This document shows, one piece after another, positions 1 through 64,000 of a stretch of 64,000 nucleotides of DNA. The stretch comes from an uncultured Candidatus Entotheonella sp. GTDB lineage: Bacteria > Tectomicrobia > Entotheonellia > Entotheonellales > Entotheonellaceae. The first letter of the stretch is position 1. Every line of letters starts with the position of its first letter. The notes beneath the pieces are model-generated. The model was given only the letters and a program-made list of their open reading frames with translations. It was not told the DNA's origin and searched no databases. The DNA lies in NCBI GenBank assembly GCA_951828535.1, contig OX639990.1, positions 2,963,300 through 3,027,299 of the forward strand, read 5' to 3'. The translations under genes and the position numbers were made by a program.

Positions 1-206
1 CAGTCGGCCTCGCGGGTCACGTCCATGGGCGCGAACACCGCCTCGCCGCCGGCGCCGCGAATCTCCGCCTCGACCTGGCGGCCTTCGTCTTCCAGAAGGT
101 CCGCGATCACCACCTTGGCGCCCTCGCGGGCAAATAGCCGAGCCTCCTCGGCCCCCATGCCGCCGGCGGCCCCGCTGATCAATGCTACTTTTCCTGCTAA
201 TCGCAT
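1..206 (-). CDS. Short-chain dehydrogenase/reductase, N-terminal fragment (cut by window edge)
   Basis: The 68 visible residues begin MRLAGKVALISGAAGGMG, a Rossmann beta-strand followed by the glycine-rich nucleotide-binding turn (G-A-A-G-G-M-G) of classical SDR oxidoreductases. Acidic residues follow the second strand (VVIADLLEDEG), which in this family favours NAD(H) over NADP(H); that preference is inferred. The catalytic Ser-Tyr-Lys region lies outside the window, so the substrate cannot be judged. The ATG at 206 opens directly onto the first beta-strand. The gene runs the same way as the Bax-inhibitor gene just upstream of it. Confidence 0.85.
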   Translation of the reverse strand, partial: MRLAGKVALISGAAGGMGAEEARLFAREGAKVVIADLLEDEGRQVEAEIRGAGGEAVFAPMDVTREAD

Positions 207-233
207 ACCGTTTCCCCTTGCCGCCGGAGCGCC

Positions 234-938
234 TTATTCATTGGAGGTGAAGGCCATGACCCCCTGCAGCACGTACCAGAACAGCAGCGCCACTGAGGCG
301 AACAGCGCCAGCGACGCTGCTACGTGCTGATCCGTGTGGTAGTGGTGCATGACGTTCGAGGTGTTGTAGAGAATGGCGCCGCCGGCGAACAGTATCATCA
401 GGCCGACGAAAAACAGCCCCAGGCTGAAGCCGAACAGAATGCTCGCCACGATCACCCCGAGGGCGACAAAGCCGCCGACCTTCAGCAGCCCGCCGAGAAA
501 GGAGAAATCGTGCCCGGTGGTGAAGGCCACCAGGGTCAGGCCGCCAAACAGCAGCGCGGTGATGATGCCGGCCGTCGGGATGACGTCCGGCGAGCTGAAG
601 TAGGCTGCGATGTAGAGCAAGGGCAGGAAGATTACCGCCTCAGCCGCCACAAAGAGCCCCAGCCCCATGTATTGCATCTGCGGCGAGGCGTCGGAACGCG
701 CCCATTTCTCCGCCAGCCAGGACACTCCCATGAAGGCGCCCAGGACGATCAGCCACGAAAAGCCGCCGAGCATGGCGCCGACGAGCGCCTCCGCGCCGGA
801 CCATTGCAGCAGCAGCGCCTCCACCACAATGAAGGCCAGCACGGCGACCGCCAGGTGATTGTAGGTGCGCCGGATGAACGTGACGCGCAGACCGGCGTCC
901 GCGCGTATCACCGGCTGCGCATAGCTTTGAGCGTACAT
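234..938 (-). CDS. Bax inhibitor-1 / YccA family integral membrane protein
   Basis: The 234-residue protein is mostly hydrophobic, with about seven membrane segments. It has the family layout: an N-terminal soluble stretch ending FIRRTYNHLAVAV, a helix bundle, and a C-terminal segment (ILYNTSNVMHHYHTDQ) leading to a last helix. Family members (YccA, YbhL, BI-1) are inner-membrane proteins linked to pH-sensitive calcium leak and, for YccA, modulation of the FtsH protease; the role here is unknown. I chose the ATG at 938 (MYAQSYAQP) over one 14 codons upstream because AAGGGAA lies about 6 bases before it and the extra residues look untranslated. Confidence 0.85.
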   Translation of the reverse strand: MYAQSYAQPVIRADAGLRVTFIRRTYNHLAVAVLAFIVVEALLLQWSGAEALVGAMLGGFSWLIVLGAFMGVSWLAEKWARSDASPQMQYMGLGLFVAAEAVIFLPLLYIAAYFSSPDVIPTAGIITALLFGGLTLVAFTTGHDFSFLGGLLKVGGFVALGVIVASILFGFSLGLFFVGLMILFAGGAILYNTSNVMHHYHTDQHVAASLALFASVALLFWYVLQGVMAFTSNE

Positions 939-1060
939 CGTGATTCCCTTTCCGATCTGCAGGTTCGGTCGTGCCTTCACCCTCTTCCCCTAGTCCTCCC
1001 CCCGCAAAGGGGGAACCATCGTTTCCTGAATCATCCCCTTCGCGGGGGTGGGAAGTTTTG

Positions 1061-1105
1061 CTCCCTCTCCCCTGGTGGGAGAGGGTCGGGGTGAGGGGGA
1101 AATTC
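1061..1105 (+). repeat. Dispersed palindromic (REP-like) element, copy 1
   Basis: A CTCCCTCTCCCC / GGGAGAGGG hairpin is followed by GGGGTGAGGGGGAAATTC. Closely matching copies lie at 11348-11392 and 58577-58620, with an inverted copy at 44579-44622. The upstream 60 bases hold two more G/C hairpins of the same style. It sits between two convergent or tandem transcription units and contains no gene. Confidence 0.75.
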
Positions 1106-1153
1106 AGACACCACCACAAGTTCAGGTCGCTGACAAAACACCTCAGGGCGGGA

Positions 1154-2050
1154 TTATACTCCAGGGTGCAACAAGCGGCGCAAGGCGCGCAGGCTGCCGC
1201 CGATGCGCGGGCCGTACCAGCTGACGATCTTGCCGTCGATGAGGTGAACGCGTCCGTCGCGCACCGCCGGCACGTCGGTGAACGGGGCGAAATCGGGCAG
1301 GTCGACGTCGCTAAACGGGTAGGGTTCATCCGGCAGCAGAATGACGTCGGGGCGGTGGGCGGCCATTTCGTCCAGTGTGAGGCGCGGATAGCGGCGGTCG
1401 CGCGCCTCGTGGCGCTCGCCATCGGCTTCGGGCCGGCGGCCGAGGTCGGCAGCGATCGGGAAGCGCCGCTGGCGGTCGGCAAAGACGTTGTCGCCGCCGC
1501 ACGCCGCCAGCATGGCGTGGATATAGGTGTCGTGGTTGATGGTCATGTACGGGTCCTTCCAGATCGGACAGAACACCCGCACGCGCGGTCGTGCGGCGGC
1601 CACGGCTTCGGTGTCGGCGAGGTCGCGTTCGATGGCTTCGATGCGCCCGGCGACCTCTGTGCGGCAGCCGAGCAGCTCGGCGACACGCCACAGCAGGTCG
1701 ATGCCGTCCCGCACGGCGCGCGGCTCGAAGACGTACACCGGTACGCCGGCCGCCGCCAGTTGGTCGACGTCGCCGAGGCGGTTCTCCTCGGCCACCGCCA
1801 GCACCAGGTCTGGCTGCAGGTCGATAATGGCCGCCACGTCCGGATTCTTGGTGCCGCCGATGGTCGTTTTGCCGGCAATCCCGGCGGCCGGCTCGGTGCA
1901 GTAATCGGTTAGCGCCACGACCTGCTCGCCGCGGCCAAAGTCGAACAGGGTCTCCGTGATGCTGGGCACGAGGGAAACGAGGCGGCGCGGGTCGTCCGGC
2001 ACCCGCACGGTGCGCCCGAAGGTATCGACGAATTCACGCACCGCGATCAC
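1154..2050 (-). CDS. BtuF-like helical-backbone metal/cobalamin-binding protein without signal peptide
   Basis: The 298-residue product matches the periplasmic-binding fold of BtuF/FhuD-type proteins: a first lobe with RRLVSLVPSITETLFDFG and a long middle helix, then a second lobe with RVRVFCPIWKDPYMTINHDTY and a C-terminal IDGKIVSWYGPRIG. Known relatives deliver cobalamin, heme or siderophores to ABC importers. There is no signal peptide or lipobox at either candidate start and no permease or ATPase gene nearby, so export is doubtful and a cytoplasmic binding role is possible. The GTG start at 2050 overlaps the TGA of the upstream dehydrogenase as GTGA, implying translational coupling. Confidence 0.8.
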   Translation of the reverse strand: MIAVREFVDTFGRTVRVPDDPRRLVSLVPSITETLFDFGRGEQVVALTDYCTEPAAGIAGKTTIGGTKNPDVAAIIDLQPDLVLAVAEENRLGDVDQLAAAGVPVYVFEPRAVRDGIDLLWRVAELLGCRTEVAGRIEAIERDLADTEAVAAARPRVRVFCPIWKDPYMTINHDTYIHAMLAACGGDNVFADRQRRFPIAADLGRRPEADGERHEARDRRYPRLTLDEMAAHRPDVILLPDEPYPFSDVDLPDFAPFTDVPAVRDGRVHLIDGKIVSWYGPRIGGSLRALRRLLHPGV

Positions 2051-3000
2051 TCGGCGTCCGGGTGCGTCGAGATGAACCGCGCAGCGCGTTCGACGTCGAC
2101 CTGCGGGGCGCGCACTTCCACCCCGGCGGCCTCCTCCTGCAGCAGAAAGGTAATGCTGCTGTCCAGGTCCCCCCAGCCGCGATTGAGGCTCTCGATGCAC
2201 AGTTGCTCGGCAAGGTTGGCCACCGGCATCGGCACGTCGAACTCGCGGCCCAGCTCGGTGGCCAGCGAGATGTCCTTGCGCGCCAGGGACAGCAAAAAGC
2301 TGGGCGGCTCGAAGGTGCCGCGGAACACCGTGCGCGGCATGCCATCGTGCAGGCTGCTCATGCGGCCCAGGGCGCCGCGCCGCACGCACTGCCACAGCGC
2401 CTCGGCCTCGACGCCGGCCTTCACCCCCAGGGTCAGGCCCTCGGCAATGGCCTGCCGCACGCCGTGGCCGATCATGTTGTGCACCAGCTTGCAAACGCTG
2501 CCGGCGCCGATGGCCCCAGCGTAGAACACCTTGTCGCCAAAGGCGTCCAGCAACGGCTTGATGCGCTCGAAGATCTCCTGCTCGCCGCCGACCATCACCG
2601 CCAGATTGCGCGACGCCGCGCCGCTCTTGCCGCCGCTCACCGGCGCGTCCAGCACGTGCGCCCCCTTGGCGCGAAATTGCGGCTCGATTTGGCGGATGAG
2701 CGTCGGCCGGCTGGTGGACAAGTCCACGTAAATGCCGCCCTCGCGGATGCCCGCCAGCACGCCATCGGCGCCGAGCGCCACTGCTTCCACCTCGCGGGGG
2801 CCGGGCAGCGAGGTAAGAACGACATCGCTCAGGCGCGCCACCTCGGCGGGCGAGCCAGCCTGACGCGCCCCGGCGGTCACGAACGGCTGCGTGGCGGCCT
2901 GCCGAACGTCGTACACCACCAAGGGGTAATCAGCCTTCTGGATGTTTGCCGCCATGCCCATGCCCATGTTGCCCAGCCCGATGAATCCTACCGTTTCCAT
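2047..3000 (-). CDS. NAD(P)-dependent beta-hydroxyacid dehydrogenase (3-hydroxyisobutyrate dehydrogenase family)
   Basis: The protein (317 residues) starts METVGFIGLGNMGMGMA, the N-terminal Rossmann motif of the HIBADH/GLYR1 family. It then has the substrate-binding DAPVSGGKSGAASRNLAVMVGG segment and the catalytic-lysine helix GSVCKLVHNMIGHG. Members oxidise short beta-hydroxy acids such as 3-hydroxyisobutyrate or tartronate semialdehyde; the substrate cannot be read from sequence. The ATG at 3000 is preceded by GGGGAGAG at good spacing. It is the first gene of a two-gene unit with the BtuF-like gene, an unusual pairing. Confidence 0.85.
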   Translation of the reverse strand: METVGFIGLGNMGMGMAANIQKADYPLVVYDVRQAATQPFVTAGARQAGSPAEVARLSDVVLTSLPGPREVEAVALGADGVLAGIREGGIYVDLSTSRPTLIRQIEPQFRAKGAHVLDAPVSGGKSGAASRNLAVMVGGEQEIFERIKPLLDAFGDKVFYAGAIGAGSVCKLVHNMIGHGVRQAIAEGLTLGVKAGVEAEALWQCVRRGALGRMSSLHDGMPRTVFRGTFEPPSFLLSLARKDISLATELGREFDVPMPVANLAEQLCIESLNRGWGDLDSSITFLLQEEAAGVEVRAPQVDVERAARFISTHPDAE

Positions 3001-3126
3001 GCGTCTCTCCCCGGAGTTCTGAGGTGACGATTCCCAAGGGCAAGCTCGCATTCAAGTGGGCCGGATTCGCCGCAGGCGCAATCCAGACGCCGGACGACAG
3101 AAGCCAAACCCACAGGCTCACCCGAC

Positions 3127-3166
3127 AAAAAAACCCGCTCTCGGTCCACAGGCCGGAAAGCGGGTT
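3127..3166 (-). terminator. Rho-independent terminator of the coiled-coil gene
   Basis: Read on the minus strand, AACCCGCT pairs with AGCGGGTT around an inner partly paired loop, followed by a run of seven T. It begins 22 bases after the stop of the 3188-3529 gene, the expected place for intrinsic termination. Confidence 0.75.
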
Positions 3167-3187
3167 CGCATACGTCCAAACATGCCG

Positions 3188-3529
3188 TCAACTGCTGAAG
3201 AACAGGAACTTCACCAAGGCACTCACGATAGCTCCCACAACCGTGGCGACAACCGGGACGCCCAGCGCCAGCATGGTTCTGCGCAGAATGCGGATCTCTG
3301 CCTGCACGTCGTCAAAGCGCTGGTCGGCCCGGTCGAGACGCCGGCCAACCTGCTCAAAACGCTGGTTGACATAGGCAAAGCCTTCTTCGATGCGCTTTTC
3401 AAGGTCGAGAAACCGCTGGTTCATGCTGTCGAAGCGCTGGTCGTCAAGTTCATTCACATGATCAAAACGCTCGTCCATGCGCTCGACGAACTGGCCGAAG
3501 TCTCCCGCTCTAACGTGCTCGTCAGCCAT
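3188..3529 (-). CDS. Small coiled-coil protein with C-terminal membrane anchor
   Basis: This 113-residue protein has a charged N-terminal two-thirds with repeated RFD/RFE heptad-like units (QRFDSMNQRF, QRFEQVGRRL, QRFDDVQ), typical of a long coiled coil. One hydrophobic helix (LGVPVVATVVGAIVSALVKF) ends the protein. I do not recognise a named family with confidence; it resembles DUF1640-type and similar tail-anchored coiled-coil proteins. The start at 3529 has GGAGGA 7 bases upstream; the longer reading frame upstream lacks a binding site. A strong terminator follows, so it is probably transcribed alone. Confidence 0.7.
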   Translation of the reverse strand: MADEHVRAGDFGQFVERMDERFDHVNELDDQRFDSMNQRFLDLEKRIEEGFAYVNQRFEQVGRRLDRADQRFDDVQAEIRILRRTMLALGVPVVATVVGAIVSALVKFLFFSS

Positions 3530-3765
3530 GTCGTGGCTCCTCCTCCATGCGGGAAACGAGCTGAGGACAATTTGCGGCCAGTCCGATCTTGTCGTCTTCT
3601 TGCGTGAACAACCGTGCGTGGCGAACCACCCATGGAACCTCATCCATCACTGGCAGTTCAGGGCCATCATGCCACGAAACCCGCGGCGAATACCACACCT
3701 GAACGATCTTCCACGGGCTATCTGGTGTCGGGTCAAGGTACGAGCGTAGATGAAGCCATCTGCGC

Positions 3766-6700
3766 TTACCCCGATCTTTCTGGTTGCAACTCGGATTCGC
3801 TGCCCGGCCGCCACAGTACGGCCAACCGCGCGGCCAGCGTCGGCACGACGATGAGATTCAGGAACGTCGAGCTGGCCAGACCACCCAGAATCACCCAGGC
3901 CAGGGGGCGCTCCAACTCCTTGCCGATGGGGCTGCCGATCAACAGCGGGAACAGCCCGAGCGCCGTGGACGAGGCGGTCATCAGCACCGGGCTCAGGCGG
4001 TCGAGGGCGCCTTGCATGACGGCTTCCTGCACCGGCCGGCCCTCCTCGCGCATGAGGTACTGGCAGTGGGTGATGAGGATGATGCCGTTGCGCGTGGCGA
4101 TGCCGAACACCGCCACGAAGCCGATCAGCGAGGAAATGCTCAACACGCCGTCGGTCCAATAGACCGCCAGGACGCCGCCGATCAGCGCCAGCGGCAGGTT
4201 GACCATGACCAGCAGGGCTGCCTTGGCCGAGCCCAGCGCCTGGTACAGCAGCATGAAGATGATAAACACCGAGGCCAGGCCCAGCAGCATGATGACACGC
4301 TGGCTGCGCTGCTGGCTCTCGAACTGGCCGCCGTACTGCACGAAATAGCCCGACGGCAGCGCCACCTCGGCACTGACGCGGGCGCGGATGTCGTCGACAA
4401 CGCTGCCGAGGTCACGCCCCTCGACGTTGCAGCGCGCCACGATGCGGCGCATGACGTCCTCGCGGTTGATGATGTACGGGCGCGCTTCCAGGAAAACGTC
4501 GGCGACCTGCCGCAGCGGCACGCGGGCACCGGCGGGGGTGTCCAGCAGCACGTCGCGCAGCGTCTCCAGGCCTGTCCCCGACCCCGATCGGGGATCGGGC
4601 GACTCGGTAGAAGCGAAACGCACCACCAGGTCAAACGACTTCTGGCCCTCGACGACCTGGGAGACCACGTAGCCGTTGCCGAACACCTCGACGACGCGCA
4701 GCACGTCCTCGGCCCGCAGCCCATAGCTGGCGGCTTTGACGCGGTCCACCTTGACGGCCACCATGGGCACGTTGACGAGCGGCTCCAGCTCGAGGTCGGT
4801 CACGCCGTCAACCCGCTGCATGATGGCTCGTACCTCCTGGCCCTTGTCCCACAGCACCGCGAGGTCCGGGCCGAAAATCTTGACGGCGATCTGGGCGGTG
4901 ACGCCGGACAACGCCTCGTCCATACGGTGGGCGATGAACTGTCCGACGTTGATGGCCACGCCGGGCAGCTGGCCCAGGTCGGCGCGGATGGCCTGGATCA
5001 ATTCATCGGGGTCGCGCTCGGCAAAGTGCAGGGTGATGTCGAATTCGCTGAAGTTGACCGGCGACACCTCCTCGCCGACCTCGCCCATGCCGACCCGCTG
5101 CACCACCGAGATGACCTCGGGATAGGTCAGCAGCCGCTCCTGAACCTGCTGTCCGAGGCGCATGGATTCGTCCAGCGAGGTGCCGGGCAGCGCGGTCATG
5201 GCGACGATGAAATTGCCCTCGTGAAAGCGCGGCAGGAATTCCCGCCCCAGCGAGGGGATCAGTGCCATCGTCGCGCACAGCATGGCGACGGCGCAGCCGA
5301 CCACCCACCACGGATGCCGCAGCGCCGGCCGCAGAATCACCCGGTAGACGCGCTTCAGCCCGACGCTGGTGGCGCTCTCCTTGTCCAGCAGCCGCCCACT
5401 GGTCAGAAACAGCGAGCACAGCACCGGCGTCTGCGTGAAGGCGACCAGCAGCGAGGCGAAAATGGCGATGCAGTAGGACAGCCCCAGCGGCGTGAAAATG
5501 CGCCCCTCGGGGCCGGACAGGAAGAACACCGGCAGGAAGACGACCATGGTGATGAGGGTGGCGTAGACGATGGAGGCGCGGATTTCCATGGAAGCGCGGT
5601 AGATGACCCGCAGGTTGGAGTCGGGCACGGCGCGCTGGCGGTTTTCGCGAAGCCGCCGGTAGATGTTCTCCACATCGATGATGGCGTCGTCGACCACGCC
5701 GCCAAGGGCCACCGACATGCCGCCGAGGGTCATGGCGTTGATACCGACGTCGAGGGCGCGCAGCACGATCACCGCCAGCAGCAGCGAGAACGGCATGGCC
5801 AGGAAGCTGACGAACGACGGCCGGAAGCTGAGGAAGAAGATGAACAGGACGGCGGTGACGATGCCGGCGCCTTGCAGCAGCGCCGCCCGCAGGTTCTCGA
5901 TGGTGGCCTCGATGAACGTTGCCTGTCGGAACAGCGCCTTGTGCAGCTTGACGCCCGCAGGCAGGGTCTGTTCGATCTCGTCGAGCGCCGCTTCGACCTC
6001 GTAGGTGGTTGTCAGGGTGTCAGCGCCGAAGGCCTTGGTGGCGGCGCCGAGAACCAGCGGCATGCCGCCGTTCAGGCTGGCGTCGCCGCGCTTCGGTGCC
6101 GGGCCCAGTTGCACCTCGGCCACCTGGGCGATGGTGATCGGACTGCCGCCACGCATCGTGATGACAGAGGTTCGCAGGTCTTCCAGCGAGGTGACGCGCC
6201 CGCGACCGGTGACGATGTATTCCTGGTCCGAGGTCTGCAGCACCCCGCCCGGCAGGTTCAGGTTGGCCGCCTCGACGGCTTCGATGACCTCCTGCAAGGT
6301 GAGGTCGTACGCCTTGAGCCGGCGAGGCGACACGACCACTTGGTACTGCTTGATGCCGCCGCCGACGCAGACCACCGAGGCGACGCCCGGCACGGCCAGC
6401 AGCCGGTTGCGGATGTCCCACTCGCAGATGGTGCGCAGGTCGAGCTCGGAAACCGCGTCGTCGTCGCCCTCGTAGGTGAGGCCGTACTCCAACAGGCGGC
6501 CCATGACCGACGCCACCGGCAGCATGACCGGCGCCTCGACGCCGGCCGGAAGCTGCTGCTCGGCCTGCCTGAGGCGCTCGGCGACCTTCTGGCGCGCGAC
6601 GGTGAGATCGGTGCCCCACTCGAACACCGCCACGATGGTGGACAGGCCGACGATGGCCGACGAGCGCACGCTCACCACGTCGGGCGTGCCGTTCAGGGCG

Positions 6701-6912
6701 GCCTCGATGGGCAGGGCGAGCAGCGTTTCGACCTCTTCCGGCGAGAATCCCGGCGCCTCTGTCAGGATCACCACCTGCGGCGGCGCAAAGTCGGGGAACA
6801 CGTCGAGGTGGATGTCGCGCGCCGCCATGACGCCGGCGACGGCGGTGGCGATGACGCCGACCACCACCACCAGCCGGTTCTCCAGGGACCACTGAATGAG
6901 TCTGCTGAACAT
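3766..6912 (-). CDS. Heavy-metal efflux RND transporter (CzcA/CusA family)
   Basis: At 1048 residues it has the size and layout of HME-RND pumps: TM1 (LVVVVGVIATAVAGVMAA), a first periplasmic loop, TM2-6, a second loop and TM7-12. TM4 carries VDDAIIDVENIYRRL, the acidic proton-relay helix of CzcA-like pumps. These proteins exchange protons for metal ions such as Co/Zn/Cd or Cu/Ag and work with an adaptor and an outer-membrane channel, both encoded just upstream on the same strand. Metal specificity cannot be decided. A short palindromic sequence is read in frame within the second periplasmic loop. The start has a weak ribosome site; 153 non-coding bases separate it from the adaptor gene. Confidence 0.92.
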   Translation of the reverse strand: MFSRLIQWSLENRLVVVVGVIATAVAGVMAARDIHLDVFPDFAPPQVVILTEAPGFSPEEVETLLALPIEAALNGTPDVVSVRSSAIVGLSTIVAVFEWGTDLTVARQKVAERLRQAEQQLPAGVEAPVMLPVASVMGRLLEYGLTYEGDDDAVSELDLRTICEWDIRNRLLAVPGVASVVCVGGGIKQYQVVVSPRRLKAYDLTLQEVIEAVEAANLNLPGGVLQTSDQEYIVTGRGRVTSLEDLRTSVITMRGGSPITIAQVAEVQLGPAPKRGDASLNGGMPLVLGAATKAFGADTLTTTYEVEAALDEIEQTLPAGVKLHKALFRQATFIEATIENLRAALLQGAGIVTAVLFIFFLSFRPSFVSFLAMPFSLLLAVIVLRALDVGINAMTLGGMSVALGGVVDDAIIDVENIYRRLRENRQRAVPDSNLRVIYRASMEIRASIVYATLITMVVFLPVFFLSGPEGRIFTPLGLSYCIAIFASLLVAFTQTPVLCSLFLTSGRLLDKESATSVGLKRVYRVILRPALRHPWWVVGCAVAMLCATMALIPSLGREFLPRFHEGNFIVAMTALPGTSLDESMRLGQQVQERLLTYPEVISVVQRVGMGEVGEEVSPVNFSEFDITLHFAERDPDELIQAIRADLGQLPGVAINVGQFIAHRMDEALSGVTAQIAVKIFGPDLAVLWDKGQEVRAIMQRVDGVTDLELEPLVNVPMVAVKVDRVKAASYGLRAEDVLRVVEVFGNGYVVSQVVEGQKSFDLVVRFASTESPDPRSGSGTGLETLRDVLLDTPAGARVPLRQVADVFLEARPYIINREDVMRRIVARCNVEGRDLGSVVDDIRARVSAEVALPSGYFVQYGGQFESQQRSQRVIMLLGLASVFIIFMLLYQALGSAKAALLVMVNLPLALIGGVLAVYWTDGVLSISSLIGFVAVFGIATRNGIILITHCQYLMREEGRPVQEAVMQGALDRLSPVLMTASSTALGLFPLLIGSPIGKELERPLAWVILGGLASSTFLNLIVVPTLAARLAVLWRPGSESELQPERSG
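4576..4599. repeat. Short palindromic element read in frame inside the RND gene
   Basis: The sequence is built on CCCCGATCGGGG with flanking CCCGA/TCGGG arms. In the RND protein it encodes the stretch SPDPRSGSGTG, lying between FDLVVRFA and LETLRDVLLDTPAG. These two blocks are normally almost adjacent in this family, so the segment looks like an in-frame insertion. Confidence 0.6.
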
Positions 6913-7065
6913 GGGAAACCCGGTGGTTAGTGGTTAGCGGCCGGTGGCCGGCCTAGTAGCCCGGCAGCTGTGAATTGAGGGAATGGTCTGAGAGCAAAAG
7001 GGCATGGCTCGTCATTCCTGCGAACGCGGGAGGAATAGGGTTTCACTAACCGCTAGCCGCTGCCC

Positions 7066-8325
7066 TTAATCCCCCCCCATCTCCTCGAGGTCGTCGGTGT
7101 CGCCCCCCAGCCGCAGGATGGTGTAGAGCTGCCGCTTGCCCGTCGTCACCACCTGCTCCCCGGCTTCCAGGCCGCTCTTGACCTCGGCGTGGCGGTCGTC
7201 GCGGATGCCGAGTAGCACCGTGCGCCTGTGGAAGCTGCCGTCTTCCTGCACGAAGACGGACGATTCGGCGCCATCGCTGATCACCGCGGCGTGCGGCACT
7301 GCCAGGGTGCGGCCGCGGCTGCCGACGGTGACCGTGAGGATGGCGGTCATGTTGGACTTCAGCGGGTGCGGCGCGTCGTTGGCGATCTCCACCCGGAAGG
7401 GAACGGTCTTCTCCTCCGACTCGACCTCGTAGTTGATGCCGGCAATCTCGCCGTCGAACGTGCGTCCGGGGTAGGCCGGCATCTTTACGCGCACGGGCTG
7501 CCCCTTGCGAAGCGCCGCGGCGTCGATCTCGAAGGCCTCGCCTTCGGCGTGCACGCGCCGCATGTCGGCAATGCGAAACAACACCTTGGCGGGGTCGATG
7601 GTCTCGCCGAGGGTGACGTCGCGGTGCATGATGACGCCGCCGCGCGGTGCCCGCAAGGTAAGAAGCGAAGCGGCTTGAGTGCCGTCCGGGACGGAGCCGT
7701 CCGGCATCGGCTCCAGGCCAATGATGCGCAGGCGGTTTTCGATCCCGGAGATTTCCACGTGGATGCTGCTGACCTCCGCCTCCTTTTGCAGCAGTACGCG
7801 CTTGGCGCCAATGCCGCGCTCGACGAGATACGTAAGGCGCGCCAAGTCAGCGGTGGCAAGTTGCAGCCGGTTGCGGGCTTGCAGCAATTCGGTCTGCAGT
7901 TCGGTCTGCAACTCTTCCAAGGCCGTGCTGGTCAGCTCGGCCAGCATCTGGCCCTCCTGCACCGTATCGCCGACGTTGCCGGCGACGCGCGTCACCTTGC
8001 CGGCCACGCGGCTGCCGACCGATGCCACCAAGTCGGGAATGGGCCGGATGACGCCGTTGACGGTCACCGTTTCCTCAATCACGTGCTGCTCGACGCTGGC
8101 GGTTTGCAGGCCGAGGCGCGCCGCCTCTTCGGGGGTGAGGGCGATGCCTTCCGAGAAGTCTTGCTCGTGGTCGTCGTCATCGTCGTTATGCCGATCCGCC
8201 ACGAGGCGGGGCGGCTCGTCGGCATCCTGCGGGTCAGCGAACCATTGCGGATTGCTGACAACCCACAACCCGGCAACCACTAGCAGAAGGCCTGCCAGGA
8301 CGATAATCGCAACATTTTTGGCCAT
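7066..8325 (-). CDS. Efflux RND periplasmic adaptor (CusB/CzcB-like membrane fusion protein)
   Basis: The 419-residue protein has an N-terminal membrane anchor (VAIIVLAGLLLVVAGLWVV), a barrel-sandwich/lipoyl half ending GKVTRVAGNVGDTVQEGQ, a coiled-coil hairpin (about residues 130-190) rich in E/L/R, and a second barrel half. A beta-barrel domain and a C-terminal LEAGEQVVTTGKRQL segment follow. Right after the anchor, RHNDDDDDHEQD is a likely metal-capturing acidic/His patch. The protein bridges the RND pump (3766-6912) and the outer-membrane factor (8349-9635); the gene lies between them, consistent with an OMF-adaptor-pump operon. Confidence 0.9.
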   Translation of the reverse strand: MAKNVAIIVLAGLLLVVAGLWVVSNPQWFADPQDADEPPRLVADRHNDDDDDHEQDFSEGIALTPEEAARLGLQTASVEQHVIEETVTVNGVIRPIPDLVASVGSRVAGKVTRVAGNVGDTVQEGQMLAELTSTALEELQTELQTELLQARNRLQLATADLARLTYLVERGIGAKRVLLQKEAEVSSIHVEISGIENRLRIIGLEPMPDGSVPDGTQAASLLTLRAPRGGVIMHRDVTLGETIDPAKVLFRIADMRRVHAEGEAFEIDAAALRKGQPVRVKMPAYPGRTFDGEIAGINYEVESEEKTVPFRVEIANDAPHPLKSNMTAILTVTVGSRGRTLAVPHAAVISDGAESSVFVQEDGSFHRRTVLLGIRDDRHAEVKSGLEAGEQVVTTGKRQLYTILRLGGDTDDLEEMGGD

Positions 8326-8348
8326 GGGTTTCCCCCGCCTTGTTCGCG

Positions 8349-9635
8349 TCAGGGCTTGCGGTTGATGTCGATGACGGCGGTGCCGCTGGCGGCTTCCAGA
8401 TCGACGAGCGCGGCGTTGAATTCCGCGATGGCGTCGAGGTAGCGCGAGCGGCCCTGGATGAACTCCCGTTGAATCACCAGCACCTCGGTGAGGCTGAACT
8501 GGCCGAGCTGGTAGCCCTCGCGCAGCATCTCGAAATTCTCCTGCTGCTGCGGCAGGATGTGCCGGGTGAACTGCTCCACGATGCGGCGCGAGGCGCGAAA
8601 GCGCTCCAGCGCCTGGGAAACCTGCGCGCTGATGGTGGCTTTGACCAGATCGAGGCGCGCTGCCTGCCGGGAACGCCGCGCCATGGCGATTTCGAGATCC
8701 CCTTCGCGGCGGTTGAACACCGGCAGCGGCACCGCCAGGCCAAGGACGGCGCGGTGCTGGCGCGCCTCGGCTTCGCGGCTGAATTCGTAGTGGGCCGACA
8801 GATTGACGGCGGGGAACGTCTGCTCCGCCTGCACCAGGGCGGTCTCGGCCTCGGTGGCCTGTAAGCCGGCTTCGACGGCCTTGACGTCCGGGCGCACGCT
8901 CACGGCGTTGTCGGCCAGGGCGGGCTCGACGACGGCCAGGGTGCCGTATGCCACAGGACCGGCGGCCTCGAACGACAGATCGGACGGCTGCCCCATGAGC
9001 AAGGTGAGATCGCGCTTCCGGGTCGTCAACGCGCGCTGCGCGGCGGTCTGTTCGTTTACCGCCAGACGCTCCTCCACCTCGGCGCGCAGGGCGTCCAGGC
9101 GCGGCACGTGGCCGGCCTCGTAAAGCTCCCTGGCCACCCGCAGCAGTTCGCGGCTCAGGTCGACGGTCTCACCCGCCAGCCGCACGCGCCGCTGCGACAA
9201 CAACACGGCGCTGAAGGCGCGCAGCACTTGTACCCGCACGCCGCGCTCGGCGTCGCGCATCTGCCACGACGCCTGATCGGCCAGCGCCTTGGCCCGCCGC
9301 AGGCGGATAGCTCCCTGATTTCTGAGTTCCACCACCTGCGACACTCCGACCTGGGCGTCGTAGGCGAATTTCAGTCCGGGAGCCGACGGATGGCGGTCGC
9401 CCCCAAGGGCCGGGGATATCTCGAGTTCGGGATTGTACGGGTAGATTTGCGCCTTGGTGACCTCGCCGCCGGCAATGTCCATGCTGTGGCGCTCCACCGC
9501 CAGAGCAGGATTGTGGGCCATCGACAAGTTGATTGCCTCGGTCAGTGCCAGCCGCCGCTCTTGCGCACCGGCGCTGGCGATGCACAGCGCGGTGATAAGC
9601 GACGCAATGATGCCGGCCGCGGCCGACTTGGTCAT
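8349..9635 (-). CDS. Outer-membrane efflux channel (CzcC/TolC family)
   Basis: The 428-residue protein begins with a signal peptide (ASLITALCIASAGAQERR). It continues with the OEP pattern: LTEAINLSMAHNPALAVERH, long alpha-hairpins and two internal repeats, ending in a second LTEVLVIQREFIQGRSRYLDAI helix. It forms the trimeric outer-membrane duct for the metal pump. I chose the ATG at 9635 because GGAGGG lies 7 bases upstream. It is first in the minus-strand operon; only 23 bases separate it from the adaptor gene. Confidence 0.88.
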   Translation of the reverse strand: MTKSAAAGIIASLITALCIASAGAQERRLALTEAINLSMAHNPALAVERHSMDIAGGEVTKAQIYPYNPELEISPALGGDRHPSAPGLKFAYDAQVGVSQVVELRNQGAIRLRRAKALADQASWQMRDAERGVRVQVLRAFSAVLLSQRRVRLAGETVDLSRELLRVARELYEAGHVPRLDALRAEVEERLAVNEQTAAQRALTTRKRDLTLLMGQPSDLSFEAAGPVAYGTLAVVEPALADNAVSVRPDVKAVEAGLQATEAETALVQAEQTFPAVNLSAHYEFSREAEARQHRAVLGLAVPLPVFNRREGDLEIAMARRSRQAARLDLVKATISAQVSQALERFRASRRIVEQFTRHILPQQQENFEMLREGYQLGQFSLTEVLVIQREFIQGRSRYLDAIAEFNAALVDLEAASGTAVIDINRKP

Positions 9636-9762
9636 GCCCAATCCCTCCTTCGTGTACGGTATGCGACCCGGCCGCTGCCAAGCCGACCCGTCGCCCTGTT
9701 ATATCATAAACGCCCGTCGTCTCAACGCGGCGCGGTCTCAACGCGGGCCGCTACTTTTGGCT

Positions 9763-9790
9763 TTGCACGGCCTTTCCGCGGTGCTACACT
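9763..9790 (+). promoter_or_regulatory. Sigma70-type promoter for the cytochrome c gene
   Basis: TTGCAC at 9763-9768 and TACACT at 9785-9790 are separated by 16 bases and lie about 60 bases before the ATG at 9853. The divergent intergenic space also holds two imperfect GTCTCAACGCG repeats near 9718-9745. Confidence 0.5.
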
Positions 9791-9852
9791 TCCGGCGATT
9801 TTAGAGCCCGACGTGCACAGCGAATTGAGGTTCAGGCAAGGGAGGTTAACGT

Positions 9853-10386
9853 ATGTCTCGCATCCTGGGATTTGTCCTTATCACACTACTGGCCGTGGCC
9901 CCGGCGGCGCTCGCCGAGGACCTGGCCGCCGAATTGGTGGAAGCGGAGGGGCTGTATGACAGGCATTGCGGCGTCTGTCACGGCCTCGTGGGCGTGCAAG
10001 TCGAGAGGGCTAAGGCTGCTGAGCACGCACCGGCCCCGTTGCCGCTGCATGCCGTGCGGCTGGCCATGGACCTGCATCCCGACGCCGTGACGGATACGCC
10101 CGCCGGCGTCAAGGTCGCCGGTCTGGCCGGTGAGCGCATGGCGATTGCGCCGCCCTTCGGCCCCAACCTGACCGGCGTGTACGGCCGTCCGGCCGGCACC
10201 GTCGAAAGTTACAACTATTCCGAAGCCTTTCTGGGCGTCCTGCGCGGCATGGTGTGGAATTCCAGCACCCTCGACGTCTGGCTCACCAGTACCCAGGCGT
10301 GGGTGCCCGGCGTGCGCATGTATTACAAACAAGACGATTCCGAAATCCGCCGCAAGATCATCCTGTTCCTGAAAGAGAGTTCCTAA
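9853..10386 (+). CDS. Periplasmic c-type cytochrome
   Basis: The protein (177 residues) has a signal peptide (ILGFVLITLLAVAPAALA) and one heme-binding motif, C39-G-V-C42-H43. A late Met in PGVRMYYKQ, before a C-terminal helix, is the likely second axial ligand, as in class-I cytochromes c (IRRKIILFLKESS is the usual closing helix). The central part (YGRPAGTVESYNYSEAF) resembles cytochrome c2/c550 types. It should shuttle electrons in the periplasm; the partner is not evident from neighbours. GGGAGG lies 8 bases before the ATG. It is divergent from the metal-efflux operon. Confidence 0.88.
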   Translation: MSRILGFVLITLLAVAPAALAEDLAAELVEAEGLYDRHCGVCHGLVGVQVERAKAAEHAPAPLPLHAVRLAMDLHPDAVTDTPAGVKVAGLAGERMAIAPPFGPNLTGVYGRPAGTVESYNYSEAFLGVLRGMVWNSSTLDVWLTSTQAWVPGVRMYYKQDDSEIRRKIILFLKESS

Positions 10387-10522
10387 CCGCTGATCGCGGC
10401 GGCTCCGCAGGCCGCCGCACCCCGTCTGCCTACCCCCAAAGACCCCAGCCGCTCGACACTGAACGCTCTGCCAGGACGGTAGCCATGATCGACCGATGCC
10501 ATAATTCCCACAGGAGAAGAGC

Positions 10523-11272
10523 ATGCAGGTAAAAGACAAGATCGCCCTCGTTACCGGCGGCGGCGTTGGCGCCGGGCGGGCGATCGCGTTTGCCTTGGCG
10601 CACGAGGGCTGCCACGTGGCGGTGAATTACTCGCGCTCGGAGGGGCAGGCGATGGCCACCGCGGAGGCGCTGCGGGAAACGGGCGTGCGGGCCATGGCGG
10701 TCAAGGGCGACGTGGGTGACGACGCTGCCGTGCGCAGCATGGTGCAGCAGGTGGCCGACACCCTCGGCGGCCTGAACGTGCTGGTCAACAATGCCGGGGC
10801 GACGTCGTTCATCCCGCACGGTGATATGGAGGCGGTGCAGGACGAGGATTGGAACAGGATTCTGGACGTTAATCTGAAAGGCCCGTTCTACGTCATCCGT
10901 GCGGCGCGGCCCCACCTGGAGCGCGACGGCGGCGTGGTGGTCAACATCTCCAGCGTGGCCGGGGTTTACGGCGTGGGGAGCTCGGTGCCCTATCTGGCCT
11001 CCAAGGCCGGGCTGAACACCATGACCATTGCTCTGGCGCGCGCCCTGGGGCCGGCCATTCGCATCAATTCCATCGCCCCCGGCTTCATCGACACCCGCTG
11101 GTGGCAGGTCCGCGAGGAGTACGAGACCGTGAAGCAGGGTGCCACCGAGAGGTCGCCTCTGAAGAACGTCTGCCAGCCGGAAGACGTGGCCGACCTGGTG
11201 ATGGGCCTGATCCGCGCCGACCTGATTACCGGTCAGGTGGTGGTGCTCGACGGCGGCAGCAACCTGGCTTGA
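10523..11272 (+). CDS. SDR-family oxidoreductase (FabG-like)
   Basis: A 249-residue classical SDR with the nucleotide-binding motif TGGGVGAGRAIA, the NNAG structural motif (LVNNAGATSF), the catalytic serine in VVNISSVAG and the YLASKAG Tyr-x3-Lys pair, then a C-terminal VVLDGGSNLA. Length and order fit 3-oxoacyl-ACP-reductase-like enzymes, but many such proteins act on other alcohols or ketones, so the substrate is open. AGGAGA precedes the ATG by 8 bases. Confidence 0.88.
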   Translation: MQVKDKIALVTGGGVGAGRAIAFALAHEGCHVAVNYSRSEGQAMATAEALRETGVRAMAVKGDVGDDAAVRSMVQQVADTLGGLNVLVNNAGATSFIPHGDMEAVQDEDWNRILDVNLKGPFYVIRAARPHLERDGGVVVNISSVAGVYGVGSSVPYLASKAGLNTMTIALARALGPAIRINSIAPGFIDTRWWQVREEYETVKQGATERSPLKNVCQPEDVADLVMGLIRADLITGQVVVLDGGSNLA

Positions 11273-11347
11273 GGCGGCGCGCCGCGGCCTTGACCGGCTC
11301 TTATTCCCCCTCCCTGCCCCTCCCCCGCAAGGGTGGAGGGATTGCTG

Positions 11348-11392
11348 CTCCCTCTCCCTCGGAGGGAGAGGGTTGGGGTGAGGGGGAAATTC
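11348..11392 (+). repeat. Dispersed palindromic (REP-like) element, copy 2
   Basis: Nearly identical to 1061-1105, including the trailing GGGGTGAGGGGGAAATTC. It lies about 75 bases after the SDR stop and 55 bases before the rhodanese gene. A weaker hairpin of the same type occupies 11308-11340. Confidence 0.75.
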
Positions 11393-11447
11393 AAAGTAAG
11401 ATATTACAAACGCCGCGAATCGTTTGACTCACACAGGAGAAACCGCA

Positions 11448-11810
11448 ATGGCCATGACAGGACGAGACATGATCGAGGCGGCCCGGCGCGTCGTGCCCGG
11501 CCTCAACCAATCCGACCTCAGCTCTCAACTCGACGCGGGTGACCGCGTCGTGGTGCTGGACGTCAGGGAGCGAGCTGAGTGGGACGACGGCCACATTCCG
11601 CAGGCGACGTGGCTGGCCCGGGGGTTCATCGAGGGCCGCATGGAGGAAACCGTCCCCGACAAGAACACGCCCATCGTGACCCATTGAGGCGGCGAGAATC
11701 GTGCTGTCCTGGCAGGACAGACCTTGCAGCAGATGGGTTACACCAACGTGCATTATCTGGTCGGCGGCTTCATCGGCTGGCGGGAAAACGGGTTGCCCGA
11801 AGCGTCATGA
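11448..11810 (+). CDS. Rhodanese-like sulfurtransferase with in-frame TGA at the catalytic cysteine (probable selenoprotein)
   Basis: Read through one TGA at 11685-11687, the frame encodes a 120-residue single-domain rhodanese. It has VVVLDVRERAEWDDGHIPQA in the N-terminal half and GYTNVHYLVGGFIGWRENGL at the end. The TGA is residue 80, exactly where the active-site Cys belongs: PIVTH-(TGA)-GGENR matches the family C-x4-R loop. The frame downstream is clean and ends with TGA overlapping the next start codon (ATGA), as expected for a live, coupled gene. A 7-bp hairpin follows the TGA. AGGAGA lies 8 bases before the ATG at 11448. The protein would handle persulfide or selenium/sulfur groups in the cytoplasm. 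The alternative is a nonsense-mutated gene giving a 79-residue dead fragment. Confidence 0.75.
11685..11720 (+). promoter_or_regulatory. Putative bacterial SECIS element after the in-frame TGA
   Basis: CTGTCCT (11704-11710) pairs perfectly with AGGACAG (11714-11720) around the loop GGC. The loop starts 23 bases after the TGA. Known bacterial SECIS hairpins lie within the reading frame, with a small G-containing apical loop roughly 16-37 bases after UGA; this fits. Selenocysteine insertion itself is inferred. Confidence 0.65.
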
Positions 11811-12244
11811 GCAGCGACGAGCGGGTGCAGGCCGGCAAGACGGTGTGCCTCGATTACACGCTGTGCCTAGCCGACGGCAGCCTGGTCGATTCGGCCCAAC
11901 ACAGCGGCACCTGGACTTACGTGCACGGCCACACCCGCATGCCGCCCGGCCTGCACACGGGCGTGGAAGGTCTCGGCGTCGGCGACACCGTGCGGCTTGA
12001 ACTGCAGCCCGCCGACGCGTTCGGGTGCATCGACCCGGCGGCCTTCCAGGAATTATCCAAGGAGCAATTCCCCGCCTCGGCCCGGCACCTCGGCTTCGAG
12101 GGCGAATTTCCGGGGCCGGACGGCAGCATCATGCCCTATCGCGTTCACGCCATCCATGACACCACCGTGACCATTGACCTGAACCATCCCCTGGCCGGTC
12201 AGCACGTCGTTTTCGAGGTCACCGTCATTCACGTGCAGGACTGA
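11807..12244 (+). CDS. FKBP-type peptidyl-prolyl isomerase (SlyD-like)
   Basis: This 145-residue protein has the FKBP core interrupted by an insert-in-flap segment, as in SlyD: VCLDYTLCLADGSLVDSAQ, then TYVHGHTRMPPGLHTGVEGLGVGDTV, a flap region (about residues 70-115), and DLNHPLAGQHVVFEVTV, which is the diagnostic N-H-P-L-A-G motif. It lacks the His/Cys-rich metal-binding tail of E. coli SlyD. The family catalyses proline isomerisation and chaperones metalloproteins. Its ATG overlaps the rhodanese stop, so the two genes are translationally coupled. Confidence 0.88.
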   Translation: MSSDERVQAGKTVCLDYTLCLADGSLVDSAQHSGTWTYVHGHTRMPPGLHTGVEGLGVGDTVRLELQPADAFGCIDPAAFQELSKEQFPASARHLGFEGEFPGPDGSIMPYRVHAIHDTTVTIDLNHPLAGQHVVFEVTVIHVQD

Positions 12245-12279
12245 ATTCCCTCACCCGGCGTGCCAAGGAGCCGTGCCCC

Positions 12280-13509
12280 ATGCCCTCTTCTGCTTCGGAA
12301 CCGAACCCTGCCACCGTTCGACCGCTGGACGGCGTGCGAGTGCTCGAATTGGGCCAGCTCTTGGCAGGGCCGTTCGCCGGCTGCGTCCTCGGATACTTCG
12401 GCGCCGAGGTGATCAAGGTCGAGCCGCCGGGCAAGGGTGACCCGATTCGCGGCTGGCGGCTGCTCGACGACAACGGCACGTCGTTCTGGTGGCGCAGCCT
12501 GGGGCGCAACAAGAAGAGCATCACGCTGAACCTGCAGACCGACAAGGGGCGCGGTATCGCCCGGCAATTGGCGGACCGCGTGGACGTGCTGATCGAGAAT
12601 TTCCGCCCCGGCACCATGGAGAAATGGGGCCTCGGACCCGAGGAGGTCAAGACGACGAATCCGGGCCTGATCTACGCCCGCGTCTCGGGATACGGCCAGA
12701 CCGGGCCGTACGCCGAACGGCCCGGCTACGCCTCGGTGTGCGAAGGGGTTGGCGGCTTTCGCTACCTGAACGGCTTTCCCGGCGAGGCGCCGGTGCGGCC
12801 CAATCTGAGCCTGGGCGATACACTGGCCGGGCTGCACGCCGTGCTCGGCGTTCTGCTGGCCTACATCCAGCGCGGCAAGCCGGCGGGCGGCGATGGGCAG
12901 GTGGTGGACGTGGCCATCTACGAATCGGTCTTCAACATGCTGGAAGCCGTGGTGCCGGAATACGACGGCGCCGGTCTGGTGCGGCAACCCTCCGGCTCGA
13001 CCCTGACCGGTATCGTGCCGACCAACACCTACGCCTGCCGCGACGGCGCCTACGTGGTCATCGGCGGCAACGGCAATTCCATCTTCCAGCGCCTGATGCG
13101 CGCCGCCGGCCGGGCCGACATGGCCGAGGATCCGCGCTTCGCCGAAAACGCCGGCCGCGTCGAGCACGAGCGTGAGATTGACGCCGCCATCACCGCCTGG
13201 ACCGCCGGCCTCGCCGCCGCCGAGGTGCTAGCGCGACTTGCCGACGCTTCCGTCCCCGCCGGCCCGATCTACACCGTTGCCGACATGCTCCGGGACCCCC
13301 ATTTCCACGCCCGCGGCCTGTTCCAGCAGGTCGAAGTCGACGGACAACCCCTGCGCATCCCCGCCCTCACCCCGCATCTCAGCGCCACCCCCGGCGCCAC
13401 CACCTGGCCCGGCCCCGACGTCGGCGCCCACAACCCGGAAGTCCTCGGCGGCCTGCTCGGCCTGTCCGATGCCGAGCTCGGGGCGCTGCGGGATGAGGGT
13501 GTGATCTGA
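12280..13509 (+). CDS. Class-III CoA transferase (CaiB/BaiF family)
   Basis: A 409-residue protein with the family signature at its start (LDGVRVLELGQLLAGPFAGCVLGYFGAEVIKVEPP, in part), then IENFRPGTMEKWGL, ARVSGYGQTGPYAERPGYA, and NLSLGDTLAGLHAVLGVL containing the Asp expected to form the acyl-enzyme anhydride. Members move CoA between carboxylic acids (formyl/oxalate, carnitine, succinate). Substrate is not assignable. The 3' end is duplicated in decayed form at 25478-25772, on the far side of the defence island that begins right after this gene. Confidence 0.9.
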   Translation: MPSSASEPNPATVRPLDGVRVLELGQLLAGPFAGCVLGYFGAEVIKVEPPGKGDPIRGWRLLDDNGTSFWWRSLGRNKKSITLNLQTDKGRGIARQLADRVDVLIENFRPGTMEKWGLGPEEVKTTNPGLIYARVSGYGQTGPYAERPGYASVCEGVGGFRYLNGFPGEAPVRPNLSLGDTLAGLHAVLGVLLAYIQRGKPAGGDGQVVDVAIYESVFNMLEAVVPEYDGAGLVRQPSGSTLTGIVPTNTYACRDGAYVVIGGNGNSIFQRLMRAAGRADMAEDPRFAENAGRVEHEREIDAAITAWTAGLAAAEVLARLADASVPAGPIYTVADMLRDPHFHARGLFQQVEVDGQPLRIPALTPHLSATPGATTWPGPDVGAHNPEVLGGLLGLSDAELGALRDEGVI

Positions 13510-13617
13510 AGGAGCGAGAAACGCTGCCGCCTTGCACGCCATTTCCCCATTGAATACTTCCTGCCACACCCCTCGGATCGAGTCTGAGGTTTCTACGTCG
13601 GTGTCTTGTGATTCTCC

Positions 13618-13656
13618 GTCCATGTTGTATGGACAGCGAATATAACATATGCTATA
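13618..13656 (+). promoter_or_regulatory. Putative promoter/operator of the Xre-helicase gene
   Basis: Two palindromes stand out in an AT-rich patch: GTCCATGTTGTATGGAC (13618-13634, 6-bp arms) and TATAACATATGCTATA (13641-13656, 14 of 16 symmetric). A TTGTAT...TATGCT pair with 18-base spacing overlaps both. The downstream protein has its own Xre-type DNA-binding domain, so self-repression is an attractive inference. Confidence 0.45.
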
Positions 13657-13690
13657 CGGCTCCTTTGCCGTTGTGTGATGATGAATCGCA

Positions 13691-16600
13691 ATGCTGGCAA
13701 AACCTTCTCCGAAAGCCGAAACGTACATGCCATCCGCCACTTCAATCCACTTGCCGAGCGATTTCTCCCGCCGGATTAAAGGCGCACGCGGCGCCAGAGG
13801 CCTGACCCAGACGCAGTTCGCGGCGCTCATCGGTGTTTCCTTTGCTACGGTCAATCGCTGGGAGAATGGACAGTCGCGCCCGAACAATCTGGCCTGGCGG
13901 CGCATCCTTGAACTTGAGGAGCAAGCAGGAGAAGGATCTGGCGCGGAGGGGATTAGCCTTGACGACAAGACAAACGCCCCGGTCAGCATGAACTTCTCTG
14001 CCGACCCGAATGCTGTCTGGGCAGTCGCCGAGGCACATCGTCTTGCGTACGGCCATCTCTTCAATCCGGCGTTCGCGACGGAGACGTCGCTGATTGACCC
14101 GCTCCCGCACCAACGCATCGCCGTGTACGAGCACATGCTCGAACAGGCGCCGCTGCGCTTTCTGCTGGCTGACGACGCCGGTGCCGGCAAGACGATCATG
14201 ACAGGCCTGTACGTGCGCGAAATGTTGTCGCGCCGACTGATTCGCCGCGTACTCATCGTGCCGCCGGCCGGACTGGTCGGAAACTGGGAACGGGAAATGC
14301 GCACCCTTTTCAGTCTGCCGTTCCGCATCATCAGCGGTGCCGATGCGCGAGACGGCAATCCCTTTCTCGGCCCGGATAGCGACTGGGTAATCGTCAGCGT
14401 CGACACCCTGGCCGGGGAGCGCATGTTCAGCCACCTCAAAGACCCGCAAACTCAGGCCTATGACCTCGTCGTCTTTGACGAGGCTCACAAGCTCTCCGCC
14501 GACCGCCAGCCGGATTTCCGAGTACGCAAGACGGGCCGCTACAGGCTGGCGGAAGCCCTGGCCGGTGCCGAGACGGACGATACGCGTTGGGGACTCCATT
14601 GGTCCGCCCAACATCTGCTCCTGCTAACGGCAACGCCGCATATGGGAAAGGACTATCCCTACTATTGTCTATGGCGGCTGCTGCTGCCCGACACGCTCTC
14701 CACCTGCGACGCCTTCGATGCGTTTCCAGATGACTCGCAGCGACAGCATTTCGTTCGCCGCACCAAGGAGGAGATGGTCCAATTCGACGGCTCCCCGCTG
14801 TATCCCCAGCGAAATTGCGACACACTCAGCTACGACCTCTCACAGGGTCCGGCAAGCGAGCAGGAGCTCTACGACGAGACGACCGAATACATCCGGTATT
14901 CCTACAACCGCGCTGGCCACTTGAACCGGTCCGCTGCCCGGCTTGCGATGAGCGTCTTCCAACGCCGCCTGGCCAGCTCGACGTGCGCCCTCATGCGCTC
15001 ATTCGAGCGGCGCGAGGAAAAGCTCGCGAGATGGATCGACGATATTCGCAGCGGACGACTCACCGAGGAACAGCTGGCTCGGCAGCAACGTCGTCTCGAC
15101 GACCTTGACGACGCTTTTGAAACGCGGACGGCTGATGAGGCTCCCACGAGTGAAGACGAAGGCGAGGATGCTGAAGGGTTCGAAAACCAGGCGCTGGGTG
15201 GCACCGTAGCGCTCAGCCTGAGCGAACTGGAGGCGGAACGTCGCCATGTCGAGGCATTGCTCGAGAAGGCCCGCAAGCTGCTCAACGCCGGTGAGGAGTC
15301 CAAGTTCGAGAAGCTGCGGGAAGTGCTCCACGACCCGAAATATTTCAACGAAAAGCTCATCATTTTCACCGAGCACCGTGACACCGCGGAATTTCTGGTG
15401 CGCCGGCTCGAAGGTCTCGGCTTCACCGATCAAGTCGCCCGGATTCACGGCGGCCTGCCTTACCAGGAGCGGGAACGGCAGGTCGAATTCTTCCGCCGAC
15501 CGTCTTCGGAAGGTGGCGCCACCTATCTGGTGGCCACCGACGCCGCCGGAGAGGGCATCAATCTGCAGTTCTGCTGGCTGATGGTGAATTACGACATCCC
15601 GTGGAACCCGGCGCGGCTGGAACAGCGCATGGGCCGCATCCACCGCTACGGCCAGAAGCACGATCCGGTGGTCATCGTCAATCTGGTGTCGGGCGGCACG
15701 CGCGAGGGACGGGTGTTGAAGACGCTGCTCGACAAGCTCGAAGTCATCCGCCGGCAGCTGCAATCCGACAAGGTGTTCGACGTGGTAGGCCGTCTGTTTG
15801 AGGGGCTGTCCATACGGGATTATCTCGAACGGGCGGTTACGGGTGATGCCGACACCGTCGCCGAGCAGTTGGAAGGGAACCTCACCGACGAGCAAGTCCG
15901 GGCTCTCGCGGAGAGGGAACGTGTGCTTTTCGGGGAAGGGGGCGAGGTGCGTCGGCAACTGGCTCATCTCAACGACGAGGCGGAGCGGGAAACCTACCGC
16001 CGGCTGCTGCCCGGATACGTGCGCCGTTTCGTGGCAAAAGCTGCACCGCTGCTCGACTTGCGCATCGAGGGCGACCTGGGGGCTTTCTTCACGCTGGTGC
16101 CCAACCGTCCCCGCGCGGCCGACCCATTGCTGCCCGCGCTGGAGATGTATCCAGAGAATGCACGTGACCGGGTGACGGTGTACAAGCCAGCGAACCGGGA
16201 CAACGCGGTCTGGATGCACCCTGGTGAACCGATGTTTGACGGCCTTTCCGCCGCGGTCCTGGATCGTTTCGGGCGCGATGGCCTTCAGGGCGCCGTGTTC
16301 ATCGACCCTTATGCAACCGAGGCGTATCTGTTCCACATCGCCCTGGTTTCCATTGAGCAGTGTAGCCAAACCGATGCCGTGTCGTTGGGTTTATTGGATG
16401 GCCGCAGGGGCGGGGAAACAGATCTGAAGCCGCTTGAATCACGGCTGATCGGGCTGCGTCAGACCAGCGACGGCGCCATTGTGGCATGCCCAGTCGAACA
16501 TTTGCTCCTGCTCAGGGGCGCCCACGGCTTCGCGCCGAGCCGGGTGCGCCTTGCTACCCTGGCTCGCGGAATGGCCATTGACGCCGCTCGGTTCGCGCGC

Positions 16601-17335
16601 GAGGAAGTGAGCGAGCAATTGGCGCAAGCTCATCGCCAGCGTCGGCTCGATGATCTGTCCGTACGCATGGCATCTGTCAGCCGCGGTTTTGGCTTCCAGG
16701 CCGCGGAGCTCGCGGCCGCCCGTTCCCGTCTCACCGAAATAGCGCGTACAGGCGACCGCCGTGCCCTGGGGGAACTTGCGAGGGTCAAGGAGCGTCAGCG
16801 GGGCTTGACGGCTTCCCGCAGTCGGCGCCTTGCCGAACTGCAAGCTGAGCCGCACCTTGTCCAGGCCGGTGACGTCGAGGTTCTCGTTCACGCCCTCGTG
16901 GTGCCCGGACAGGATTCTGAAGAAGCTGAACGCTATGATGCCGAAGTCGAGGCGATTGCCATGGAGGTCGCTGCCGCTTATGAGGCGAGCTTCGGTGCCG
17001 AGGTCGAGGATGTCTCACGGCCCGAACTGGCGCGCCGCGCCGGGCTGCCCGACTGGCCGGGGTTCGATCTCTGGTCCCGGCGCCCTACGGCGGAGAAGTT
17101 GGCGATCGAGGTCAAGGGCCGCGCCGCTTCCGGCAACGTCGAGATGAGCGATAACGAGTGGGCCAAGGCCTGCAACCTGCGCGATGCGTACTGGCTGTAC
17201 GTCGTCTTTGACTGCGCCACGCCCCGCCCGCGCCTACTGCGGGTGCGTGATCCGTTTGGCAGACTGCTTGTCAGGAACCGCGAATCGTTGACGTTCAACA
17301 TTACGCCAGGAGATGTCATAGCCGCAGCGGATTAA
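13691..17335 (+). CDS. SNF2-family helicase with N-terminal Xre HTH and C-terminal DUF3883-like domain (defence system)
   Basis: The 1214-residue protein starts with an Xre-type helix-turn-helix (LTQTQFAALIGVSFATVNRW, about residues 38-60). A Swi2/Snf2 ATPase core follows: Walker A ADDAGAGKTIM (about 160), D263-E-A-H, LTATPH (about 317), GEGINLQF, and motif VI RMGRIHRYGQ (about 645). A C-terminal FDLWSRRP...AIEVKGRA...NEWAKA segment resembles DUF3883. The core is DrmD-like, but DISARM drmA/B/C are absent. It heads a plus-strand run with a DNA methylase and a DUF499 ATPase, so it probably translocates on or remodels invading DNA. A later start at 13727 is possible; neither has a clear ribosome site. 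Confidence 0.88.
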   Translation: MLAKPSPKAETYMPSATSIHLPSDFSRRIKGARGARGLTQTQFAALIGVSFATVNRWENGQSRPNNLAWRRILELEEQAGEGSGAEGISLDDKTNAPVSMNFSADPNAVWAVAEAHRLAYGHLFNPAFATETSLIDPLPHQRIAVYEHMLEQAPLRFLLADDAGAGKTIMTGLYVREMLSRRLIRRVLIVPPAGLVGNWEREMRTLFSLPFRIISGADARDGNPFLGPDSDWVIVSVDTLAGERMFSHLKDPQTQAYDLVVFDEAHKLSADRQPDFRVRKTGRYRLAEALAGAETDDTRWGLHWSAQHLLLLTATPHMGKDYPYYCLWRLLLPDTLSTCDAFDAFPDDSQRQHFVRRTKEEMVQFDGSPLYPQRNCDTLSYDLSQGPASEQELYDETTEYIRYSYNRAGHLNRSAARLAMSVFQRRLASSTCALMRSFERREEKLARWIDDIRSGRLTEEQLARQQRRLDDLDDAFETRTADEAPTSEDEGEDAEGFENQALGGTVALSLSELEAERRHVEALLEKARKLLNAGEESKFEKLREVLHDPKYFNEKLIIFTEHRDTAEFLVRRLEGLGFTDQVARIHGGLPYQERERQVEFFRRPSSEGGATYLVATDAAGEGINLQFCWLMVNYDIPWNPARLEQRMGRIHRYGQKHDPVVIVNLVSGGTREGRVLKTLLDKLEVIRRQLQSDKVFDVVGRLFEGLSIRDYLERAVTGDADTVAEQLEGNLTDEQVRALAERERVLFGEGGEVRRQLAHLNDEAERETYRRLLPGYVRRFVAKAAPLLDLRIEGDLGAFFTLVPNRPRAADPLLPALEMYPENARDRVTVYKPANRDNAVWMHPGEPMFDGLSAAVLDRFGRDGLQGAVFIDPYATEAYLFHIALVSIEQCSQTDAVSLGLLDGRRGGETDLKPLESRLIGLRQTSDGAIVACPVEHLLLLRGAHGFAPSRVRLATLARGMAIDAARFAREEVSEQLAQAHRQRRLDDLSVRMASVSRGFGFQAAELAAARSRLTEIARTGDRRALGELARVKERQRGLTASRSRRLAELQAEPHLVQAGDVEVLVHALVVPGQDSEEAERYDAEVEAIAMEVAAAYEASFGAEVEDVSRPELARRAGLPDWPGFDLWSRRPTAEKLAIEVKGRAASGNVEMSDNEWAKACNLRDAYWLYVVFDCATPRPRLLRVRDPFGRLLVRNRESLTFNITPGDVIAAAD

Positions 17336-17476
17336 ACAAGGAAATTCGGGGTGAAAAGAAATCCTCGTATTGGCTCAAGGACAGAGCAAGGGAATTTAGC
17401 AGCTTTCCCCTTACCCGGCATCACACTTTTCAACCCACAAAGGGAACTGGAATTTCAATACCTGAAAGGGATACAA

Positions 17477-18247
17477 ATGTCTGAAAAACCTTTGGATAAT
17501 TCCGACTTGGACAACAAGTATTTCATAGACCATGCCGTGTACAACTGCCCCTTTTGTAACAGGCGAAACGTCATTTATCGTCTTACCAATACCTTGGAGT
17601 TCGACTGGAGTACTGAGAAGAAGTGTTACGTGTATACGGCCAAGTGTTCTTCTTGTCTGAGGGAATCTATGCATCTCTCCTTCGACGATATGCTCGAGGG
17701 AGGAGACCATTCAGGAACGATAACCTATCCTCGGAAATTCGCAAAAAAGTTGGAAAATATTGATTCACACATTTTTTATTCAATGCCCACTTCATTTTTT
17801 ACCATTGACACTCGTATCCCAAAGATCATAAGGGAGTTGATAACCGAAGCCGAAGGTAGTCTGAAGATGAATTATTTGACCGGTGCTTCGGCCTGTATGA
17901 GAAAAGCTATCTATGAGTTTCTGTTTTACGAAAAACTCATAGACGGTAGCTATGAAGACCGCGTCAAATCTCTCAAATGTAAATACCCCTCAAACGACCC
18001 AGAATTGTTCGATATACTTAGTCACATACAACAAATGACCAGTGCCAAGGTCCACGAACAGTCCTGGGATAAGTGGGACTCTTCGACCATTAGGCTAATC
18101 CTTGAAACCATGAAAGAAATTCTCTACGAGATTTACGTCCTTCCGGCCGAGAGAAAGCAGCGCCGGAACACGATACAGCAGCTTCGGCAACAATCCCTTG
18201 GAGAATCTAATCCAAGCAAATTGGCGGAACCAAAAATTGACATCTGA
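17477..18247 (+). CDS. Zinc-ribbon protein with DUF4145-like domain, in defence island
   Basis: From the ATG at 17477 (AAAGGG 7 bases upstream) the product has 256 residues. CPFCNRR near the start and CSSCLRE about 30 residues later form a probable four-Cys zinc ribbon. The second half (PKIIRELITEAEGSLKMNYL, then ACMRKAIYEFLFYEKL) matches the helical DUF4145 pattern seen in many restriction and defence loci. Function is not known. Base composition is clearly more AT-rich than both neighbours, suggesting a separate origin. Its 3' end overlaps the start region of the methylase gene. Confidence 0.7.
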   Translation: MSEKPLDNSDLDNKYFIDHAVYNCPFCNRRNVIYRLTNTLEFDWSTEKKCYVYTAKCSSCLRESMHLSFDDMLEGGDHSGTITYPRKFAKKLENIDSHIFYSMPTSFFTIDTRIPKIIRELITEAEGSLKMNYLTGASACMRKAIYEFLFYEKLIDGSYEDRVKSLKCKYPSNDPELFDILSHIQQMTSAKVHEQSWDKWDSSTIRLILETMKEILYEIYVLPAERKQRRNTIQQLRQQSLGESNPSKLAEPKIDI

Positions 18248-21200
18248 ACCCAGACGCCTCATTGAAGTCGCTTTCCCGCTCAAGCAGGTCTCGTTGGACG
18301 CCGTGCATGAGAAGAATGTGCGGCACGGGCATATCTCCACGCTGCACATCTGGCCGGCGCGGCGGCCGTTGGCGGCGGCGCGGGCGGCGCTGATTGCGAC
18401 GCTGCTTCCCGATCCGGGCAACGCCGGGGAACGCCAAAAAATCCTGGAGCGCATGGCCGGGCGGGTGGTGGAGACCATCGAGCGCAAGCGGGTGAATGGG
18501 CGGGTGGTCGAGAAGACCAAGGAGGAAACCGCCGGCGGCATCCTGCACTGGGGGCGCGAGAACGGGCCGGACCTTGCATGGTTCCGCGAAGAAATTCGCA
18601 AGGCGTACGGCGGGCGGGCGCCGAAGGTGCTGGACCCGTTCGCGGGCGGCGGCGCCATTCCGCTGGAGGCAATGCGCCTGGGGTGTGAGGTGACCGCCAT
18701 GGACATCAACCCGGTGGCCTGGTTCATCCTCAAGTGCACCCTGCAATACCCCCAGAAGCTCGCCGGCCAGACCCACCCGCTACCCGAATTCGCGCTGCAG
18801 GACGGCGACTTCATGAAGGCGTTCCTGAAGGCCAAGGGTCTAAAGGGCGCCAGTCTGCGGACGGCCCTGCAGCGGTTCGGCCACGGCGACGGGGAAGAAG
18901 TCCCGCTCGACCTCGTGCGCGACGATGACCTACTGCTGGCGGCGGACCTCGCCTGGCACGTACGCGCCTGGGGCCGCTGGGTGCTGGCCAAGGCGCGCGC
19001 GGAACTGGCGTCGTTCTATCCCACCTATGCCGAGTGGTCGGTGCCGAGCGGGGAAAATGGAGAGCTGCCCGGCGAACCGTTGGAGCGGCTGCGGCTGTTG
19101 GAGTCGGACGCCGAGGGCAAAACCGACGCCGGATCACTGAACGCCGGCTTCGATTCGGCCTACCTCAATGATCCGCGCAACCCTCGCTGGATTGCCAAGC
19201 CCACGGTCGCTTATCTCTGGGCGCGAACCGTGACCTGCAAACAGTGCCGCGCCACGCTGCCGCTGCTCAAGACGCGCTGGCTGTGCAAGAAGGACCGCAA
19301 GCGGGTGCTGCTGACGATGGAACCTGCTGCCGACCGGACTGGCGTCGTCTTCGGCGTGCAGAACGACCCGCCGCAAAACGGCGGCAACGCGGCGCAGCGG
19401 CGGGAGCACGACCGGCGCCTCGGCGCGGGCACCATGTCGCGCACCGGCGCCACCTGCCCGTGCTGCGGCGCTATCAGTACGATGACGGATATCCGCTTTG
19501 AAGGCTGCACCGGCCGGCTGGGCGCCATCATGACGGCCGTTGTGGTGCTCGGGCCGAAGGGCAAAGAGTACCGGACGCCGACGGATCACGAACGGGCGGT
19601 GACGGAGGTTACCGAGGAGCGGCTTCAGGCGCTCTATACGGACATCCCTTTTGGGCTTCCGGAGGAGCCTTTGCCGAGTAAGGAGGCTCTGGGGTTTCGC
19701 GTCCCACTGTACGGCTTTGACAGATGGCGGAAGCTGTTTACACACCGGCAGCTTGCAACACAACAAGCGCTCATTAAGGCAATAACCGCCGCGAAGACAA
19801 AGATCGAAACGATACATGATCCCGGCGTTGCCGATGCGATTGTGGGTTTTCTGACATGCGTCATGGAACGACAAGCGGACTACGGCAGTACAGGTTGTAT
19901 CTGGGTCAATAGCAACGAACATATGGGGCACCAGTTCAGCCGTTTTGCTTTGCCGATCGTTTGGGACATTGCCGAGGTTTGCCCCTTCACGACGGCCTCC
20001 GGCGGGCTGAAGAGTGCCTTTGAATGGGTAACTAGGGCTGTCGACCGTCTGCAGACAGCCACCAGAGACGCACCAAGCTCAAATGTGGAGCTGAAATCTG
20101 CAATCAGTAAGCAGAATGGTTCCTATGACGTCATCATTACGGATCCTCCCTACTACGACGCAATTCCATATTCCGACTTGATGGACTTCTTTCATATCTG
20201 GCTGCGTCGCCTTGCATACAGCGTCTCCAATGAACTACGGCATGCCTTTGAGTCCCAATTAGGGCCAAAATGGGATGCCGAAGCTGATGATGGCGAATTA
20301 ATTGACGACGCGAGTCGCTTTGATGGAGACCAGACTCGTTCCAAGCAGGTATACGAAGACGGCATGCAGCGTGCCTTCAGCACGTGCTTGGGAGCGCTCA
20401 AACCAGACGGACGGCTAGTCGTGGTCTTCGCGAGCAAGAACCCGACTGCCTGGGAAACACTTGTAGCCGCCCTTATCCGGGCCGGTTTCGTGGTTGATGG
20501 CTCGTGGCCTATACAGACGGAACGACAGAAGCGATTGCGATCTGTAAGTTCAGCTGCTCTCGCCTCGTCTATCTGGATTGTCTGCAAGAAGCGCCCCGCC
20601 GCCCGCCCCGGCTGGGATAACATCGTCCTTGGCGAGATGCGCGAGAAGGTCACGCAACAGCTCCGCGACTTCTGGGACGCCGGCATTCGTGGTCCGGATT
20701 TCGTGTGGGCAGCGACCGGGCCGGCTCTGGAAGCCTTCAGCAAGCATCCCGTCGTCAAGAAGGCCAACGACCCGAACCAGCTGATGACCGTCTCGGCGTT
20801 CCTGCGCGAGGTGCGGCGCATGGTCGTCGATTTCGTCGTCGGCCGAGTGCTGACCCGGGACCCTGAATCAAGTTCAGGGCAGGCTGATGGGCAGTCCGTC
20901 GCGACCGGCCTCGACGACGTGACCACCTACTACCTGTTGCATCGCCACGACTTCGGCATGGACGAGGCACCCATCGGCGGCTGCATTCTCTACGCCCTGT
21001 CGTGCAACCTCTCCGACGCCGCCCTGGTCAATCAACACGACCTCCTGGCCCAGTCGGGCAAGGGGAAAACCGGCGACCTCGAATCGGACCCCGTGCCGGA
21101 AGACGGAACGGACGATCCGCCAGAGGAGGCGGAAGAAACAGGCGGCGGCGCCAAGGTCAAACTGAAGCCTTGGCACAGGCGTCAGGGCCGCAACCTCGGC

Positions 21201-21494
21201 CTCGAAGCGTCGGGCGGGCGCCCCGCACCCCTTATCGACCAAGTGCACAAGCTCATGCGCCTCTGGCGCGCCGGCGACCAGGTGAAGGTCAACGACTACC
21301 TCGACGCCCGCGGCCTGCAGCACAACGCCCTGTTCAATCAGTTCCTCCAGGCGCTCATTGAGCTGGCTGGCGCCGGTTCCGAGGAGCGCTCCCTTCTCGA
21401 AGCCCTGAGCAACCACGTGGTCGCCCGCGGTGACGTCCAAGCGCCGCGGCAGAGGGGGCTTCAGCTTGGAGGAGCGGGCCGTGTGTCCAGTTGA
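18237..21494 (+). CDS. DUF1156 adenine-type DNA methyltransferase with zinc-ribbon insert
   Basis: The protein (about 1085 residues) opens with the DUF1156 block: LIEVAFPLKQVS and NVRHGHISTLHIWPARRPLA. SAM-binding motif I is D133-PFAGGGAIPLEA, and the catalytic motif IV is TD636-PPYYDAIPYSDLMDF, typical of amino-methylases. Between them TCKQC, a later Cys pair and CPCCG indicate a zinc ribbon, as in COG1743. It should modify host DNA for self-recognition. No ATG fits; TTG at 18237 keeps the DUF1156 start and a short overlap with the preceding gene, while TTG at 18198 is an alternative. A short palindrome near residue 880 is read in frame. Confidence 0.87.
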   Translation: MTSEPRRLIEVAFPLKQVSLDAVHEKNVRHGHISTLHIWPARRPLAAARAALIATLLPDPGNAGERQKILERMAGRVVETIERKRVNGRVVEKTKEETAGGILHWGRENGPDLAWFREEIRKAYGGRAPKVLDPFAGGGAIPLEAMRLGCEVTAMDINPVAWFILKCTLQYPQKLAGQTHPLPEFALQDGDFMKAFLKAKGLKGASLRTALQRFGHGDGEEVPLDLVRDDDLLLAADLAWHVRAWGRWVLAKARAELASFYPTYAEWSVPSGENGELPGEPLERLRLLESDAEGKTDAGSLNAGFDSAYLNDPRNPRWIAKPTVAYLWARTVTCKQCRATLPLLKTRWLCKKDRKRVLLTMEPAADRTGVVFGVQNDPPQNGGNAAQRREHDRRLGAGTMSRTGATCPCCGAISTMTDIRFEGCTGRLGAIMTAVVVLGPKGKEYRTPTDHERAVTEVTEERLQALYTDIPFGLPEEPLPSKEALGFRVPLYGFDRWRKLFTHRQLATQQALIKAITAAKTKIETIHDPGVADAIVGFLTCVMERQADYGSTGCIWVNSNEHMGHQFSRFALPIVWDIAEVCPFTTASGGLKSAFEWVTRAVDRLQTATRDAPSSNVELKSAISKQNGSYDVIITDPPYYDAIPYSDLMDFFHIWLRRLAYSVSNELRHAFESQLGPKWDAEADDGELIDDASRFDGDQTRSKQVYEDGMQRAFSTCLGALKPDGRLVVVFASKNPTAWETLVAALIRAGFVVDGSWPIQTERQKRLRSVSSAALASSIWIVCKKRPAARPGWDNIVLGEMREKVTQQLRDFWDAGIRGPDFVWAATGPALEAFSKHPVVKKANDPNQLMTVSAFLREVRRMVVDFVVGRVLTRDPESSSGQADGQSVATGLDDVTTYYLLHRHDFGMDEAPIGGCILYALSCNLSDAALVNQHDLLAQSGKGKTGDLESDPVPEDGTDDPPEEAEETGGGAKVKLKPWHRRQGRNLGLEASGGRPAPLIDQVHKLMRLWRAGDQVKVNDYLDARGLQHNALFNQFLQALIELAGAGSEERSLLEALSNHVVARGDVQAPRQRGLQLGGAGRVSS
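20861..20879. repeat. Short palindromic element read in frame inside the methylase gene
   Basis: CCCTGAATCAAGTTCAGGG has 7-bp arms around TCAAG. It encodes DPESSSG inside a poorly constrained loop between VVDFVVGRVL and DDVTTYYLLH. It shares 15 of 19 positions with the element at 40889-40907. Confidence 0.65.
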
Positions 21495-21545
21495 GATTTT
21501 GTAGCAAGACAAGCAGATAGCGGCCTGAAGAAAGGGGGATGGGCA

Positions 21546-21803
21546 ATGGCGAATTCAGGACCCAGCGACATTTTATTGAAGAGGGTGGTCCAGCGTGATC
21601 CGGACATCCACAGTGGCGATCTCGTATTCACCGGTACCCGGGTTCCAGTGGACAGCCTGGTGGGCTATCTGAAAGGGGGACACTCTATCGAGGAGTTTCT
21701 CCAGGATTTCCCCACGGTCGAGCGCTGGCAGTTGGAGTCGTATCTCGAACTTTCACCCCAGGGACTCGATTTCTTGAGAGCGCGGGATGAAAGTGCTTCT
21801 TGA
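21546..21803 (+). CDS. DUF433 family antitoxin-like protein
   Basis: The 85-residue protein carries the DUF433 winged-helix pattern: VVQRDPDIHSGDLVFTGTRVPV and DSLVGYLKGGHSIEEFLQDFPTVE, as a split block. DUF433 proteins are VapB-like antitoxins usually followed by a DUF5615 or PIN-type toxin, as here. The stop overlaps the next start by 17 bases, indicating coupled translation. It lies 50 bases after the methylase gene on the same strand. Confidence 0.82.
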   Translation: MANSGPSDILLKRVVQRDPDIHSGDLVFTGTRVPVDSLVGYLKGGHSIEEFLQDFPTVERWQLESYLELSPQGLDFLRARDESAS

Positions 21804-22107
21804 CGAGGATATCCCGGTCCGACTCAGGCTTTACTTCCGGACGGCGGAGGTCGAAACGGTCGAGTATCGCGGCTGGAAAGGTCTCAAGAACGGCGCACTG
21901 CTGCGTGCGGCCCAGGAACATTTCGACGTTCTGGTAACGATGGACAATAAACTCCCTGACCAACAGCCACTTGGGCAATTCGATATAGCCGTTGCGATCT
22001 TGCGGGCTCCCAGCAAGGCCCTTGAAGATTTGGCAGCGTTGGTGCCCAAACTCGAACGCGTGATTGCTGACATCCGACCTGGCGTTACGGTGCGGGTACA
22101 TCCATGA
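21787..22107 (+). CDS. DUF5615 PIN-like toxin-type nuclease
   Basis: The 106-residue product begins MKVLLDEDIPVRLRLYF, the conserved LLDEdlP motif that provides the first acidic residues of the Mut7-C/PIN-like nuclease fold. LVTMDNKLPDQQ carries the later conserved Asp (usually TxDxD/TxDrdF). The family partners DUF433 antitoxins and probably cuts RNA. It lies inside the defence operon between the methylase and the ATPase, so it may act as an addiction module or as an effector. Confidence 0.8.
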   Translation: MKVLLDEDIPVRLRLYFRTAEVETVEYRGWKGLKNGALLRAAQEHFDVLVTMDNKLPDQQPLGQFDIAVAILRAPSKALEDLAALVPKLERVIADIRPGVTVRVHP

Positions 22108-22122
22108 ATCAGTGAGGACGAC

Positions 22123-25100
22123 ATGACAACGCAACCTTCCCGGAAGCCGTGGCACGAGGTCGTGCAACTGCGCGACGACGTGAGGAGCGGCGAACTGTCA
22201 CTGGCGGTGTTTGCGGCCGACCTGTACGACGTGGTCATGCAGAAGGGCCAGCGGCCGGTGTACGAGCAGCCCGCGGAGTTCTTTGCCCTCACTTATCCCA
22301 CCTACAATCTGCGGGAACTGGTCAAGGACGTGGTCCTGCGTTTGGCCGGCCAAAGCGACAAGGCGTACCGGAAGCTGTCGGTCAACTACGGCGGCGGCAA
22401 GACCCATACCCTCATTGCGCTCAGGCATCTGGTGCACGATCCGGACACGCTGCCGGACGTGCCGGCCGTTCAGGAATTCGAGGCGCACATCGGATTCAAG
22501 CCTCCGAAGGCCCGGGTCGCGGCGTTGTGCTTTGACAAGATCGACCTGGAAAAGGGCGTCGAGACGCCGGGGCCGGGCGGCGTGGTCCGAATGCTCAGAC
22601 ACCCGTGGAGCATTCTGGCCTTTCAACTGGCCGGATCGGACGGTCTGCGGCTTATTCACGCCGACGGCGAGGACGCCGAGCGAGAGACCCCACCGGCTGA
22701 GCCGCTAGTGGTGGAACTTTTGTCAAAGCCGCAACGAGACGGTCTCTCCACGCTGGTGTTGCTCGACGAGGTGCTGATGTATCTCCGCGTTCAGGTGGAA
22801 GCCGCCCCGACGACCCGCGGCCGTCTAATCAGCTTTTTTCAGTACCTCACGCAAGCAGTGGTTAAAGTGGACCGCTGCGCAATGGTAGCCTCGCTGCTCG
22901 CCTCTGATCCCCGGAAGCACGACGCCTTTGGCAGCAAGCTGCTTCGGGATGTCTCCGAGGTCTTCGGCCGCCAGATGGAAGAAGACGCCAGCCCGGTGAG
23001 CAAGGAGGACGTGGCCGAGGTTCTGCGGCGGCGATTTTTCAAGCCCGAGTCAATTCGCGATCCCGGCGCTTTCCGCCCACACGTGACGTCCGCCGTGGGC
23101 AGCATCGCCGCGCACGATGAGCAGACCCGGAAAGAGCGGGGGAACACGGAGGAGCGCTATCTCAGAAGCTATCCCTTTCATCCGGATCTGACTGAAATCC
23201 TCTACGCCCGCTGGACTCAGCTCGATGGCTTCCAGCGTACCCGCGGCATTCTGCGGACGTTTGCCATCGCCCTACGCGATGCCGAGAAGTGGGACACCAG
23301 CCCATTGGTAGGGCCGAATGTGTTCTTGAACGCGCCGGACAAAAGCGATCTGGCCGAAGCCGCAAGCGAACTTGCTTCCCTTTCCAGCGTTGACGGCGGC
23401 ACCGGCAGGCATCAGGAATGGCGGCCGATCCTCGAGGGCGAGTTGGCCAAGGCGCGCGCCATCCAGGCCGAGGCCACCGGCCTCCGGCACCGGGAGATGG
23501 AGCAGGCGGTCATTGCGGTATTTCTGAGCTCTCAACCGATCGGCCACAAGGCCTTGACGCAGGAACTGATGGTACTGCTCGGAGTGACCAACCCGGACAA
23601 AATAGAACTGGAGAAGGCACTGCGTCGCTGGACCGAGTTGTCATGGTTTCTGGACGAGGCAGAGGTGGCCACGGCGGAAACGAGCGACTTGCCGAAGGCG
23701 TGGCGCTTGGGCAACCGTCCGAATCTGCGGCAGATGCATCATGATGCTTGCAACAATCGAGTACCGCCGGCCCTCGTGGAATCGCAGCTCATCAACACCA
23801 TCGAGAAGTTGAAGGCGCTCACCGCGGGTGCGTCCGCGGCCGGCGCAAGGGTTCACACCTTGCCGGAAAGACCTCGTGACATTGCCGACGACGGCGAGTT
23901 CCACTACGCCGTTCTTGGCCCGCAAGCCGCTTCGGAATCCGGCAAGCCGAGTTCGACAGCCAAGCGTTTCATCGACGAGACAACCGCCCCCGACCGCCCT
24001 CGGGTCCATCGCAACGCCATCGTCCTCGCCGTGCCTTCCAGGGATGGCCTCGACTCGGCGCGCACACGGGTTCGGGAGCAACTCGGTTGGGAGGAGGTCC
24101 GCGATCAACTTAAGGATCAACCGATCGATCCGATCCGCGAGCAGATGCTCACGAACGAGACGGAGACAGCGAAACGGCGCATTCCGGAAGCCCTTCGTCA
24201 GGCTTACGCTCTGGTTGTCACCGTCAACGAGAGCAATAACGTCCACGCCTTCAAAGTCGTGGTGGACGACGCGCCCTTGTTCACGACCATCAAGGCCGAC
24301 GAGCGAGCCCGCATCCAAGAAACCGCCATCAGCTCGGAGGCCATGCTGCCGGGCGGGCCTTATGACCTGTGGCGAGAGGGAGAGCCCTCGCACCGGGTCA
24401 AGGGCCTAGTCGGTGCCTTCGCGCGATTTCCCAAGCTGCCCAAGATGCTGCGTCACAGGGAAATTCTCGACACTGTAACGCAGGGGGTTCAGCAGGGCAT
24501 CTGGGTGGCGCGGATCGTGCGTCCGGATCGAACGACCAAGACCTTCTGGCGTACGGCTATCGACGAACCAGCCCTCAAGGACACCGGCCTGGAGGTGCTG
24601 CTGCCCGAGGGGGCCACGCTGAGCGAGCTTGACCCCGAATTGATCGGCTATCAGAACCTTCCGGGGCTGTGGGTGACGTCGGAGATCAGCGTGCAGGACG
24701 TGTATGACTATTTTGCGGGCGGCCACACCGTGACGGTGCCGAGGGATGGCTACGAAGAAACGCTTACTATCCCGAAATGCGAACCTGCTCAGGTCGAAGA
24801 CGCCATTCTGCAGGCCGTCGAGCGGGGACTGGTGTGGCTGACGAACGGACCGGCCTCCATTCTGAAAGAGTCGGTTCCCGCCGGCGTGCTTAGCGCCGCC
24901 GCGATGTTGAGACGACCACCCGAGCGGATCGACATTTCCGAACTGATGGCCGATGCGATTCTCGACGCCTGGAAGGATGGCAAGACCAATGCCCTCGCCA
25001 TTTTCACCGCGCTCTCGGCCCAGCGGGGCATAACCCTGCCCTGGATCACCGTGCAGTCGGGTATAGAAGGTGGCATCCGGGCGCGGTGGATCGAGTTGGC

Positions 25101-25428
25101 CAGCGACCCCAGCTCATGGCCGTGTGACTTCGCTGGCGCCCAACACGCAATCTTTCAAGTCCCAACCGGGCAAGGCATCCGCGAAGGTGGGGACGGGCCC
25201 TACAAGCCCAAGCCGCGCGGGTTGCTCAGCGCCGAAGCCGTCCTGGAAGCCCATGCCATCCAGGATTTGGCCGAGCAGATTCCAGCCCTATCCAAGGCTA
25301 CCGTAGGCAGTACGCTCCGGTTCAGCCTCCGCATCGAATTAGAGGGCGAACCCGCCCCCGACGCGGCGGCGGTGGAAACCATCAACGCGCTGCTTTCCGA
25401 GGTCTCCGAAGAGTTGAAGCTCGATTGA
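22123..25428 (+). CDS. DUF499 AAA+ family ATPase of the defence system
   Basis: The 1101-residue protein has the DUF499/COG1483 layout. An N-terminal helical region (RDDVRSGELSLAVFAADLYD) precedes Walker A NYGGGKTHTL (G90-G-G-K-T94). Walker B follows as LVLLD215-E216-VLMYL, and a long C-terminal half holds winged-helix-like segments (GFQRTRGILRTFAIALRDAE). In other genomes this ATPase travels with the DUF1156 methylase and an SF2 helicase in antiviral islands and is distantly like the BREX/Pgl ATPase PglY. It is the last gene of the run and starts 15 bases after the toxin stop. Confidence 0.87.
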   Translation: MTTQPSRKPWHEVVQLRDDVRSGELSLAVFAADLYDVVMQKGQRPVYEQPAEFFALTYPTYNLRELVKDVVLRLAGQSDKAYRKLSVNYGGGKTHTLIALRHLVHDPDTLPDVPAVQEFEAHIGFKPPKARVAALCFDKIDLEKGVETPGPGGVVRMLRHPWSILAFQLAGSDGLRLIHADGEDAERETPPAEPLVVELLSKPQRDGLSTLVLLDEVLMYLRVQVEAAPTTRGRLISFFQYLTQAVVKVDRCAMVASLLASDPRKHDAFGSKLLRDVSEVFGRQMEEDASPVSKEDVAEVLRRRFFKPESIRDPGAFRPHVTSAVGSIAAHDEQTRKERGNTEERYLRSYPFHPDLTEILYARWTQLDGFQRTRGILRTFAIALRDAEKWDTSPLVGPNVFLNAPDKSDLAEAASELASLSSVDGGTGRHQEWRPILEGELAKARAIQAEATGLRHREMEQAVIAVFLSSQPIGHKALTQELMVLLGVTNPDKIELEKALRRWTELSWFLDEAEVATAETSDLPKAWRLGNRPNLRQMHHDACNNRVPPALVESQLINTIEKLKALTAGASAAGARVHTLPERPRDIADDGEFHYAVLGPQAASESGKPSSTAKRFIDETTAPDRPRVHRNAIVLAVPSRDGLDSARTRVREQLGWEEVRDQLKDQPIDPIREQMLTNETETAKRRIPEALRQAYALVVTVNESNNVHAFKVVVDDAPLFTTIKADERARIQETAISSEAMLPGGPYDLWREGEPSHRVKGLVGAFARFPKLPKMLRHREILDTVTQGVQQGIWVARIVRPDRTTKTFWRTAIDEPALKDTGLEVLLPEGATLSELDPELIGYQNLPGLWVTSEISVQDVYDYFAGGHTVTVPRDGYEETLTIPKCEPAQVEDAILQAVERGLVWLTNGPASILKESVPAGVLSAAAMLRRPPERIDISELMADAILDAWKDGKTNALAIFTALSAQRGITLPWITVQSGIEGGIRARWIELASDPSSWPCDFAGAQHAIFQVPTGQGIREGGDGPYKPKPRGLLSAEAVLEAHAIQDLAEQIPALSKATVGSTLRFSLRIELEGEPAPDAAAVETINALLSEVSEELKLD

Positions 25429-25477
25429 GATTGGATTTCGAGCGACTGAGCCGACTGCCGTCAGCGACGCGGACAAA

Positions 25478-25772
25478 CGGCAATTTCATCTTTCAGCGGC
25501 TGATGCGAGCCGCCGGCCCGCCCGATCTGCAGGGGCGCCGATGTGCTCCGGGGCCCCCACCCCACTTCTACGCCCGCGGCCTGTTCCAGCAGGTCGAAGT
25601 CGACGGCCAACCCCTGCGCATCCCCGCCCTTACCCCCCATCTCAGCGCCACCCCCGGCGCCACCACCTGGCCCGGCCCCGCCGTCGGCGCCCATAACCAG
25701 GAAATCCTCGGCGGCCTGCTCGGTCTGTCCGATACCGAACTCGCGGCGCTGCAGGACGAGGGTGTGATCTGA
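25478..25772 (+). pseudogene. Decayed CoA-transferase fragment (duplicate of the 12280-13509 gene's 3' end)
   Basis: The last 70 or so codons closely match the CoA transferase C-terminus: ARGLFQQVEVDGQPLRIPAL and AVGAHNQEILGGLLGLSDTE against AHNPEVLGGLLGLSDAE, ending EGVI in both. The upstream bit NGNFIFQRLMRAAG matches an earlier block (NGNSIFQRLMRAAG) and is joined to the tail by an internal deletion of about 60 codons. No N-terminal domain exists. It lies directly after the ATPase gene and marks the right end of the island. Confidence 0.85.
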
Positions 25773-25879
25773 GAGGCAGGGGGCTGTCGGCTCCCTCCGT
25801 TCTAAATCGCTGCATGGGCGGGTGTCAGAAGTGGACCCCAGATGTTGGACAGCTCCTTAAGTGGGATCTTCTGCGGTGA

Positions 25880-26725
25880 TCAGGCTGCCATTTCGGGGGG
25901 CGCCCAACCGTAGTACACCGCATCCGGGGTGTGTCGGCCCAACGCGCTATGGCGGCGCTGGGAGTTGTAGAACTCGACGTACCGGGCCAGCCTGGCTCGC
26001 AGCTCGGCCGGGCTCTCGTAGGCGCGCAGGTACACATCCTCGTATTTCACACTGCGCCACAGCCGCTCGACGAACACGTTATCCAACCAGCGCCCCTTGC
26101 CGTCCATGCTGATGTCGATGCCGTGGCTCGCGAGCATGCCGGTGAACGCTTGCGAAGTGAACTGGGCACCTTGGTCGGTATTGAAGATCACCGGTGTGCC
26201 GAAGCGCAGCAAGGCCTCCTCGAGTGCTTCGACACAGAATCCGGCGTCGAGCGTATTCGACACGCGCCAGGAAAGCACTCGGCGCGAGTGCCAGTCCATG
26301 ATCGCCACCAGGTACATGAAGCCCTTGGCCATCGGCAAAAAGCAGATGTCGGCCGCCCACACTTCGTTGGGGCGTTCGACCGTTCGAGCAGCGAGCAGAT
26401 ACGGATACACCTTGTGCCCCTTGCCCGCATGGCTAGTGCGTCGCCTCGGATACAGGGCTCGCAGGCCCATGCGGCGCATCAGACGCTGTACACGCTTGCG
26501 GTTGACGCGCTGGCCACGCGTTTCGAACTCGTCGCGGATACGCCGGCTCCCGTAGAACGGGCGCTGAAGGTGGATCTCGTCGATGAGCCGCATGGCGGCG
26601 AGATCGGTCTCAGCAACCGGCTCAGACCGGTAGTAGGCGGTCGAACGGGCGACGTCGAGCAATTCGCACCGGCGTCTCTTCGTCAACCGATGGGCAATGT
26701 GAATCTGGGCTCGGCGCTCACTCAT
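25880..26725 (-). CDS. IS3-family transposase OrfB (DDE integrase-core)
   Basis: The 281-residue product has the IS3 HTH_21 region (RRIRDEFETRGQRVNRKRV, in part) and an rve integrase core: VWAADICFLPMAKGFMYLVA (first Asp), FNTDQGAQFTSQAF (second Asp) and DNVFVERLWRSVKYEDVY (Glu). The ATG overlaps the OrfA stop as ATGA. In IS3 elements the active enzyme is normally an OrfAB fusion made by programmed frameshifting. The frame is intact. Confidence 0.9.
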   Translation of the reverse strand: MSERRAQIHIAHRLTKRRRCELLDVARSTAYYRSEPVAETDLAAMRLIDEIHLQRPFYGSRRIRDEFETRGQRVNRKRVQRLMRRMGLRALYPRRRTSHAGKGHKVYPYLLAARTVERPNEVWAADICFLPMAKGFMYLVAIMDWHSRRVLSWRVSNTLDAGFCVEALEEALLRFGTPVIFNTDQGAQFTSQAFTGMLASHGIDISMDGKGRWLDNVFVERLWRSVKYEDVYLRAYESPAELRARLARYVEFYNSQRRHSALGRHTPDAVYYGWAPPEMAA

Positions 26726-27012
26726 CGGCCGCGTCCGAGCACCTTGGATAAAAAATCATTTTCCATCGTCAGCTGCCCGACCTTTGCGTGCAGCTTCTCA
26801 AACTCATGTTCGGGGTGCAGGGCTTGGGTCGCGTTACGACCGAATACCTCCTCGGCTCCCTCCACCAAGCGCCGCTTCCAATCCTGGATCTGGTTTGGAT
26901 GCACGTCGAACTGCTCGGCAAGCTCGGCTAGGGTCTTCTCTGCCTTCACAGCTGCCAGCGCGACCTTCGCCTTGAATGCCGATGAATGGTGACGTCTCTT
27001 TCTTCGGGTCAT
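26722..27012 (-). CDS. IS3-family transposase OrfA (HTH protein)
   Basis: The start at 27012 (MTRRKRRHHSSAFK) has GAGGAG 6 bases upstream; the product is 96 residues. It carries the HTH_Tnp_1 pattern LAELAEQFDVHPNQIQDWKR and a C-terminal leucine-rich coil (FEKLHAKVGQLTMENDFL). It binds the element ends and provides the N-terminal part of the OrfAB transposase. Confidence 0.88.
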   Translation of the reverse strand: MTRRKRRHHSSAFKAKVALAAVKAEKTLAELAEQFDVHPNQIQDWKRRLVEGAEEVFGRNATQALHPEHEFEKLHAKVGQLTMENDFLSKVLGRGR

Positions 27013-27145
27013 CTTCCGCTCCTCCTCAGGGAATTCTACGGCAGAAGATTCCACTTATCAGGTCTGGTTTACTGGCCAGTCAATGGGGTCCAGCTCTGTC
27101 GATTCAAAACCGAACCACTTAAACCGATAGCTCTCGAATGCCATT

Positions 27146-28114
27146 ATGAAACGTGACGAATTTTTTCAGAAGCTCGGCCAAGTAAAATTCTGGCGGACGC
27201 GCGGGCAGCGCGCGCCGCATAAGCCACTACTGGTTCTGCTCGCGCTTGGCCGGGTCGCTCGGAGAGAAGAGCGATTGGCTCGTTACGAACAGGACCTTGA
27301 AGGTCCGCTGGTAGATTTGCTGGAACGCTTCGGACCGCCCCGCAAGGCAATTCATCCTGAGTATCCATTCAGCCGTCTGCCACATGACGGGTCATGGGAA
27401 ATCCCGGGTAAGGAATCGCTGCCCGCCACGGGACAGGGAGATTTACATCGAAGCGGGCTTATTAAACACGCCGTCACGGGCGGTTTTCCTGAGCCAATCT
27501 ACGAACTTCTCCGCTCCGATTCCGGACTCGTGCAGCAGGCCGCCCAAGCGCTCCTGTACGAACACTTTCCTTATTCATTGCACGATGACATTCGCACCGT
27601 AGCCGGCTTCCCGGCTGAGTTTCTGGTACAGGAGCCCCCTGGTCCTCCTTACGGCTTGGGAGTGCTGCGTCCTTCGGCCCGCCCACGTGATCGAAACTTT
27701 CGCCACAATGTCCTCCGCGCGTATGACTGTTGCTGCGCCGTGTGTGGATTTGATCTCCGCCTGGAAAATGAACTCCTCGGATTAGAGGCCGCGCATATCA
27801 AGTGGCATTCGGCTGGCGGCCCGAGCATGGTTCCGAACGGGTTGGCACTATGCAGTATCCATCATAAGGCGCTTGACCGGGGCGCACTTGGCCTGGCACC
27901 GATCGCCGGGGAATTCAAAGTACTCATTTCGTCCAAAGTCTATGGTGAAAGCGTTGCGACACGGTGGTTCTGGGATTGTCACGACGCACCACTCCGACAT
28001 CCCCGCAGCAGTGACTTCAAGCCGAGTGCCGAGTTCGTAAAATGGCATGCACGCGAGGTCTTTCGCTCGCCGCCGCGGGATTCACCGAGGCAGCCGACTC
28101 GCGGCAACGCATAG
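27146..28114 (+). CDS. Phosphorothioate-DNA-dependent HNH restriction endonuclease (ScoMcrA/SBD-HNH type)
   Basis: The 322-residue protein begins with the sulfur-binding domain pattern: RAPHKPLLVLLALGRV, then HPEYPFSRLPHDGSWEI. The C-terminal HNH domain has CCAVCGFDLRLENELLGLEA, AHIKWHSAGGP, NGLALCSIHHKALDRG and a closing Cys pair region. Relatives recognise phosphorothioated DNA through the SBD and cut nearby, a type IV restriction activity. That makes it incompatible with host DNA carrying the same modification. Directly downstream lie a broken DndC-like gene and a DndB-like gene. The frame is intact and the start is the first codon of the conserved domain (MKRDEFFQKLG). Confidence 0.85.
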   Translation: MKRDEFFQKLGQVKFWRTRGQRAPHKPLLVLLALGRVARREERLARYEQDLEGPLVDLLERFGPPRKAIHPEYPFSRLPHDGSWEIPGKESLPATGQGDLHRSGLIKHAVTGGFPEPIYELLRSDSGLVQQAAQALLYEHFPYSLHDDIRTVAGFPAEFLVQEPPGPPYGLGVLRPSARPRDRNFRHNVLRAYDCCCAVCGFDLRLENELLGLEAAHIKWHSAGGPSMVPNGLALCSIHHKALDRGALGLAPIAGEFKVLISSKVYGESVATRWFWDCHDAPLRHPRSSDFKPSAEFVKWHAREVFRSPPRDSPRQPTRGNA

Positions 28115-28288
28115 AATACATACGCGGCTGGGCTACTCTGGCAGAGACGGAACGACACGTACTTGGGCTGTCCGGTGGGCGTGACAGTGCTGCACTTGCG
28201 CCACATGCGGCAGCAGCGCCCTGGCTTCGACATTCAGCTTATCTTCACGGATACGGGTGATGAAACGGTATTAGTATTACAGTGGTAG
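28099..28288 (+). pseudogene. Remnant of a DndC-like / PAPS-reductase-family gene
   Basis: One frame gives RHVLGLSGGRDSAALA, the PP-loop SGGxDS motif of DndC and PAPS reductases. After a one-base frame change the next frame continues HMRQQRPGFDIQLIFTDTGD, the family's next conserved block. Coding then stops at a TAG at 28286. About nine-tenths of the gene is missing. DndC supplies ATP-dependent chemistry for DNA phosphorothioation, so this is the trace of a lost modification gene beside a phosphorothioate-sensing nuclease. Confidence 0.72.
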
Positions 28289-28441
28289 TTCAATATCAGC
28301 GCCCCAACAGGGTTGATCCTGACGGCATCCAGAGGTTACCGACACGGTCCTGATCACGAAAATTTGCCGATATCAGAGGCTCTTTCGATCTGAAATGAGG
28401 GCAGAATCCATGATGACATCCAAATTATCACTGTAGTATTA
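28272..28441. repeat. MITE-like element bounded by 19-bp imperfect inverted repeats
   Basis: TAGTATTACAGTGGTAGTT (28272-28290) and the reverse complement of 28423-28441 agree at 15 of 19 positions. The 170-base unit has no coding content. Its left end coincides with the truncation of the DndC-like remnant, and its right end reaches the ribosome site of the DndB-like gene. Confidence 0.45.
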
Positions 28442-28452
28442 GGAACATTTTG

Positions 28453-29745
28453 ATGAGCACCAATGTAAACCGGTTGTTTCTGCCTGCCCTGCGCGCAAAG
28501 ATGGGGGATTGGATCTACTACATAACTTTGATGAATATGAAGGAGGTTGCGTCTCGGGTCAGTGTTGCCGACGATATCCACTCAAGCGCGTCGCTCAAGG
28601 AATTGTTGCAGAGAATGCTTGCGAATAATTCCAAAAGGTTCACTGAGTATTTGCTCAGCCAAGAGCAGCGGTTTTTTAATGCGATCGTCATTGGCAGCTT
28701 CGGCGGCAGTCCGAACTGGCATGACCTGTCCGTCAGGGGCAGAAAGGGTGTTGCCGACATACCGGAACACCCTGAAGGCTCCATGGGTTTCCTCGAACTC
28801 AGTGGTGACGAGGCGTTATTCGCGATTGACGGACAGTATCGCGTAAAGGGGATCAAGGAAGCCAACGCCAGAGACCGTTCGCTTGAAAAAGAAGAGGTGT
28901 GCGCAATCTTTGTCAAGGGCGTCCCGGCCAGTGAGCGCCACAAGGACCCGGACGGCTTTGAGCGTACACGGCGCCTTTTTTCGACACTGAATCGGTATGC
29001 CAAGCCCATCAACAAACGGGATATCATCGCATTTGACAAGGACGACGTGGTTGCAGTTGTCACACGGAGACTTCTGGAAGAGCATCCCCTGTTGCGAAAT
29101 AAGGTAGACACGGGCCTGAAGAACTCCATCAAGCCCGATGACCATACCAATCTGACGACAATTGCAACTTTGTATGACACGATGGACGTTGTCTTGCGCG
29201 ATCGGACGAAAGGCTGGAACGATTACAAACGTTGGCGACCGCCTGAAAAGGAAGTTGATGTCTTGTACGCGAAGGCCGTGCAATTTTGGGATGGCTTGAG
29301 CCGCCAGTTTCCGCCGCTAACAGAACTACGCGAAAGCTCCGCGGAAGAAAAAGTCGCGGGCAAGTACCGAGGCTCCCACGGTGGGCAATTGCTGTTTCGG
29401 CCAGTCGGGCTGTTTCTGGTCACCCGCGTCGCTGTGGACCTTCGTTCCAGTATGAGCCTGAGTGATAACGCTGCTTTGGAATGCGTTGGCCGCACCCCCA
29501 CTGAATTATCGGAGCACCCATGGTCAGGGTTGCTCTGGGACAGCGCCAACAAGCGGATGATCACCGAGAAAGAGAATCAGAACATCGCCCGCCGATTGCT
29601 TTTCAACGCACTTGGTGGCGACCTGTCCAGGGCACCCTACAAAACAACGACCGACGTGCTATGGAAGCAGTATGCCGATGCCCTTAATGGAACGCCTGAT
29701 GAGATCGAGCTTCCCCGTTATCCACGCCGCTTGGGAAGCTGTTGA
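28453..29745 (+). CDS. DndB-like DGQHR-domain protein
   Basis: The 430-residue protein carries the DGQHR signature as FAIDGQYRVKGI. Flanking blocks are typical of DndB/DGQHR proteins: FNAIVIGSFGGSPNW, RRLFSTLNRYAKPINKRD and a C-terminal helical region. DndB represses dnd transcription and tunes phosphorothioation; related DGQHR proteins occur in other defence loci. With the broken DndC-like gene upstream and no dndA/D/E seen, it is probably an orphan. Start at 28453 has AGGA 8 bases upstream. The His-to-Tyr change in DGQHR is notable. Confidence 0.78.
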   Translation: MSTNVNRLFLPALRAKMGDWIYYITLMNMKEVASRVSVADDIHSSASLKELLQRMLANNSKRFTEYLLSQEQRFFNAIVIGSFGGSPNWHDLSVRGRKGVADIPEHPEGSMGFLELSGDEALFAIDGQYRVKGIKEANARDRSLEKEEVCAIFVKGVPASERHKDPDGFERTRRLFSTLNRYAKPINKRDIIAFDKDDVVAVVTRRLLEEHPLLRNKVDTGLKNSIKPDDHTNLTTIATLYDTMDVVLRDRTKGWNDYKRWRPPEKEVDVLYAKAVQFWDGLSRQFPPLTELRESSAEEKVAGKYRGSHGGQLLFRPVGLFLVTRVAVDLRSSMSLSDNAALECVGRTPTELSEHPWSGLLWDSANKRMITEKENQNIARRLLFNALGGDLSRAPYKTTTDVLWKQYADALNGTPDEIELPRYPRRLGSC

Positions 29746-29924
29746 GTGAACCTACTTGCGTCATTTGCAAGTATGATCTCTCTCAGTTGACATTGGTGAT
29801 GGCAGGATTCAAACGGGGGATTTCATACTTTCACCATAACCTCCGTAAAGCTGGCAGGCTGGGTCGTTTGGTGAACCACACAGGCGTTGCCGCGAATCTC
29901 CAACACTTTGCCGAGGGACGGTCT

Positions 29925-30221
29925 ATGAATCCCCGTTCTGTTCCGCCCGCAAAAGAACTGGATCATCCCGATCCGGGAATAGGTAAGAAAACCTATATCT
30001 TTCCGGTCACCCTCGAATCAGACGAGGAGGGCTGGCGCGCATTCTCTCCATCACTCGAATCAATGGGCGCTTCAACCTGGGGAGAAACTCGGGAAGAAGC
30101 CTTGAAAAATATCCGGGAAGTGCTGGCTATGATGCTGGAAGAGTTCCTGGAGGAAGGCAAAGACATGGCCGCACAAGATGTCGTTGCCGCTGAGGGCACT
30201 GTTATCACCATCACTCGATGA
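29925..30221 (+). CDS. HicB-family antitoxin
   Basis: From ATG 29925 (GAGG upstream) the product has 98 residues: a partial RNase-H-like HicB fold with YIFPVTLESDEEGWRAFSPS, then a GASTWGETREEALKNIREVL helix. The frame is open further upstream but shows no protein-like signal there. HicB neutralises HicA and usually represses the operon. The stop overlaps the hicA start (ATGA). Confidence 0.8.
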   Translation: MNPRSVPPAKELDHPDPGIGKKTYIFPVTLESDEEGWRAFSPSLESMGASTWGETREEALKNIREVLAMMLEEFLEEGKDMAAQDVVAAEGTVITITR

Positions 30222-30472
30222 GCGATATTGACTACCGTAGCCTGCGGAGTCTTACCGCGCGTCGACTCGTCCGTGCCCTCCGTCATGACGGGTTTGAATT
30301 CAAGCGGAAAACCGGGAGCCACGAACGATATACGCATCAGGACGGCCGCCGCGTTACCGTTCCCTACACGCGCCGGGGTGATACATTTGCCATGAAAACC
30401 CTCCAAAGCATCATTGAACAACAGGCCCGATGGGGGCTGGAAGACCTCAGGCGGCTTGGATTGATCGATTGA
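30218..30472 (+). CDS. HicA-family mRNA interferase toxin
   Basis: The 84-residue product has the HicA double-stranded-RNA-binding-like fold signature: LVRALRHDGFEFKRKTGSHE, where the His of GSHERY is the catalytic residue. RRVTVPYTRRGDTFAMKTL follows, and the fold ends with a helix. It inhibits translation by cutting RNA. Gene order hicB-hicA is the reverse of the commonest order but well known. Confidence 0.85.
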   Translation: MSDIDYRSLRSLTARRLVRALRHDGFEFKRKTGSHERYTHQDGRRVTVPYTRRGDTFAMKTLQSIIEQQARWGLEDLRRLGLID

Positions 30473-30938
30473 CAGTCAGAATAAGAAATGTGACGTTACG
30501 CGCGCGGGAGCGCGGGCTTCCAGCCCGCCGGGGCAGCGGACGGATTCACGCGCCGCCACAGGCCGGATTAGCGACGTGTCATTCACGTTCCACGAAGAAG
30601 CCCTCACCCTGACCATCTCCCAGAGGGAGAGGGAACTTTGCAAACAGTTTCTCAGAGACAGCGTCTGCGCGGTACTCGATACGGAGTGCGTAACGTCAGT
30701 GGCTCACATATTGTCCAACTGGATGATCCCGGCAGGAGGGCAAGATATGCCTCAAGGTCCGCTGTTCCAAAAAGTGACCTGCCCTGGATGTTTGGACCGT
30801 CTGTTCTGAGAAAATTCTCGTTAGGGTGCTTGCCCCTGACGTCGAACCGCTCCATGGGGGCGGTCACACCGGCCTGGGATAAGCCTTTAGACCGGCTTGG
30901 CGCCCTCTCATTTGACGGCCGTTAAACAAGACACCCGC
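30473..30938. other. 466-bp gene-free interval with repeat fragments
   Basis: No convincing reading frame. It holds a GCGCGGGCTTCCAGCCCGC-type palindrome (about 30505-30525) and a degraded copy of the CCCTCACCC...GGGAGAGGGA repeat (30602-30633). It separates the HicBA genes from the convergently oriented glutamate dehydrogenase gene and probably marks the right edge of the accessory region. Confidence 0.5.
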
Positions 30939-32201
30939 TTATGGATAAATACCCCGGTCTTGAATCGCGTTGACGACGCGATCAACCGCCAAGATGTATG
31001 CCGCGGTACGCAAACTCGCGTGCTCCCGCTCGGCCAGCGCCATAACTTGACCGCAACTCGCATCCATTACGTCCTTGAGTTGTTGATTGACCTGCTCCTC
31101 CTTCCAGTGGAATTCCTGCAGATTCTGAACCCACTCGAAGTAGGAGACCGTGACCCCGCCGGCATTCGCCAAAATGTCGGGAACCACCGTCACGCCGCGG
31201 TCTTGAAAAATCGCATCCGCCTCCGGCGTGGTCGGGCCGTTTGCCGCTTCGGCGATCAGCTTGCTCTGCACCTTGGGTGCAAGCCGTTCGGTGAGTTGAT
31301 TTTCCAGAGCGGCTGGCACCAAAATGTCGCAGGGGAGGGTGAGAAGCGCCTCATTGGAGAGGCGGTCGCCCGACGAATAATTGCTGACAGAGCCCGTCTC
31401 CCGCTTGCAGGCCTGCAGGGCTTCTGCATCGAGCCCGTGTTCATCGTAGATGCCGCCGTTTGAATCGCTCACCGCGATGATCCGACATCCCAGTTGCGCG
31501 AGGAGTCTGACCACGACCGAGCCGGCATTGCCAAAACCCTGCACCGCGACGGTTGCCCCATCGAGGTTGATACCCACCTGCTTCGCCACGTTGACGATGG
31601 CATACACGCAGCCACGTCCCGTCGCCTCCGAACGCCCCAAGGAGCCGCCAACGCTGATGGGTTTCCCCGTCACCACGCCAGGGACGGAGTACCCTTTGTG
31701 CATGCTGTACGTATCCATCATCCAAGCCATGACGCGAGAGTCGGTATACATGTCGGGGGCTGGGATGTCGCTGGCTGGGCCAATCAAGAAGGCAATTTCG
31801 GTGGTATAGCGCCGTGTGAGGCGCTCGATTTCGCGCAGCGACATCTCCTTGGTGTTGCAACAGACCCCACCCTTCGCACCGCCAAAGGGCAGATTCACGA
31901 CGGCACATTTCCAGGTCATCCACATGGACAGGGCGCGCATCTCGTTGAGGGTGACGTATGGCGAGTAGCGAATACCGCCCTTGGCCGGGCCGCGGGCGAC
32001 ATTGTGTTGCACGCGGTGCCCGGTAAATACCTCCGTGCGTCCATCATCCATGATCACCGGGAAGGTGACGGTCAGTTCCCGATTTGGGGTGCGCAGGATG
32101 CGGCGCATGCCGTCACCCAGTTTCAGATGCTCAGCCACGGCGTCCAACTGCCACTGGGCAATGGCGAATGGGTCGTCAACGATGGCGGTATCGCTGCTCA
32201 T
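30939..32201 (-). CDS. Glu/Leu/Phe/Val dehydrogenase (glutamate dehydrogenase type)
   Basis: At 420 residues this is the size of the hexameric NAD-type glutamate dehydrogenases. It has HRVQHNVARGPAKGGIRY (substrate lysine), WMTWKCAVVNLPFGGAKGGV (catalytic lysine and glycine-rich loop) and the Rossmann motif AVQGFGNAGSVVVRLL. NILANAGGVTVSYFEW-like PDILANAGGVTVSYFEW sits at the end. It interconverts glutamate and 2-oxoglutarate plus ammonia; it could assimilate ammonium from the nitrate pathway or degrade glutamate. The Lys of substrate binding points to glutamate rather than leucine or phenylalanine. A dispersed repeat lies just upstream. Confidence 0.9.
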   Translation of the reverse strand: MSSDTAIVDDPFAIAQWQLDAVAEHLKLGDGMRRILRTPNRELTVTFPVIMDDGRTEVFTGHRVQHNVARGPAKGGIRYSPYVTLNEMRALSMWMTWKCAVVNLPFGGAKGGVCCNTKEMSLREIERLTRRYTTEIAFLIGPASDIPAPDMYTDSRVMAWMMDTYSMHKGYSVPGVVTGKPISVGGSLGRSEATGRGCVYAIVNVAKQVGINLDGATVAVQGFGNAGSVVVRLLAQLGCRIIAVSDSNGGIYDEHGLDAEALQACKRETGSVSNYSSGDRLSNEALLTLPCDILVPAALENQLTERLAPKVQSKLIAEAANGPTTPEADAIFQDRGVTVVPDILANAGGVTVSYFEWVQNLQEFHWKEEQVNQQLKDVMDASCGQVMALAEREHASLRTAAYILAVDRVVNAIQDRGIYP

Positions 32202-32220
32202 GGAGTGTTCCCGTCAGGCT

Positions 32221-32310
32221 GCAGGTCGGATCAGCAAAGCGTAATCCGACATTCCACGACGCCCCCAGGCCTCTGCTGTCGGGTTGCGCTTGCGGCTAAC
32301 CCGACCTGCT
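32221..32310 (-). repeat. Composite inverted repeat (GGTCGGRTTAGC family), copy 1
   Basis: Two palindromic modules are present: GGTCGGATCAGCAAAGCGTA with its ATCCGACA partner, and TCGGGTTGCGC...CTAACCCGACCTGC. The same 90-bp composite lies in the other orientation at 34347-34436. It is the spacer between the dehydrogenase and the enolase-superfamily gene. Confidence 0.75.
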
Positions 32311-32376
32311 TGAAGCCGCCAATCCGCATATGATTCGATCCGAAAGGTTCGCCACGATATCCGGCAGTTTCCGTTG

Positions 32377-33549
32377 CTACCACTCATATTCCGGTCCCGG
32401 CAGGTATTTGAACTTCTCCAGCGCGTCCGGGCGCAGCGTGAAGCCGAGGCCGGGCTTTTCAGGGGCATGCACGGTGCCGTCGGGGCGGATGTCGAACGGC
32501 TCCTCGAACAGCTCCCAGATCATCGGCATGTAGCCCTGGCTCACTTCCAGGATGTGACAGTTCGCCGCCGCCATGGCGACGTGGATGGAGGCCGCGAACA
32601 GCACGCCGCTGCCCCAGGCGTGCGGCGCCAGGCGTACCTGGCGGGTCGAGGTGAGCGCGGCGATGCGGCGGATTTCCGTGAAGCCGCCGGCGCGCGCCAC
32701 GTCCGGCTGCGCGATGTCGAGGGCGCCGTGCTCCATGAGGTCGAGGAAGTCATGGCGGGTGAACTCCCGCTCCCCGGAGGCGATCGGAATTTTCGTCGCC
32801 TGCCGCACCAGGCCCTGCCCGTGATGGTCGTCCGGCGACACCGGCTCTTCGAACCAGGCGATGTCATATTCTTCCAACGCCTTTGAAAGCCGCACAGCGG
32901 TGGACACGTCCAGCGAGCCGTGGGCGTCCACCATCAACTCCACGTCCGGGCCGATGCCGCGCCGCGCGGCCCGCACGCGGCGCACGGTGTTCTCGATGGA
33001 GAAGCCGTCGCGTCCCACCACGCGCATTTTTACGGCGCTGAAACCCTTCGCGGCATAGCCCGCCATTTCCGCCTCGGCCTCATCGCCCGGCGCCCAGCCG
33101 CCCGAACCGTACGCCCGCACCTCGCTGCGCACGGCCCCGAGGGCCTGGTACACCGGCACCCCCAGCGCCTGCGCCTTGACGTCCCACACCGCGATGTCGA
33201 CGCCGGCGATGGCCTCCATCACCATGCCGCGGCGGCGCGACGGCTCCGGCTGCTGCCAGCCGCGCTCCATCGCCGGGCGAAAACGCGAGCCGTTGTACAG
33301 CTTTTCGTAGATGCGCTCCGAAAACATCGGGTCCTCACCCACGATGTCCGGCCCCAGCTCGTGCTCGACGATGGCCTGCACCACCCCGGGGTTGCCCAGC
33401 GCCGCACCCATGCCGGTGAGGCCGGTGTCGGTATCGACGAAAATGATCGCCGAATCCGTTTTGACCTTAGTGCCCAGGTCAGTGCGGTGGCGGCGCTCCA
33501 CGGGTACCGGGTCGCTCATGGGCACGGCGCGTACTTGTGTGATCTTCAT
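32377..33549 (-). CDS. Enolase-superfamily enzyme (mandelate racemase / muconate lactonizing family)
   Basis: The 390-residue protein has the capping domain at the start (VRAVPMSDPVPVERRH) and a TIM-barrel with KMRVVGRDGF (catalytic lysine position). Mg ligands lie in LMVDAHGSLD, AWFEEPVSPDD and IASGEREF, with a His in RLAPHAWGSG as second base. Members abstract a proton next to a carboxylate in sugar-acid or aromatic catabolism; the substrate is not assignable. It is followed, with 40 bases between, by the NIPSNAP gene transcribed the same way, so the two are probably an operon with the NIPSNAP gene first. Confidence 0.88.
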   Translation of the reverse strand: MKITQVRAVPMSDPVPVERRHRTDLGTKVKTDSAIIFVDTDTGLTGMGAALGNPGVVQAIVEHELGPDIVGEDPMFSERIYEKLYNGSRFRPAMERGWQQPEPSRRRGMVMEAIAGVDIAVWDVKAQALGVPVYQALGAVRSEVRAYGSGGWAPGDEAEAEMAGYAAKGFSAVKMRVVGRDGFSIENTVRRVRAARRGIGPDVELMVDAHGSLDVSTAVRLSKALEEYDIAWFEEPVSPDDHHGQGLVRQATKIPIASGEREFTRHDFLDLMEHGALDIAQPDVARAGGFTEIRRIAALTSTRQVRLAPHAWGSGVLFAASIHVAMAAANCHILEVSQGYMPMIWELFEEPFDIRPDGTVHAPEKPGLGFTLRPDALEKFKYLPGPEYEW

Positions 33550-33589
33550 GATCTGGCTCCCTTGCGGACCAACGGCGGGTGGGATGGAC

Positions 33590-34207
33590 TTATTGCAGCG
33601 GCGAGCAACTGAACGGCGTCAGCAGCTTGCTCTCCTGCCGCAACGGTGCAATGCCGCCCGGCGGCGGCCACACGCCCTTGGCGCGCGTTTCGGCGCGCAC
33701 CCGGAGCCGCTCCTCGAAGCTGGCGTAGGCCCACAGGTGAATCCACACGTTCAGGTCGCCGACGTCCGAGTACCAGGCGCCGACCAGCGGCGAGTGTTTT
33801 TCCCGCTCGGGGACGTGTTCGCTCCACTTCTCGATCACGCCCGGAATGGCGCCGGGCGCGTAGGTATAGATGCGCATTTCGTACAGCGGCCCCAGCTTGG
33901 CGGCGCCGCGCTCCTGCATGAAGGGCGCCGGCAGGTAGATGGCGGAATGCATGTTGAGGATGAATTCGCCGTTGGCCGGCGGCCAGACGCCGTCGGCCAC
34001 AACCTTGGCGCGGATATCCTGCCGCTGGTTCGGGTCCTCGTACGGCCAGATGTGCACCACCTGGTTCAGCGGCCCGGCCTCCGTGTACCAGAAGCCGAAC
34101 AGGGGCGAATAGGTCTCGCGGCCTTCCTTGAGCTTTTCCACGGTGCGCTGCTCGAATTCGGGAACGGAGCGGGGTTTGAGGTCGTAAGTTCGTATCTCAT
34201 AGATCAT
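33590..34207 (-). CDS. NIPSNAP-family protein, two tandem domains
   Basis: The 205-residue product holds two copies of the ferredoxin-like NIPSNAP fold: MIYEIRTYDLKPRSVPEFEQ...SPLFGFWYTEAGPLNQVVHI and YEMRIYTYAPGAIPGVIEKW...SPLVGAWYSDVGDLNVWIHL. Bacterial members are small cytoplasmic proteins of unclear function often found beside catabolic genes. The ATG at 34207 has GAGGAA 6 bases upstream. Position before the enolase-superfamily gene suggests a shared pathway. Confidence 0.88.
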   Translation of the reverse strand: MIYEIRTYDLKPRSVPEFEQRTVEKLKEGRETYSPLFGFWYTEAGPLNQVVHIWPYEDPNQRQDIRAKVVADGVWPPANGEFILNMHSAIYLPAPFMQERGAAKLGPLYEMRIYTYAPGAIPGVIEKWSEHVPEREKHSPLVGAWYSDVGDLNVWIHLWAYASFEERLRVRAETRAKGVWPPPGGIAPLRQESKLLTPFSCSPLQ

Positions 34208-34346
34208 CTTGTATTCCTCATGTGATGGGCTTGGGGCTGGTAAGAGGTGGCGATTGTGCCACGGCGCCGCTTGGACGCGCAACAAATTGGACGGGCTCGG
34301 AGCCTTTTCGTGTTGGATTGAACGATGTGCGGACCGGCGGCTTCAT

Positions 34347-34436
34347 GTAGGTCGGGTTAGCCGAAGGCGTAACCCGACAGCAGTGGGCTGCGGAGCGCAG
34401 TGGCATGTCGGGTTACGCTGCGGTGATCCGACCTAC
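34347..34436 (+). repeat. Composite inverted repeat (GGTCGGRTTAGC family), copy 2
   Basis: GTAGGTCGGGTTAGC, GCGTAACCCGACAGCAG, then ATGTCGGGTTACGCTG and TGATCCGACCTAC. It matches the reverse complement of 32221-32310 in order and spacing, with divergence mainly in the linker. It lies between the NIPSNAP and PhoX genes. Confidence 0.78.
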
Positions 34437-34463
34437 CTTCTCCCTGCAACAAGGCGCGTCAAT

Positions 34464-36704
34464 TTAGGCGGTACCAATCGGGCCGCCGTCGTCACGGGTA
34501 ATCACGATGGTGGCGGAGCGGGCGCGGCCCGATTCACCCGCCATCGTGGCGTCCGGGTCGGCTGGCCAGGCGCCATTCGGGTGCTGGATGTTAACGAACA
34601 TCGAGCGCCGGTCCGGCGTCATGTCGATACCGGTGACTTCACAGCCCTGGGGGCCAACCAGAAAGCGCCGCAGGCTGACGTCGTTATTGCCGGCGTCGAT
34701 GCCGCCGTCGTCCACTTTTCCGGGAACCGCCGCCAGCATCTGGTTGTGGTTGCCGTCGGGCTGGCGGCCGTCGGTCTGAACCCACAGCAGACCGGCCGAG
34801 TCGAACCACAGGCCGTCGCAGTCCGTGAACTCGTTGTCGGCGGTCAGGCCGGAGAAATTGGCGCTGCCGTCCGCACCGGAACCGAACACGAAGATGTCCC
34901 ACGCAAACCCCAGCGCCGCCGGTTCGTTGCCGTTTTCCCGCAGCCGTATGATGTGGCCGTGGGAGTTCGGGCCGCGCGGGTTGGACGCTACCTCGCCGAA
35001 TTCGCGGTCGGCAAGAAATTCCGTAACCTCGTCACGCGTGCCTTCATCTCCCGCGACTCGAGCGAGTGGGTCCGCGTCCTCGAAGCCGCGCCGGTCGGAG
35101 TTGTTCGTCAGCGTGAAATAAACTTCGCCGTTACGGGGGTTGACCGCACCCCATTCGGGACGGTCCATCGGCGTCGCGCCGAGAACGAACGCCGCCGCCC
35201 GCGTGTGCACCAGGATGGAATCCAGCGTTCCGAACAAGCCGGCAAACGGGCTGTTGGCGTCACCGTTCACGGCAGCCAACTCGGGATTGTCAGGCCGCAG
35301 AGGAATCCAGACGCCGGTCTGGCGCCCGGTCAGATCGTCTGTGTCAAAGCGCGCCACGAAAAGGGTGCCCTCGTCCAGGTAGCCGTCGCCGGTATCCAGC
35401 GGCGCCCCGGTACTCCCGGCGGCGTACGTCGCTGCGGAGACGAACTTGTAGATAAACTGGAGCTGGTCGTCGTCGCCCATATAGAACACCACTGGCTGGC
35501 CGTCGACCGGATAGGCGGGCCACACGCCTTCATGCGCGAACCGGCCCAGGGCCGTACGCTTGCGGGGCCGGGCCTGCGGATCCAACGGGTCGATCTCCAC
35601 GATATAGCCAAACTGGTTCCCCTCGTTGCGATAGTCCTCGTCAGCCGACAGGCCGGGCATGGGGGCCACGTTGAAGCGGCCGAATTCGTCGTCCTGCTCC
35701 TCCGGGTGACCGGCCAGAGTTGCCCATTCGTAGCGACCGCCGGGAACACGGACGCCAATGCCGGCCAGGAAGTTGGCGTAGCCAATCTCGGCCGGGACCT
35801 CTTTTGACTCATCGTCCACCGTACGCTCATCCCGGAAATACAGATCGTAATTTTCTTCACAGGTCAGGTAGGTACCCCACGGCGTGTAGCCGTTGGCGCA
35901 GTTGTTTAGCGTGCCGCGGCCTTCCATGCCGTCGGGACTATACTTGGTCACCAACAGGTCGCTTCCCGCAGCCGGACCGTTCAGGTCCATGGGCGTCAAG
36001 GCCGTAATGCGGCGGTTGAACGGGGAGTCTTGCACGACCGTGAACCGCCCCGTTGCGTCGTCCCTGACGATCTCGATGCAGGATACGCCGTGGGCGCGCT
36101 GCTCTTTGCGGACTTCGTCGACACTGTTGCGAACTCCGTCGAGGTCCCTGCTCACGTCTGCCGATTCGTGCATCAGAGGCTGGTTGATATACTCATGGTT
36201 GACGCACAGAATGCCGCGGTTGCTCGAGTCAGGGTCCAGTTCGCCGGCTTCGTTCAGTCCGAAAAAATGCATCCCGTCGTGGTTGTCGCCGGCGCGATGG
36301 TCCCATTCCAATCCCGATTCCGTGCCCAGGTTGGAGTATTCGCCCAGATCCGGGCTGATCGGGTCGCCGTAGGCGTACAGGACATGGGCACTGTGGCCCT
36401 CAGGTACGGTAACCTGGTCAAATTGATTCAATGATACGACCTTGAAATTGAACTCTAGCGGTCCCACTGCTGCCGGCCCCGGCGGTCCGGCGGGACCGGC
36501 CGGACCAGTGTCGCCCTGTTGTCCTTCGCAGCCGCCAAGAATTAGGCCGGCAAGGCCCGCCAAGCCGATAGTGGTAGCGCCGCTCAGCACGCCGCGGCGA
36601 GTCACCAATTGCTCGATCCAGGCTGTCATCTGCTCACGCGTGACTACTCGTTCGGCCGTGGCGTCGGAATGCGCCGACCCCGTTAACAAGTGCTCTTCAG
36701 ACAT
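34464..36704 (-). CDS. PhoX-type (DUF839) phosphatase, Tat-exported lipoprotein with collagen-like linker
   Basis: The 746-residue protein has a twin-arginine signal (TRRGVLSGATTIGLAGLAG) ending in the lipobox-like LGGC, so it is probably an exported, lipid-anchored protein. Right after the Cys comes GDTGPAGPAGPPGPA, five collagen-type Gly-X-Y units. The PhoX body includes DPDSSNRGILCVNHEYINQP, NGYTPWGTYLTCEENYDLYF and FAGLFGTLDS-like repeats of a beta propeller. PhoX enzymes are Ca/Fe-dependent alkaline phosphatases used for phosphate scavenging. The ATG at 36704 has GAGGA 7 bases upstream; the longer frame lacks a site. It is divergent from the glycosyltransferase gene. Confidence 0.88.
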   Translation of the reverse strand: MSEEHLLTGSAHSDATAERVVTREQMTAWIEQLVTRRGVLSGATTIGLAGLAGLILGGCEGQQGDTGPAGPAGPPGPAAVGPLEFNFKVVSLNQFDQVTVPEGHSAHVLYAYGDPISPDLGEYSNLGTESGLEWDHRAGDNHDGMHFFGLNEAGELDPDSSNRGILCVNHEYINQPLMHESADVSRDLDGVRNSVDEVRKEQRAHGVSCIEIVRDDATGRFTVVQDSPFNRRITALTPMDLNGPAAGSDLLVTKYSPDGMEGRGTLNNCANGYTPWGTYLTCEENYDLYFRDERTVDDESKEVPAEIGYANFLAGIGVRVPGGRYEWATLAGHPEEQDDEFGRFNVAPMPGLSADEDYRNEGNQFGYIVEIDPLDPQARPRKRTALGRFAHEGVWPAYPVDGQPVVFYMGDDDQLQFIYKFVSAATYAAGSTGAPLDTGDGYLDEGTLFVARFDTDDLTGRQTGVWIPLRPDNPELAAVNGDANSPFAGLFGTLDSILVHTRAAAFVLGATPMDRPEWGAVNPRNGEVYFTLTNNSDRRGFEDADPLARVAGDEGTRDEVTEFLADREFGEVASNPRGPNSHGHIIRLRENGNEPAALGFAWDIFVFGSGADGSANFSGLTADNEFTDCDGLWFDSAGLLWVQTDGRQPDGNHNQMLAAVPGKVDDGGIDAGNNDVSLRRFLVGPQGCEVTGIDMTPDRRSMFVNIQHPNGAWPADPDATMAGESGRARSATIVITRDDGGPIGTA

Positions 36705-36897
36705 GTGCCAGTCCTCATGCAAACGCGTAGACCTGACCCAGGCTACCCCGCCCGGGCTCGAAAACCAACGCGTTGGACAATAGGTGTACACTGTTAATCG
36801 CCAGTTAGTCCATCACGAAGCTTTGGCAAACCTGCCCCCCGGCAAGCGCGGTTGACGACATATAGACGTAGACGGTTGTTCCCAGGAAACTGCCCAG

Positions 36898-37605
36898 ATG
36901 CCTGACCTGCTAACCGCTGACGGATCCAAGGCCGTCCGTCGCATTTCCATCATCGTCCCCACCCTGAACGAGCAGGTCTGCCTGAACGCCACGCTGGGCG
37001 CTCTCGTCCTGGCGCCTGGCGACGAACTCATCATCGTGGACGCCGGCAGCACGGACGGCACAGCGGACATCGCGCGGCGTTACACGGACCGGTTCTATCA
37101 GGGACCACGAGGTCGGGCCCAGCAGATGAACTTCGGGGCGCAGCAGGCCGGTGGCGACATCTTGCTTTTTCTGCATGCCGACACCCGGCTGCCGCCGGAC
37201 GGCCTGGAGGCGGTTCGGAGCGCTCTGCAGCAGCCGGACACAGTCGGCGGCGCTTTCCGTCTGGTCATCACTCCGGCAACCGCCGCCCTGCGGCTCGTGG
37301 CTTGGGGCACCAACCTGCGGAGCCGGTTTGGCGGGCTGCCCTACGGTGACCAGGCCCTGTTCGTGCCGCGCCGTGTCTTTGAGGAGGCGGGCGGCTACGA
37401 CGACGTTCCGTTCATGGAGGACATCCGCCTGGTCCAGGCGCTGCGGCGCCGCGGCCGCCTGGCCCTGTTGCCACAGGCCGCAGCCACGTCCGGGCGCCGC
37501 TGGCAGCGCGACGGCGTACTCTTCACCACGTTTCGCAACATCGTGCTGATGGCGTTGTATTTCTTCGGTGTACAACCCGCAACGCTGAAGCGGTGGTATG
37601 GATGA
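36898..37605 (+). CDS. Family-2 glycosyltransferase (TIGR04283-like)
   Basis: The 235-residue protein has the GT-A fold pattern: ISIIVPTLNEQVCLNATL, ELIIVDAGSTDGTADIA, RGRAQQMNFGAQQAGGDILL, FLHADTRLPP (metal-binding DxD-like) and GGYDDVPFMEDIRLVQALRR. This combination is that of TIGR04283 proteins, some of which are placed in arsenosugar biosynthesis; here no arsenic gene is next to it, so only sugar transfer is inferred. AGGAAA lies 9 bases before the ATG. Confidence 0.85.
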   Translation: MPDLLTADGSKAVRRISIIVPTLNEQVCLNATLGALVLAPGDELIIVDAGSTDGTADIARRYTDRFYQGPRGRAQQMNFGAQQAGGDILLFLHADTRLPPDGLEAVRSALQQPDTVGGAFRLVITPATAALRLVAWGTNLRSRFGGLPYGDQALFVPRRVFEEAGGYDDVPFMEDIRLVQALRRRGRLALLPQAAATSGRRWQRDGVLFTTFRNIVLMALYFFGVQPATLKRWYG

Positions 37606-37635
37606 ACTATCCTGGTCGGAAATACCCCCATAATT

Positions 37636-37659
37636 TTCCGTTTCTGGTTCCGTTTCTGG
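37636..37659 (+). repeat. Perfect 12-bp tandem repeat upstream of the porin gene
   Basis: TTCCGTTTCTGG occurs twice head to tail. Immediately downstream, AGTTATAACT is a perfect 10-bp palindrome overlapping TATA-rich sequence that may be the porin -10 region. Both lie 60-85 bases before the GTG start, a likely regulator-binding area. Confidence 0.5.
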
Positions 37660-37719
37660 TATAGTTATAACTGTATCCACAACAACATGAGTCCGAAGAC
37701 CCTTTTGGGAGGATAGATT

Positions 37720-38730
37720 GTGAAGAGAATTTTGGTGAGCTGTTTGCTGTGCTTCGTCCTGGCATTGCCAGGGTTGGTCATGAGTGAGGGACACGAGGAA
37801 AACACCAGTGTCTCTCTGTACGGTCGCCTGTGGCCGAAGGTAACTTTCACGTCTCCCAGCGATGGCGACCAGTCCACGGACATCACGGACGCCATATCAC
37901 GGCTCGGTGTTTCGGCAAATTACAAATTGACTGATACGCTTTCCGCAGTTGCACTGATCGAGGCGCGGGTGAACCTCAACCGCGACGGGGACGCCCGGAA
38001 ACCGCAAGAGGGGGATTATTTCTTAACGGAAAATCTGGGTTACGTCGGCCTGGAAAGCAGTGACCTTGGTTTCTTTGCAATCGGCACGCAGTGGAATCCC
38101 TACTACAACATCGTAGCCGGAGTAACGGACGTCTACTACCACAGTTCAAGCCCTTTTGGTTACGACAGCGTGGGCCCGTTCCGCACAGAGAAGATCGTGA
38201 GATACGCCCACAGCTTCGCAGGTCTTAACCTGGACCTGGGCGTCCAGCTGAAGAGCCAGAATGAAGGCGACGAGGATTATGACCAGGTCTATGCCGGCCT
38301 GGGTTACAGCTATGGGCCAGTGTATGTCGGCCTCGCCTACCTTGGAGACGCCAGTGGCATGGAGCAACGCGACTTCCTCGGCATTGGCGCCAGCCTGAGC
38401 CTTACGGACGACCTGTACATCGCGGTGACCATGCAATCCCTGCAGTATGACTTTTCACCCGATCAAGAAACGCTGGACGTGGCCGCCACCTATTCATTGG
38501 GCTCCGGTTTTACCCTCATCGGAGGGATATTCACCTACGACGGTAATGCTGACACCTCCGACGCTGAACATGTCGGCTATAACCTCACGCTGGTCAAGGC
38601 TTTGACCGGCAACGTGAAGGTATTCGCCGAATGGTTGCGCTGGGATTACGACGATAGCGTGCGCGACGGCGCAACCGACGACCAGCTCAGTCTCGGCATC
38701 CGCATCGACTTCAACGCTCAGATCATATAA
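37720..38730 (+). CDS. Outer-membrane porin
   Basis: The 336-residue protein has a signal peptide (ILVSCLLCFVLALPGLVMS) and alternating beta-strand pattern typical of Gram-negative trimeric porins: SVSLYGRLWPKVTF at the start, GYVGLESSDLGFFAIGTQWN (loop-3 region), and an aromatic-rich strand run to the end (LSLGIRIDFNAQII). It should let small solutes cross the outer membrane. The GTG start is supported by GGGAGG 7 bases upstream. A very strong hairpin follows the stop. Confidence 0.85.
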   Translation: MKRILVSCLLCFVLALPGLVMSEGHEENTSVSLYGRLWPKVTFTSPSDGDQSTDITDAISRLGVSANYKLTDTLSAVALIEARVNLNRDGDARKPQEGDYFLTENLGYVGLESSDLGFFAIGTQWNPYYNIVAGVTDVYYHSSSPFGYDSVGPFRTEKIVRYAHSFAGLNLDLGVQLKSQNEGDEDYDQVYAGLGYSYGPVYVGLAYLGDASGMEQRDFLGIGASLSLTDDLYIAVTMQSLQYDFSPDQETLDVAATYSLGSGFTLIGGIFTYDGNADTSDAEHVGYNLTLVKALTGNVKVFAEWLRWDYDDSVRDGATDDQLSLGIRIDFNAQII

Positions 38731-38747
38731 CGCACTTTATTTGTGAA

Positions 38748-38798
38748 CGGGCTGGAATGACCAGCCGGCAGGAAACGCCGGCTGGTCATTCCAGCCCG
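38748..38798. terminator. 22-bp perfect stem terminator after the porin gene
   Basis: A 22-base arm (38748-38769) pairs perfectly with 38777-38798 around AGGAAAC, followed by GCTTCTTTGTTC. The short T-rich tail is modest, but the stem is very stable and lies 18 bases after the stop codon. Confidence 0.75.
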
Positions 38799-38833
38799 CT
38801 TCTTTGTTCACCCCACCCCTCTGAAGAGCCCCC

Positions 38834-39694
38834 ATGGCCACGGCCGCTACGATCCCTGAAACCGCGCCGCAGTTGCGACAGGCGCCGTACTACGTGCCCC
38901 TGGCCGATGAGGTGGAGGTGTTTCTTGCTGCCTACGAAGCCCGCTTGCCGGTGCTGCTCACCGGCCCCACCGGGTGCGGCAAGACGCGCTTCGTGGAGTA
39001 CATGTCACACCTCCTCTACCGCCAGGACACGCACGCCTCGCCGTCGCGCCTGGATCTCGGCGAGCCGCTCGTCACCGTCGCCTGCCACGAGGACCTGAGC
39101 GCCAGCGACCTGGTCGGGCGCTACCTGCTAAGCGGCGAGGAAACCGTGTGGATCGACGGTCCCCTGACCCGCGCCGTGCGCAGCGGCGCCATCTGCTACC
39201 TCGATGAGATCGTCGAGGCGCGCAAGGACACCATGGTCCTCATCCACGCCCTCACCGACCACCGCCGCATGCTGCCGGTGGAAAAGCGCAGCCTCATCCT
39301 CAACGCGCACGACGACTTCCTGCTCGTCATGTCCTACAACCCCGGCTACCAGAGCGTCCTCAAGGACCTGAAGCCCAGCACCCGGCAGCGTTTCGTGTCG
39401 CTCGCCTTCGACTACCCGCCGCACGACCGCGAGGCCGATATCATCGCCCACGAAAGCGGCGCCGACGCCGAGACGGCCGACGATCTGGCCACCCTCGGCG
39501 CCAAGGTCCGGCATCTGCGCCAGCACGGCTTCGAGGAAGGCGTCAGCACGCGCCTGCTGGTGTACGCCGGCCAGCTCATCGTGCGCGGCATCCCGCCGCG
39601 GCGCGCCTGCGAGGTTGCCGTCTGCCGCGCCGTCACGGACGACACCGAGGTGCACCGCGCCATCGCCGAGCTGGTGGCGACCCTGTTTCCCTGA
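38834..39694 (+). CDS. CbbQ/NirQ/NorQ-type MoxR AAA+ ATPase
   Basis: The 286-residue protein has Walker [18 protein letters not shown] (about residue 45), the CbbQ-specific [15 protein letters not shown] segment, Walker [16 protein letters not shown] and the sensor region [20 protein letters not shown]. CbbQ/NorQ ATPases act with a VWA partner to remodel a metalloenzyme such as Rubisco or NO reductase. The next gene is that partner. No cbbLS or norBC is in the window, so the client is unknown. Confidence 0.88.
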
Positions 39695-39711
39695 CGGAAT
39701 CCCTGGATACC

Positions 39712-42700
39712 ATGCCCTTACGCCGGCCCGACTGCCCTGAATCCCCATCCGATATGCTCGAAGCCCTGGCGGCGGTGTCCGCACCCGTGGCGCAGTGCGC
39801 CCGGCAGGCCATGCCGGCCATGCGCGCCGGACTGCGGGAGGCCGACGTGACGCGGTGGCTGGCCTGTTGCGCGCGGCTGGCGACGTGCGGCTGGCGCAGC
39901 GCCGAGAGTGCCGAGGCGTTCATCCAGGTAAGCCCGTTCCTGCTGCAGCGGCTGTCGGCGGCGCAGCTTTGGCAATGGGCCGAGCACGGCGAAGCGCTGG
40001 CGCGCGCCTCGGCCGCGGCCGCCGCGTCCTTCTTTCAGGCCGCCAGGCCCTTCGTGCAACAGGCGCCCGGCGGCGCCCTGCGGCCGTGGGTGGCGGACGG
40101 ACAATGGTACTTGCAGCAACACCCGACCTTTGCCGCCCTGGCGGTGACGTATTTCGAGGTCAGCCCGGCCGTGTACGGCCGCTGTCCGCTCGCTGCGGCC
40201 CGGGTCTGGGGACAATTGGGGCACGATTTCGCCCGCCTCGGCTGGCAGTCGGGGCGCGACTTCCTGGCGCTCAGCCAGCGGCTTGCGGAACACGCGCCCG
40301 AGGCCGATCTCGCTCCGGCCTGGCAACAAGCGCGCCGCATGTTGCCGCAGGCCGGGAAGCTAGCCCTGGCGTACCTGCACCACTACCCCGATTATCTGCA
40401 GCGCTTCGGCGAGGCCGGCACCGCGGTGCTGCGCGACATTGTGGACGATCTGCTGACGCCACAGATTACCGACGCCGAGGCCTTCCTGCACCAGGTGCGT
40501 GACACCCTGATTTTGTTGCCGGCGGCCGAGTGCCTGCAAGCGCTGACTTGGTGCCGGCAAATCAGCGCTGCCAGCCACGCCGGCGGGCTGGCGTTTCTCG
40601 GCCACCTGAGCACCCTGCGGGAGCGCCTGCCGGACAACCACTTGCACGACTGGATCAGCGCCGGCATCGCTGTGGCCAAACGCCACGCGCCGGCCGGCAC
40701 GGCCTACTTCGCGCTGCAATCGGCGACGGCGCTTGACAACCTGCAAGCCCTGCAAAAGCGGGTCGAGTTCGCCGCCGTCGAGCCCGTGCTGCGCCTGTAT
40801 GCGCAGGCCATCCTGGGCCGCCGCATGGACCTGAGAACGACCGATACGCTGCCGCACGACGTGCTGCGCGGCAGTGCCGACCTGCCGACCCCGGATCCAG
40901 TCCGGGGCGGCCTCTCCGACGGCGCCGCCATTTACCTGCCGCCGCGCGTGGACGACTTCGACAGCGCGGCGCATAACTTCGGGGCCTATAAGGTGGCCAT
41001 CCTGCACCAGGCCGGATTCTACGAAAGCGGCACCTTTGCGTTCGACCTGGACGCCTGCCGCCGTCACCTACCCGGCCTGCCCGCGGCGCCCGACGGTGCC
41101 GCGTCGTCGTCGTTCCAGGGATTCTTCGCCGCCTTTGCCGAGCCCGACCTCGCCCGCGGCCTGTTCGCCATCTTTGAAGACACCCGCGTCGATGCCTGGA
41201 TCGCTCGCCATTACAAAGGCATCCGCGCCGACCTCGGCCGCCTCATGCGGCACAGCCGCCGCCAGCGGCCGCGGCTGCACGGCATGGCGCTGCGCCAGGC
41301 GTTGCTGGAGGGCCTGCTACAGCTCAGCCTCGGCGCCGACCCGGCGGGCTTCGACCCGCTCCCCTTGCGCCTGCTGTTACAGCACTTGCAGCCGCTGGCG
41401 CAGGCGCTTCACAACACCGCGGCCACAGTGTACGACACCGCCGCCGCTGTTCTGCAAGCCTACCGGCTGCTGACGCAAATCCCGCACGACGCCGGCCTCA
41501 GCTTCACGCTCAGCGCCGCGGACCTGCTCTCGACCCTCAATGACGACCTTACGGACGCCGCCGACATGCTCGCCCTGGCCGATCTGTTCCGCGCCGCCGG
41601 CGATGCTGCCGACCGACTGCCCGCCCTGCCGGGCGGCGACGCACCCGCCTCTGGCGTGGAGGCGGTGCCGTACCGCGGTACCGTCAAACCCGATGTCATC
41701 GAGAAAAAAATGCGCCTGAGCGAACTCGAAGAAGCGCTGCGCCATCACGACGGCCTCAGCCCGCTGTCGCCGGAAGCCCTTAAAGCGCTGCTGGAAAGCA
41801 ACGGCCTCGACATCAAGAGCCTGCAACGGGGCGACGTCAACGCCACCACCGGCCTGTTCGTCTCCAACCTGCAAGGCCGGCCCGCCGAAGATGCCGCCGC
41901 TGCCCACCGCGAATCGCTGCGCGAACGGGCCGACCTGCTGCGCGCCGAGTTGCGCGACACGGAAGCAGAGCCGGCGCGGCTGCCGCAGACCTTTCACTAC
42001 GACGAGTGGGACTACCTGATCGGCGATTACCGCCGCGCCTGGTGCCGCCTGCGCGAAATGCCCCTGGACGACGCCGGCCCGGATTTCGTCGCCGACACCC
42101 GGCGCGCCTACGCGGAGCTGCTGGCGCAGGTGAAGCGGCAGTTCCAATCGCTCAAGCCGCAACAGCTCAAAACCGTCAAGCCGCTCACCGACGGCGATGC
42201 CATCGATCTCGACAGCGCCGTCGAAGCGCTTGTCGATCGGCGCGCCGGCCACACCCTGGCGGACAAGGTCTACGCCCGCCGCGACAAGCATGACCGCAGC
42301 GTCGCGGCGGTGTTTCTGCTGGACATGAGCGCCTCCACCGACGACAAAATCAAGGCTCCCGACGGCCGGCCAAGCGACGACGGCAAACCGCAGCGGCGCA
42401 TCATCGACGTCGAAAAAGAAGCCCTGGTGCTGATGGCCGAGGCCCTCGAAGCCCTCGGCGACGCTTACGCCGTGTACGGCTTTTCCGGCTACGGCCGCGA
42501 CCAGGTCGACGCCTTCGTGGTCAAAGCGTTCAGCGAGCGCTACGACAGCCGCATCCAGGGCCGCATCGCCGCCATCGAGCCGCACCGCAGCACCCGCATG
42601 GGACCGGTGATCCGCCACGCCGCCGCCCAGCTGGGGCGCCAGGAAGCGCGCCTCAAGGCGCTGATCCTGTTGAGCGACGGCTATCCCCAAGACTTCGATT

Positions 42701-42921
42701 ACGGCCAGGACCGCAAGAGTAAGGACTACGGCCTGCAGGACACCACCAAGGCATTGCAGGAAGCGCGGCTCAAGGCGATTCACACCTTCTGTATTACCGT
42801 CGATCCCAGCGGGCACGATTACCTGCGGCAGATGTGCCCCGACCAGCAATACCTAGTGATCGACGACATGGCCGCCCTGCCGCAGGAATTGCCCAAGGTG
42901 TATCGCGGCCTGACCGCCTGA
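39712..42921 (+). CDS. CbbO/NorD-like VWA-domain protein
   Basis: The 1069-residue protein has a long helical N-terminal region (about residues 1-600, Ala/Leu-rich repeats) absent from short NorD proteins. A middle KPDVIEKKMRLSELEEALRH region follows, and then a C-terminal von Willebrand A domain with MIDAS motif LLD871-M-S-A-S and later ILLSDGYPQDFDYG. It is the partner of the CbbQ-like ATPase 17 bases upstream. Size and architecture are closer to CbbO than to NorD. Together they likely form a metalloenzyme activase. A short palindrome is read in frame at 40889-40907. A start at 39754 is also possible. Confidence 0.82.
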   Translation: MPLRRPDCPESPSDMLEALAAVSAPVAQCARQAMPAMRAGLREADVTRWLACCARLATCGWRSAESAEAFIQVSPFLLQRLSAAQLWQWAEHGEALARASAAAAASFFQAARPFVQQAPGGALRPWVADGQWYLQQHPTFAALAVTYFEVSPAVYGRCPLAAARVWGQLGHDFARLGWQSGRDFLALSQRLAEHAPEADLAPAWQQARRMLPQAGKLALAYLHHYPDYLQRFGEAGTAVLRDIVDDLLTPQITDAEAFLHQVRDTLILLPAAECLQALTWCRQISAASHAGGLAFLGHLSTLRERLPDNHLHDWISAGIAVAKRHAPAGTAYFALQSATALDNLQALQKRVEFAAVEPVLRLYAQAILGRRMDLRTTDTLPHDVLRGSADLPTPDPVRGGLSDGAAIYLPPRVDDFDSAAHNFGAYKVAILHQAGFYESGTFAFDLDACRRHLPGLPAAPDGAASSSFQGFFAAFAEPDLARGLFAIFEDTRVDAWIARHYKGIRADLGRLMRHSRRQRPRLHGMALRQALLEGLLQLSLGADPAGFDPLPLRLLLQHLQPLAQALHNTAATVYDTAAAVLQAYRLLTQIPHDAGLSFTLSAADLLSTLNDDLTDAADMLALADLFRAAGDAADRLPALPGGDAPASGVEAVPYRGTVKPDVIEKKMRLSELEEALRHHDGLSPLSPEALKALLESNGLDIKSLQRGDVNATTGLFVSNLQGRPAEDAAAAHRESLRERADLLRAELRDTEAEPARLPQTFHYDEWDYLIGDYRRAWCRLREMPLDDAGPDFVADTRRAYAELLAQVKRQFQSLKPQQLKTVKPLTDGDAIDLDSAVEALVDRRAGHTLADKVYARRDKHDRSVAAVFLLDMSASTDDKIKAPDGRPSDDGKPQRRIIDVEKEALVLMAEALEALGDAYAVYGFSGYGRDQVDAFVVKAFSERYDSRIQGRIAAIEPHRSTRMGPVIRHAAAQLGRQEARLKALILLSDGYPQDFDYGQDRKSKDYGLQDTTKALQEARLKAIHTFCITVDPSGHDYLRQMCPDQQYLVIDDMAALPQELPKVYRGLTA
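40889..40907. repeat. Short palindromic element read in frame inside the VWA gene
   Basis: CCCCGGATCCAGTCCGGGG has 7-bp arms around TCCAG. It encodes part of TPDPVRGG in a linker between LRGSADLP and AAIYLPPRVDDFDS. It shares the pattern CCCYGRATCMAGTYCRGGG with the copy at 20861-20879 but is read in a different frame. Confidence 0.65.
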
Positions 42922-43111
42922 GGGCCGATTCCAGGCAGAACCCCCTTGAAGACGGGATCGGGGGTCGGAGGAAAGCGCCCCCCTGAAAAGGGGGTCGGGG
43001 GGGGGGTGGTTCGGCGAGTGTCCCCGCCCGCGCACGGCCAGAAGCCCGCGTTCCCAGGGGTGCGACAATGATTTCACAAACGCTGGCTACAACTCAGGAA
43101 AGGAGGGAGAT

Positions 43112-43789
43112 ATGGTCACGGTTATCGGCATCACGGGCGGCATCGGTGCGGGAAAGAGCTCGGCCGCGGCGATCTTGGGCGAGCTGGGCGCCGAGGTCAT
43201 CGATGCGGACAAGGCGGGACATGAGGTGTACCTGCCCGACACGCCCGCCTGGCGGGAGATCGTGGCGGCATTCGGCGAGGAGGTGCTAGCCGCCGACCGC
43301 ACCATCGACCGCCGCAAGCTCGGCCCGCGGGTGTTCGCCGACCCTACCGCCCTGCAAACCCTGAACGGCATCATGCACGGCAAGATTTTCGCCTATATCC
43401 AGGGCCAGGTCGCCTACATCCGCCACAAGGAATCGGCGTGTCCACAGCAAGCGTCAGCGAGCGTAGAAAATGAGCCGGCACGCGCACAGCGAGTGGTGGC
43501 GGTCGAGGCCGCCGTCCTGCTCGAAGCCGGCTGGCAAGCCCTGGTAGACCACCTGTGGGTCGTCGTCGCACCGGTCGAGGTGGTCATCGCCCGCCTGCGC
43601 GACGCCAAGGGCATGCCGGAGGACCAGGCCCGCGCCCGCATCACTGCCCAGATGTCCAACGACGAGCGCATCGCCCACGCCGACACCGTCATCCACAACG
43701 CCGCCGACCTCGGCGCCCTGCGGGACGCTATCACCACGGCCTGGCAGCGCTCGGGCCTCTCACCAGACACCGGCAGCGCCTCAGTTTGA
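43112..43789 (+). CDS. coaE: Dephospho-CoA kinase
   Basis: The 225-residue protein opens with VIGITGGIGAGKSSAAAIL, the P-loop of CoaE, followed by VIDADKAGHEVY and DRRKLGPRVFADP, then VVAVEAAVLLEAGW and the lid region (ARLRDAKGMPEDQARARI). It phosphorylates the 3'-OH of dephospho-CoA, the last step of CoA synthesis. Between IRHKE and RVVAVE there are about ten more residues than usual, with low-complexity composition. GGAGGGAG precedes the ATG. Confidence 0.92.
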   Translation: MVTVIGITGGIGAGKSSAAAILGELGAEVIDADKAGHEVYLPDTPAWREIVAAFGEEVLAADRTIDRRKLGPRVFADPTALQTLNGIMHGKIFAYIQGQVAYIRHKESACPQQASASVENEPARAQRVVAVEAAVLLEAGWQALVDHLWVVVAPVEVVIARLRDAKGMPEDQARARITAQMSNDERIAHADTVIHNAADLGALRDAITTAWQRSGLSPDTGSASV

Positions 43790-43833
43790 ACTGACTGGCT
43801 CATAACCCCCTCACCCCAACTGAAAGGAACACC

Positions 43834-44559
43834 ATGCGTGCTGACGGGCGAAGCCGCGACGAGCTGCGGCCCCTGAGCATTGCCCCCGGCGTGGCCAAGT
43901 ACGCCGAAGGCTCGGCGCTGATCACCATGGGCGATACGCAGGTGCGCTGCACCGCGTCGGTGGAGGAGTCGGTGCCGCCGTTCTTGCGCGACCGCGGCCG
44001 GGGCTGGGTGAGCGCCGAATACGCCATGCTGCCGCGCGCCACTCATACCCGCACGCCGCGCGAGGCGTCGCGCGGCCGGCAGGGCGGCCGAACGCTGGAA
44101 ATTCAACGCCTGATCGGACGCTCGCTGCGCGCCGTGGTGGATTTCGAGCAGCTCGGCGAGCGCACCGTGTGGCTGGACTGCGACGTGATCCAGGCGGACG
44201 GCGGCACCCGCACCGCCTCGATCAGCGGCGCCTACGTGGCCCTGTACGCCGCCCTGCAGCACCTCAAGGACCAAGGCATGCTGACGACCGTCCCGCTGCG
44301 CGACGCCGTGGCTGCGGTCAGCCTGGGAATCGTCGCCGGCGCGGCGTGTCTGGACCTGAATTATCAGGAAGATTCAACGTCGGACGTAGATATGAACGTG
44401 GTCATGACAGGGCAGGGATCGCTGGTGGAAATTCAGGGCACGGCAGAGGGAGCGCCGTTCAGTCAGGAGGCGTTGTTGGAGTTGCTCGGGTTGGCACGGC
44501 AGGGGATCGAACAGATCGTCGCCGCCCAGCGCGCCGCATTGGGGTTACAGGCCAAGTAA
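43834..44559 (+). CDS. rph: Ribonuclease PH
   Basis: The 241-residue product is full length and highly typical: [20 protein letters not shown], then [55 protein letters not shown] and [20 protein letters not shown]. It trims tRNA 3' ends phosphorolytically. Start at 43834 follows GAAAGGAA. It lies 45 bases after coaE and is probably co-transcribed. Confidence 0.95.
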
Positions 44560-44578
44560 GGCGGCTTGCAGTCCGGAG

Positions 44579-44622
44579 ACTTCCCCCTCACCCCAACCCT
44601 CTCCCGCCAGGGGAGAGGGCGT
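44579..44622 (-). repeat. Dispersed palindromic (REP-like) element, inverted copy 3
   Basis: TTCCCCCTCACCCCAACCCT followed by a CTCCC/GGGAG hairpin; the reverse complement matches 1061-1105. A related weaker hairpin (CCCCTCTCCCGCC...GGAGGGCTAGGGAGAGGGG) fills 44663-44695. Together they occupy the space between the convergent rph and 44736-46322 genes and could act as a transcription end. Confidence 0.72.
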
Positions 44623-44735
44623 GAAACCACCTTGATTGGGGAGGATCAATTCTCTGGTCCCCTCTCCCGCCGCGGAGGGCTAGGGAGAGGGGGGGTTAAA
44701 ACGTGCTCCCGCCAGAGCAAGACCGTACAACTCCC

Positions 44736-46322
44736 CTACAAATCAAACGCTTTGGCGAAACGATTGTACGGCTCCAACGGGTCGCCGTACTTGACGTGGC
44801 CGGCCACGATGTGCGCGCAGGCCGGCAGCAGCACCTCGCGTTGCGGCGCCGTGCTGTGCAGGTAGTCCTCCATCATGCACAGGCCGATCTCCTGGTTGTG
44901 GGGATCGTTGCCTTCCTTCACGGCGCTGAGTGCCAGCGTGCGCACCAGGGGCTTGCGGTCGTAGCCGCCGGCGAGATAAGCGCGCACCCAGGCGGCGCCT
45001 TCGGAGCCGCTCTGGGCGATGATGGCGTCATCGACCCGCTGCAGGATCGCATCCGCCGGCAGGCGGTCGGAACCGCTCGGCACACCGTTTTCGGCTGCGC
45101 CGCTGCCGGGCGTATGCTTCACCCACAGGGCGCACTGGTTGATGAACGAGCCGGCCACATAGAGCAGCTTGATGCGGTGCGGGTGGTCGAACTGGTCATA
45201 GAACCAGCGCAGCGTATTGGTGTACTCGTAGCCGTGGTGCGGCATGGAGAAATCGCTGTTGTGCTGCACTTGCAGGATGACCCTGGCGGCGGCGACCTGG
45301 ATGACATCGACGATGGCCTTCGGGTCCTTGCCGGCCAGAAGCAGGTCGGTGATGGCGTTGATCCAAGCCATGTCGGCCTCCTCGTGCAGCGCCTGCACGA
45401 GCTCGTCGGCCTCTTGTGGGGTCAGCGGCTTGTCGTTCGCCAGCAGGTAGGCTTCCGGCTGCTGCTTCGGGCTGGGCGACAGGGACGATTCCGGCATGTC
45501 CTTCTCGCGCGCCAACAGGGTCCAAGCGACTTGGCAGGCCATTTCGTAGGCGGAATGCCAGCGCGGTCCCACCGCCATGTCCGGGGCGCCGGCGTACAGC
45601 ACGTCGTGGGCCTGATCCCAGCCGACGGCGTCGCCGATTTCGAACGTGGCGCGGGCGCGGTACGACTTGTGGCCGGTGGTGTACGAGCGGTTCAGCAGCA
45701 TGCGGTCCTGCACGTCGATGAGGCCGGCGAACGCCATGTGTCCGAGCAGGTCGTGGCGGCGTCCGGGCTCCTCGAACAGGCCGAGGAAGACGCGGTAAGC
45801 CTCAATCACCTCGCCGCACTGCACCAGCGTCAGCCAGTGATTGAGGCGCTCCTCGAACGGGCCGTCGAGGTGCAGCGGCTCCTGATCCGGCCAGTGGGCG
45901 GTGGGCCTGGGCACGGTGGCATTGGGTTCGGGCTTGTAGGTACGGCGTCCGTAATGCCCCGGCGCCTTGCCGAGAAGCTGATTCCACGGATCAAGGCCGG
46001 AGGGCACGTACCAGACGGTTTGCGCCATGGGCAGGTAGCGCAATTCGCCGGGCAGGTAATCCGGCAGCGCCAGGCTGGCGCGACTGCTTAGCAGGCAGTG
46101 GTCGTTGTTGACGAACCGCACGAAGCCGTCGTCGATGCGCTGGTGGTATGGCACGTGCGTGTAGGGGGCGTGAATGCGGGTGGTTTCGCGGACGATTTCC
46201 GACAGCGGGCGCTCGGCGCGTACCAGTTCGTAGTAGGCCTCGCTGGCGCCGACCTGATCGCGGTCGAGAACCGTTTCCTCCAGCCGGTCGTAAAGGGTGG
46301 CAACGGATGCTGTGCTGCCCAT
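44736..46322 (-). CDS. Conserved-looking protein of unknown function (528 aa)
   Basis: I do not recognise this family. The protein is soluble, without signal peptide or membrane segments, and rich in His, Trp and Tyr in blocks: HAPYTHVPYHQR, GRRHDLLGHMAFAGL, QDRMLLNRSYTTGHKSYRAR, HNSDFSMPHHGYEYTNTLRW. Such clustered His with acidic residues would suit a metal- or cofactor-binding enzyme, but that is inference. The frame is strong (no competing frame is protein-like) and the gene faces a LysR regulator across 224 bases, so it is probably that regulator's target. Confidence 0.75.
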   Translation of the reverse strand: MGSTASVATLYDRLEETVLDRDQVGASEAYYELVRAERPLSEIVRETTRIHAPYTHVPYHQRIDDGFVRFVNNDHCLLSSRASLALPDYLPGELRYLPMAQTVWYVPSGLDPWNQLLGKAPGHYGRRTYKPEPNATVPRPTAHWPDQEPLHLDGPFEERLNHWLTLVQCGEVIEAYRVFLGLFEEPGRRHDLLGHMAFAGLIDVQDRMLLNRSYTTGHKSYRARATFEIGDAVGWDQAHDVLYAGAPDMAVGPRWHSAYEMACQVAWTLLAREKDMPESSLSPSPKQQPEAYLLANDKPLTPQEADELVQALHEEADMAWINAITDLLLAGKDPKAIVDVIQVAAARVILQVQHNSDFSMPHHGYEYTNTLRWFYDQFDHPHRIKLLYVAGSFINQCALWVKHTPGSGAAENGVPSGSDRLPADAILQRVDDAIIAQSGSEGAAWVRAYLAGGYDRKPLVRTLALSAVKEGNDPHNQEIGLCMMEDYLHSTAPQREVLLPACAHIVAGHVKYGDPLEPYNRFAKAFDL

Positions 46323-46471
46323 GGGTTCCCTCCTTCAGGGTTGATGGATGCGGGGATGCAAGGGGCAAAACCCGCGCTTTGCGGGGCATGGTGGCGGGCC
46401 TGACGGGCGCCGGGCGTGACGGCGAAATGGCTTTCAAACCTGCCCGTGACCGTTGGCCGCCGCTTAACGGC

Positions 46472-46541
46472 TTTCACTATGCCACAGCCTGGCGTTATAA
46501 TGGAGCGAATAGTTTTTCAACAATACATTCCATTTAGGAAT
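46472..46541 (+). promoter_or_regulatory. Promoter and LysR-type box between the unknown gene and lysR
   Basis: TTTCAC (46472-46477) and a perfect TATAAT (46496-46501), 18 bases apart, face the LysR gene. ATTCCATTTAGGAAT (46527-46541) is a perfect 5-bp-arm palindrome with T-N11-A spacing, the usual LysR recognition pattern, lying just 5 bases before the ATG, consistent with autorepression. Confidence 0.55.
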
Positions 46542-46546
46542 ACGAC

Positions 46547-47422
46547 ATGATCGACAACCTTGAAGCCCTGGTGGCGCTGGCCGAGTGTGGCACCATGTCG
46601 AAGGCCGCCCTGCGGCTGTCAGTCACGCAATCGGCGGTGAGCAAGCGGATTGCCAGCCTGCAGGCACAGTTGGGCAAGCCCTTGGTGGAACGCAGCGGCC
46701 GGCGGGCGGCGTTGACGCCGTACGCCCTGCACATCCTGCAGCGCACCCGGCCGCTGCTGGGCGAGCTGCGCGAGGCGCTCAGCGAGGAGGTGGCGGACAA
46801 CACCGGCCTGCTGTCGGTCGCCATCGGCGGCGCCATTCTGATCGCCTGGGGCGCCGAGGTGCTCGCCAAGGTGCGGCAGGAAAACCCCGGCATGCGGCTG
46901 CGCATCAACACCTACCGCGGCCCCGACGCCATCGAGCGAGTGCGCTCCGGCGAATACATGGTCGGCATCTGCTTTGGCCGCAGCGAGAACACCCCGGACC
47001 TGGAAACCCGGTACATCGTCGATGAAACCATCGTCATTGTGCCGAATGAACTGCGCCCGTTCGACTTTCCCGCCGCGGGCGAACTGCGGGTGCTGACCAC
47101 GGCGCCACAGTCGGAAACCTGGAGTTTCATCGCCCGCCAGATACGCCGCGGCGAGCGCCAGTGGGGGGTGAAGATTCACGTAGAAAACACCATGCAGACC
47201 TTCCAGGCGGTGACCCAGATGGCGCGAGTCGGATTCGGCCATGGTCTGGTGACGCTCGGCGTGGCGCGGGCTTTTGGCGTGCCGTCCGCGGCGCTGGTGC
47301 GGTTTCCGGCGCCCGGCGTCAACATCCCGATCAGCCTGTACGGGCGGCAGTCCACCCTGGCGCGGCCGCTGGTGCAGACGTTTCTGGAATCGCTTAAACG
47401 GAATCTGCCGGAGCAGTATTAA
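46547..47422 (+). CDS. LysR-family transcriptional regulator
   Basis: The 291-residue protein has an N-terminal winged HTH (LVALAECGTMSKAALRLSVT, QSAVSKRIASLQAQLGKPLV) and a C-terminal periplasmic-binding-like sensor domain (about residues 88-285). LysR regulators usually control the divergent neighbour, here the unknown gene at 44736-46322. The effector is unknown. Confidence 0.9.
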   Translation: MIDNLEALVALAECGTMSKAALRLSVTQSAVSKRIASLQAQLGKPLVERSGRRAALTPYALHILQRTRPLLGELREALSEEVADNTGLLSVAIGGAILIAWGAEVLAKVRQENPGMRLRINTYRGPDAIERVRSGEYMVGICFGRSENTPDLETRYIVDETIVIVPNELRPFDFPAAGELRVLTTAPQSETWSFIARQIRRGERQWGVKIHVENTMQTFQAVTQMARVGFGHGLVTLGVARAFGVPSAALVRFPAPGVNIPISLYGRQSTLARPLVQTFLESLKRNLPEQY

Positions 47423-47518
47423 GGCGTGAAGACTGGCTGTAAAAAAGCCATTGCGCCGTTGGGGGTTGCGTGGTAGGTTCCCGGTTCGTCAGTCCCATTC
47501 TCCTTTCCAAAGACACAA

Positions 47519-47592
47519 CGGGGCGTAGCGTAGCCTGGTAGCGCGTCGGCTTTGGGAGCCGAAGGCCCCCGGTTCAAATCCGGGCGCCCCGA
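47519..47592 (+). tRNA. tRNA-Pro (anticodon UGG)
   Basis: The acceptor stem CGGGGCG (47519-47525) pairs with CGCCCCG (47585-47591), with discriminator A at 47592. The D-arm holds AGCCTGGTAGCGC, the anticodon arm TCGGCTTTGGGAGCCGA has anticodon TGG, and the T-arm is CCCGGTTCAAATCCGGG. CCA is not encoded. The accessory patch that follows suggests this tRNA may have served as an integration site, but no second copy of its 3' end was found in the window. Confidence 0.95.
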
Positions 47593-47929
47593 CCTGCCTT
47601 TTTACATCCTTAACCACCTGTTTTTCAAATAGTTGCGTGTTTTTGATCGGTACCCACGGCGTGGTCCAACCCGAATGTTAGATCATGTTCAATCCTGGCT
47701 CCAATGAATACACGATAGGGCTTGATCGAACACCCTGGATTGTCCACAGGCCGCCAGGCTGCCCAGTCGGCCGTGTAGCCAACGCAGGCACCACGACCTC
47801 CGGCGCCGGCTGTCATGGCAGCGTTTCAAAAAACGGGCGTTAAAGAGGCATCCCCGACTACCCGCCAACTGTGACTTTCAACGCCAAATGGCACGATTCT
47901 TTTGCGCTACATGGCATCGGCAGGAATCG
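47593..47929. other. 337-bp interval after tRNA-Pro without a clear gene
   Basis: A 63-residue minus-strand frame (47625-47816) is open but unrecognised and lacks a ribosome site. Composition shifts toward AT near 47600-47730. I see no attachment-site repeat. Confidence 0.4.
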
Positions 47930-48337
47930 TCATGAGGAAGCAGCGGCGCGGTTGAGCGTCCGGTAGACAGTGGGTCTCGATACGGCGAAAACTTCCGCCA
48001 GATCGCCAATCGAATAGTCGCCGGTGGCGTACATGCGGCAGAGTTCCCGTTGCTGCTTTTCGGAAAGCTTGGGTTGCTTGCCCCGCAACTTGCCCTTGGC
48101 GCGGGCGATGGCCATTCCCTCACGCGTGCGCATCCGAATGAGGTCGGCCTCGGACTCGGCAAAGGTAGCCAGGATGTTGAAGAACATCTTGCCCATCGGA
48201 TCGCTGGGGTCATGGATATCGCGGCCCAGGGCAAGTTTGACCCCCTTGGCTTGCAGTTGATCGGCGATGTGTCGGGCATGGGGAACCGATCTCGCCAGGC
48301 GGTCCAGCTTTGGCACCAGCACGGACACCGGGTTGGG
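47930..48337 (-). pseudogene. 5'-truncated serine recombinase (resolvase/invertase family)
   Basis: The retained part starts at VLVPKLDRLARSVPHARHI, the second half of the catalytic domain (conserved kldRLaRs). It continues PMGKMFFNILATFAESEADLIRMRTREG and ends with the DNA-binding HTH (SIGDLAEVFAVSRPTVYRTL). The N-terminal strand with the catalytic serine (YxRVST) is missing, replaced by unrelated sequence ahead of the RHH gene. It is therefore inactive, a leftover of a mobile element next to the tRNA gene. Confidence 0.8.
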
Positions 48338-48438
48338 ATGATCGTGAGATGGCACCTGTCCCGGGCCGGGATTCGACAAACCCGCTCAACTGTCATACCA
48401 TGTCCGACAACCGCCGACCCATACAGAGGATTTGCCGC

Positions 48439-48723
48439 ATGACGACAGAACGATTGAGCTTGCGAATCGACGCGAATCTCAAAAAGAACCTTGAACAGGA
48501 AGCGAGACGCGAGGAGCGTTCTGCATCCTACCTTGCCGTCAAGGCGATCGAGGCCATGCTGCGCGACCGGGCCGAGAAACGAGCCGCAATTCGCGCGGCT
48601 GTCTCGGAAGCCGGCGAAGGTGCCTTCATCTCGCAGGAGGCGATGGACGCCTGGGTTTCTTCCTGGGGCGAGGACTCGGAACTTCCGCCGCCCGAGCCCG
48701 ATGTTCACATCGCTTCGCAGTGA
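48439..48723 (+). CDS. Ribbon-helix-helix antitoxin-like protein (CopG/ParD type)
   Basis: The 94-residue protein begins TTERLSLRIDANLKKNLEQE, an RHH DNA-binding motif, followed by an ERSASYLAVKAIEAMLR helix and an acidic tail rich in E and P that would wrap the toxin. The ATG at 48439 is chosen because the RHH strand begins there. It lies 3 bases before the ParE/RelE-like toxin gene. Confidence 0.82.
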   Translation: MTTERLSLRIDANLKKNLEQEARREERSASYLAVKAIEAMLRDRAEKRAAIRAAVSEAGEGAFISQEAMDAWVSSWGEDSELPPPEPDVHIASQ

Positions 48724-48726
48724 CCG

Positions 48727-49014
48727 ATGAAGCTTGTCTTCCTGCCGTCCACACGTTCGGATTTGCTGTGGATGCGCACCTACTACGCTCACATCTTCCC
48801 GGATGGCGCGAAGCGCGCCGCCCACCAGTATGGCAGGACCTGCGGCGTTATCCGTGATAATCCGCTGGTGGGCCGTCCAGTCGAAGAGATCGAGGGTGTG
48901 CGAGAATTGTCGATCCCGCGCACGCCGTTCTCTTTCATCTACCGAGTCGTTGATGAGCGAATCGAAGTACTGCGTGTCTGGGATCAGCGTGGTGACCGTT
49001 CAAGGCTTGCCTGA
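48727..49014 (+). CDS. ParE/RelE-family toxin
   Basis: The 95-residue product has the fold pattern of ParE/RelE: a helical hairpin (DLLWMRTYYAHIFPDGAKRA), NPLVGRPVEEIEGVRELSIP, FSFIYRVVDERIEVLRVWDQRGDR as strands. ParE members poison gyrase and RelE members cut mRNA on the ribosome; which applies is not decidable. Partner of the RHH gene upstream. Confidence 0.85.
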   Translation: MKLVFLPSTRSDLLWMRTYYAHIFPDGAKRAAHQYGRTCGVIRDNPLVGRPVEEIEGVRELSIPRTPFSFIYRVVDERIEVLRVWDQRGDRSRLA

Positions 49015-49026
49015 TCGGCGGCAGAG

Positions 49027-49257
49027 GTGCCGGTAGAGGCGTTCATGGACCGCGTGATGGAATGCGCGGAAACCGTTGCAATACGGTCCCGCCGCACGGC
49101 GGCCCGGCTGAAGGATGTCGTCTACCGCGGTATCGAGAAAACGCTCGACGAGGGGCTTGAGATAGAGCGCGCCCATGTCGTCGAGATCCTGAAATCCAAC
49201 GACTGCAACGAGGGGCTCACCGCCTTCGCGGAGCGGCGCCAACCCGTATTCGACTGA
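49027..49257 (+). pseudogene. C-terminal fragment of an enoyl-CoA hydratase
   Basis: The 76 residues match only the last quarter of crotonase-family hydratases: AARLKDVVYRGIEKTLDEGL, EIERAHVVEILKSNDCNEGL and TAFAERRQPVFD. The fold core and active site are missing. The truncation point abuts the toxin gene. It lies 18 bases before an intact acyl-CoA dehydrogenase, so the original operon probably held both beta-oxidation genes. Confidence 0.8.
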
Positions 49258-49275
49258 ACGCACGAAAGAAGAGAC

Positions 49276-50439
49276 ATGAAGCTTGAACTGACCGACGACC
49301 AGCGCGCCATGGTCGACACTGTCCGGCAGCTGGCGCAGGAGAAATTCAAGGTTCGCGTCAAGAAGTGGCAGGACGGCACCTTCCCCTATGAGAACCTGGA
49401 CGATCTGGCCGAGATCGGCGTTCTGGGCATGGCCGTGCCCGAGGAATTCGGCGGCATGGGCCTGCCGGTGCTTGACTGCGTACTGGTGCTCGAGGAAGTG
49501 GCCAAGGTCTGCTACGTGACCGCGATGGCGGCGATGAGTGCGATGGGCGCGCAGAACCGCATCATCGCCCATTACGCCCCGAAGCATGTCCAAGAGAAAT
49601 TTCTGCCAGGCGTCATCACCAACAAGGTGATTTTGGCGATCTGCATGACCGAGCCGCATGCCGGTACCGATGTCTCCAATTACAAGACCAACACGGTGAT
49701 CAAGGGCGACACGGTGGTGCTGAACGGCACCAAGACCCTGATCTCCCGCGCCGACGAGGCGCACTGCTTTATCGTGTTCACCCGCGTCGACAACGTCCCT
49801 GGAGCCGCAGGCATCGGCTGCGTTCTGGTCGACCCGTCGACGCCGGGCTTCGAGGTGACGGCGCGGTATCACACCATGGGCGGCGAGAACCTGGCCGAGA
49901 TTCAGTTCCACGACATGGCGTTAGCGCGTGAGAACCTTATTATCGAGCGCGACGGGATGAAAAAACTGCTGACCGCTTTCAACACCCAGCGCTGCATGAA
50001 TCCCGCCATCTCGCTCGGTCTCGCCGAAGGGGCCTTCGAGGAAGCGGTGAAATACGTACGTCACCGCACGATCAAGGGGCGTCCGACCGGCACAATGCAG
50101 GGGATGCGCTGGCACATTGCCGACATGGCGCGCGAGATCGAGGTGAGCCGCTCGATCCTCTACCGCGCCGCCGCCTCGGCCGACCCCTTCCCGGATCCCT
50201 ATCTTGCGGCGATCGCCAAGATGCAGGTCAACGAGATGGCCATCAAAGTCACCAGCGACGCGCTGCAGGTCCACGGCGGCTATGGCTTCACCGATGAATT
50301 CCCGGTCTCTCACTTCTACCGCGCCGCGCGTTACGGCACGCTCGGCGGTGGTGCGACCGAGACGTTGAAGGACCTCGTCGGCAGGCGCGTCTACGACGTG
50401 TTCCCGCCAGACGGGTTCCTCACCTTCGGGTTGATGTAG
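49276..50439 (+). CDS. Acyl-CoA dehydrogenase
   Basis: The 387-residue flavoprotein has the three-domain ACAD layout: N-terminal helices (DQRAMVDTVRQLAQEKF), the beta-domain motif ICMTEPHAGTDVSNYKTNT, and the C-terminal helices ending SDALQVHGGYGFTDEFPVSH. The usual catalytic base sits in a YEGT motif; here the matching segment reads YGTLGGGATETLKDLVGRRV, without that Glu. It therefore belongs to a divergent subgroup or uses another base. It should oxidise an acyl-CoA in the cytoplasm and pass electrons to ETF. Confidence 0.87.
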   Translation: MKLELTDDQRAMVDTVRQLAQEKFKVRVKKWQDGTFPYENLDDLAEIGVLGMAVPEEFGGMGLPVLDCVLVLEEVAKVCYVTAMAAMSAMGAQNRIIAHYAPKHVQEKFLPGVITNKVILAICMTEPHAGTDVSNYKTNTVIKGDTVVLNGTKTLISRADEAHCFIVFTRVDNVPGAAGIGCVLVDPSTPGFEVTARYHTMGGENLAEIQFHDMALARENLIIERDGMKKLLTAFNTQRCMNPAISLGLAEGAFEEAVKYVRHRTIKGRPTGTMQGMRWHIADMAREIEVSRSILYRAAASADPFPDPYLAAIAKMQVNEMAIKVTSDALQVHGGYGFTDEFPVSHFYRAARYGTLGGGATETLKDLVGRRVYDVFPPDGFLTFGLM

Positions 50440-50662
50440 CGGACAGCGTCTGGGTTCCCCACACGCCAGATTCCTTCGTTGGCAGCACGCTTCATAGCCA
50501 ACCTCCGATAAGCGGCATGCTGTTAACTTCTGCCTTCTGCATAGAAAATTCGTTGAAATGATTGCTGCCCTTGCGACAGGAAGCAGAGACATTGTGTTAT
50601 TACACAAGTTAACATGACTCCATAGGCAACGTTGGCTCCTCGAATCTTCAATGCATACGTGG
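50440..50662. other. Gene-free spacer with a palindrome, before the IS3 element
   Basis: AT-richer than its surroundings. It contains TTGTGTTATTACACAA (50592-50607), 6-bp arms around TATT, which looks like a regulator operator left without a neighbouring gene. No reading frame is convincing. Confidence 0.4.
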
Positions 50663-50725
50663 TGACCTAGCCCCTTGAATCCGGGCCACGGGGATGTAGA
50701 GTCCATTGTAGGGAGGATGGGCTCT

Positions 50726-50989
50726 ATGAAGCGCAGATTAACGGACCAGCAGATCATCGGTATGATCCGGGAGCAGGAGGCGGGGCTGAAGACTTCCGAG
50801 GTCTGCCGCAAATACGGCATCAGCGACGCCACCTTCTACAAGTACAAGGCAAAGTACGGGGGCATGAGCGTCTCCGATGCGAGGAGGCTGCGCGCCCTGG
50901 AGGCGGAAAACGCCAGGCTCAAGCGCCTTCTGGCCGATGCCATGCTCGACAATGCCGCTCTGAGGGATCTCACGACAAAAAACTTCTGA
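50726..50989 (+). CDS. IS3-family transposase OrfA
   Basis: The 87-residue product has [20 protein letters not shown] and [20 protein letters not shown], the HTH_Tnp_1 domain, then a leucine-zipper-like [20 protein letters not shown]. This matches the IS407 group closely. Its 3' end holds an A6 run suited to frameshifting into OrfB. Confidence 0.9.
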
Positions 50990-51021
50990 CGCCCGACGCC
51001 AAGCGGGTAGCCGTTCGGCAG

Positions 51022-51900
51022 GTGATGACTGTACACGGCTTGAGCGAGCGGCGGGCGTGTCAACTGGTTGGGCTGGATCGCTCCACGTTCCAGTATCACA
51101 AGAAGACGGGTACGGACGCAGTCCTGAGGGAGCGGCTCAAGACGATGGCCGGCGAACGCCGCCGCTTCGGCTACCGGCGCCTGCGCATCCTGTTACAACG
51201 CGAGGGCTTCGTGGTTAATCACAAGAAGCTCTTTCGCCTTTACCGTGAAGAGGATCTGGCGGTGCGGCGCCGGCGGGGCCGCAAGCGGGCTTTGGGGACG
51301 CGCAGGCCCACAATCGTACCGAGTCGCCCCAATGAACGCTGGAGCCTGGATTTCGTCTCTGACAGCCTTGCCGAAGGGCGAAAGTTCCGAGCCTTGTGCA
51401 TCGTCGATGACTTCTCGCGCGAAGCGCTGGCCATCGTGGCGGACTTCTCGCTATCAGGCGTTCGAGTGGTACGAGAGTTGGACCGACTTGTCTCGGTGCG
51501 TGGCAGGCCTGTCCTGATTGTCTCGGACAACGGTACCGAGTTGACCAGTCACGCTGTTCTCAAGTGGTCGAGGGACACCCGGATCGACTGGCATTACATT
51601 GCGCCCGGCAAGCCGACGCAGAATGCTTTTGTGGAAAGCTTCAACGGCCGGTTTCGGGACGAATGCCTGAACGAGCATCTGTTCAGCACGTTGTCTGAGG
51701 CGCGCCATCTGATTGAAGACTGGAGGCGGGACTACAACACTCTTCGGCCGCACAGCTCGTTAGGCGGCCTGTCGCCAAGCATCTACGCCGACCTCAGGCG
51801 CGTGCCTCGACCTGCCTTGGCTGAACTGTATCAGGGCACTGGCGAGAAGGCTCGGATCGCAATGTCGAAAGAAGCAGCAACCATGAACAGACTCTACTGA
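51022..51900 (+). CDS. IS3-family transposase OrfB (DDE integrase core)
   Basis: The 292-residue product has an HTH_21 region ([20 protein letters not shown]) and the rve core: [20 protein letters not shown] (Asp), [16 protein letters not shown] (Asp) and [20 protein letters not shown] (Glu). It ends with the IS407-type [15 protein letters not shown]. The frame is complete, so the element may still move if OrfAB is made by frameshift. Confidence 0.92.
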
Positions 51901-52080
51901 CCGGTGGCGGGAATCAGGGGGCAGGGTCAGCCGCCACATAGCTTGGTCCATCTCACCAGTTCCGCTCTCTGATAGCGTGGAGACCGGTTCCCACAGATTG
52001 GTCCGGCGAGAATGATTGTTCTTGTTCCGATGAACTTGCCCTTTGGGGCAACACCAACTTGTTGATTCAATTCATACCAA

Positions 52081-52926
52081 TCATGCCCCTGTTTCCAATT
52101 GGACTGTTCCCACCTCGGCTGTGACGCGGGCGTACCCGGACTGCCAATAACGGCCGCAGTGGGCCGCCTCGCTGGAATCCAGGGCCGCAAACGTCCTTTC
52201 GGCATGCTCGAAGCTTTGCCGCCAAGTGGGATACAGACCGGCGCCGAACCAGCCACATGCGAGCAGATCGATCGTTTCCTCGTCGTTCAACTTCCTGATC
52301 AGGTTGGCAAGGCGCCGCCAAGCGGGCGTATCCAGGAGTAGCTCCAATTTCTCGTCAAACGTCGTGGCAGGTATCTCTGCTGTCCCGGGAAGAGACCCAA
52401 CGACTGCTAACTCTGTTTTCGCAAAGTCCTCGTAGGCGTCGATCAAGGCTTGGACCCTGTCTTGCTTGACGACAGGGGCGGTGCCCGCCGTTTCGACCCA
52501 CCCCGCGATGCCGGGGACGCCGATGTAGCGTACACGGGCTTTCGGATATCGGTCGACAACTTTGTCCACCAAGCGTTTGTCGGCGGTCATCAAGACAGAG
52601 GCCGTTGCTTCGGCGCATGCAAGGTAAAGACAATCGTAAATCGGATGCCCGATCTCGAAGGCGATCTCCGTGGCGCGTCCGATGAGATCACGGTCGGGGT
52701 AGAGCGTAAGTACGTCGGGGAGATTGGCAAGTTCTTCGCGGTACGGTTGAGCGTCCGGAATTTCCCCTCGTTGCGCCTTTTTCCAGATCGTATTGGCGCA
52801 TTCGGCAAGCAAGAGGTCGCGCGTATACCGCTGGATGCGGCGGGCCAGCGCCGCGCACGCTTCACCGCACAGGGGCTCGGCCACGAACCACTTGACAGCG
52901 ATGCTGGCATCGACAGTCAGCTTCAC
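52081..52926 (-). CDS. PIN-domain toxin with C-terminal DUF3775-like extension
   Basis: Residues 1-140 are a VapC/FitB-like PIN nuclease: MKLTVDASIAVKWFV (first Asp), LLLAECANTIWKK (Glu), YDCLYLACAEA (Asp) and LMTADKRLVDKV (Asp). Residues about 190-280 (RRLANLIRKLNDEETIDLLA, then a Trp/Glu-rich helix) resemble DUF3775, seen by me from memory only. Such a fusion doubles the normal toxin length of about 140. The GTG start overlaps the antitoxin stop as GTGA. It should cleave RNA. Confidence 0.8.
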   Translation of the reverse strand: MKLTVDASIAVKWFVAEPLCGEACAALARRIQRYTRDLLLAECANTIWKKAQRGEIPDAQPYREELANLPDVLTLYPDRDLIGRATEIAFEIGHPIYDCLYLACAEATASVLMTADKRLVDKVVDRYPKARVRYIGVPGIAGWVETAGTAPVVKQDRVQALIDAYEDFAKTELAVVGSLPGTAEIPATTFDEKLELLLDTPAWRRLANLIRKLNDEETIDLLACGWFGAGLYPTWRQSFEHAERTFAALDSSEAAHCGRYWQSGYARVTAEVGTVQLETGA

Positions 52927-53159
52927 CGGTCACGATCCTCGCGCAGCAACTCGACGCTGTCGGTCTGGACCGTGCCACCCGTCAGGGAGACGAGATGCCG
53001 CGTCCGCTCTCGGAAGCCCTCGACACGGCCAAGGCGGTTCACCTGCTGGGTCAGCAGGTGACGGATTTCTCCCTCAAGGGACCGCTGGTTCGCTTTTGCC
53101 TGTTCCTTCAATGGCTCGATGACGTGATCGTCGACATTGCGGGTCGTTAAATTGCCCAT
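52923..53159 (-). CDS. FitA-like ribbon-helix-helix antitoxin
   Basis: The 78-residue product begins MGNLTTRNVDDHVIEPLKEQ and AKANQRSLEGEIRHLL, the FitA/Arc-type RHH fold that binds its own promoter and masks the PIN toxin. AGGAGG lies 7 bases before the ATG at 53159; the longer upstream frame is not used. The pair is coupled by a GTGA overlap. Confidence 0.85.
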   Translation of the reverse strand: MGNLTTRNVDDHVIEPLKEQAKANQRSLEGEIRHLLTQQVNRLGRVEGFRERTRHLVSLTGGTVQTDSVELLREDRDR

Positions 53160-53369
53160 AGCATCCCTCCTTGATGGTTCGGATATTTTCGACGAGCAAG
53201 ATCCAAGCAAAACAAGACGGCATTGTCTACCCGGACAAAGCTGCCGGGAATCCCTGGATGGTCCGTCTGTTTGTGGGTAAACATGCTGAATATGACCACG
53301 TGAGTGTATGGGTGTGAAATGGCAATATGAGGCGCAGAGGTTCAAAGAATTGTGAGAGGCGCAATGGCG

Positions 53370-53389
53370 TGTCGGATTACGCTTCGCTA
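53370..53389 (+). repeat. Half of a GTCGGATTAGC-family repeat split by the IS5 element
   Basis: TGTCGGATTACGCTTCGCTA ends at 53389, and its other half (ATCCGACCTACG) resumes at 54206 on the far side of the insertion. Joined, they form one module of the composite repeat seen at 32221-32310 and 34347-34436. Confidence 0.75.
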
Positions 53390-53432
53390 GGGCCTGTTAA
53401 CACAAATGAGCATATCATGCTATGATTGACGA

Positions 53433-53840
53433 ATGGAAATCACTGAAACTCAGTACCAACGCATCGCACCCTACCTGCCGATACAACGCGGCAACGTCAG
53501 GGTGTCCAACCGGCATGTTCTGAACGCTATCCTGTACGTCGCTGAGCATGGTTGCAAATGGCGCGGCCTGCCCCAGTCCTTTGGCAATTGGCACACCATC
53601 TACACCCGCATGAATCGCTGGTCGAAAAACGGCGTGCTCGACCGCGTGTTCGAACACCTGCAGCGAGAGCAGATCGTGCGCCTTAAACTTGAGGTGCTCT
53701 CCATGGACAGCACCTCAGTCAAGGTGCATCCCGATGGCACGGGGGCGTTAAAAAAAACGGTCACCAAGCCATTGGCAAATCCCGCGGCGGCTGGACCACC
53801 AAGATTCATATGGTTGCCGCGGATTCTCGCACGGCGCTGA
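53433..53840 (+). CDS. IS5-family transposase, first reading frame
   Basis: The N-terminal DUF4096-type domain is clear: ITETQYQRIAPYLPIQRGNV, CKWRGLPQSFGNWHTIYTRM and VLSMDSTSVKVHPDGTGA, the last holding the first catalytic Asp. An A8 run at 53750-53757 lies just after; shifting there joins GHQAIGKSRGGWTTKIHM to the second frame. The residues after the A8 run in this frame are not protein-like. Confidence 0.88.
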   Translation: MEITETQYQRIAPYLPIQRGNVRVSNRHVLNAILYVAEHGCKWRGLPQSFGNWHTIYTRMNRWSKNGVLDRVFEHLQREQIVRLKLEVLSMDSTSVKVHPDGTGALKKTVTKPLANPAAAGPPRFIWLPRILARR

Positions 53841-54190
53841 CGTTTTCGTTGTCACCTGGGCAGGCGCACGACGCCCCGCAAGGGCGTGACCTGCTGCGTG
53901 GTCTTGGTGCATGGCAGGAGTCCTGCTCCTTGGTCATGGACCGCGCCTATGAAGGCGACGAGACGCGGCAGTTGGCCTTGGACCTGGGTTTCACCCCGGT
54001 GGTACCGCCTCTGAGTACACGGGTGGAGCCGTGGGAATACGACCGAGAACTATACAAACGCCGCAACGAGATAGAGCGGTTGTTTCGTCGTCTGAAGGGT
54101 TTTCGTCGCATTTTCAGTCGCTACGAGAAGCTCGACGTGATCTTCCTGGGCTTTATCCTCTTCGCGCTCATCTTCGATGCGCTGCGATAG
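53810..54190 (+). CDS. IS5-family transposase, second reading frame (DDE core)
   Basis: The remainder of the transposase has LTFSLSPGQAHDAPQGRDLL, VMDRAYEGDETRQLALDLGF (second Asp) and YKRRNEIERLFRRLKGFRRI (Glu with the Y-(2)-R-(3)-E-(6)-K/R signature). It is expressed only as a fusion through programmed frameshifting in IS427-type elements. Confidence 0.9.
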   Translation: MVAADSRTALTFSLSPGQAHDAPQGRDLLRGLGAWQESCSLVMDRAYEGDETRQLALDLGFTPVVPPLSTRVEPWEYDRELYKRRNEIERLFRRLKGFRRIFSRYEKLDVIFLGFILFALIFDALR

Positions 54191-54253
54191 TGTGAACAGG
54201 CCCTAATCCGACCTACGTTTTCGTCCGAGGGTTCGAAAAGGAGGTGCGGCTTC

Positions 54254-55885
54254 GTGTGCGGAGGATTAGGTCGCCTGTTCGTGGTGCTTGTGATGCAGGG
54301 TTGCATCCTACTGGGACTCTTCGCTTCCGCCGACGCCGCCCGCAAGAAGATCGTCAAGATCGCCTACGAGGAACAGGAAACCCTCGACCCGCACGTCGCG
54401 ATTCTCGGGCAGACGCAGGCCAGCCTGCGAATTCTGTATCGCGGCCTGACGCGCTTCGCCATCAAGGAGGCCCAGGAAACGGCGCCGGACGGCACGGAGA
54501 TCGTGAAGCAGTGGGTAACCACCACGGAAGTCGAGCCGGACTTGGCGAAGAGCTGGACGGTGTCGGACGACGGCACCGTGTGGACCTTCAAGCTGCGGCA
54601 GGGGGTGCAGTTCCACAAGGGCTACGGCGAGTTGACCGCCGAGGACGTCAAGTACAGCTTTGAGCGCCAGATGCGGCGCGAACGCGGCATGCGCTTCGCC
54701 AAGAACCTCGACGTCATCCAGGACATCACGGTTCTCGGTCCCCATACCCTGCGCATCACCCTCAAGCAATACGACCCCGTCTTCCCCCTGCGCATGGTCG
54801 GTTACCAACAGGGCTACATCGTCAGCAAGAAGGCGGCGCTGGCGTTCGGCGGCGAGTTCGGCTGGAATCCGGTCGGCACCGGACCATTCACCTTTCACCG
54901 CCGCCTGCCGCGCGAGAAGATCATTTTCAGGGCGTTCGAGGATTACCACGGCGGCCGCCCGGCGGTGGACGAGATCCACTGGTTCGATGTTCCCGAGGAC
55001 GCCACCAAATTGCTCGGCCTGGAAAAAGGCACCTTCGACATTGCACTGCCGAACGTCGTCACGGCGGACCTGAAGGAACAGGTGGCAGCCATGGGCGCCG
55101 TGCTGGACGAGCGCGGCCCAGGCGGGCAGTACCGGCTTTACTTCAACACCATCAAGCCGCCTTTTGACGACATCCGGGTTCGCCGGGCGTTCATGCACGC
55201 CATCGACCGCCAGGCCATTGTCGATACGCTGTGGTCGGACGGCCTCGGCACGGTCGCTTCCAGCCCGCTGCCGCCGGGGTATTTCGGGCACCTGCCCCTG
55301 GAAATGCCGGCTTACGACCCCAACCTGGCGCGCCAATTGCTAGCCGAGGCAGGATACCTGGACGGCCTCACCATCCACGATTACTTCATTACCAAGTCCT
55401 ACGGCTACCCGAAGATCATGGTCATGGTGCAGGAACAACTCAAACGGGTCGGGGTGGACGTGCAGCTGCAGCGGGTCGAGCATGCCACCTATCACCAGAA
55501 TATCCGCAACAATCTCAATCCGTTCGTGTTGTACAGCGGCACCCGCCTCACCGACGGCGACGTGATGCTCGGCCTGTTCTTTCATTCCGGCGAAGCCCCC
55601 GACCCGGGCACCGGCAACAAGGGCACCAATTTCGCCCACTACCGCGGCATCGACGACCTGCTGGAAGAAGGGCGCCGCACCCGGAACCCCGAAAAACGGG
55701 CCGCCCTCTACCACGAGGCGCAGCGCCGCATCATGCGCGATGCGGTGTGCCTGCCCATCGTTGATATCCCCAGCCGCAGCATCCGCCACCCGGCGCGCGT
55801 CAGCACGCCCTTCGATCCGAAGTTTGGCGAGTACACCATCCACAACTTCTACACGTACCCCGAACTGTTGGCCGTTGTCGAGTAA
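54254..55885 (+). CDS. ABC transporter solute-binding protein, family 5 (peptide/nickel/opine type)
   Basis: The 543-residue protein has a signal peptide (LFVVLVMQGCILLGLFASADA) and SBP_bac_5 landmarks: EPDLAKSWTVSDDGTVWTFK, LRQGVQFHKGYGELTAEDVK, NPVGTGPFTFHR, RLYFNTIKPPFDDIRVRRAF and AIDRQAIVDTLW. It captures peptides or similar ligands in the periplasm for an ABC importer, but no permease or ATPase gene is beside it. The GTG start has AGGAGGT 8 bases upstream. The IS5 element ends only 50 bases before it and may have replaced its promoter. Confidence 0.9.
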   Translation: MCGGLGRLFVVLVMQGCILLGLFASADAARKKIVKIAYEEQETLDPHVAILGQTQASLRILYRGLTRFAIKEAQETAPDGTEIVKQWVTTTEVEPDLAKSWTVSDDGTVWTFKLRQGVQFHKGYGELTAEDVKYSFERQMRRERGMRFAKNLDVIQDITVLGPHTLRITLKQYDPVFPLRMVGYQQGYIVSKKAALAFGGEFGWNPVGTGPFTFHRRLPREKIIFRAFEDYHGGRPAVDEIHWFDVPEDATKLLGLEKGTFDIALPNVVTADLKEQVAAMGAVLDERGPGGQYRLYFNTIKPPFDDIRVRRAFMHAIDRQAIVDTLWSDGLGTVASSPLPPGYFGHLPLEMPAYDPNLARQLLAEAGYLDGLTIHDYFITKSYGYPKIMVMVQEQLKRVGVDVQLQRVEHATYHQNIRNNLNPFVLYSGTRLTDGDVMLGLFFHSGEAPDPGTGNKGTNFAHYRGIDDLLEEGRRTRNPEKRAALYHEAQRRIMRDAVCLPIVDIPSRSIRHPARVSTPFDPKFGEYTIHNFYTYPELLAVVE

Positions 55886-55941
55886 CACGAGAAGGGAGAG
55901 CTTGAAACGGGCCACGATGCTCCCGGGGCATCACCCGCATT

Positions 55942-56493
55942 TCAGCGAAGACCGCAGTCCGTTACAAACTCATACGATTGGACAACTCGGTTGCCATTCA
56001 CCATCAATGCAATGGCCGGTTCACAGGGAGGATCGAGCTGGGCATTGCCGGTTTGGACCAGACCCAGCATGCCTTCCAGCTCTTTGGGGAATGCTTTCAG
56101 ACGTTCTTGCAATTCGGGACAGACGCCTTCGGGCTTCGCTTTGGGGGACCAATCTGCATAGGCGTTGCCCTGCAGAAAATAGATTTGAGAATCGATGAGA
56201 CGCTCCCTTTCCTTGAGGGGCATCCTCAAGCCCTCTATCGTCCAGAGTTCCATGCGTACAAAGGCTTCAGCAACCATGAAAAACTTGCCGTCTTGAAGGC
56301 CGGTATACGGGACGCTCTTGCAGCCGGCGCCACTGCTGAAACTGTGGAGACTTTCTCGGGTCACAACCACCTTCGACGCTTTCTTCCTCTCCACGTCCTG
56401 GGCGAAACTCGCCACAACAGGTCCCAACAACAATGCGAATCCCAAGTAAATCGTCCACTTTTTTCGAACGCCAACAGCCATCCTTTTGTCCAT
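55942..56493 (-). CDS. Secreted protein of unknown function
   Basis: From the ATG at 56493 (GAGGA 7 bases upstream) the product has 183 residues, with a signal peptide (KKWTIYLGFALLLGPVVASF, AQ). The mature part has four Cys that could form two disulfides (AGCKS, GVCPE, PPCEP, TDCGL). I do not recognise a family. It is convergent with the solute-binding protein gene and divergent from narK. Confidence 0.7.
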   Translation of the reverse strand: MDKRMAVGVRKKWTIYLGFALLLGPVVASFAQDVERKKASKVVVTRESLHSFSSGAGCKSVPYTGLQDGKFFMVAEAFVRMELWTIEGLRMPLKERERLIDSQIYFLQGNAYADWSPKAKPEGVCPELQERLKAFPKELEGMLGLVQTGNAQLDPPCEPAIALMVNGNRVVQSYEFVTDCGLR

Positions 56494-56628
56494 GTACAGG
56501 TCCTCGCTGATTCCCTTCCTGTAGACGCACAACCAAGTTGCCGTACAGTAGCAGAGCGGTTCCGAAACATAAAGGCAGTGCTCTGGGTGGTGCTCACAGA
56601 CCGACAAGGGTGTCGCCTGACCCTCATT

Positions 56629-56813
56629 AACCGACGAAATTGTCGGTTTTAGCATCCCGCCGGAAACCGATCTGCGCCTCGAAACCCGCGCCGACACAAC
56701 GGACGAACCCGAGGGGCTCCCGAGCAGCCGTCAAGTTTCACCCATCCCCTGTCGCGTCGCAGAAAAAACCGACGACATCGTCGTTTTGTGTTGAATCGCC
56801 GCCATTATCGTCG
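56629..56813 (+). promoter_or_regulatory. Repeated CCGACGA palindromes in the narK upstream region
   Basis: CCGACGAAATTGTCGG (56631-56646) and CCGACGACATCGTCGT (56769-56784) share the consensus CCGACGAMATYGTCG. A half-site ATCGTCGG lies at 56807-56814. The whole 528-bp space between the secreted protein and narK has no gene. Regularly shaped sites suggest a dedicated repressor or activator; alternatively the second hairpin with flanking A6/T4 runs could terminate transcription. Confidence 0.5.
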
Positions 56814-57021
56814 GATATGGGACCCGTCGTCAAAACCCTGCCCCGTACTCCAATATCCCCACAATACATTGTAATGAAACAACTTGTGGTCGCTGATTGG
56901 GATCGACCTGCGTCCCTTGGCACGTCTCTTGCTCCTCTCCGAGCGTGTCTGACGAAAAACCCCCGCATCCGGCGGCCCAAATCAACACGACACAAAACGA
57001 CGCGATCAAGGAGAGGACACT

Positions 57022-58365
57022 GTGGAAATTCTGAATAAGGCAACCCGAATCGATCTGTTCAGCCTTAAAACACCGCCGATGCGGGCCTTCCACATGACGT
57101 GGTTCGCCTTTTTCCTGTGCTTCTTCGGCTGGTTCGGGATCGCGCCGCTGATGGCCATCGTCCGCGAAGACCTGATGCTCACCAAGGCGCAGATTGGCAA
57201 CACCATCATCGCCTCGGTAGCCATCACGGTGCTGGTGCGGCTCCTGATCGGGCCGCTGTGCGACAAATTCGGCTCGCGGCTCACCTACACGTGGCTGCTG
57301 ATCCTCGGCTCCCTGCCGGTCATGGGCATCGGCCTGGCGCAGAGCTACGAATCGTTCCTGCTTTTCCGGCTGGCCATCGGCGCCGTCGGGGCGTCGTTCG
57401 TCATTACCCAGTACCACACCTCGATGATGTTCGCCCCCAACTGCGTGGGCACCGCCAACGCCACCACCGCCGGGTGGGGCAACCTTGGCGGCGGCGTTAC
57501 GCAGATGGTCATGCCGCTGATGGTCTCGGCGTTCCTGATGCTGGGCGTCGGCAAGTTCCTGAGCTGGCGGCTGGCCATGATTATCCCCGGTGCCGTGCTG
57601 TTCGTCACCGGTATCGCCTACCTCCTGTTCACCCAGGACGCCCCGGACGGCAACTACCGCGACCTGCGCGCTCAGGGCCGCATGGCGCCGCGCAGCGACA
57701 AATCGTACGGCTCGTTCCTGGCAGCGGCCAAGGATTACCGGGTGTGGGCGCTGTTTGTGGTCTACGCGGCGTGTTTCGGCATCGAGCTGACCATCAACAA
57801 CGTGGCGGCGCTGTATTTCCACGACCGCTTCGAGCTCAGTGTCGGCACCGCCGGCCTCATTGCCGGGCTGTTCGGCCTGATGAACATCTTCGCGCGCACC
57901 CTGGGCGGCTTCTTTTCGGACACCTTCGCGCGCCGCGGCGGGCTGCGCGGCCGGGTGTGGTTCCTGGGTTGCGTGCTGCTGCTCGAAGGCGTGGCGCTGG
58001 TGGTCTTCTCACGCATGCCGGCGCTGGGCATCGCGGTCGGCGCCATGATCGTCTTCAGCCTCTTCGTGCAGATGTCCGAGGGCGCCACCTACGGCATCGT
58101 GCCGTTCATCAATAAGAAAGCGGTCGGCCCGGTGGCCGGTATCGTCGGCGCCGGCGGCAACGCCGGGGCGGTGGCGGCCGGCTTCCTGTTCCGGGTCGAA
58201 TCGCTGGCCACGCAGGACGCCCTGCTGATCCTCGGCATCGCCGTGGCGGTGTCGTCGAGCCTGGCGCTGTGCGTGCGCTTTTCGCCCGAGGTGGAGGCGG
58301 AGGAGGAAGCGGCCTTCGCCGAAGCCCTGGCGCAGCGTGAGGCCGCCATGAGCACGGCAGCGTAA
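57022..58365 (+). CDS. narK: Nitrate/nitrite MFS transporter (NarK/NNP family)
   Basis: The 447-residue, 12-helix protein has the NNP-family signatures AFHMTWFAFFLCFFGWFGIA and the glycine-rich nitrate motifs NATTAGWGNLGGGVTQMVMP and GAGGNAGAVAAGFLFR. The RLxxGPLCDKFGSR loop of MFS carriers is present (RLLIGPLCDKFGSRLTYTW). It imports nitrate and/or exports nitrite. GTG start with AAGGAG 8 bases upstream. It is first in the plus-strand nitrate cluster; the following 300 bases hold repeat elements. Confidence 0.9.
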   Translation: MEILNKATRIDLFSLKTPPMRAFHMTWFAFFLCFFGWFGIAPLMAIVREDLMLTKAQIGNTIIASVAITVLVRLLIGPLCDKFGSRLTYTWLLILGSLPVMGIGLAQSYESFLLFRLAIGAVGASFVITQYHTSMMFAPNCVGTANATTAGWGNLGGGVTQMVMPLMVSAFLMLGVGKFLSWRLAMIIPGAVLFVTGIAYLLFTQDAPDGNYRDLRAQGRMAPRSDKSYGSFLAAAKDYRVWALFVVYAACFGIELTINNVAALYFHDRFELSVGTAGLIAGLFGLMNIFARTLGGFFSDTFARRGGLRGRVWFLGCVLLLEGVALVVFSRMPALGIAVGAMIVFSLFVQMSEGATYGIVPFINKKAVGPVAGIVGAGGNAGAVAAGFLFRVESLATQDALLILGIAVAVSSSLALCVRFSPEVEAEEEAAFAEALAQREAAMSTAA

Positions 58366-58576
58366 TGACCGCTTTCGCCAGGCACTGAGCGCCGGCCACG
58401 CCCCGGCCCTCGCAACGGCCTTTCCGTGTGGGTTTCCCTCCTTCACACGGAAAGACGCAGCAGGCGAGGCACACCGGGGCGGGTTGGCGCTCAAGCTCAC
58501 ACCCCCACCTCCCTAGCCCTCCCCCACGGAGGGGTGAGGGGATCACGAGGCCCTACTTCCGGTGAGAGGGTTTTTA

Positions 58577-58620
58577 CTCCCTCTCCCCTGGCGGGAGAGG
58601 GCTGGGGTGAGGGGGAAATC
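58577..58620 (+). repeat. Dispersed palindromic (REP-like) element, copy 4
   Basis: CTCCCTCTCCCCTGGCGGGA...GGGGTGAGGGGGAAATC, nearly identical to copies 1 and 2. A second hairpin of this type precedes it (about 58509-58543). They fill the 300-bp space between narK and nirBD and may stabilise or end the narK transcript. Confidence 0.75.
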
Positions 58621-58665
58621 CAGCGTGGGACACGACCCACCTGTCAGAGGAGAGGAGGGGGGACA

Positions 58666-61600
58666 ATGCCAACGACTGATGCACACGACGGACGCCGAAA
58701 CGTTGTCGTCATCGGCAACGGTATGGTCGGGCAGCGCTTTTGCGAACAGCTCGTCGAACGCGACACCGACAAGCAATATCGGCTGATCACCTTCTGCGAG
58801 GAGCCGCGCGCGGCCTATGACCGCGTCGGACTCACGTCGTTTTTCGCGCACCGCGACGCGCAAAAGCTCATGATGGCCAAAATGGCGTGGTACGAGGCCA
58901 ACGGCGTGGAACTGCACGTCGGCGACCGCGCCAACGACATCGACCGCCAGGCCAAGGTGGTGCGCTCCGACAAGGGCGTCGAGGTGAGCTACGACACGGT
59001 GGTGCTGGCCACGGGGTCCTTCCCGTTCGTGCCGCCGGTGCCTGGTATCGAAAAGCGCGGCGTGTTTGTCTACCGTACCATCGAGGACCTGGAGAGAATT
59101 ATCGACTACGGCAACGGGGTGAAGCGCGCCGCGGTCATCGGCGGCGGCCTGCTCGGCCTCGAGGCGGCCAAGGCGGCTTACGACCTTGGCCTGGAAACGC
59201 ACGTGGTGGAATTCGCCCCGCGCCTGATGCCGCGGCAGATCGACGCCGCCGGCTCGTGCGTGCTGGTACGGAAGATCCAGGACCTCGGCGTCCGCGTGCA
59301 CCTCAATAAAGCCACCCAGGAGGTGCTGGGCAACGGCCGCGTGGCGGGCATGCGCTTCCAGGACGGCGATGTGCTGGACGTCGACATGATCATCGTGTCC
59401 GCCGGCATTCGGCCGCGCGACGACCTGGCGCGTGCCTGCGGCATCGAGGTGGGCGAGCGCGGCGGCGTGGCGGTCAACGACCTGCTGCAAACCTCCGACC
59501 CATCCATCTACGCCATCGGCGAGGTGGCGCTGTGTGGCGGCATGATTTACGGCCTGGTGGCGCCGGGCTACGACATGGCCGAAATCGTCGCCACCAACCT
59601 CACCGGCGGCGATGCCCGCTTCAACGGCGCCGATTTGTCCACCAAGCTGAAACTCATGGGCGTGGATGTCGCCAGCTTCGGCGACTACGAAGCCGGTGAC
59701 GAAACCGCCCATCCGCTGACCTGGGAAGACCCCTTCGACGGCGTCTACAAGAAGTTGCTGTTCAGCCCCGACGGCACCCGGCTGCTCGGCGGCGTGCTGG
59801 TCGGCGACGCTGGCGACTACGGCACGCTGTCCGTGCTGGCCAAGAGCGGCGAGCCGCTGCCGTGCCGACCCAACGCGTTGATCCTGGGCAGCTCGGGCGG
59901 CGCCGGGGCGCTGGTCGGGGTCGACGCCATGGCCGATGCGGCGCAGATCTGCTCCTGCAACAACGTTACCAAGGGGGCCATCTGCGACGCCATTCGCGAG
60001 CAGGACATCACCTCCCTGGCGGACCTCAAGGCCGCCACCCGTGCCGGCAGCGGCTGCGGCGGCTGCATGCCGCTGGTTACCGACCTGTTCAACGGCGCTC
60101 TGGCTGCGGCGGGCGTCGCCATCAGCTACCACATGTGCGAGCACTTCCCGTATTCGCGCACCGAACTGTTCGTCATCATCAAGACGAAGGAATTGAAGAC
60201 GTTCGACGAAATCATCCGCCAATACGGCAGCGGCAACGGCTGCGAGGTGTGCAAGCCGGCCGTGACCTCCATCCTGGCGGCGCTGTGGAACGAGACGATC
60301 AGCGACCCCTCGCATCACACCCTGCAGGACACCAACGACCGGTTTCTCGCCAACATGCAGCGCGGCGGGCTGTATTCGGTGATTCCGCGCGTGCCGGGCG
60401 GCGAGATTACGCCCGACAAACTCATCGCCCTGGGCGAGACGGCACGGGATTATGGCCTGTACACCAAAATCACCGGCGGCCAGCGCATCGACTTGTTCGG
60501 CGCCCAGTTGCAAAACCTGCCGGACATCTGGGAGAAGCTCGTGGACGCGGGCTTCGAGAGCGGCCACGCCTACGGCAAGGCGTTGCGCACGGTGAAAAGC
60601 TGCGTCGGCACCACCTGGTGCCGCTACGGGGTGCAGGATTCGGTCGGCTTCGCGGTGCGCGTGGAGAACCGCTACAAGGGCATCCGGGCGCCGCACAAGA
60701 TCAAGAGCGCCGTGTCCGGCTGCGTGCGCGAGTGTGCCGAGGCGCAGGGCAAGGACTTCGGCCTGGTGGCCACCGAGCGCGGTTACAACCTCTACGTCGG
60801 CGGCAACGGCGGCGCCAAGCCCCGGCACGCCGACCTGCTGGCCGCCGACCTCGACGAGGAAACCGCCATCCGCTATATCGACCGCTTCCTCATGTATTAC
60901 ATCATGACCGCCGACAAGCTGACCCGCACCGCGGTGTGGCTCGACAAGATGGCCGGGGGCGTGGAGCACCTACGGGAGGTGATCATTGACGACAAGCTCG
61001 GCATCTGTGACGAGCTCGATTCCATGATGCAGTTCCTGGTCGATTCGTACCGCTGCGAATGGGCCGACGTGGTCAACGACCCCGAGAAACGGCGGTTGTT
61101 CCGGCAATTCGTGAACACCGACGCCACCGAGCCGACGATCGAGATTGTCTCCGAGCGCGGCCAACGGCGGCCGGCCGACTGGCCGACGGAAACCGTGTCG
61201 CTGCAGCAGATCGAGGTACTCGACCGCCGGGCGAGTGCCGGCGGCGACACCGAGCGTGCCTGGGTCAAGGTCGGCACCGCCGCCGATTTTCCGTCTGACG
61301 GCGGCGCCACCATCAAGTACGGCGGCGTGCAGATTGCGGTGTTCAACTTCAGCAGCCGCGGCGAGTGGTACGCCAGCCAGCAGATGTGCCCGCACAAGAA
61401 AGCCTTCGTGCTGTCGCGCGGCATTCTCGGCGACGCCGGCGGGACACCGAAGATCGCCTGCCCGCTGCACAAGAAAACCTTTTCGCTCGAATCCGGCGTC
61501 TCGCTGAGCGGCGAGGCATACGGGCTGCAAGTGTTCCCGGTGAAAGTCGAGAGCGGCGAGGTGTATCTGCAGCTGCCGCCCATCGAGGTGCTGGAGCGCT

Positions 61601-61740
61601 CTCTGGCCACCGACATCGGCTGCGAAATGGCCACCGCGTGCAGCGCCGCTGACGGCATGCAGTTGCTGCCGGTCCACAGCGAGCGGAGCGCAGCGGAGTC
61701 GAGCGTATTCAATGCAAATAGCATCAGCGTCAGCGAATGA
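58666..61740 (+). CDS. nirB: NAD(P)H nitrite reductase, NirB-NirD fusion
   Basis: The 1024-residue enzyme combines an FAD domain (VVVIGNGMVG, residues 13-22), an NAD(P) domain (AAVIGGGLLGLEAAKAA, about 155) and a BFD-like [2Fe-2S] domain (Cys 429, 431, 464, 467). Sulfite/nitrite reductase repeats follow with siroheme/[4Fe-4S] ligands Cys 646, 652, 686, 690. A NirD-type Rieske domain closes it, with all four ligands (C908-P-H910, C932-x2-H935). It reduces nitrite to ammonium in the cytoplasm. NirB and NirD are separate in E. coli; here they are one chain. ATG 58666 follows GGAGGGGGG. Confidence 0.92.
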   Translation: MPTTDAHDGRRNVVVIGNGMVGQRFCEQLVERDTDKQYRLITFCEEPRAAYDRVGLTSFFAHRDAQKLMMAKMAWYEANGVELHVGDRANDIDRQAKVVRSDKGVEVSYDTVVLATGSFPFVPPVPGIEKRGVFVYRTIEDLERIIDYGNGVKRAAVIGGGLLGLEAAKAAYDLGLETHVVEFAPRLMPRQIDAAGSCVLVRKIQDLGVRVHLNKATQEVLGNGRVAGMRFQDGDVLDVDMIIVSAGIRPRDDLARACGIEVGERGGVAVNDLLQTSDPSIYAIGEVALCGGMIYGLVAPGYDMAEIVATNLTGGDARFNGADLSTKLKLMGVDVASFGDYEAGDETAHPLTWEDPFDGVYKKLLFSPDGTRLLGGVLVGDAGDYGTLSVLAKSGEPLPCRPNALILGSSGGAGALVGVDAMADAAQICSCNNVTKGAICDAIREQDITSLADLKAATRAGSGCGGCMPLVTDLFNGALAAAGVAISYHMCEHFPYSRTELFVIIKTKELKTFDEIIRQYGSGNGCEVCKPAVTSILAALWNETISDPSHHTLQDTNDRFLANMQRGGLYSVIPRVPGGEITPDKLIALGETARDYGLYTKITGGQRIDLFGAQLQNLPDIWEKLVDAGFESGHAYGKALRTVKSCVGTTWCRYGVQDSVGFAVRVENRYKGIRAPHKIKSAVSGCVRECAEAQGKDFGLVATERGYNLYVGGNGGAKPRHADLLAADLDEETAIRYIDRFLMYYIMTADKLTRTAVWLDKMAGGVEHLREVIIDDKLGICDELDSMMQFLVDSYRCEWADVVNDPEKRRLFRQFVNTDATEPTIEIVSERGQRRPADWPTETVSLQQIEVLDRRASAGGDTERAWVKVGTAADFPSDGGATIKYGGVQIAVFNFSSRGEWYASQQMCPHKKAFVLSRGILGDAGGTPKIACPLHKKTFSLESGVSLSGEAYGLQVFPVKVESGEVYLQLPPIEVLERSLATDIGCEMATACSAADGMQLLPVHSERSAAESSVFNANSISVSE

Positions 61741-63455
61741 TGCCAAGGGTGAGCGCCATGAGTCCGCATACCGAAGCCGTCTGCGCCCCGCCCCCGCGGT
61801 CCCAGCCCGAGCCGCTTGCCCGGCCCCTGCCGATGCTGGATGCCTATCTCGCCGCGCAGCAGGACCTCTCCGCGGTTGAACGCTTCGCGCAGCTGCACGC
61901 GCATGAAACCGCGCCGCTGCAGGAGCCGTACTACCGCAGCCTGATGCCGATGTCGCCGCCAGCCGCCGGGCAGCAGTACAGTTTTGAGGTAGACCTCGAC
62001 CGCTGTTCCGGCTGCAAGGCGTGCGTTACGGCGTGCCACAGCCTGAACGGCCTGGAGGCAGGCGAAACGTGGCGCTCGGTGGGCCTGCTGCACGGCGGCA
62101 GCCCAACGGCGCCCATGCAGAAGACGGTGACCACCACCTGCCACCACTGCCTGGAGCCGGCCTGCATGCACGGCTGCCCTGTGGGCGCCTACGAGAAGGA
62201 CCCGTTGACCGGCATCGTGCATCACCTGGACGACCAGTGCATCGGCTGCCAGTACTGCGTGTTCACCTGCCCCTACGAGGTGCCGCAATACAGCGCCAAG
62301 CTCGGCATCGTGCGCAAGTGCGACATGTGCGCCGGACGGCTGGCGGAGGGCGAGGCGCCGGCCTGTGCGCAGGCGTGCCCCAACGAGGCCATCGCCATTC
62401 GCGCCATCGACAAGGCGGCGGCCATCGAAGACGCGCAGGGCAACGCTTTCCTGCCCGGGGTGCCGTCGCCCGGGATTACCGTGCCGACGACGCGCTACAA
62501 GACGGCGGACGTGTTCCCGCGTAACATGCTGCCGGCGGATTTTTACGCCGTCCGGCCCGGACATCAGCACCTGCCGCTGGTCATCATGCTGGTGCTGACG
62601 CAACTGTCGGTGGGCGCCTTCTGCTTCAACCAACTGCTGCCGCTGTGGCTGGGTGAGGCGAGCTTGGCGGTGCTGCGTCCCTTCCATGGGGTGCTGGCCC
62701 TGGGGCTCGGCCTGCTCGCCATGCTGGCCAGTATCGTGCACCTTGGGCGGCCCCAATATGCCTGGCGCGCCTTCATCGGCCTGCGCACCTCGTGGCTGAG
62801 CCGCGAGATCATCGCCTTCGCTGCCTTTGCGCTGCTGGCAACGCTGTATGCCGTGGCGCTCTATTCATCGCAAGACGCAACGGGATTGGAGCCGCTGGGT
62901 TACGGCACCGCCGGGGTGGGCATGGCGGCGGTGTTCTGCTCGGTGATGCTATATCACGTCACGCACCGCAGATGGTGGAGCGGCGGGCGTACCGGCTTCA
63001 AATTCGTGCTGACAGGCGCCGTGCTGGGTCTGGCTGCCATTCTGGCCGGCACCTTCGGCGTGGCGGTTCTGGGCGGTGAGCCGCTCAGCGCCGAGTTGAT
63101 CGCCTTCGGACGCAGCGGCGCCCAGGGGCTGGCGCTGTTGACGCTACTCAAACTGGCCGGTGAGGCGTCCATTCTGTTCCACCTACGCGACCACCAGCAG
63201 GGTGACTTGAAGCGCACCGCCCTGTTGTTGTGGGGAGAATTACGCACTTTGACGCTGTGGCGCTTCTCTCTCGGCGGCCTGGGCGGCGTGCTGCTGCCGC
63301 TGGTGCTGCTGGCGAACCTGGCGCCGGCCAGCCTGGGGGCGGCGCTGGGCGGATCGCTGGTCAGCCTCCTCGCCCTGCTGGCCGCGGAGACCATCGAACG
63401 CATGACCTTTTTCTCGGCGCTGAGCGCGCCGCGCATGCCGGGAGGATTGCAATAA
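61737..63455 (+). CDS. DmsB-DmsC-like fusion: ferredoxin-type electron carrier plus membrane anchor
   Basis: Residues about 80-240 hold four Cys clusters of a DmsB/NrfC-like four-[4Fe-4S] protein: CSGCKACVTACHS, CHHCLEPACMHGCP, CIGCQYCVFTCP and CDMCAG...CAQACP. From about residue 280 the protein is an eight-helix DmsC-type quinol-oxidising anchor (LPLVIMLVLTQLSVGAFCF onward). It would pass quinol electrons to the molybdoenzyme encoded next. The ATG at 61737 overlaps the nirBD stop; ATG 61758 is an alternative. The gene overlaps the next start as TAATG. Confidence 0.87.
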   Translation: MMPRVSAMSPHTEAVCAPPPRSQPEPLARPLPMLDAYLAAQQDLSAVERFAQLHAHETAPLQEPYYRSLMPMSPPAAGQQYSFEVDLDRCSGCKACVTACHSLNGLEAGETWRSVGLLHGGSPTAPMQKTVTTTCHHCLEPACMHGCPVGAYEKDPLTGIVHHLDDQCIGCQYCVFTCPYEVPQYSAKLGIVRKCDMCAGRLAEGEAPACAQACPNEAIAIRAIDKAAAIEDAQGNAFLPGVPSPGITVPTTRYKTADVFPRNMLPADFYAVRPGHQHLPLVIMLVLTQLSVGAFCFNQLLPLWLGEASLAVLRPFHGVLALGLGLLAMLASIVHLGRPQYAWRAFIGLRTSWLSREIIAFAAFALLATLYAVALYSSQDATGLEPLGYGTAGVGMAAVFCSVMLYHVTHRRWWSGGRTGFKFVLTGAVLGLAAILAGTFGVAVLGGEPLSAELIAFGRSGAQGLALLTLLKLAGEASILFHLRDHQQGDLKRTALLLWGELRTLTLWRFSLGGLGGVLLPLVLLANLAPASLGAALGGSLVSLLALLAAETIERMTFFSALSAPRMPGGLQ

Positions 63456-64000
63456 TGCGGCAGCGGGGTGGAACAGCGGCGGTGATCGAACGCGCCAAGC
63501 GGCTGGTGCGCGACAAGCAGGGCGTGCTGACCCGCGAACTGCTGCGCGCTCCTGGCGGCTTCGGCTTGGGGCAGGTGCCGCAGCGGTTGCAACCCGACGC
63601 CACCGCGACGATGGTGTGCGGCTATTGCTCGATCGGCTGCGGGCTTGACGTTCACCTCCAGCGCGGGCAGGTGGTGAGCCTGTCGCCCACCACCCAATTC
63701 CCCGTCAACCTGGGCATGGCCTGCCCCAAGGGCTGGGAGGCGCTGACGCCGCTTAACGCCCCGGACCGCGCCGCTTCCCCCTTGCTGCGCGACGCCGGCG
63801 GGCGGCTGCGGGCGGTGGATTGGCCAACGGCGCTCGATACCTTCGTGAGCCGCATGAAGGGCATTCAAGCGAAGCACGGCAAGGAATCCATCGCCTTCCT
63901 CAGCACCGGCCAGATTCCCATGGAGGAGATGGCCCTGCTCGGCGCCCTCGGCAAGTTCGGCATGGGCTTGTTGCACGGCGATGGCAACACCCGCCAGTGC
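63455..64000 (+). CDS. nasA: Assimilatory nitrate reductase catalytic subunit, N-terminal part (cut by window edge)
   Basis: The 182 visible residues include the [4Fe-4S] motif C-GY-C-SIG-C (VCGYCSIGCGLDVHL) with the fourth Cys in GMACPKGWEAL, then the molybdopterin-binding start (LGALGKFGMGLLHGDGNTRQ). The last visible codon is TGC, the Cys expected to bind molybdenum in NasA/NapA-type enzymes. It reduces nitrate to nitrite. The GDGNTRQC motif is typical of NasA. The upstream DmsBC-like fusion is its likely electron donor. Confidence 0.88.
   Translation, partial: MRQRGGTAAVIERAKRLVRDKQGVLTRELLRAPGGFGLGQVPQRLQPDATATMVCGYCSIGCGLDVHLQRGQVVSLSPTTQFPVNLGMACPKGWEALTPLNAPDRAASPLLRDAGGRLRAVDWPTALDTFVSRMKGIQAKHGKESIAFLSTGQIPMEEMALLGALGKFGMGLLHGDGNTRQC

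What the first reader, a model, noticed from the sequence alone, without database searches (positions are those of the whole stretch)
11448..11810. Probable selenocysteine-containing rhodanese
An in-frame TGA occupies the exact active-site cysteine position (PIVTH-TGA-GGENR). The frame then continues as a perfect rhodanese C-terminal half and ends overlapping the FKBP start. A 7-bp hairpin with loop GGC lies 23 bases after the TGA, within the range known for bacterial SECIS elements. Random nonsense mutation would rarely hit this one codon while sparing everything else. I recall rhodanese-like selenoproteins from computational surveys, but the pairing with a SlyD-like FKBP seems noteworthy.
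Basis: partly seen in the sequence, partly recalled or inferred. Interest (0 to 1): 0.88.

Follow-up and report, generated by a model that had tools for sequence, protein, structure and literature searches.

The report
Selenocysteine rhodanese in sponge symbiont Entotheonella
A small sulfur-handling enzyme of an uncultured sponge symbiont very probably carries the rare amino acid selenocysteine at its active site, and its bacterial group seems to have made this cysteine-to-selenocysteine swap in several rhodaneses, which is a good but not unprecedented case.

Summary
At 11448-11810 an otherwise intact single-domain rhodanese gene has one in-frame TGA (11685-11687) exactly where homologues have the catalytic Cys. 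A 7-bp hairpin with loop GGC follows, with the loop starting 23 nt after the TGA. The 3.6-Mb genome, a close relative of Candidatus Entotheonella, encodes tRNA-Sec (anticodon TCA), SelA, SelB and SelD. The TGA is kept in all four genomes of the order that are held, down to 49% protein identity, without other disruptions. The hairpin meets all four published bacterial SECIS constraints, carries a compensatory pair change, and is stronger than synonymous recodings allow (p about 0.001). Cys rhodaneses of the same genomes lack such a hairpin. All formate dehydrogenase hits lack a TGA. Sec-rhodaneses have been described since 2005-2008, so this is a new member of a known kind. The unusual part is how often rhodaneses carry Sec in this phylum. 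Selenium incorporation and enzyme activity remain untested. The FKBP neighbour is real but kept in only three of four genomes.

The parts
11435..11439 (+). Shine-Dalgarno-like AGGAG, 8 nt before the ATG
   Evidence: read from the sequence
11448..11810 (+). Sec-rhodanese gene (single-domain rhodanese, 120 aa with Sec80)
   Evidence: Pfam Rhodanese PF00581 E=5e-19 over residues 22-113; AlphaFold model pLDDT 95.8; best PDB fold match 6mxv, TM 0.91
11685..11687 (+). UGA read as selenocysteine, at the catalytic Cys position (codon 80)
   Evidence: Cys80 column invariant in 15 aligned sequences; TGA conserved in 4 of 4 genomes of the order
11704..11720 (+). predicted bacterial SECIS hairpin: 7 bp, apical loop GGC at 11711-11713, 23 nt from UGA to loop
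   Evidence: -9.4 kcal/mol; p=0.001 against synonymous recodings; compensatory U-A to C-G change in two relatives
11807..12244 (+). FKBP-type peptidyl-prolyl isomerase (FkpB/SlpA-like), 4-nt overlap with the rhodanese stop
   Evidence: PF00254 E=3e-8; next gene downstream also in G002 (92% id) and G003 (68% id), not in G001

Best explanation
This is a selenoprotein gene. UGA 11685-11687 is decoded as selenocysteine by SelB and tRNA-Sec, guided by the hairpin at 11704-11720 (supported by comparative evidence). The product is a 120-residue single-domain rhodanese with Sec80 as the active-site nucleophile in the loop U-GGEN-R, of the six-residue length usual for sulfurtransferases rather than Cdc25/arsenate-reductase-type phosphatases (loop rule from established knowledge). 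Inferred, not shown: Sec80 takes a sulfane sulfur from a donor such as thiosulfate, a persulfide or polysulfide, and passes it to a thiol acceptor; the Se-S bond would make turnover faster and the enzyme easier to recover after over-oxidation. The overlapping FKBP is probably translationally coupled in this genus; a role in folding or assembling the rhodanese is speculative.
For: Full Sec machinery in the genome, with SelB and tRNA-Sec in 5 of 5 genomes of the phylum. TGA conserved in 4 of 4 genomes of the order, no other stops. dN below dS on both sides of the TGA in all three comparisons (the closest pair has few changes and distant dS is near saturation). Cys at this position in 31 of 31 outside homologues, invariant column C80 and near-invariant R85. 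The SECIS hairpin passes the published model of PMC13188914: loop 3-9 nt, stem 4-16 bp, G in the first two loop positions, 16-37 nt spacing, MFE of -7.5 kcal/mol or lower. Compensatory change, synonymous-recoding test, negative Cys controls in the same genomes. Other rhodanese types in these genomes carry TGA at or beside the same residue. Fold and active-site loop position.
Against: No direct evidence of selenium in the protein or of activity. The stem has only one covarying base pair in the main family, and total folding energy with a looser hairpin definition did not beat synonymous recodings: the support comes from the specific bSECIS geometry. The SECIS score weights and limits were set by me, not taken from bSECISearch.
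Confidence: 0.93

Rival explanations
1. A nonsense mutation or pseudogene at the active-site codon, giving a truncated, dead rhodanese.
For: TGA is one base away from the TGC/TGT Cys codons.
Against: Same codon in four genomes down to 49% identity without any other lesion; dN below dS downstream of the TGA; TGA at or beside the same residue in several other rhodanese types of these genomes.
Confidence: 0.02
2. Sequencing or assembly error.
For: The genomes are probably metagenome-assembled; the G002 record is titled as a MAG.
Against: Independent assemblies from three genera share the TGA.
Confidence: 0.01
3. TGA is reassigned genome-wide (for example to Trp) or leaks through without selenium.
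For: None found.
Against: 15 of 31 long ORFs in the window end in TGA, though those ORFs were called with TGA as a stop; the rhodanese itself ends in TGA and no homologue has Trp at position 80; Sec machinery present.
Confidence: 0.01
4. It is a selenoprotein, but the Sec acts as a peroxidase or reductase (or arsenate reductase) rather than in sulfur transfer.
For: Most characterised selenoproteins are oxidoreductases (PMC9312934); rhodanese folds also serve in phosphatases (PMC3276061).
Against: The six-residue loop with conserved Arg85 is the sulfurtransferase type, not the seven-residue phosphatase/arsenate-reductase type (loop rule from established knowledge); no resolving Cys near the Sec in the window sequence.
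Confidence: 0.25

Closest known systems
Rhodanese-related sulfurtransferase selenoproteins (COG0607 types of GOS; rhodanese-like forms 1 and 2 in PMC13188914)
   Same: Rhodanese domain with predicted Sec and a bacterial SECIS downstream
   Different: Listed motifs are UxxS and UxxG; here the loops are UGGE/UAGE/URRD. No Entotheonellota member is mentioned in the papers searched
Rhodanase-related sulfurtransferase of the Sargasso Sea (COG2897 SseA type, PMC1088965)
   Same: Tandem-rhodanese selenoprotein; resembles the second Sec-rhodanese type found here (UQGGIRAAH)
   Different: The window gene is single-domain
NF041203 rhodanese_LYCAU (seleno)protein
   Same: Curated Sec-rhodanese family; one Entotheonellota paralogue (L108) is a member, 174 bits against a cut-off of 115
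   Different: The window protein scores only 45 bits and lacks the CxU motif
MoeB with N-terminal rhodanese domain (PRK08762)
   Same: Closest curated sequence profile, E=6e-24 over the rhodanese part
   Different: No MoeB/ThiF domain here; far under the family cut-off

Membership tests
Bacterial selenoprotein (UGA-decoded) | selC, selA, selB and selD in the genome | tested here: met
Bacterial selenoprotein (UGA-decoded) | in-frame UGA aligned with a conserved Cys of homologues | tested here: met
[quoted passage not shown]
   GGC loop, 7 bp, 23 nt, -9.4 kcal/mol; model from PMC13188914
Bacterial selenoprotein (UGA-decoded) | TGA-containing homologues in other organisms | tested here: met
   4 of 4 genomes of the order
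Bacterial selenoprotein (UGA-decoded) | selenium in the protein | not testable with these tools
   needs 75Se labelling or mass spectrometry
Rhodanese sulfurtransferase | rhodanese fold | tested here: met
   PF00581, model and PDB matches
Rhodanese sulfurtransferase | CX4R active-site loop of six residues | tested here: met
   U80-GGEN-R85; R85 nearly invariant
Rhodanese sulfurtransferase | sulfurtransferase activity | not testable with these tools
   no assay possible
NF041203 LYCAU rhodanese selenoprotein | score over the curated cut-off of 115 bits, CxU motif | tested here: not met
   45.3 bits, no Cys two residues before U80

The most novel reading that the evidence does not exclude
Entotheonellota have turned rhodaneses into a main outlet of their selenium: several independently Sec-converted rhodanese types (single-domain, tandem thiosulfate/mercaptopyruvate type, exported, cyclase-fused) per lineage, kept alongside Cys paralogues, with no Sec in formate dehydrogenase. 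This would point to a selenium-dependent sulfane-sulfur metabolism in sponge symbionts.
Probability: 0.35. Interest if true: 0.7.

Novelty: new member of a known kind. Interest (0 to 1): 0.5.

Why it matters
It adds the Entotheonellota, a phylum of chemically rich sponge symbionts, to the selenocysteine-using bacteria by sequence evidence. No paper in the library held both 'Tectomicrobia' and 'selenoprotein', and the three holding 'Entotheonella' and 'selenocysteine' include one that reads SelA/SelB homologues there as part of an unusual RiPP cluster. A phylum-wide Sec trait offers a plainer reading of those genes. The repeated Cys/Sec switches in one fold within one small phylum give a natural series for testing what selenium adds to sulfur transfer. 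Standard annotation would likely cut such genes at the active site.

Tried and rejected
Hairpin free energy with a loose definition: no better than synonymous recodings; dropped in favour of the published bSECIS geometry. A comparison of rhodanese Sec usage with the phylum of L060 failed on the handle format and was not repeated. Formate dehydrogenase as a further selenoprotein: all hits in five genomes lack a TGA. FKBP as an obligatory partner: rejected, missing in G001. Sec RiPP next to selAB: in this genome selAB is followed by an AhpD-like gene and no RiPP genes were recognised by reading the translations (no profile search made).

Full report
Observation. The window has an ATG-initiated frame at 11448-11810 with a ribosome-binding site (AGGAG, 11435-11439), one internal TGA at 11685-11687 and a terminal TGA that overlaps the next gene. 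With the internal TGA read through, the product is a 120-residue rhodanese (PF00581, E=5e-19). The model (pLDDT 95.8) places residue 80 in the loop between a strand (76-79) and a helix (84-95), and superposes on solved rhodaneses (6mxv, TM 0.91). A coding-potential scan of the whole window gives three TGAs flanked on both sides by coding-like sequence. One lies just before another gene's start and one looks like an antisense shadow, so this is the only convincing read-through.

Organism and machinery. The genome is one contig of 3.6 Mb. Its nearest relative in the collections (93% identical rhodanese, same genus code) is a record titled uncultured Candidatus Entotheonella sp. (OY282375.1; the match of G002 to this record rests on the contig length). 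It encodes tRNA-Sec with anticodon TCA, adjacent selA and selB and selD, the last carried in a 754-residue ORF whose N-terminal part looks by eye like a pyridine-nucleotide-disulfide oxidoreductase. SelB and tRNA-Sec are found in all five genomes of the phylum that are held.

Conservation. All four genomes of the order have the gene with the same single TGA; the three relatives are 93, 63 and 49% identical to the window protein. dN is below dS both before and after the TGA in each comparison, though the closest pair has few changes and dS is near saturation for the distant ones. Thirty-one homologues outside the phylum all have Cys there. In a 15-sequence alignment that column is invariant, with Arg85 nearly so, a CX4R sulfurtransferase-type loop.

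SECIS. The hairpin CTGTCCT-GGC-AGGACAG satisfies all four constraints of the published bacterial model. In the two more distant relatives it reads CTGCCCT-GGC-AGGGCAG, a compensatory U-A to C-G change at the same spacing. Scored for perfect stem and G-containing loop in the allowed window, it is matched by about 0.1% of synonymous recodings. A looser energy-only test showed no excess, so the signal is specific to the SECIS geometry. As a control, 22 Cys rhodaneses from the same five genomes gave no hairpin with p below 0.15, against a clear shift in the Sec set (Mann-Whitney p=0.001 with one value per subfamily; the subfamily grouping is mine).

A wider pattern. A Pfam rhodanese search of the five genomes shows many matches with exactly one TGA. 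Reading these frames shows the TGA at, or two residues beside, the catalytic Cys position in each. The types are: the window's single-domain type (four genomes); a tandem thiosulfate/mercaptopyruvate type with UQGGIRAAH and a perfect TCCGTGC-GGC-GCACGGA hairpin (G000, G002 and a fragment in G001); a type with an N-terminal hydrophobic stretch suggesting export and the motif UxCPHH (G000, G002, G003); LYCAU-like types, one over the NF041203 cut-off (G003) and one apparently fused to a nucleotide-cyclase domain (G001, by eye); a UAGGGRSS type (G001); and two further tandem ones (G003, G004). The window's genome thus has at least three. A tree of 37 domains needs about five Sec/Cys switches (bootstrap range 4-7, at least three forced by supported branches); short domains and long branches make the exact number unsure. 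All formate dehydrogenase hits in these genomes lack a TGA. Whether rhodaneses are the main selenoproteins here is open, since other selenoprotein families were not searched.

Neighbour. The overlapping FKBP-type isomerase is conserved next to the gene in G000, G002 and G003, but not in G001 or in the fetched flanks (up to 3 kb) of Cys homologues. Its closest curated model is the FkpB/SlpA type. Coupling through the ATGA overlap is likely; functional dependence is speculation.

Mechanism and status. UGA decoding at Sec80 is strongly supported by comparison. Sulfur transfer through a selenenyl-sulfide intermediate is inferred from the family and the loop. Selenium content and activity have not been tested. 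Sec-containing rhodaneses have been predicted since the Sargasso Sea and Global Ocean surveys (PMC1088965, PMC2398784) and are listed in five forms in a 2026 review (PMC13188914), so the find is a new member of a known kind in a phylum not named in the papers searched.

Noticed in passing
G000:C1:1508283-1508558 (L084, L114): Second Sec-rhodanese candidate in the same genome: N-terminal hydrophobic stretch suggesting export, motif UTCPHH, TGA kept in G002 and G003, hairpin GGCCA-GTT-TGGCC 22 nt from the TGA to the loop.
   Followed up: yes
G000:C1:3145595-3146374 (L104): Third Sec-rhodanese candidate: tandem mercaptopyruvate/thiosulfate sulfurtransferase type, TGA in the C-terminal domain (UQGGIRAAH), 7-bp hairpin with the same GGC loop as the window gene.
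   Followed up: yes
L111 (G001:C11:77901-80900): A frame that joins a Sec-rhodanese domain (YCTUEGETTSARV) to what looks like a nucleotide-cyclase domain; not confirmed with profiles.
   Followed up: partly
L107 (G004:C623:11709-12044): Tandem rhodanese with TGA at the catalytic position but no hairpin matching the SECIS model at the usual distance; either a different SECIS or an assembly problem.
   Followed up: partly
L067 8760-12737: selA-selB followed by an AhpD/carboxymuconolactone-decarboxylase-like gene with CxxC. A 2025 paper (PMC12858407) reports SelA/SelB homologues in an Entotheonella RiPP operon; no RiPP genes were recognised by reading the translations here.
   Followed up: partly
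window 1075-1097, 11362-11384, 44585-44607, 58591-58613: Dispersed GAGGGAGAGGGTTGGGGTGAGGG-like repeat, four near-copies (none expected by chance); one copy lies just upstream of the rhodanese gene.
   Followed up: partly
L068 3385-5649: SelD is carried in a 754-residue ORF whose N-terminal half looks like a pyridine-nucleotide-disulfide oxidoreductase (FAD) domain; fusion judged by eye.
   Followed up: no
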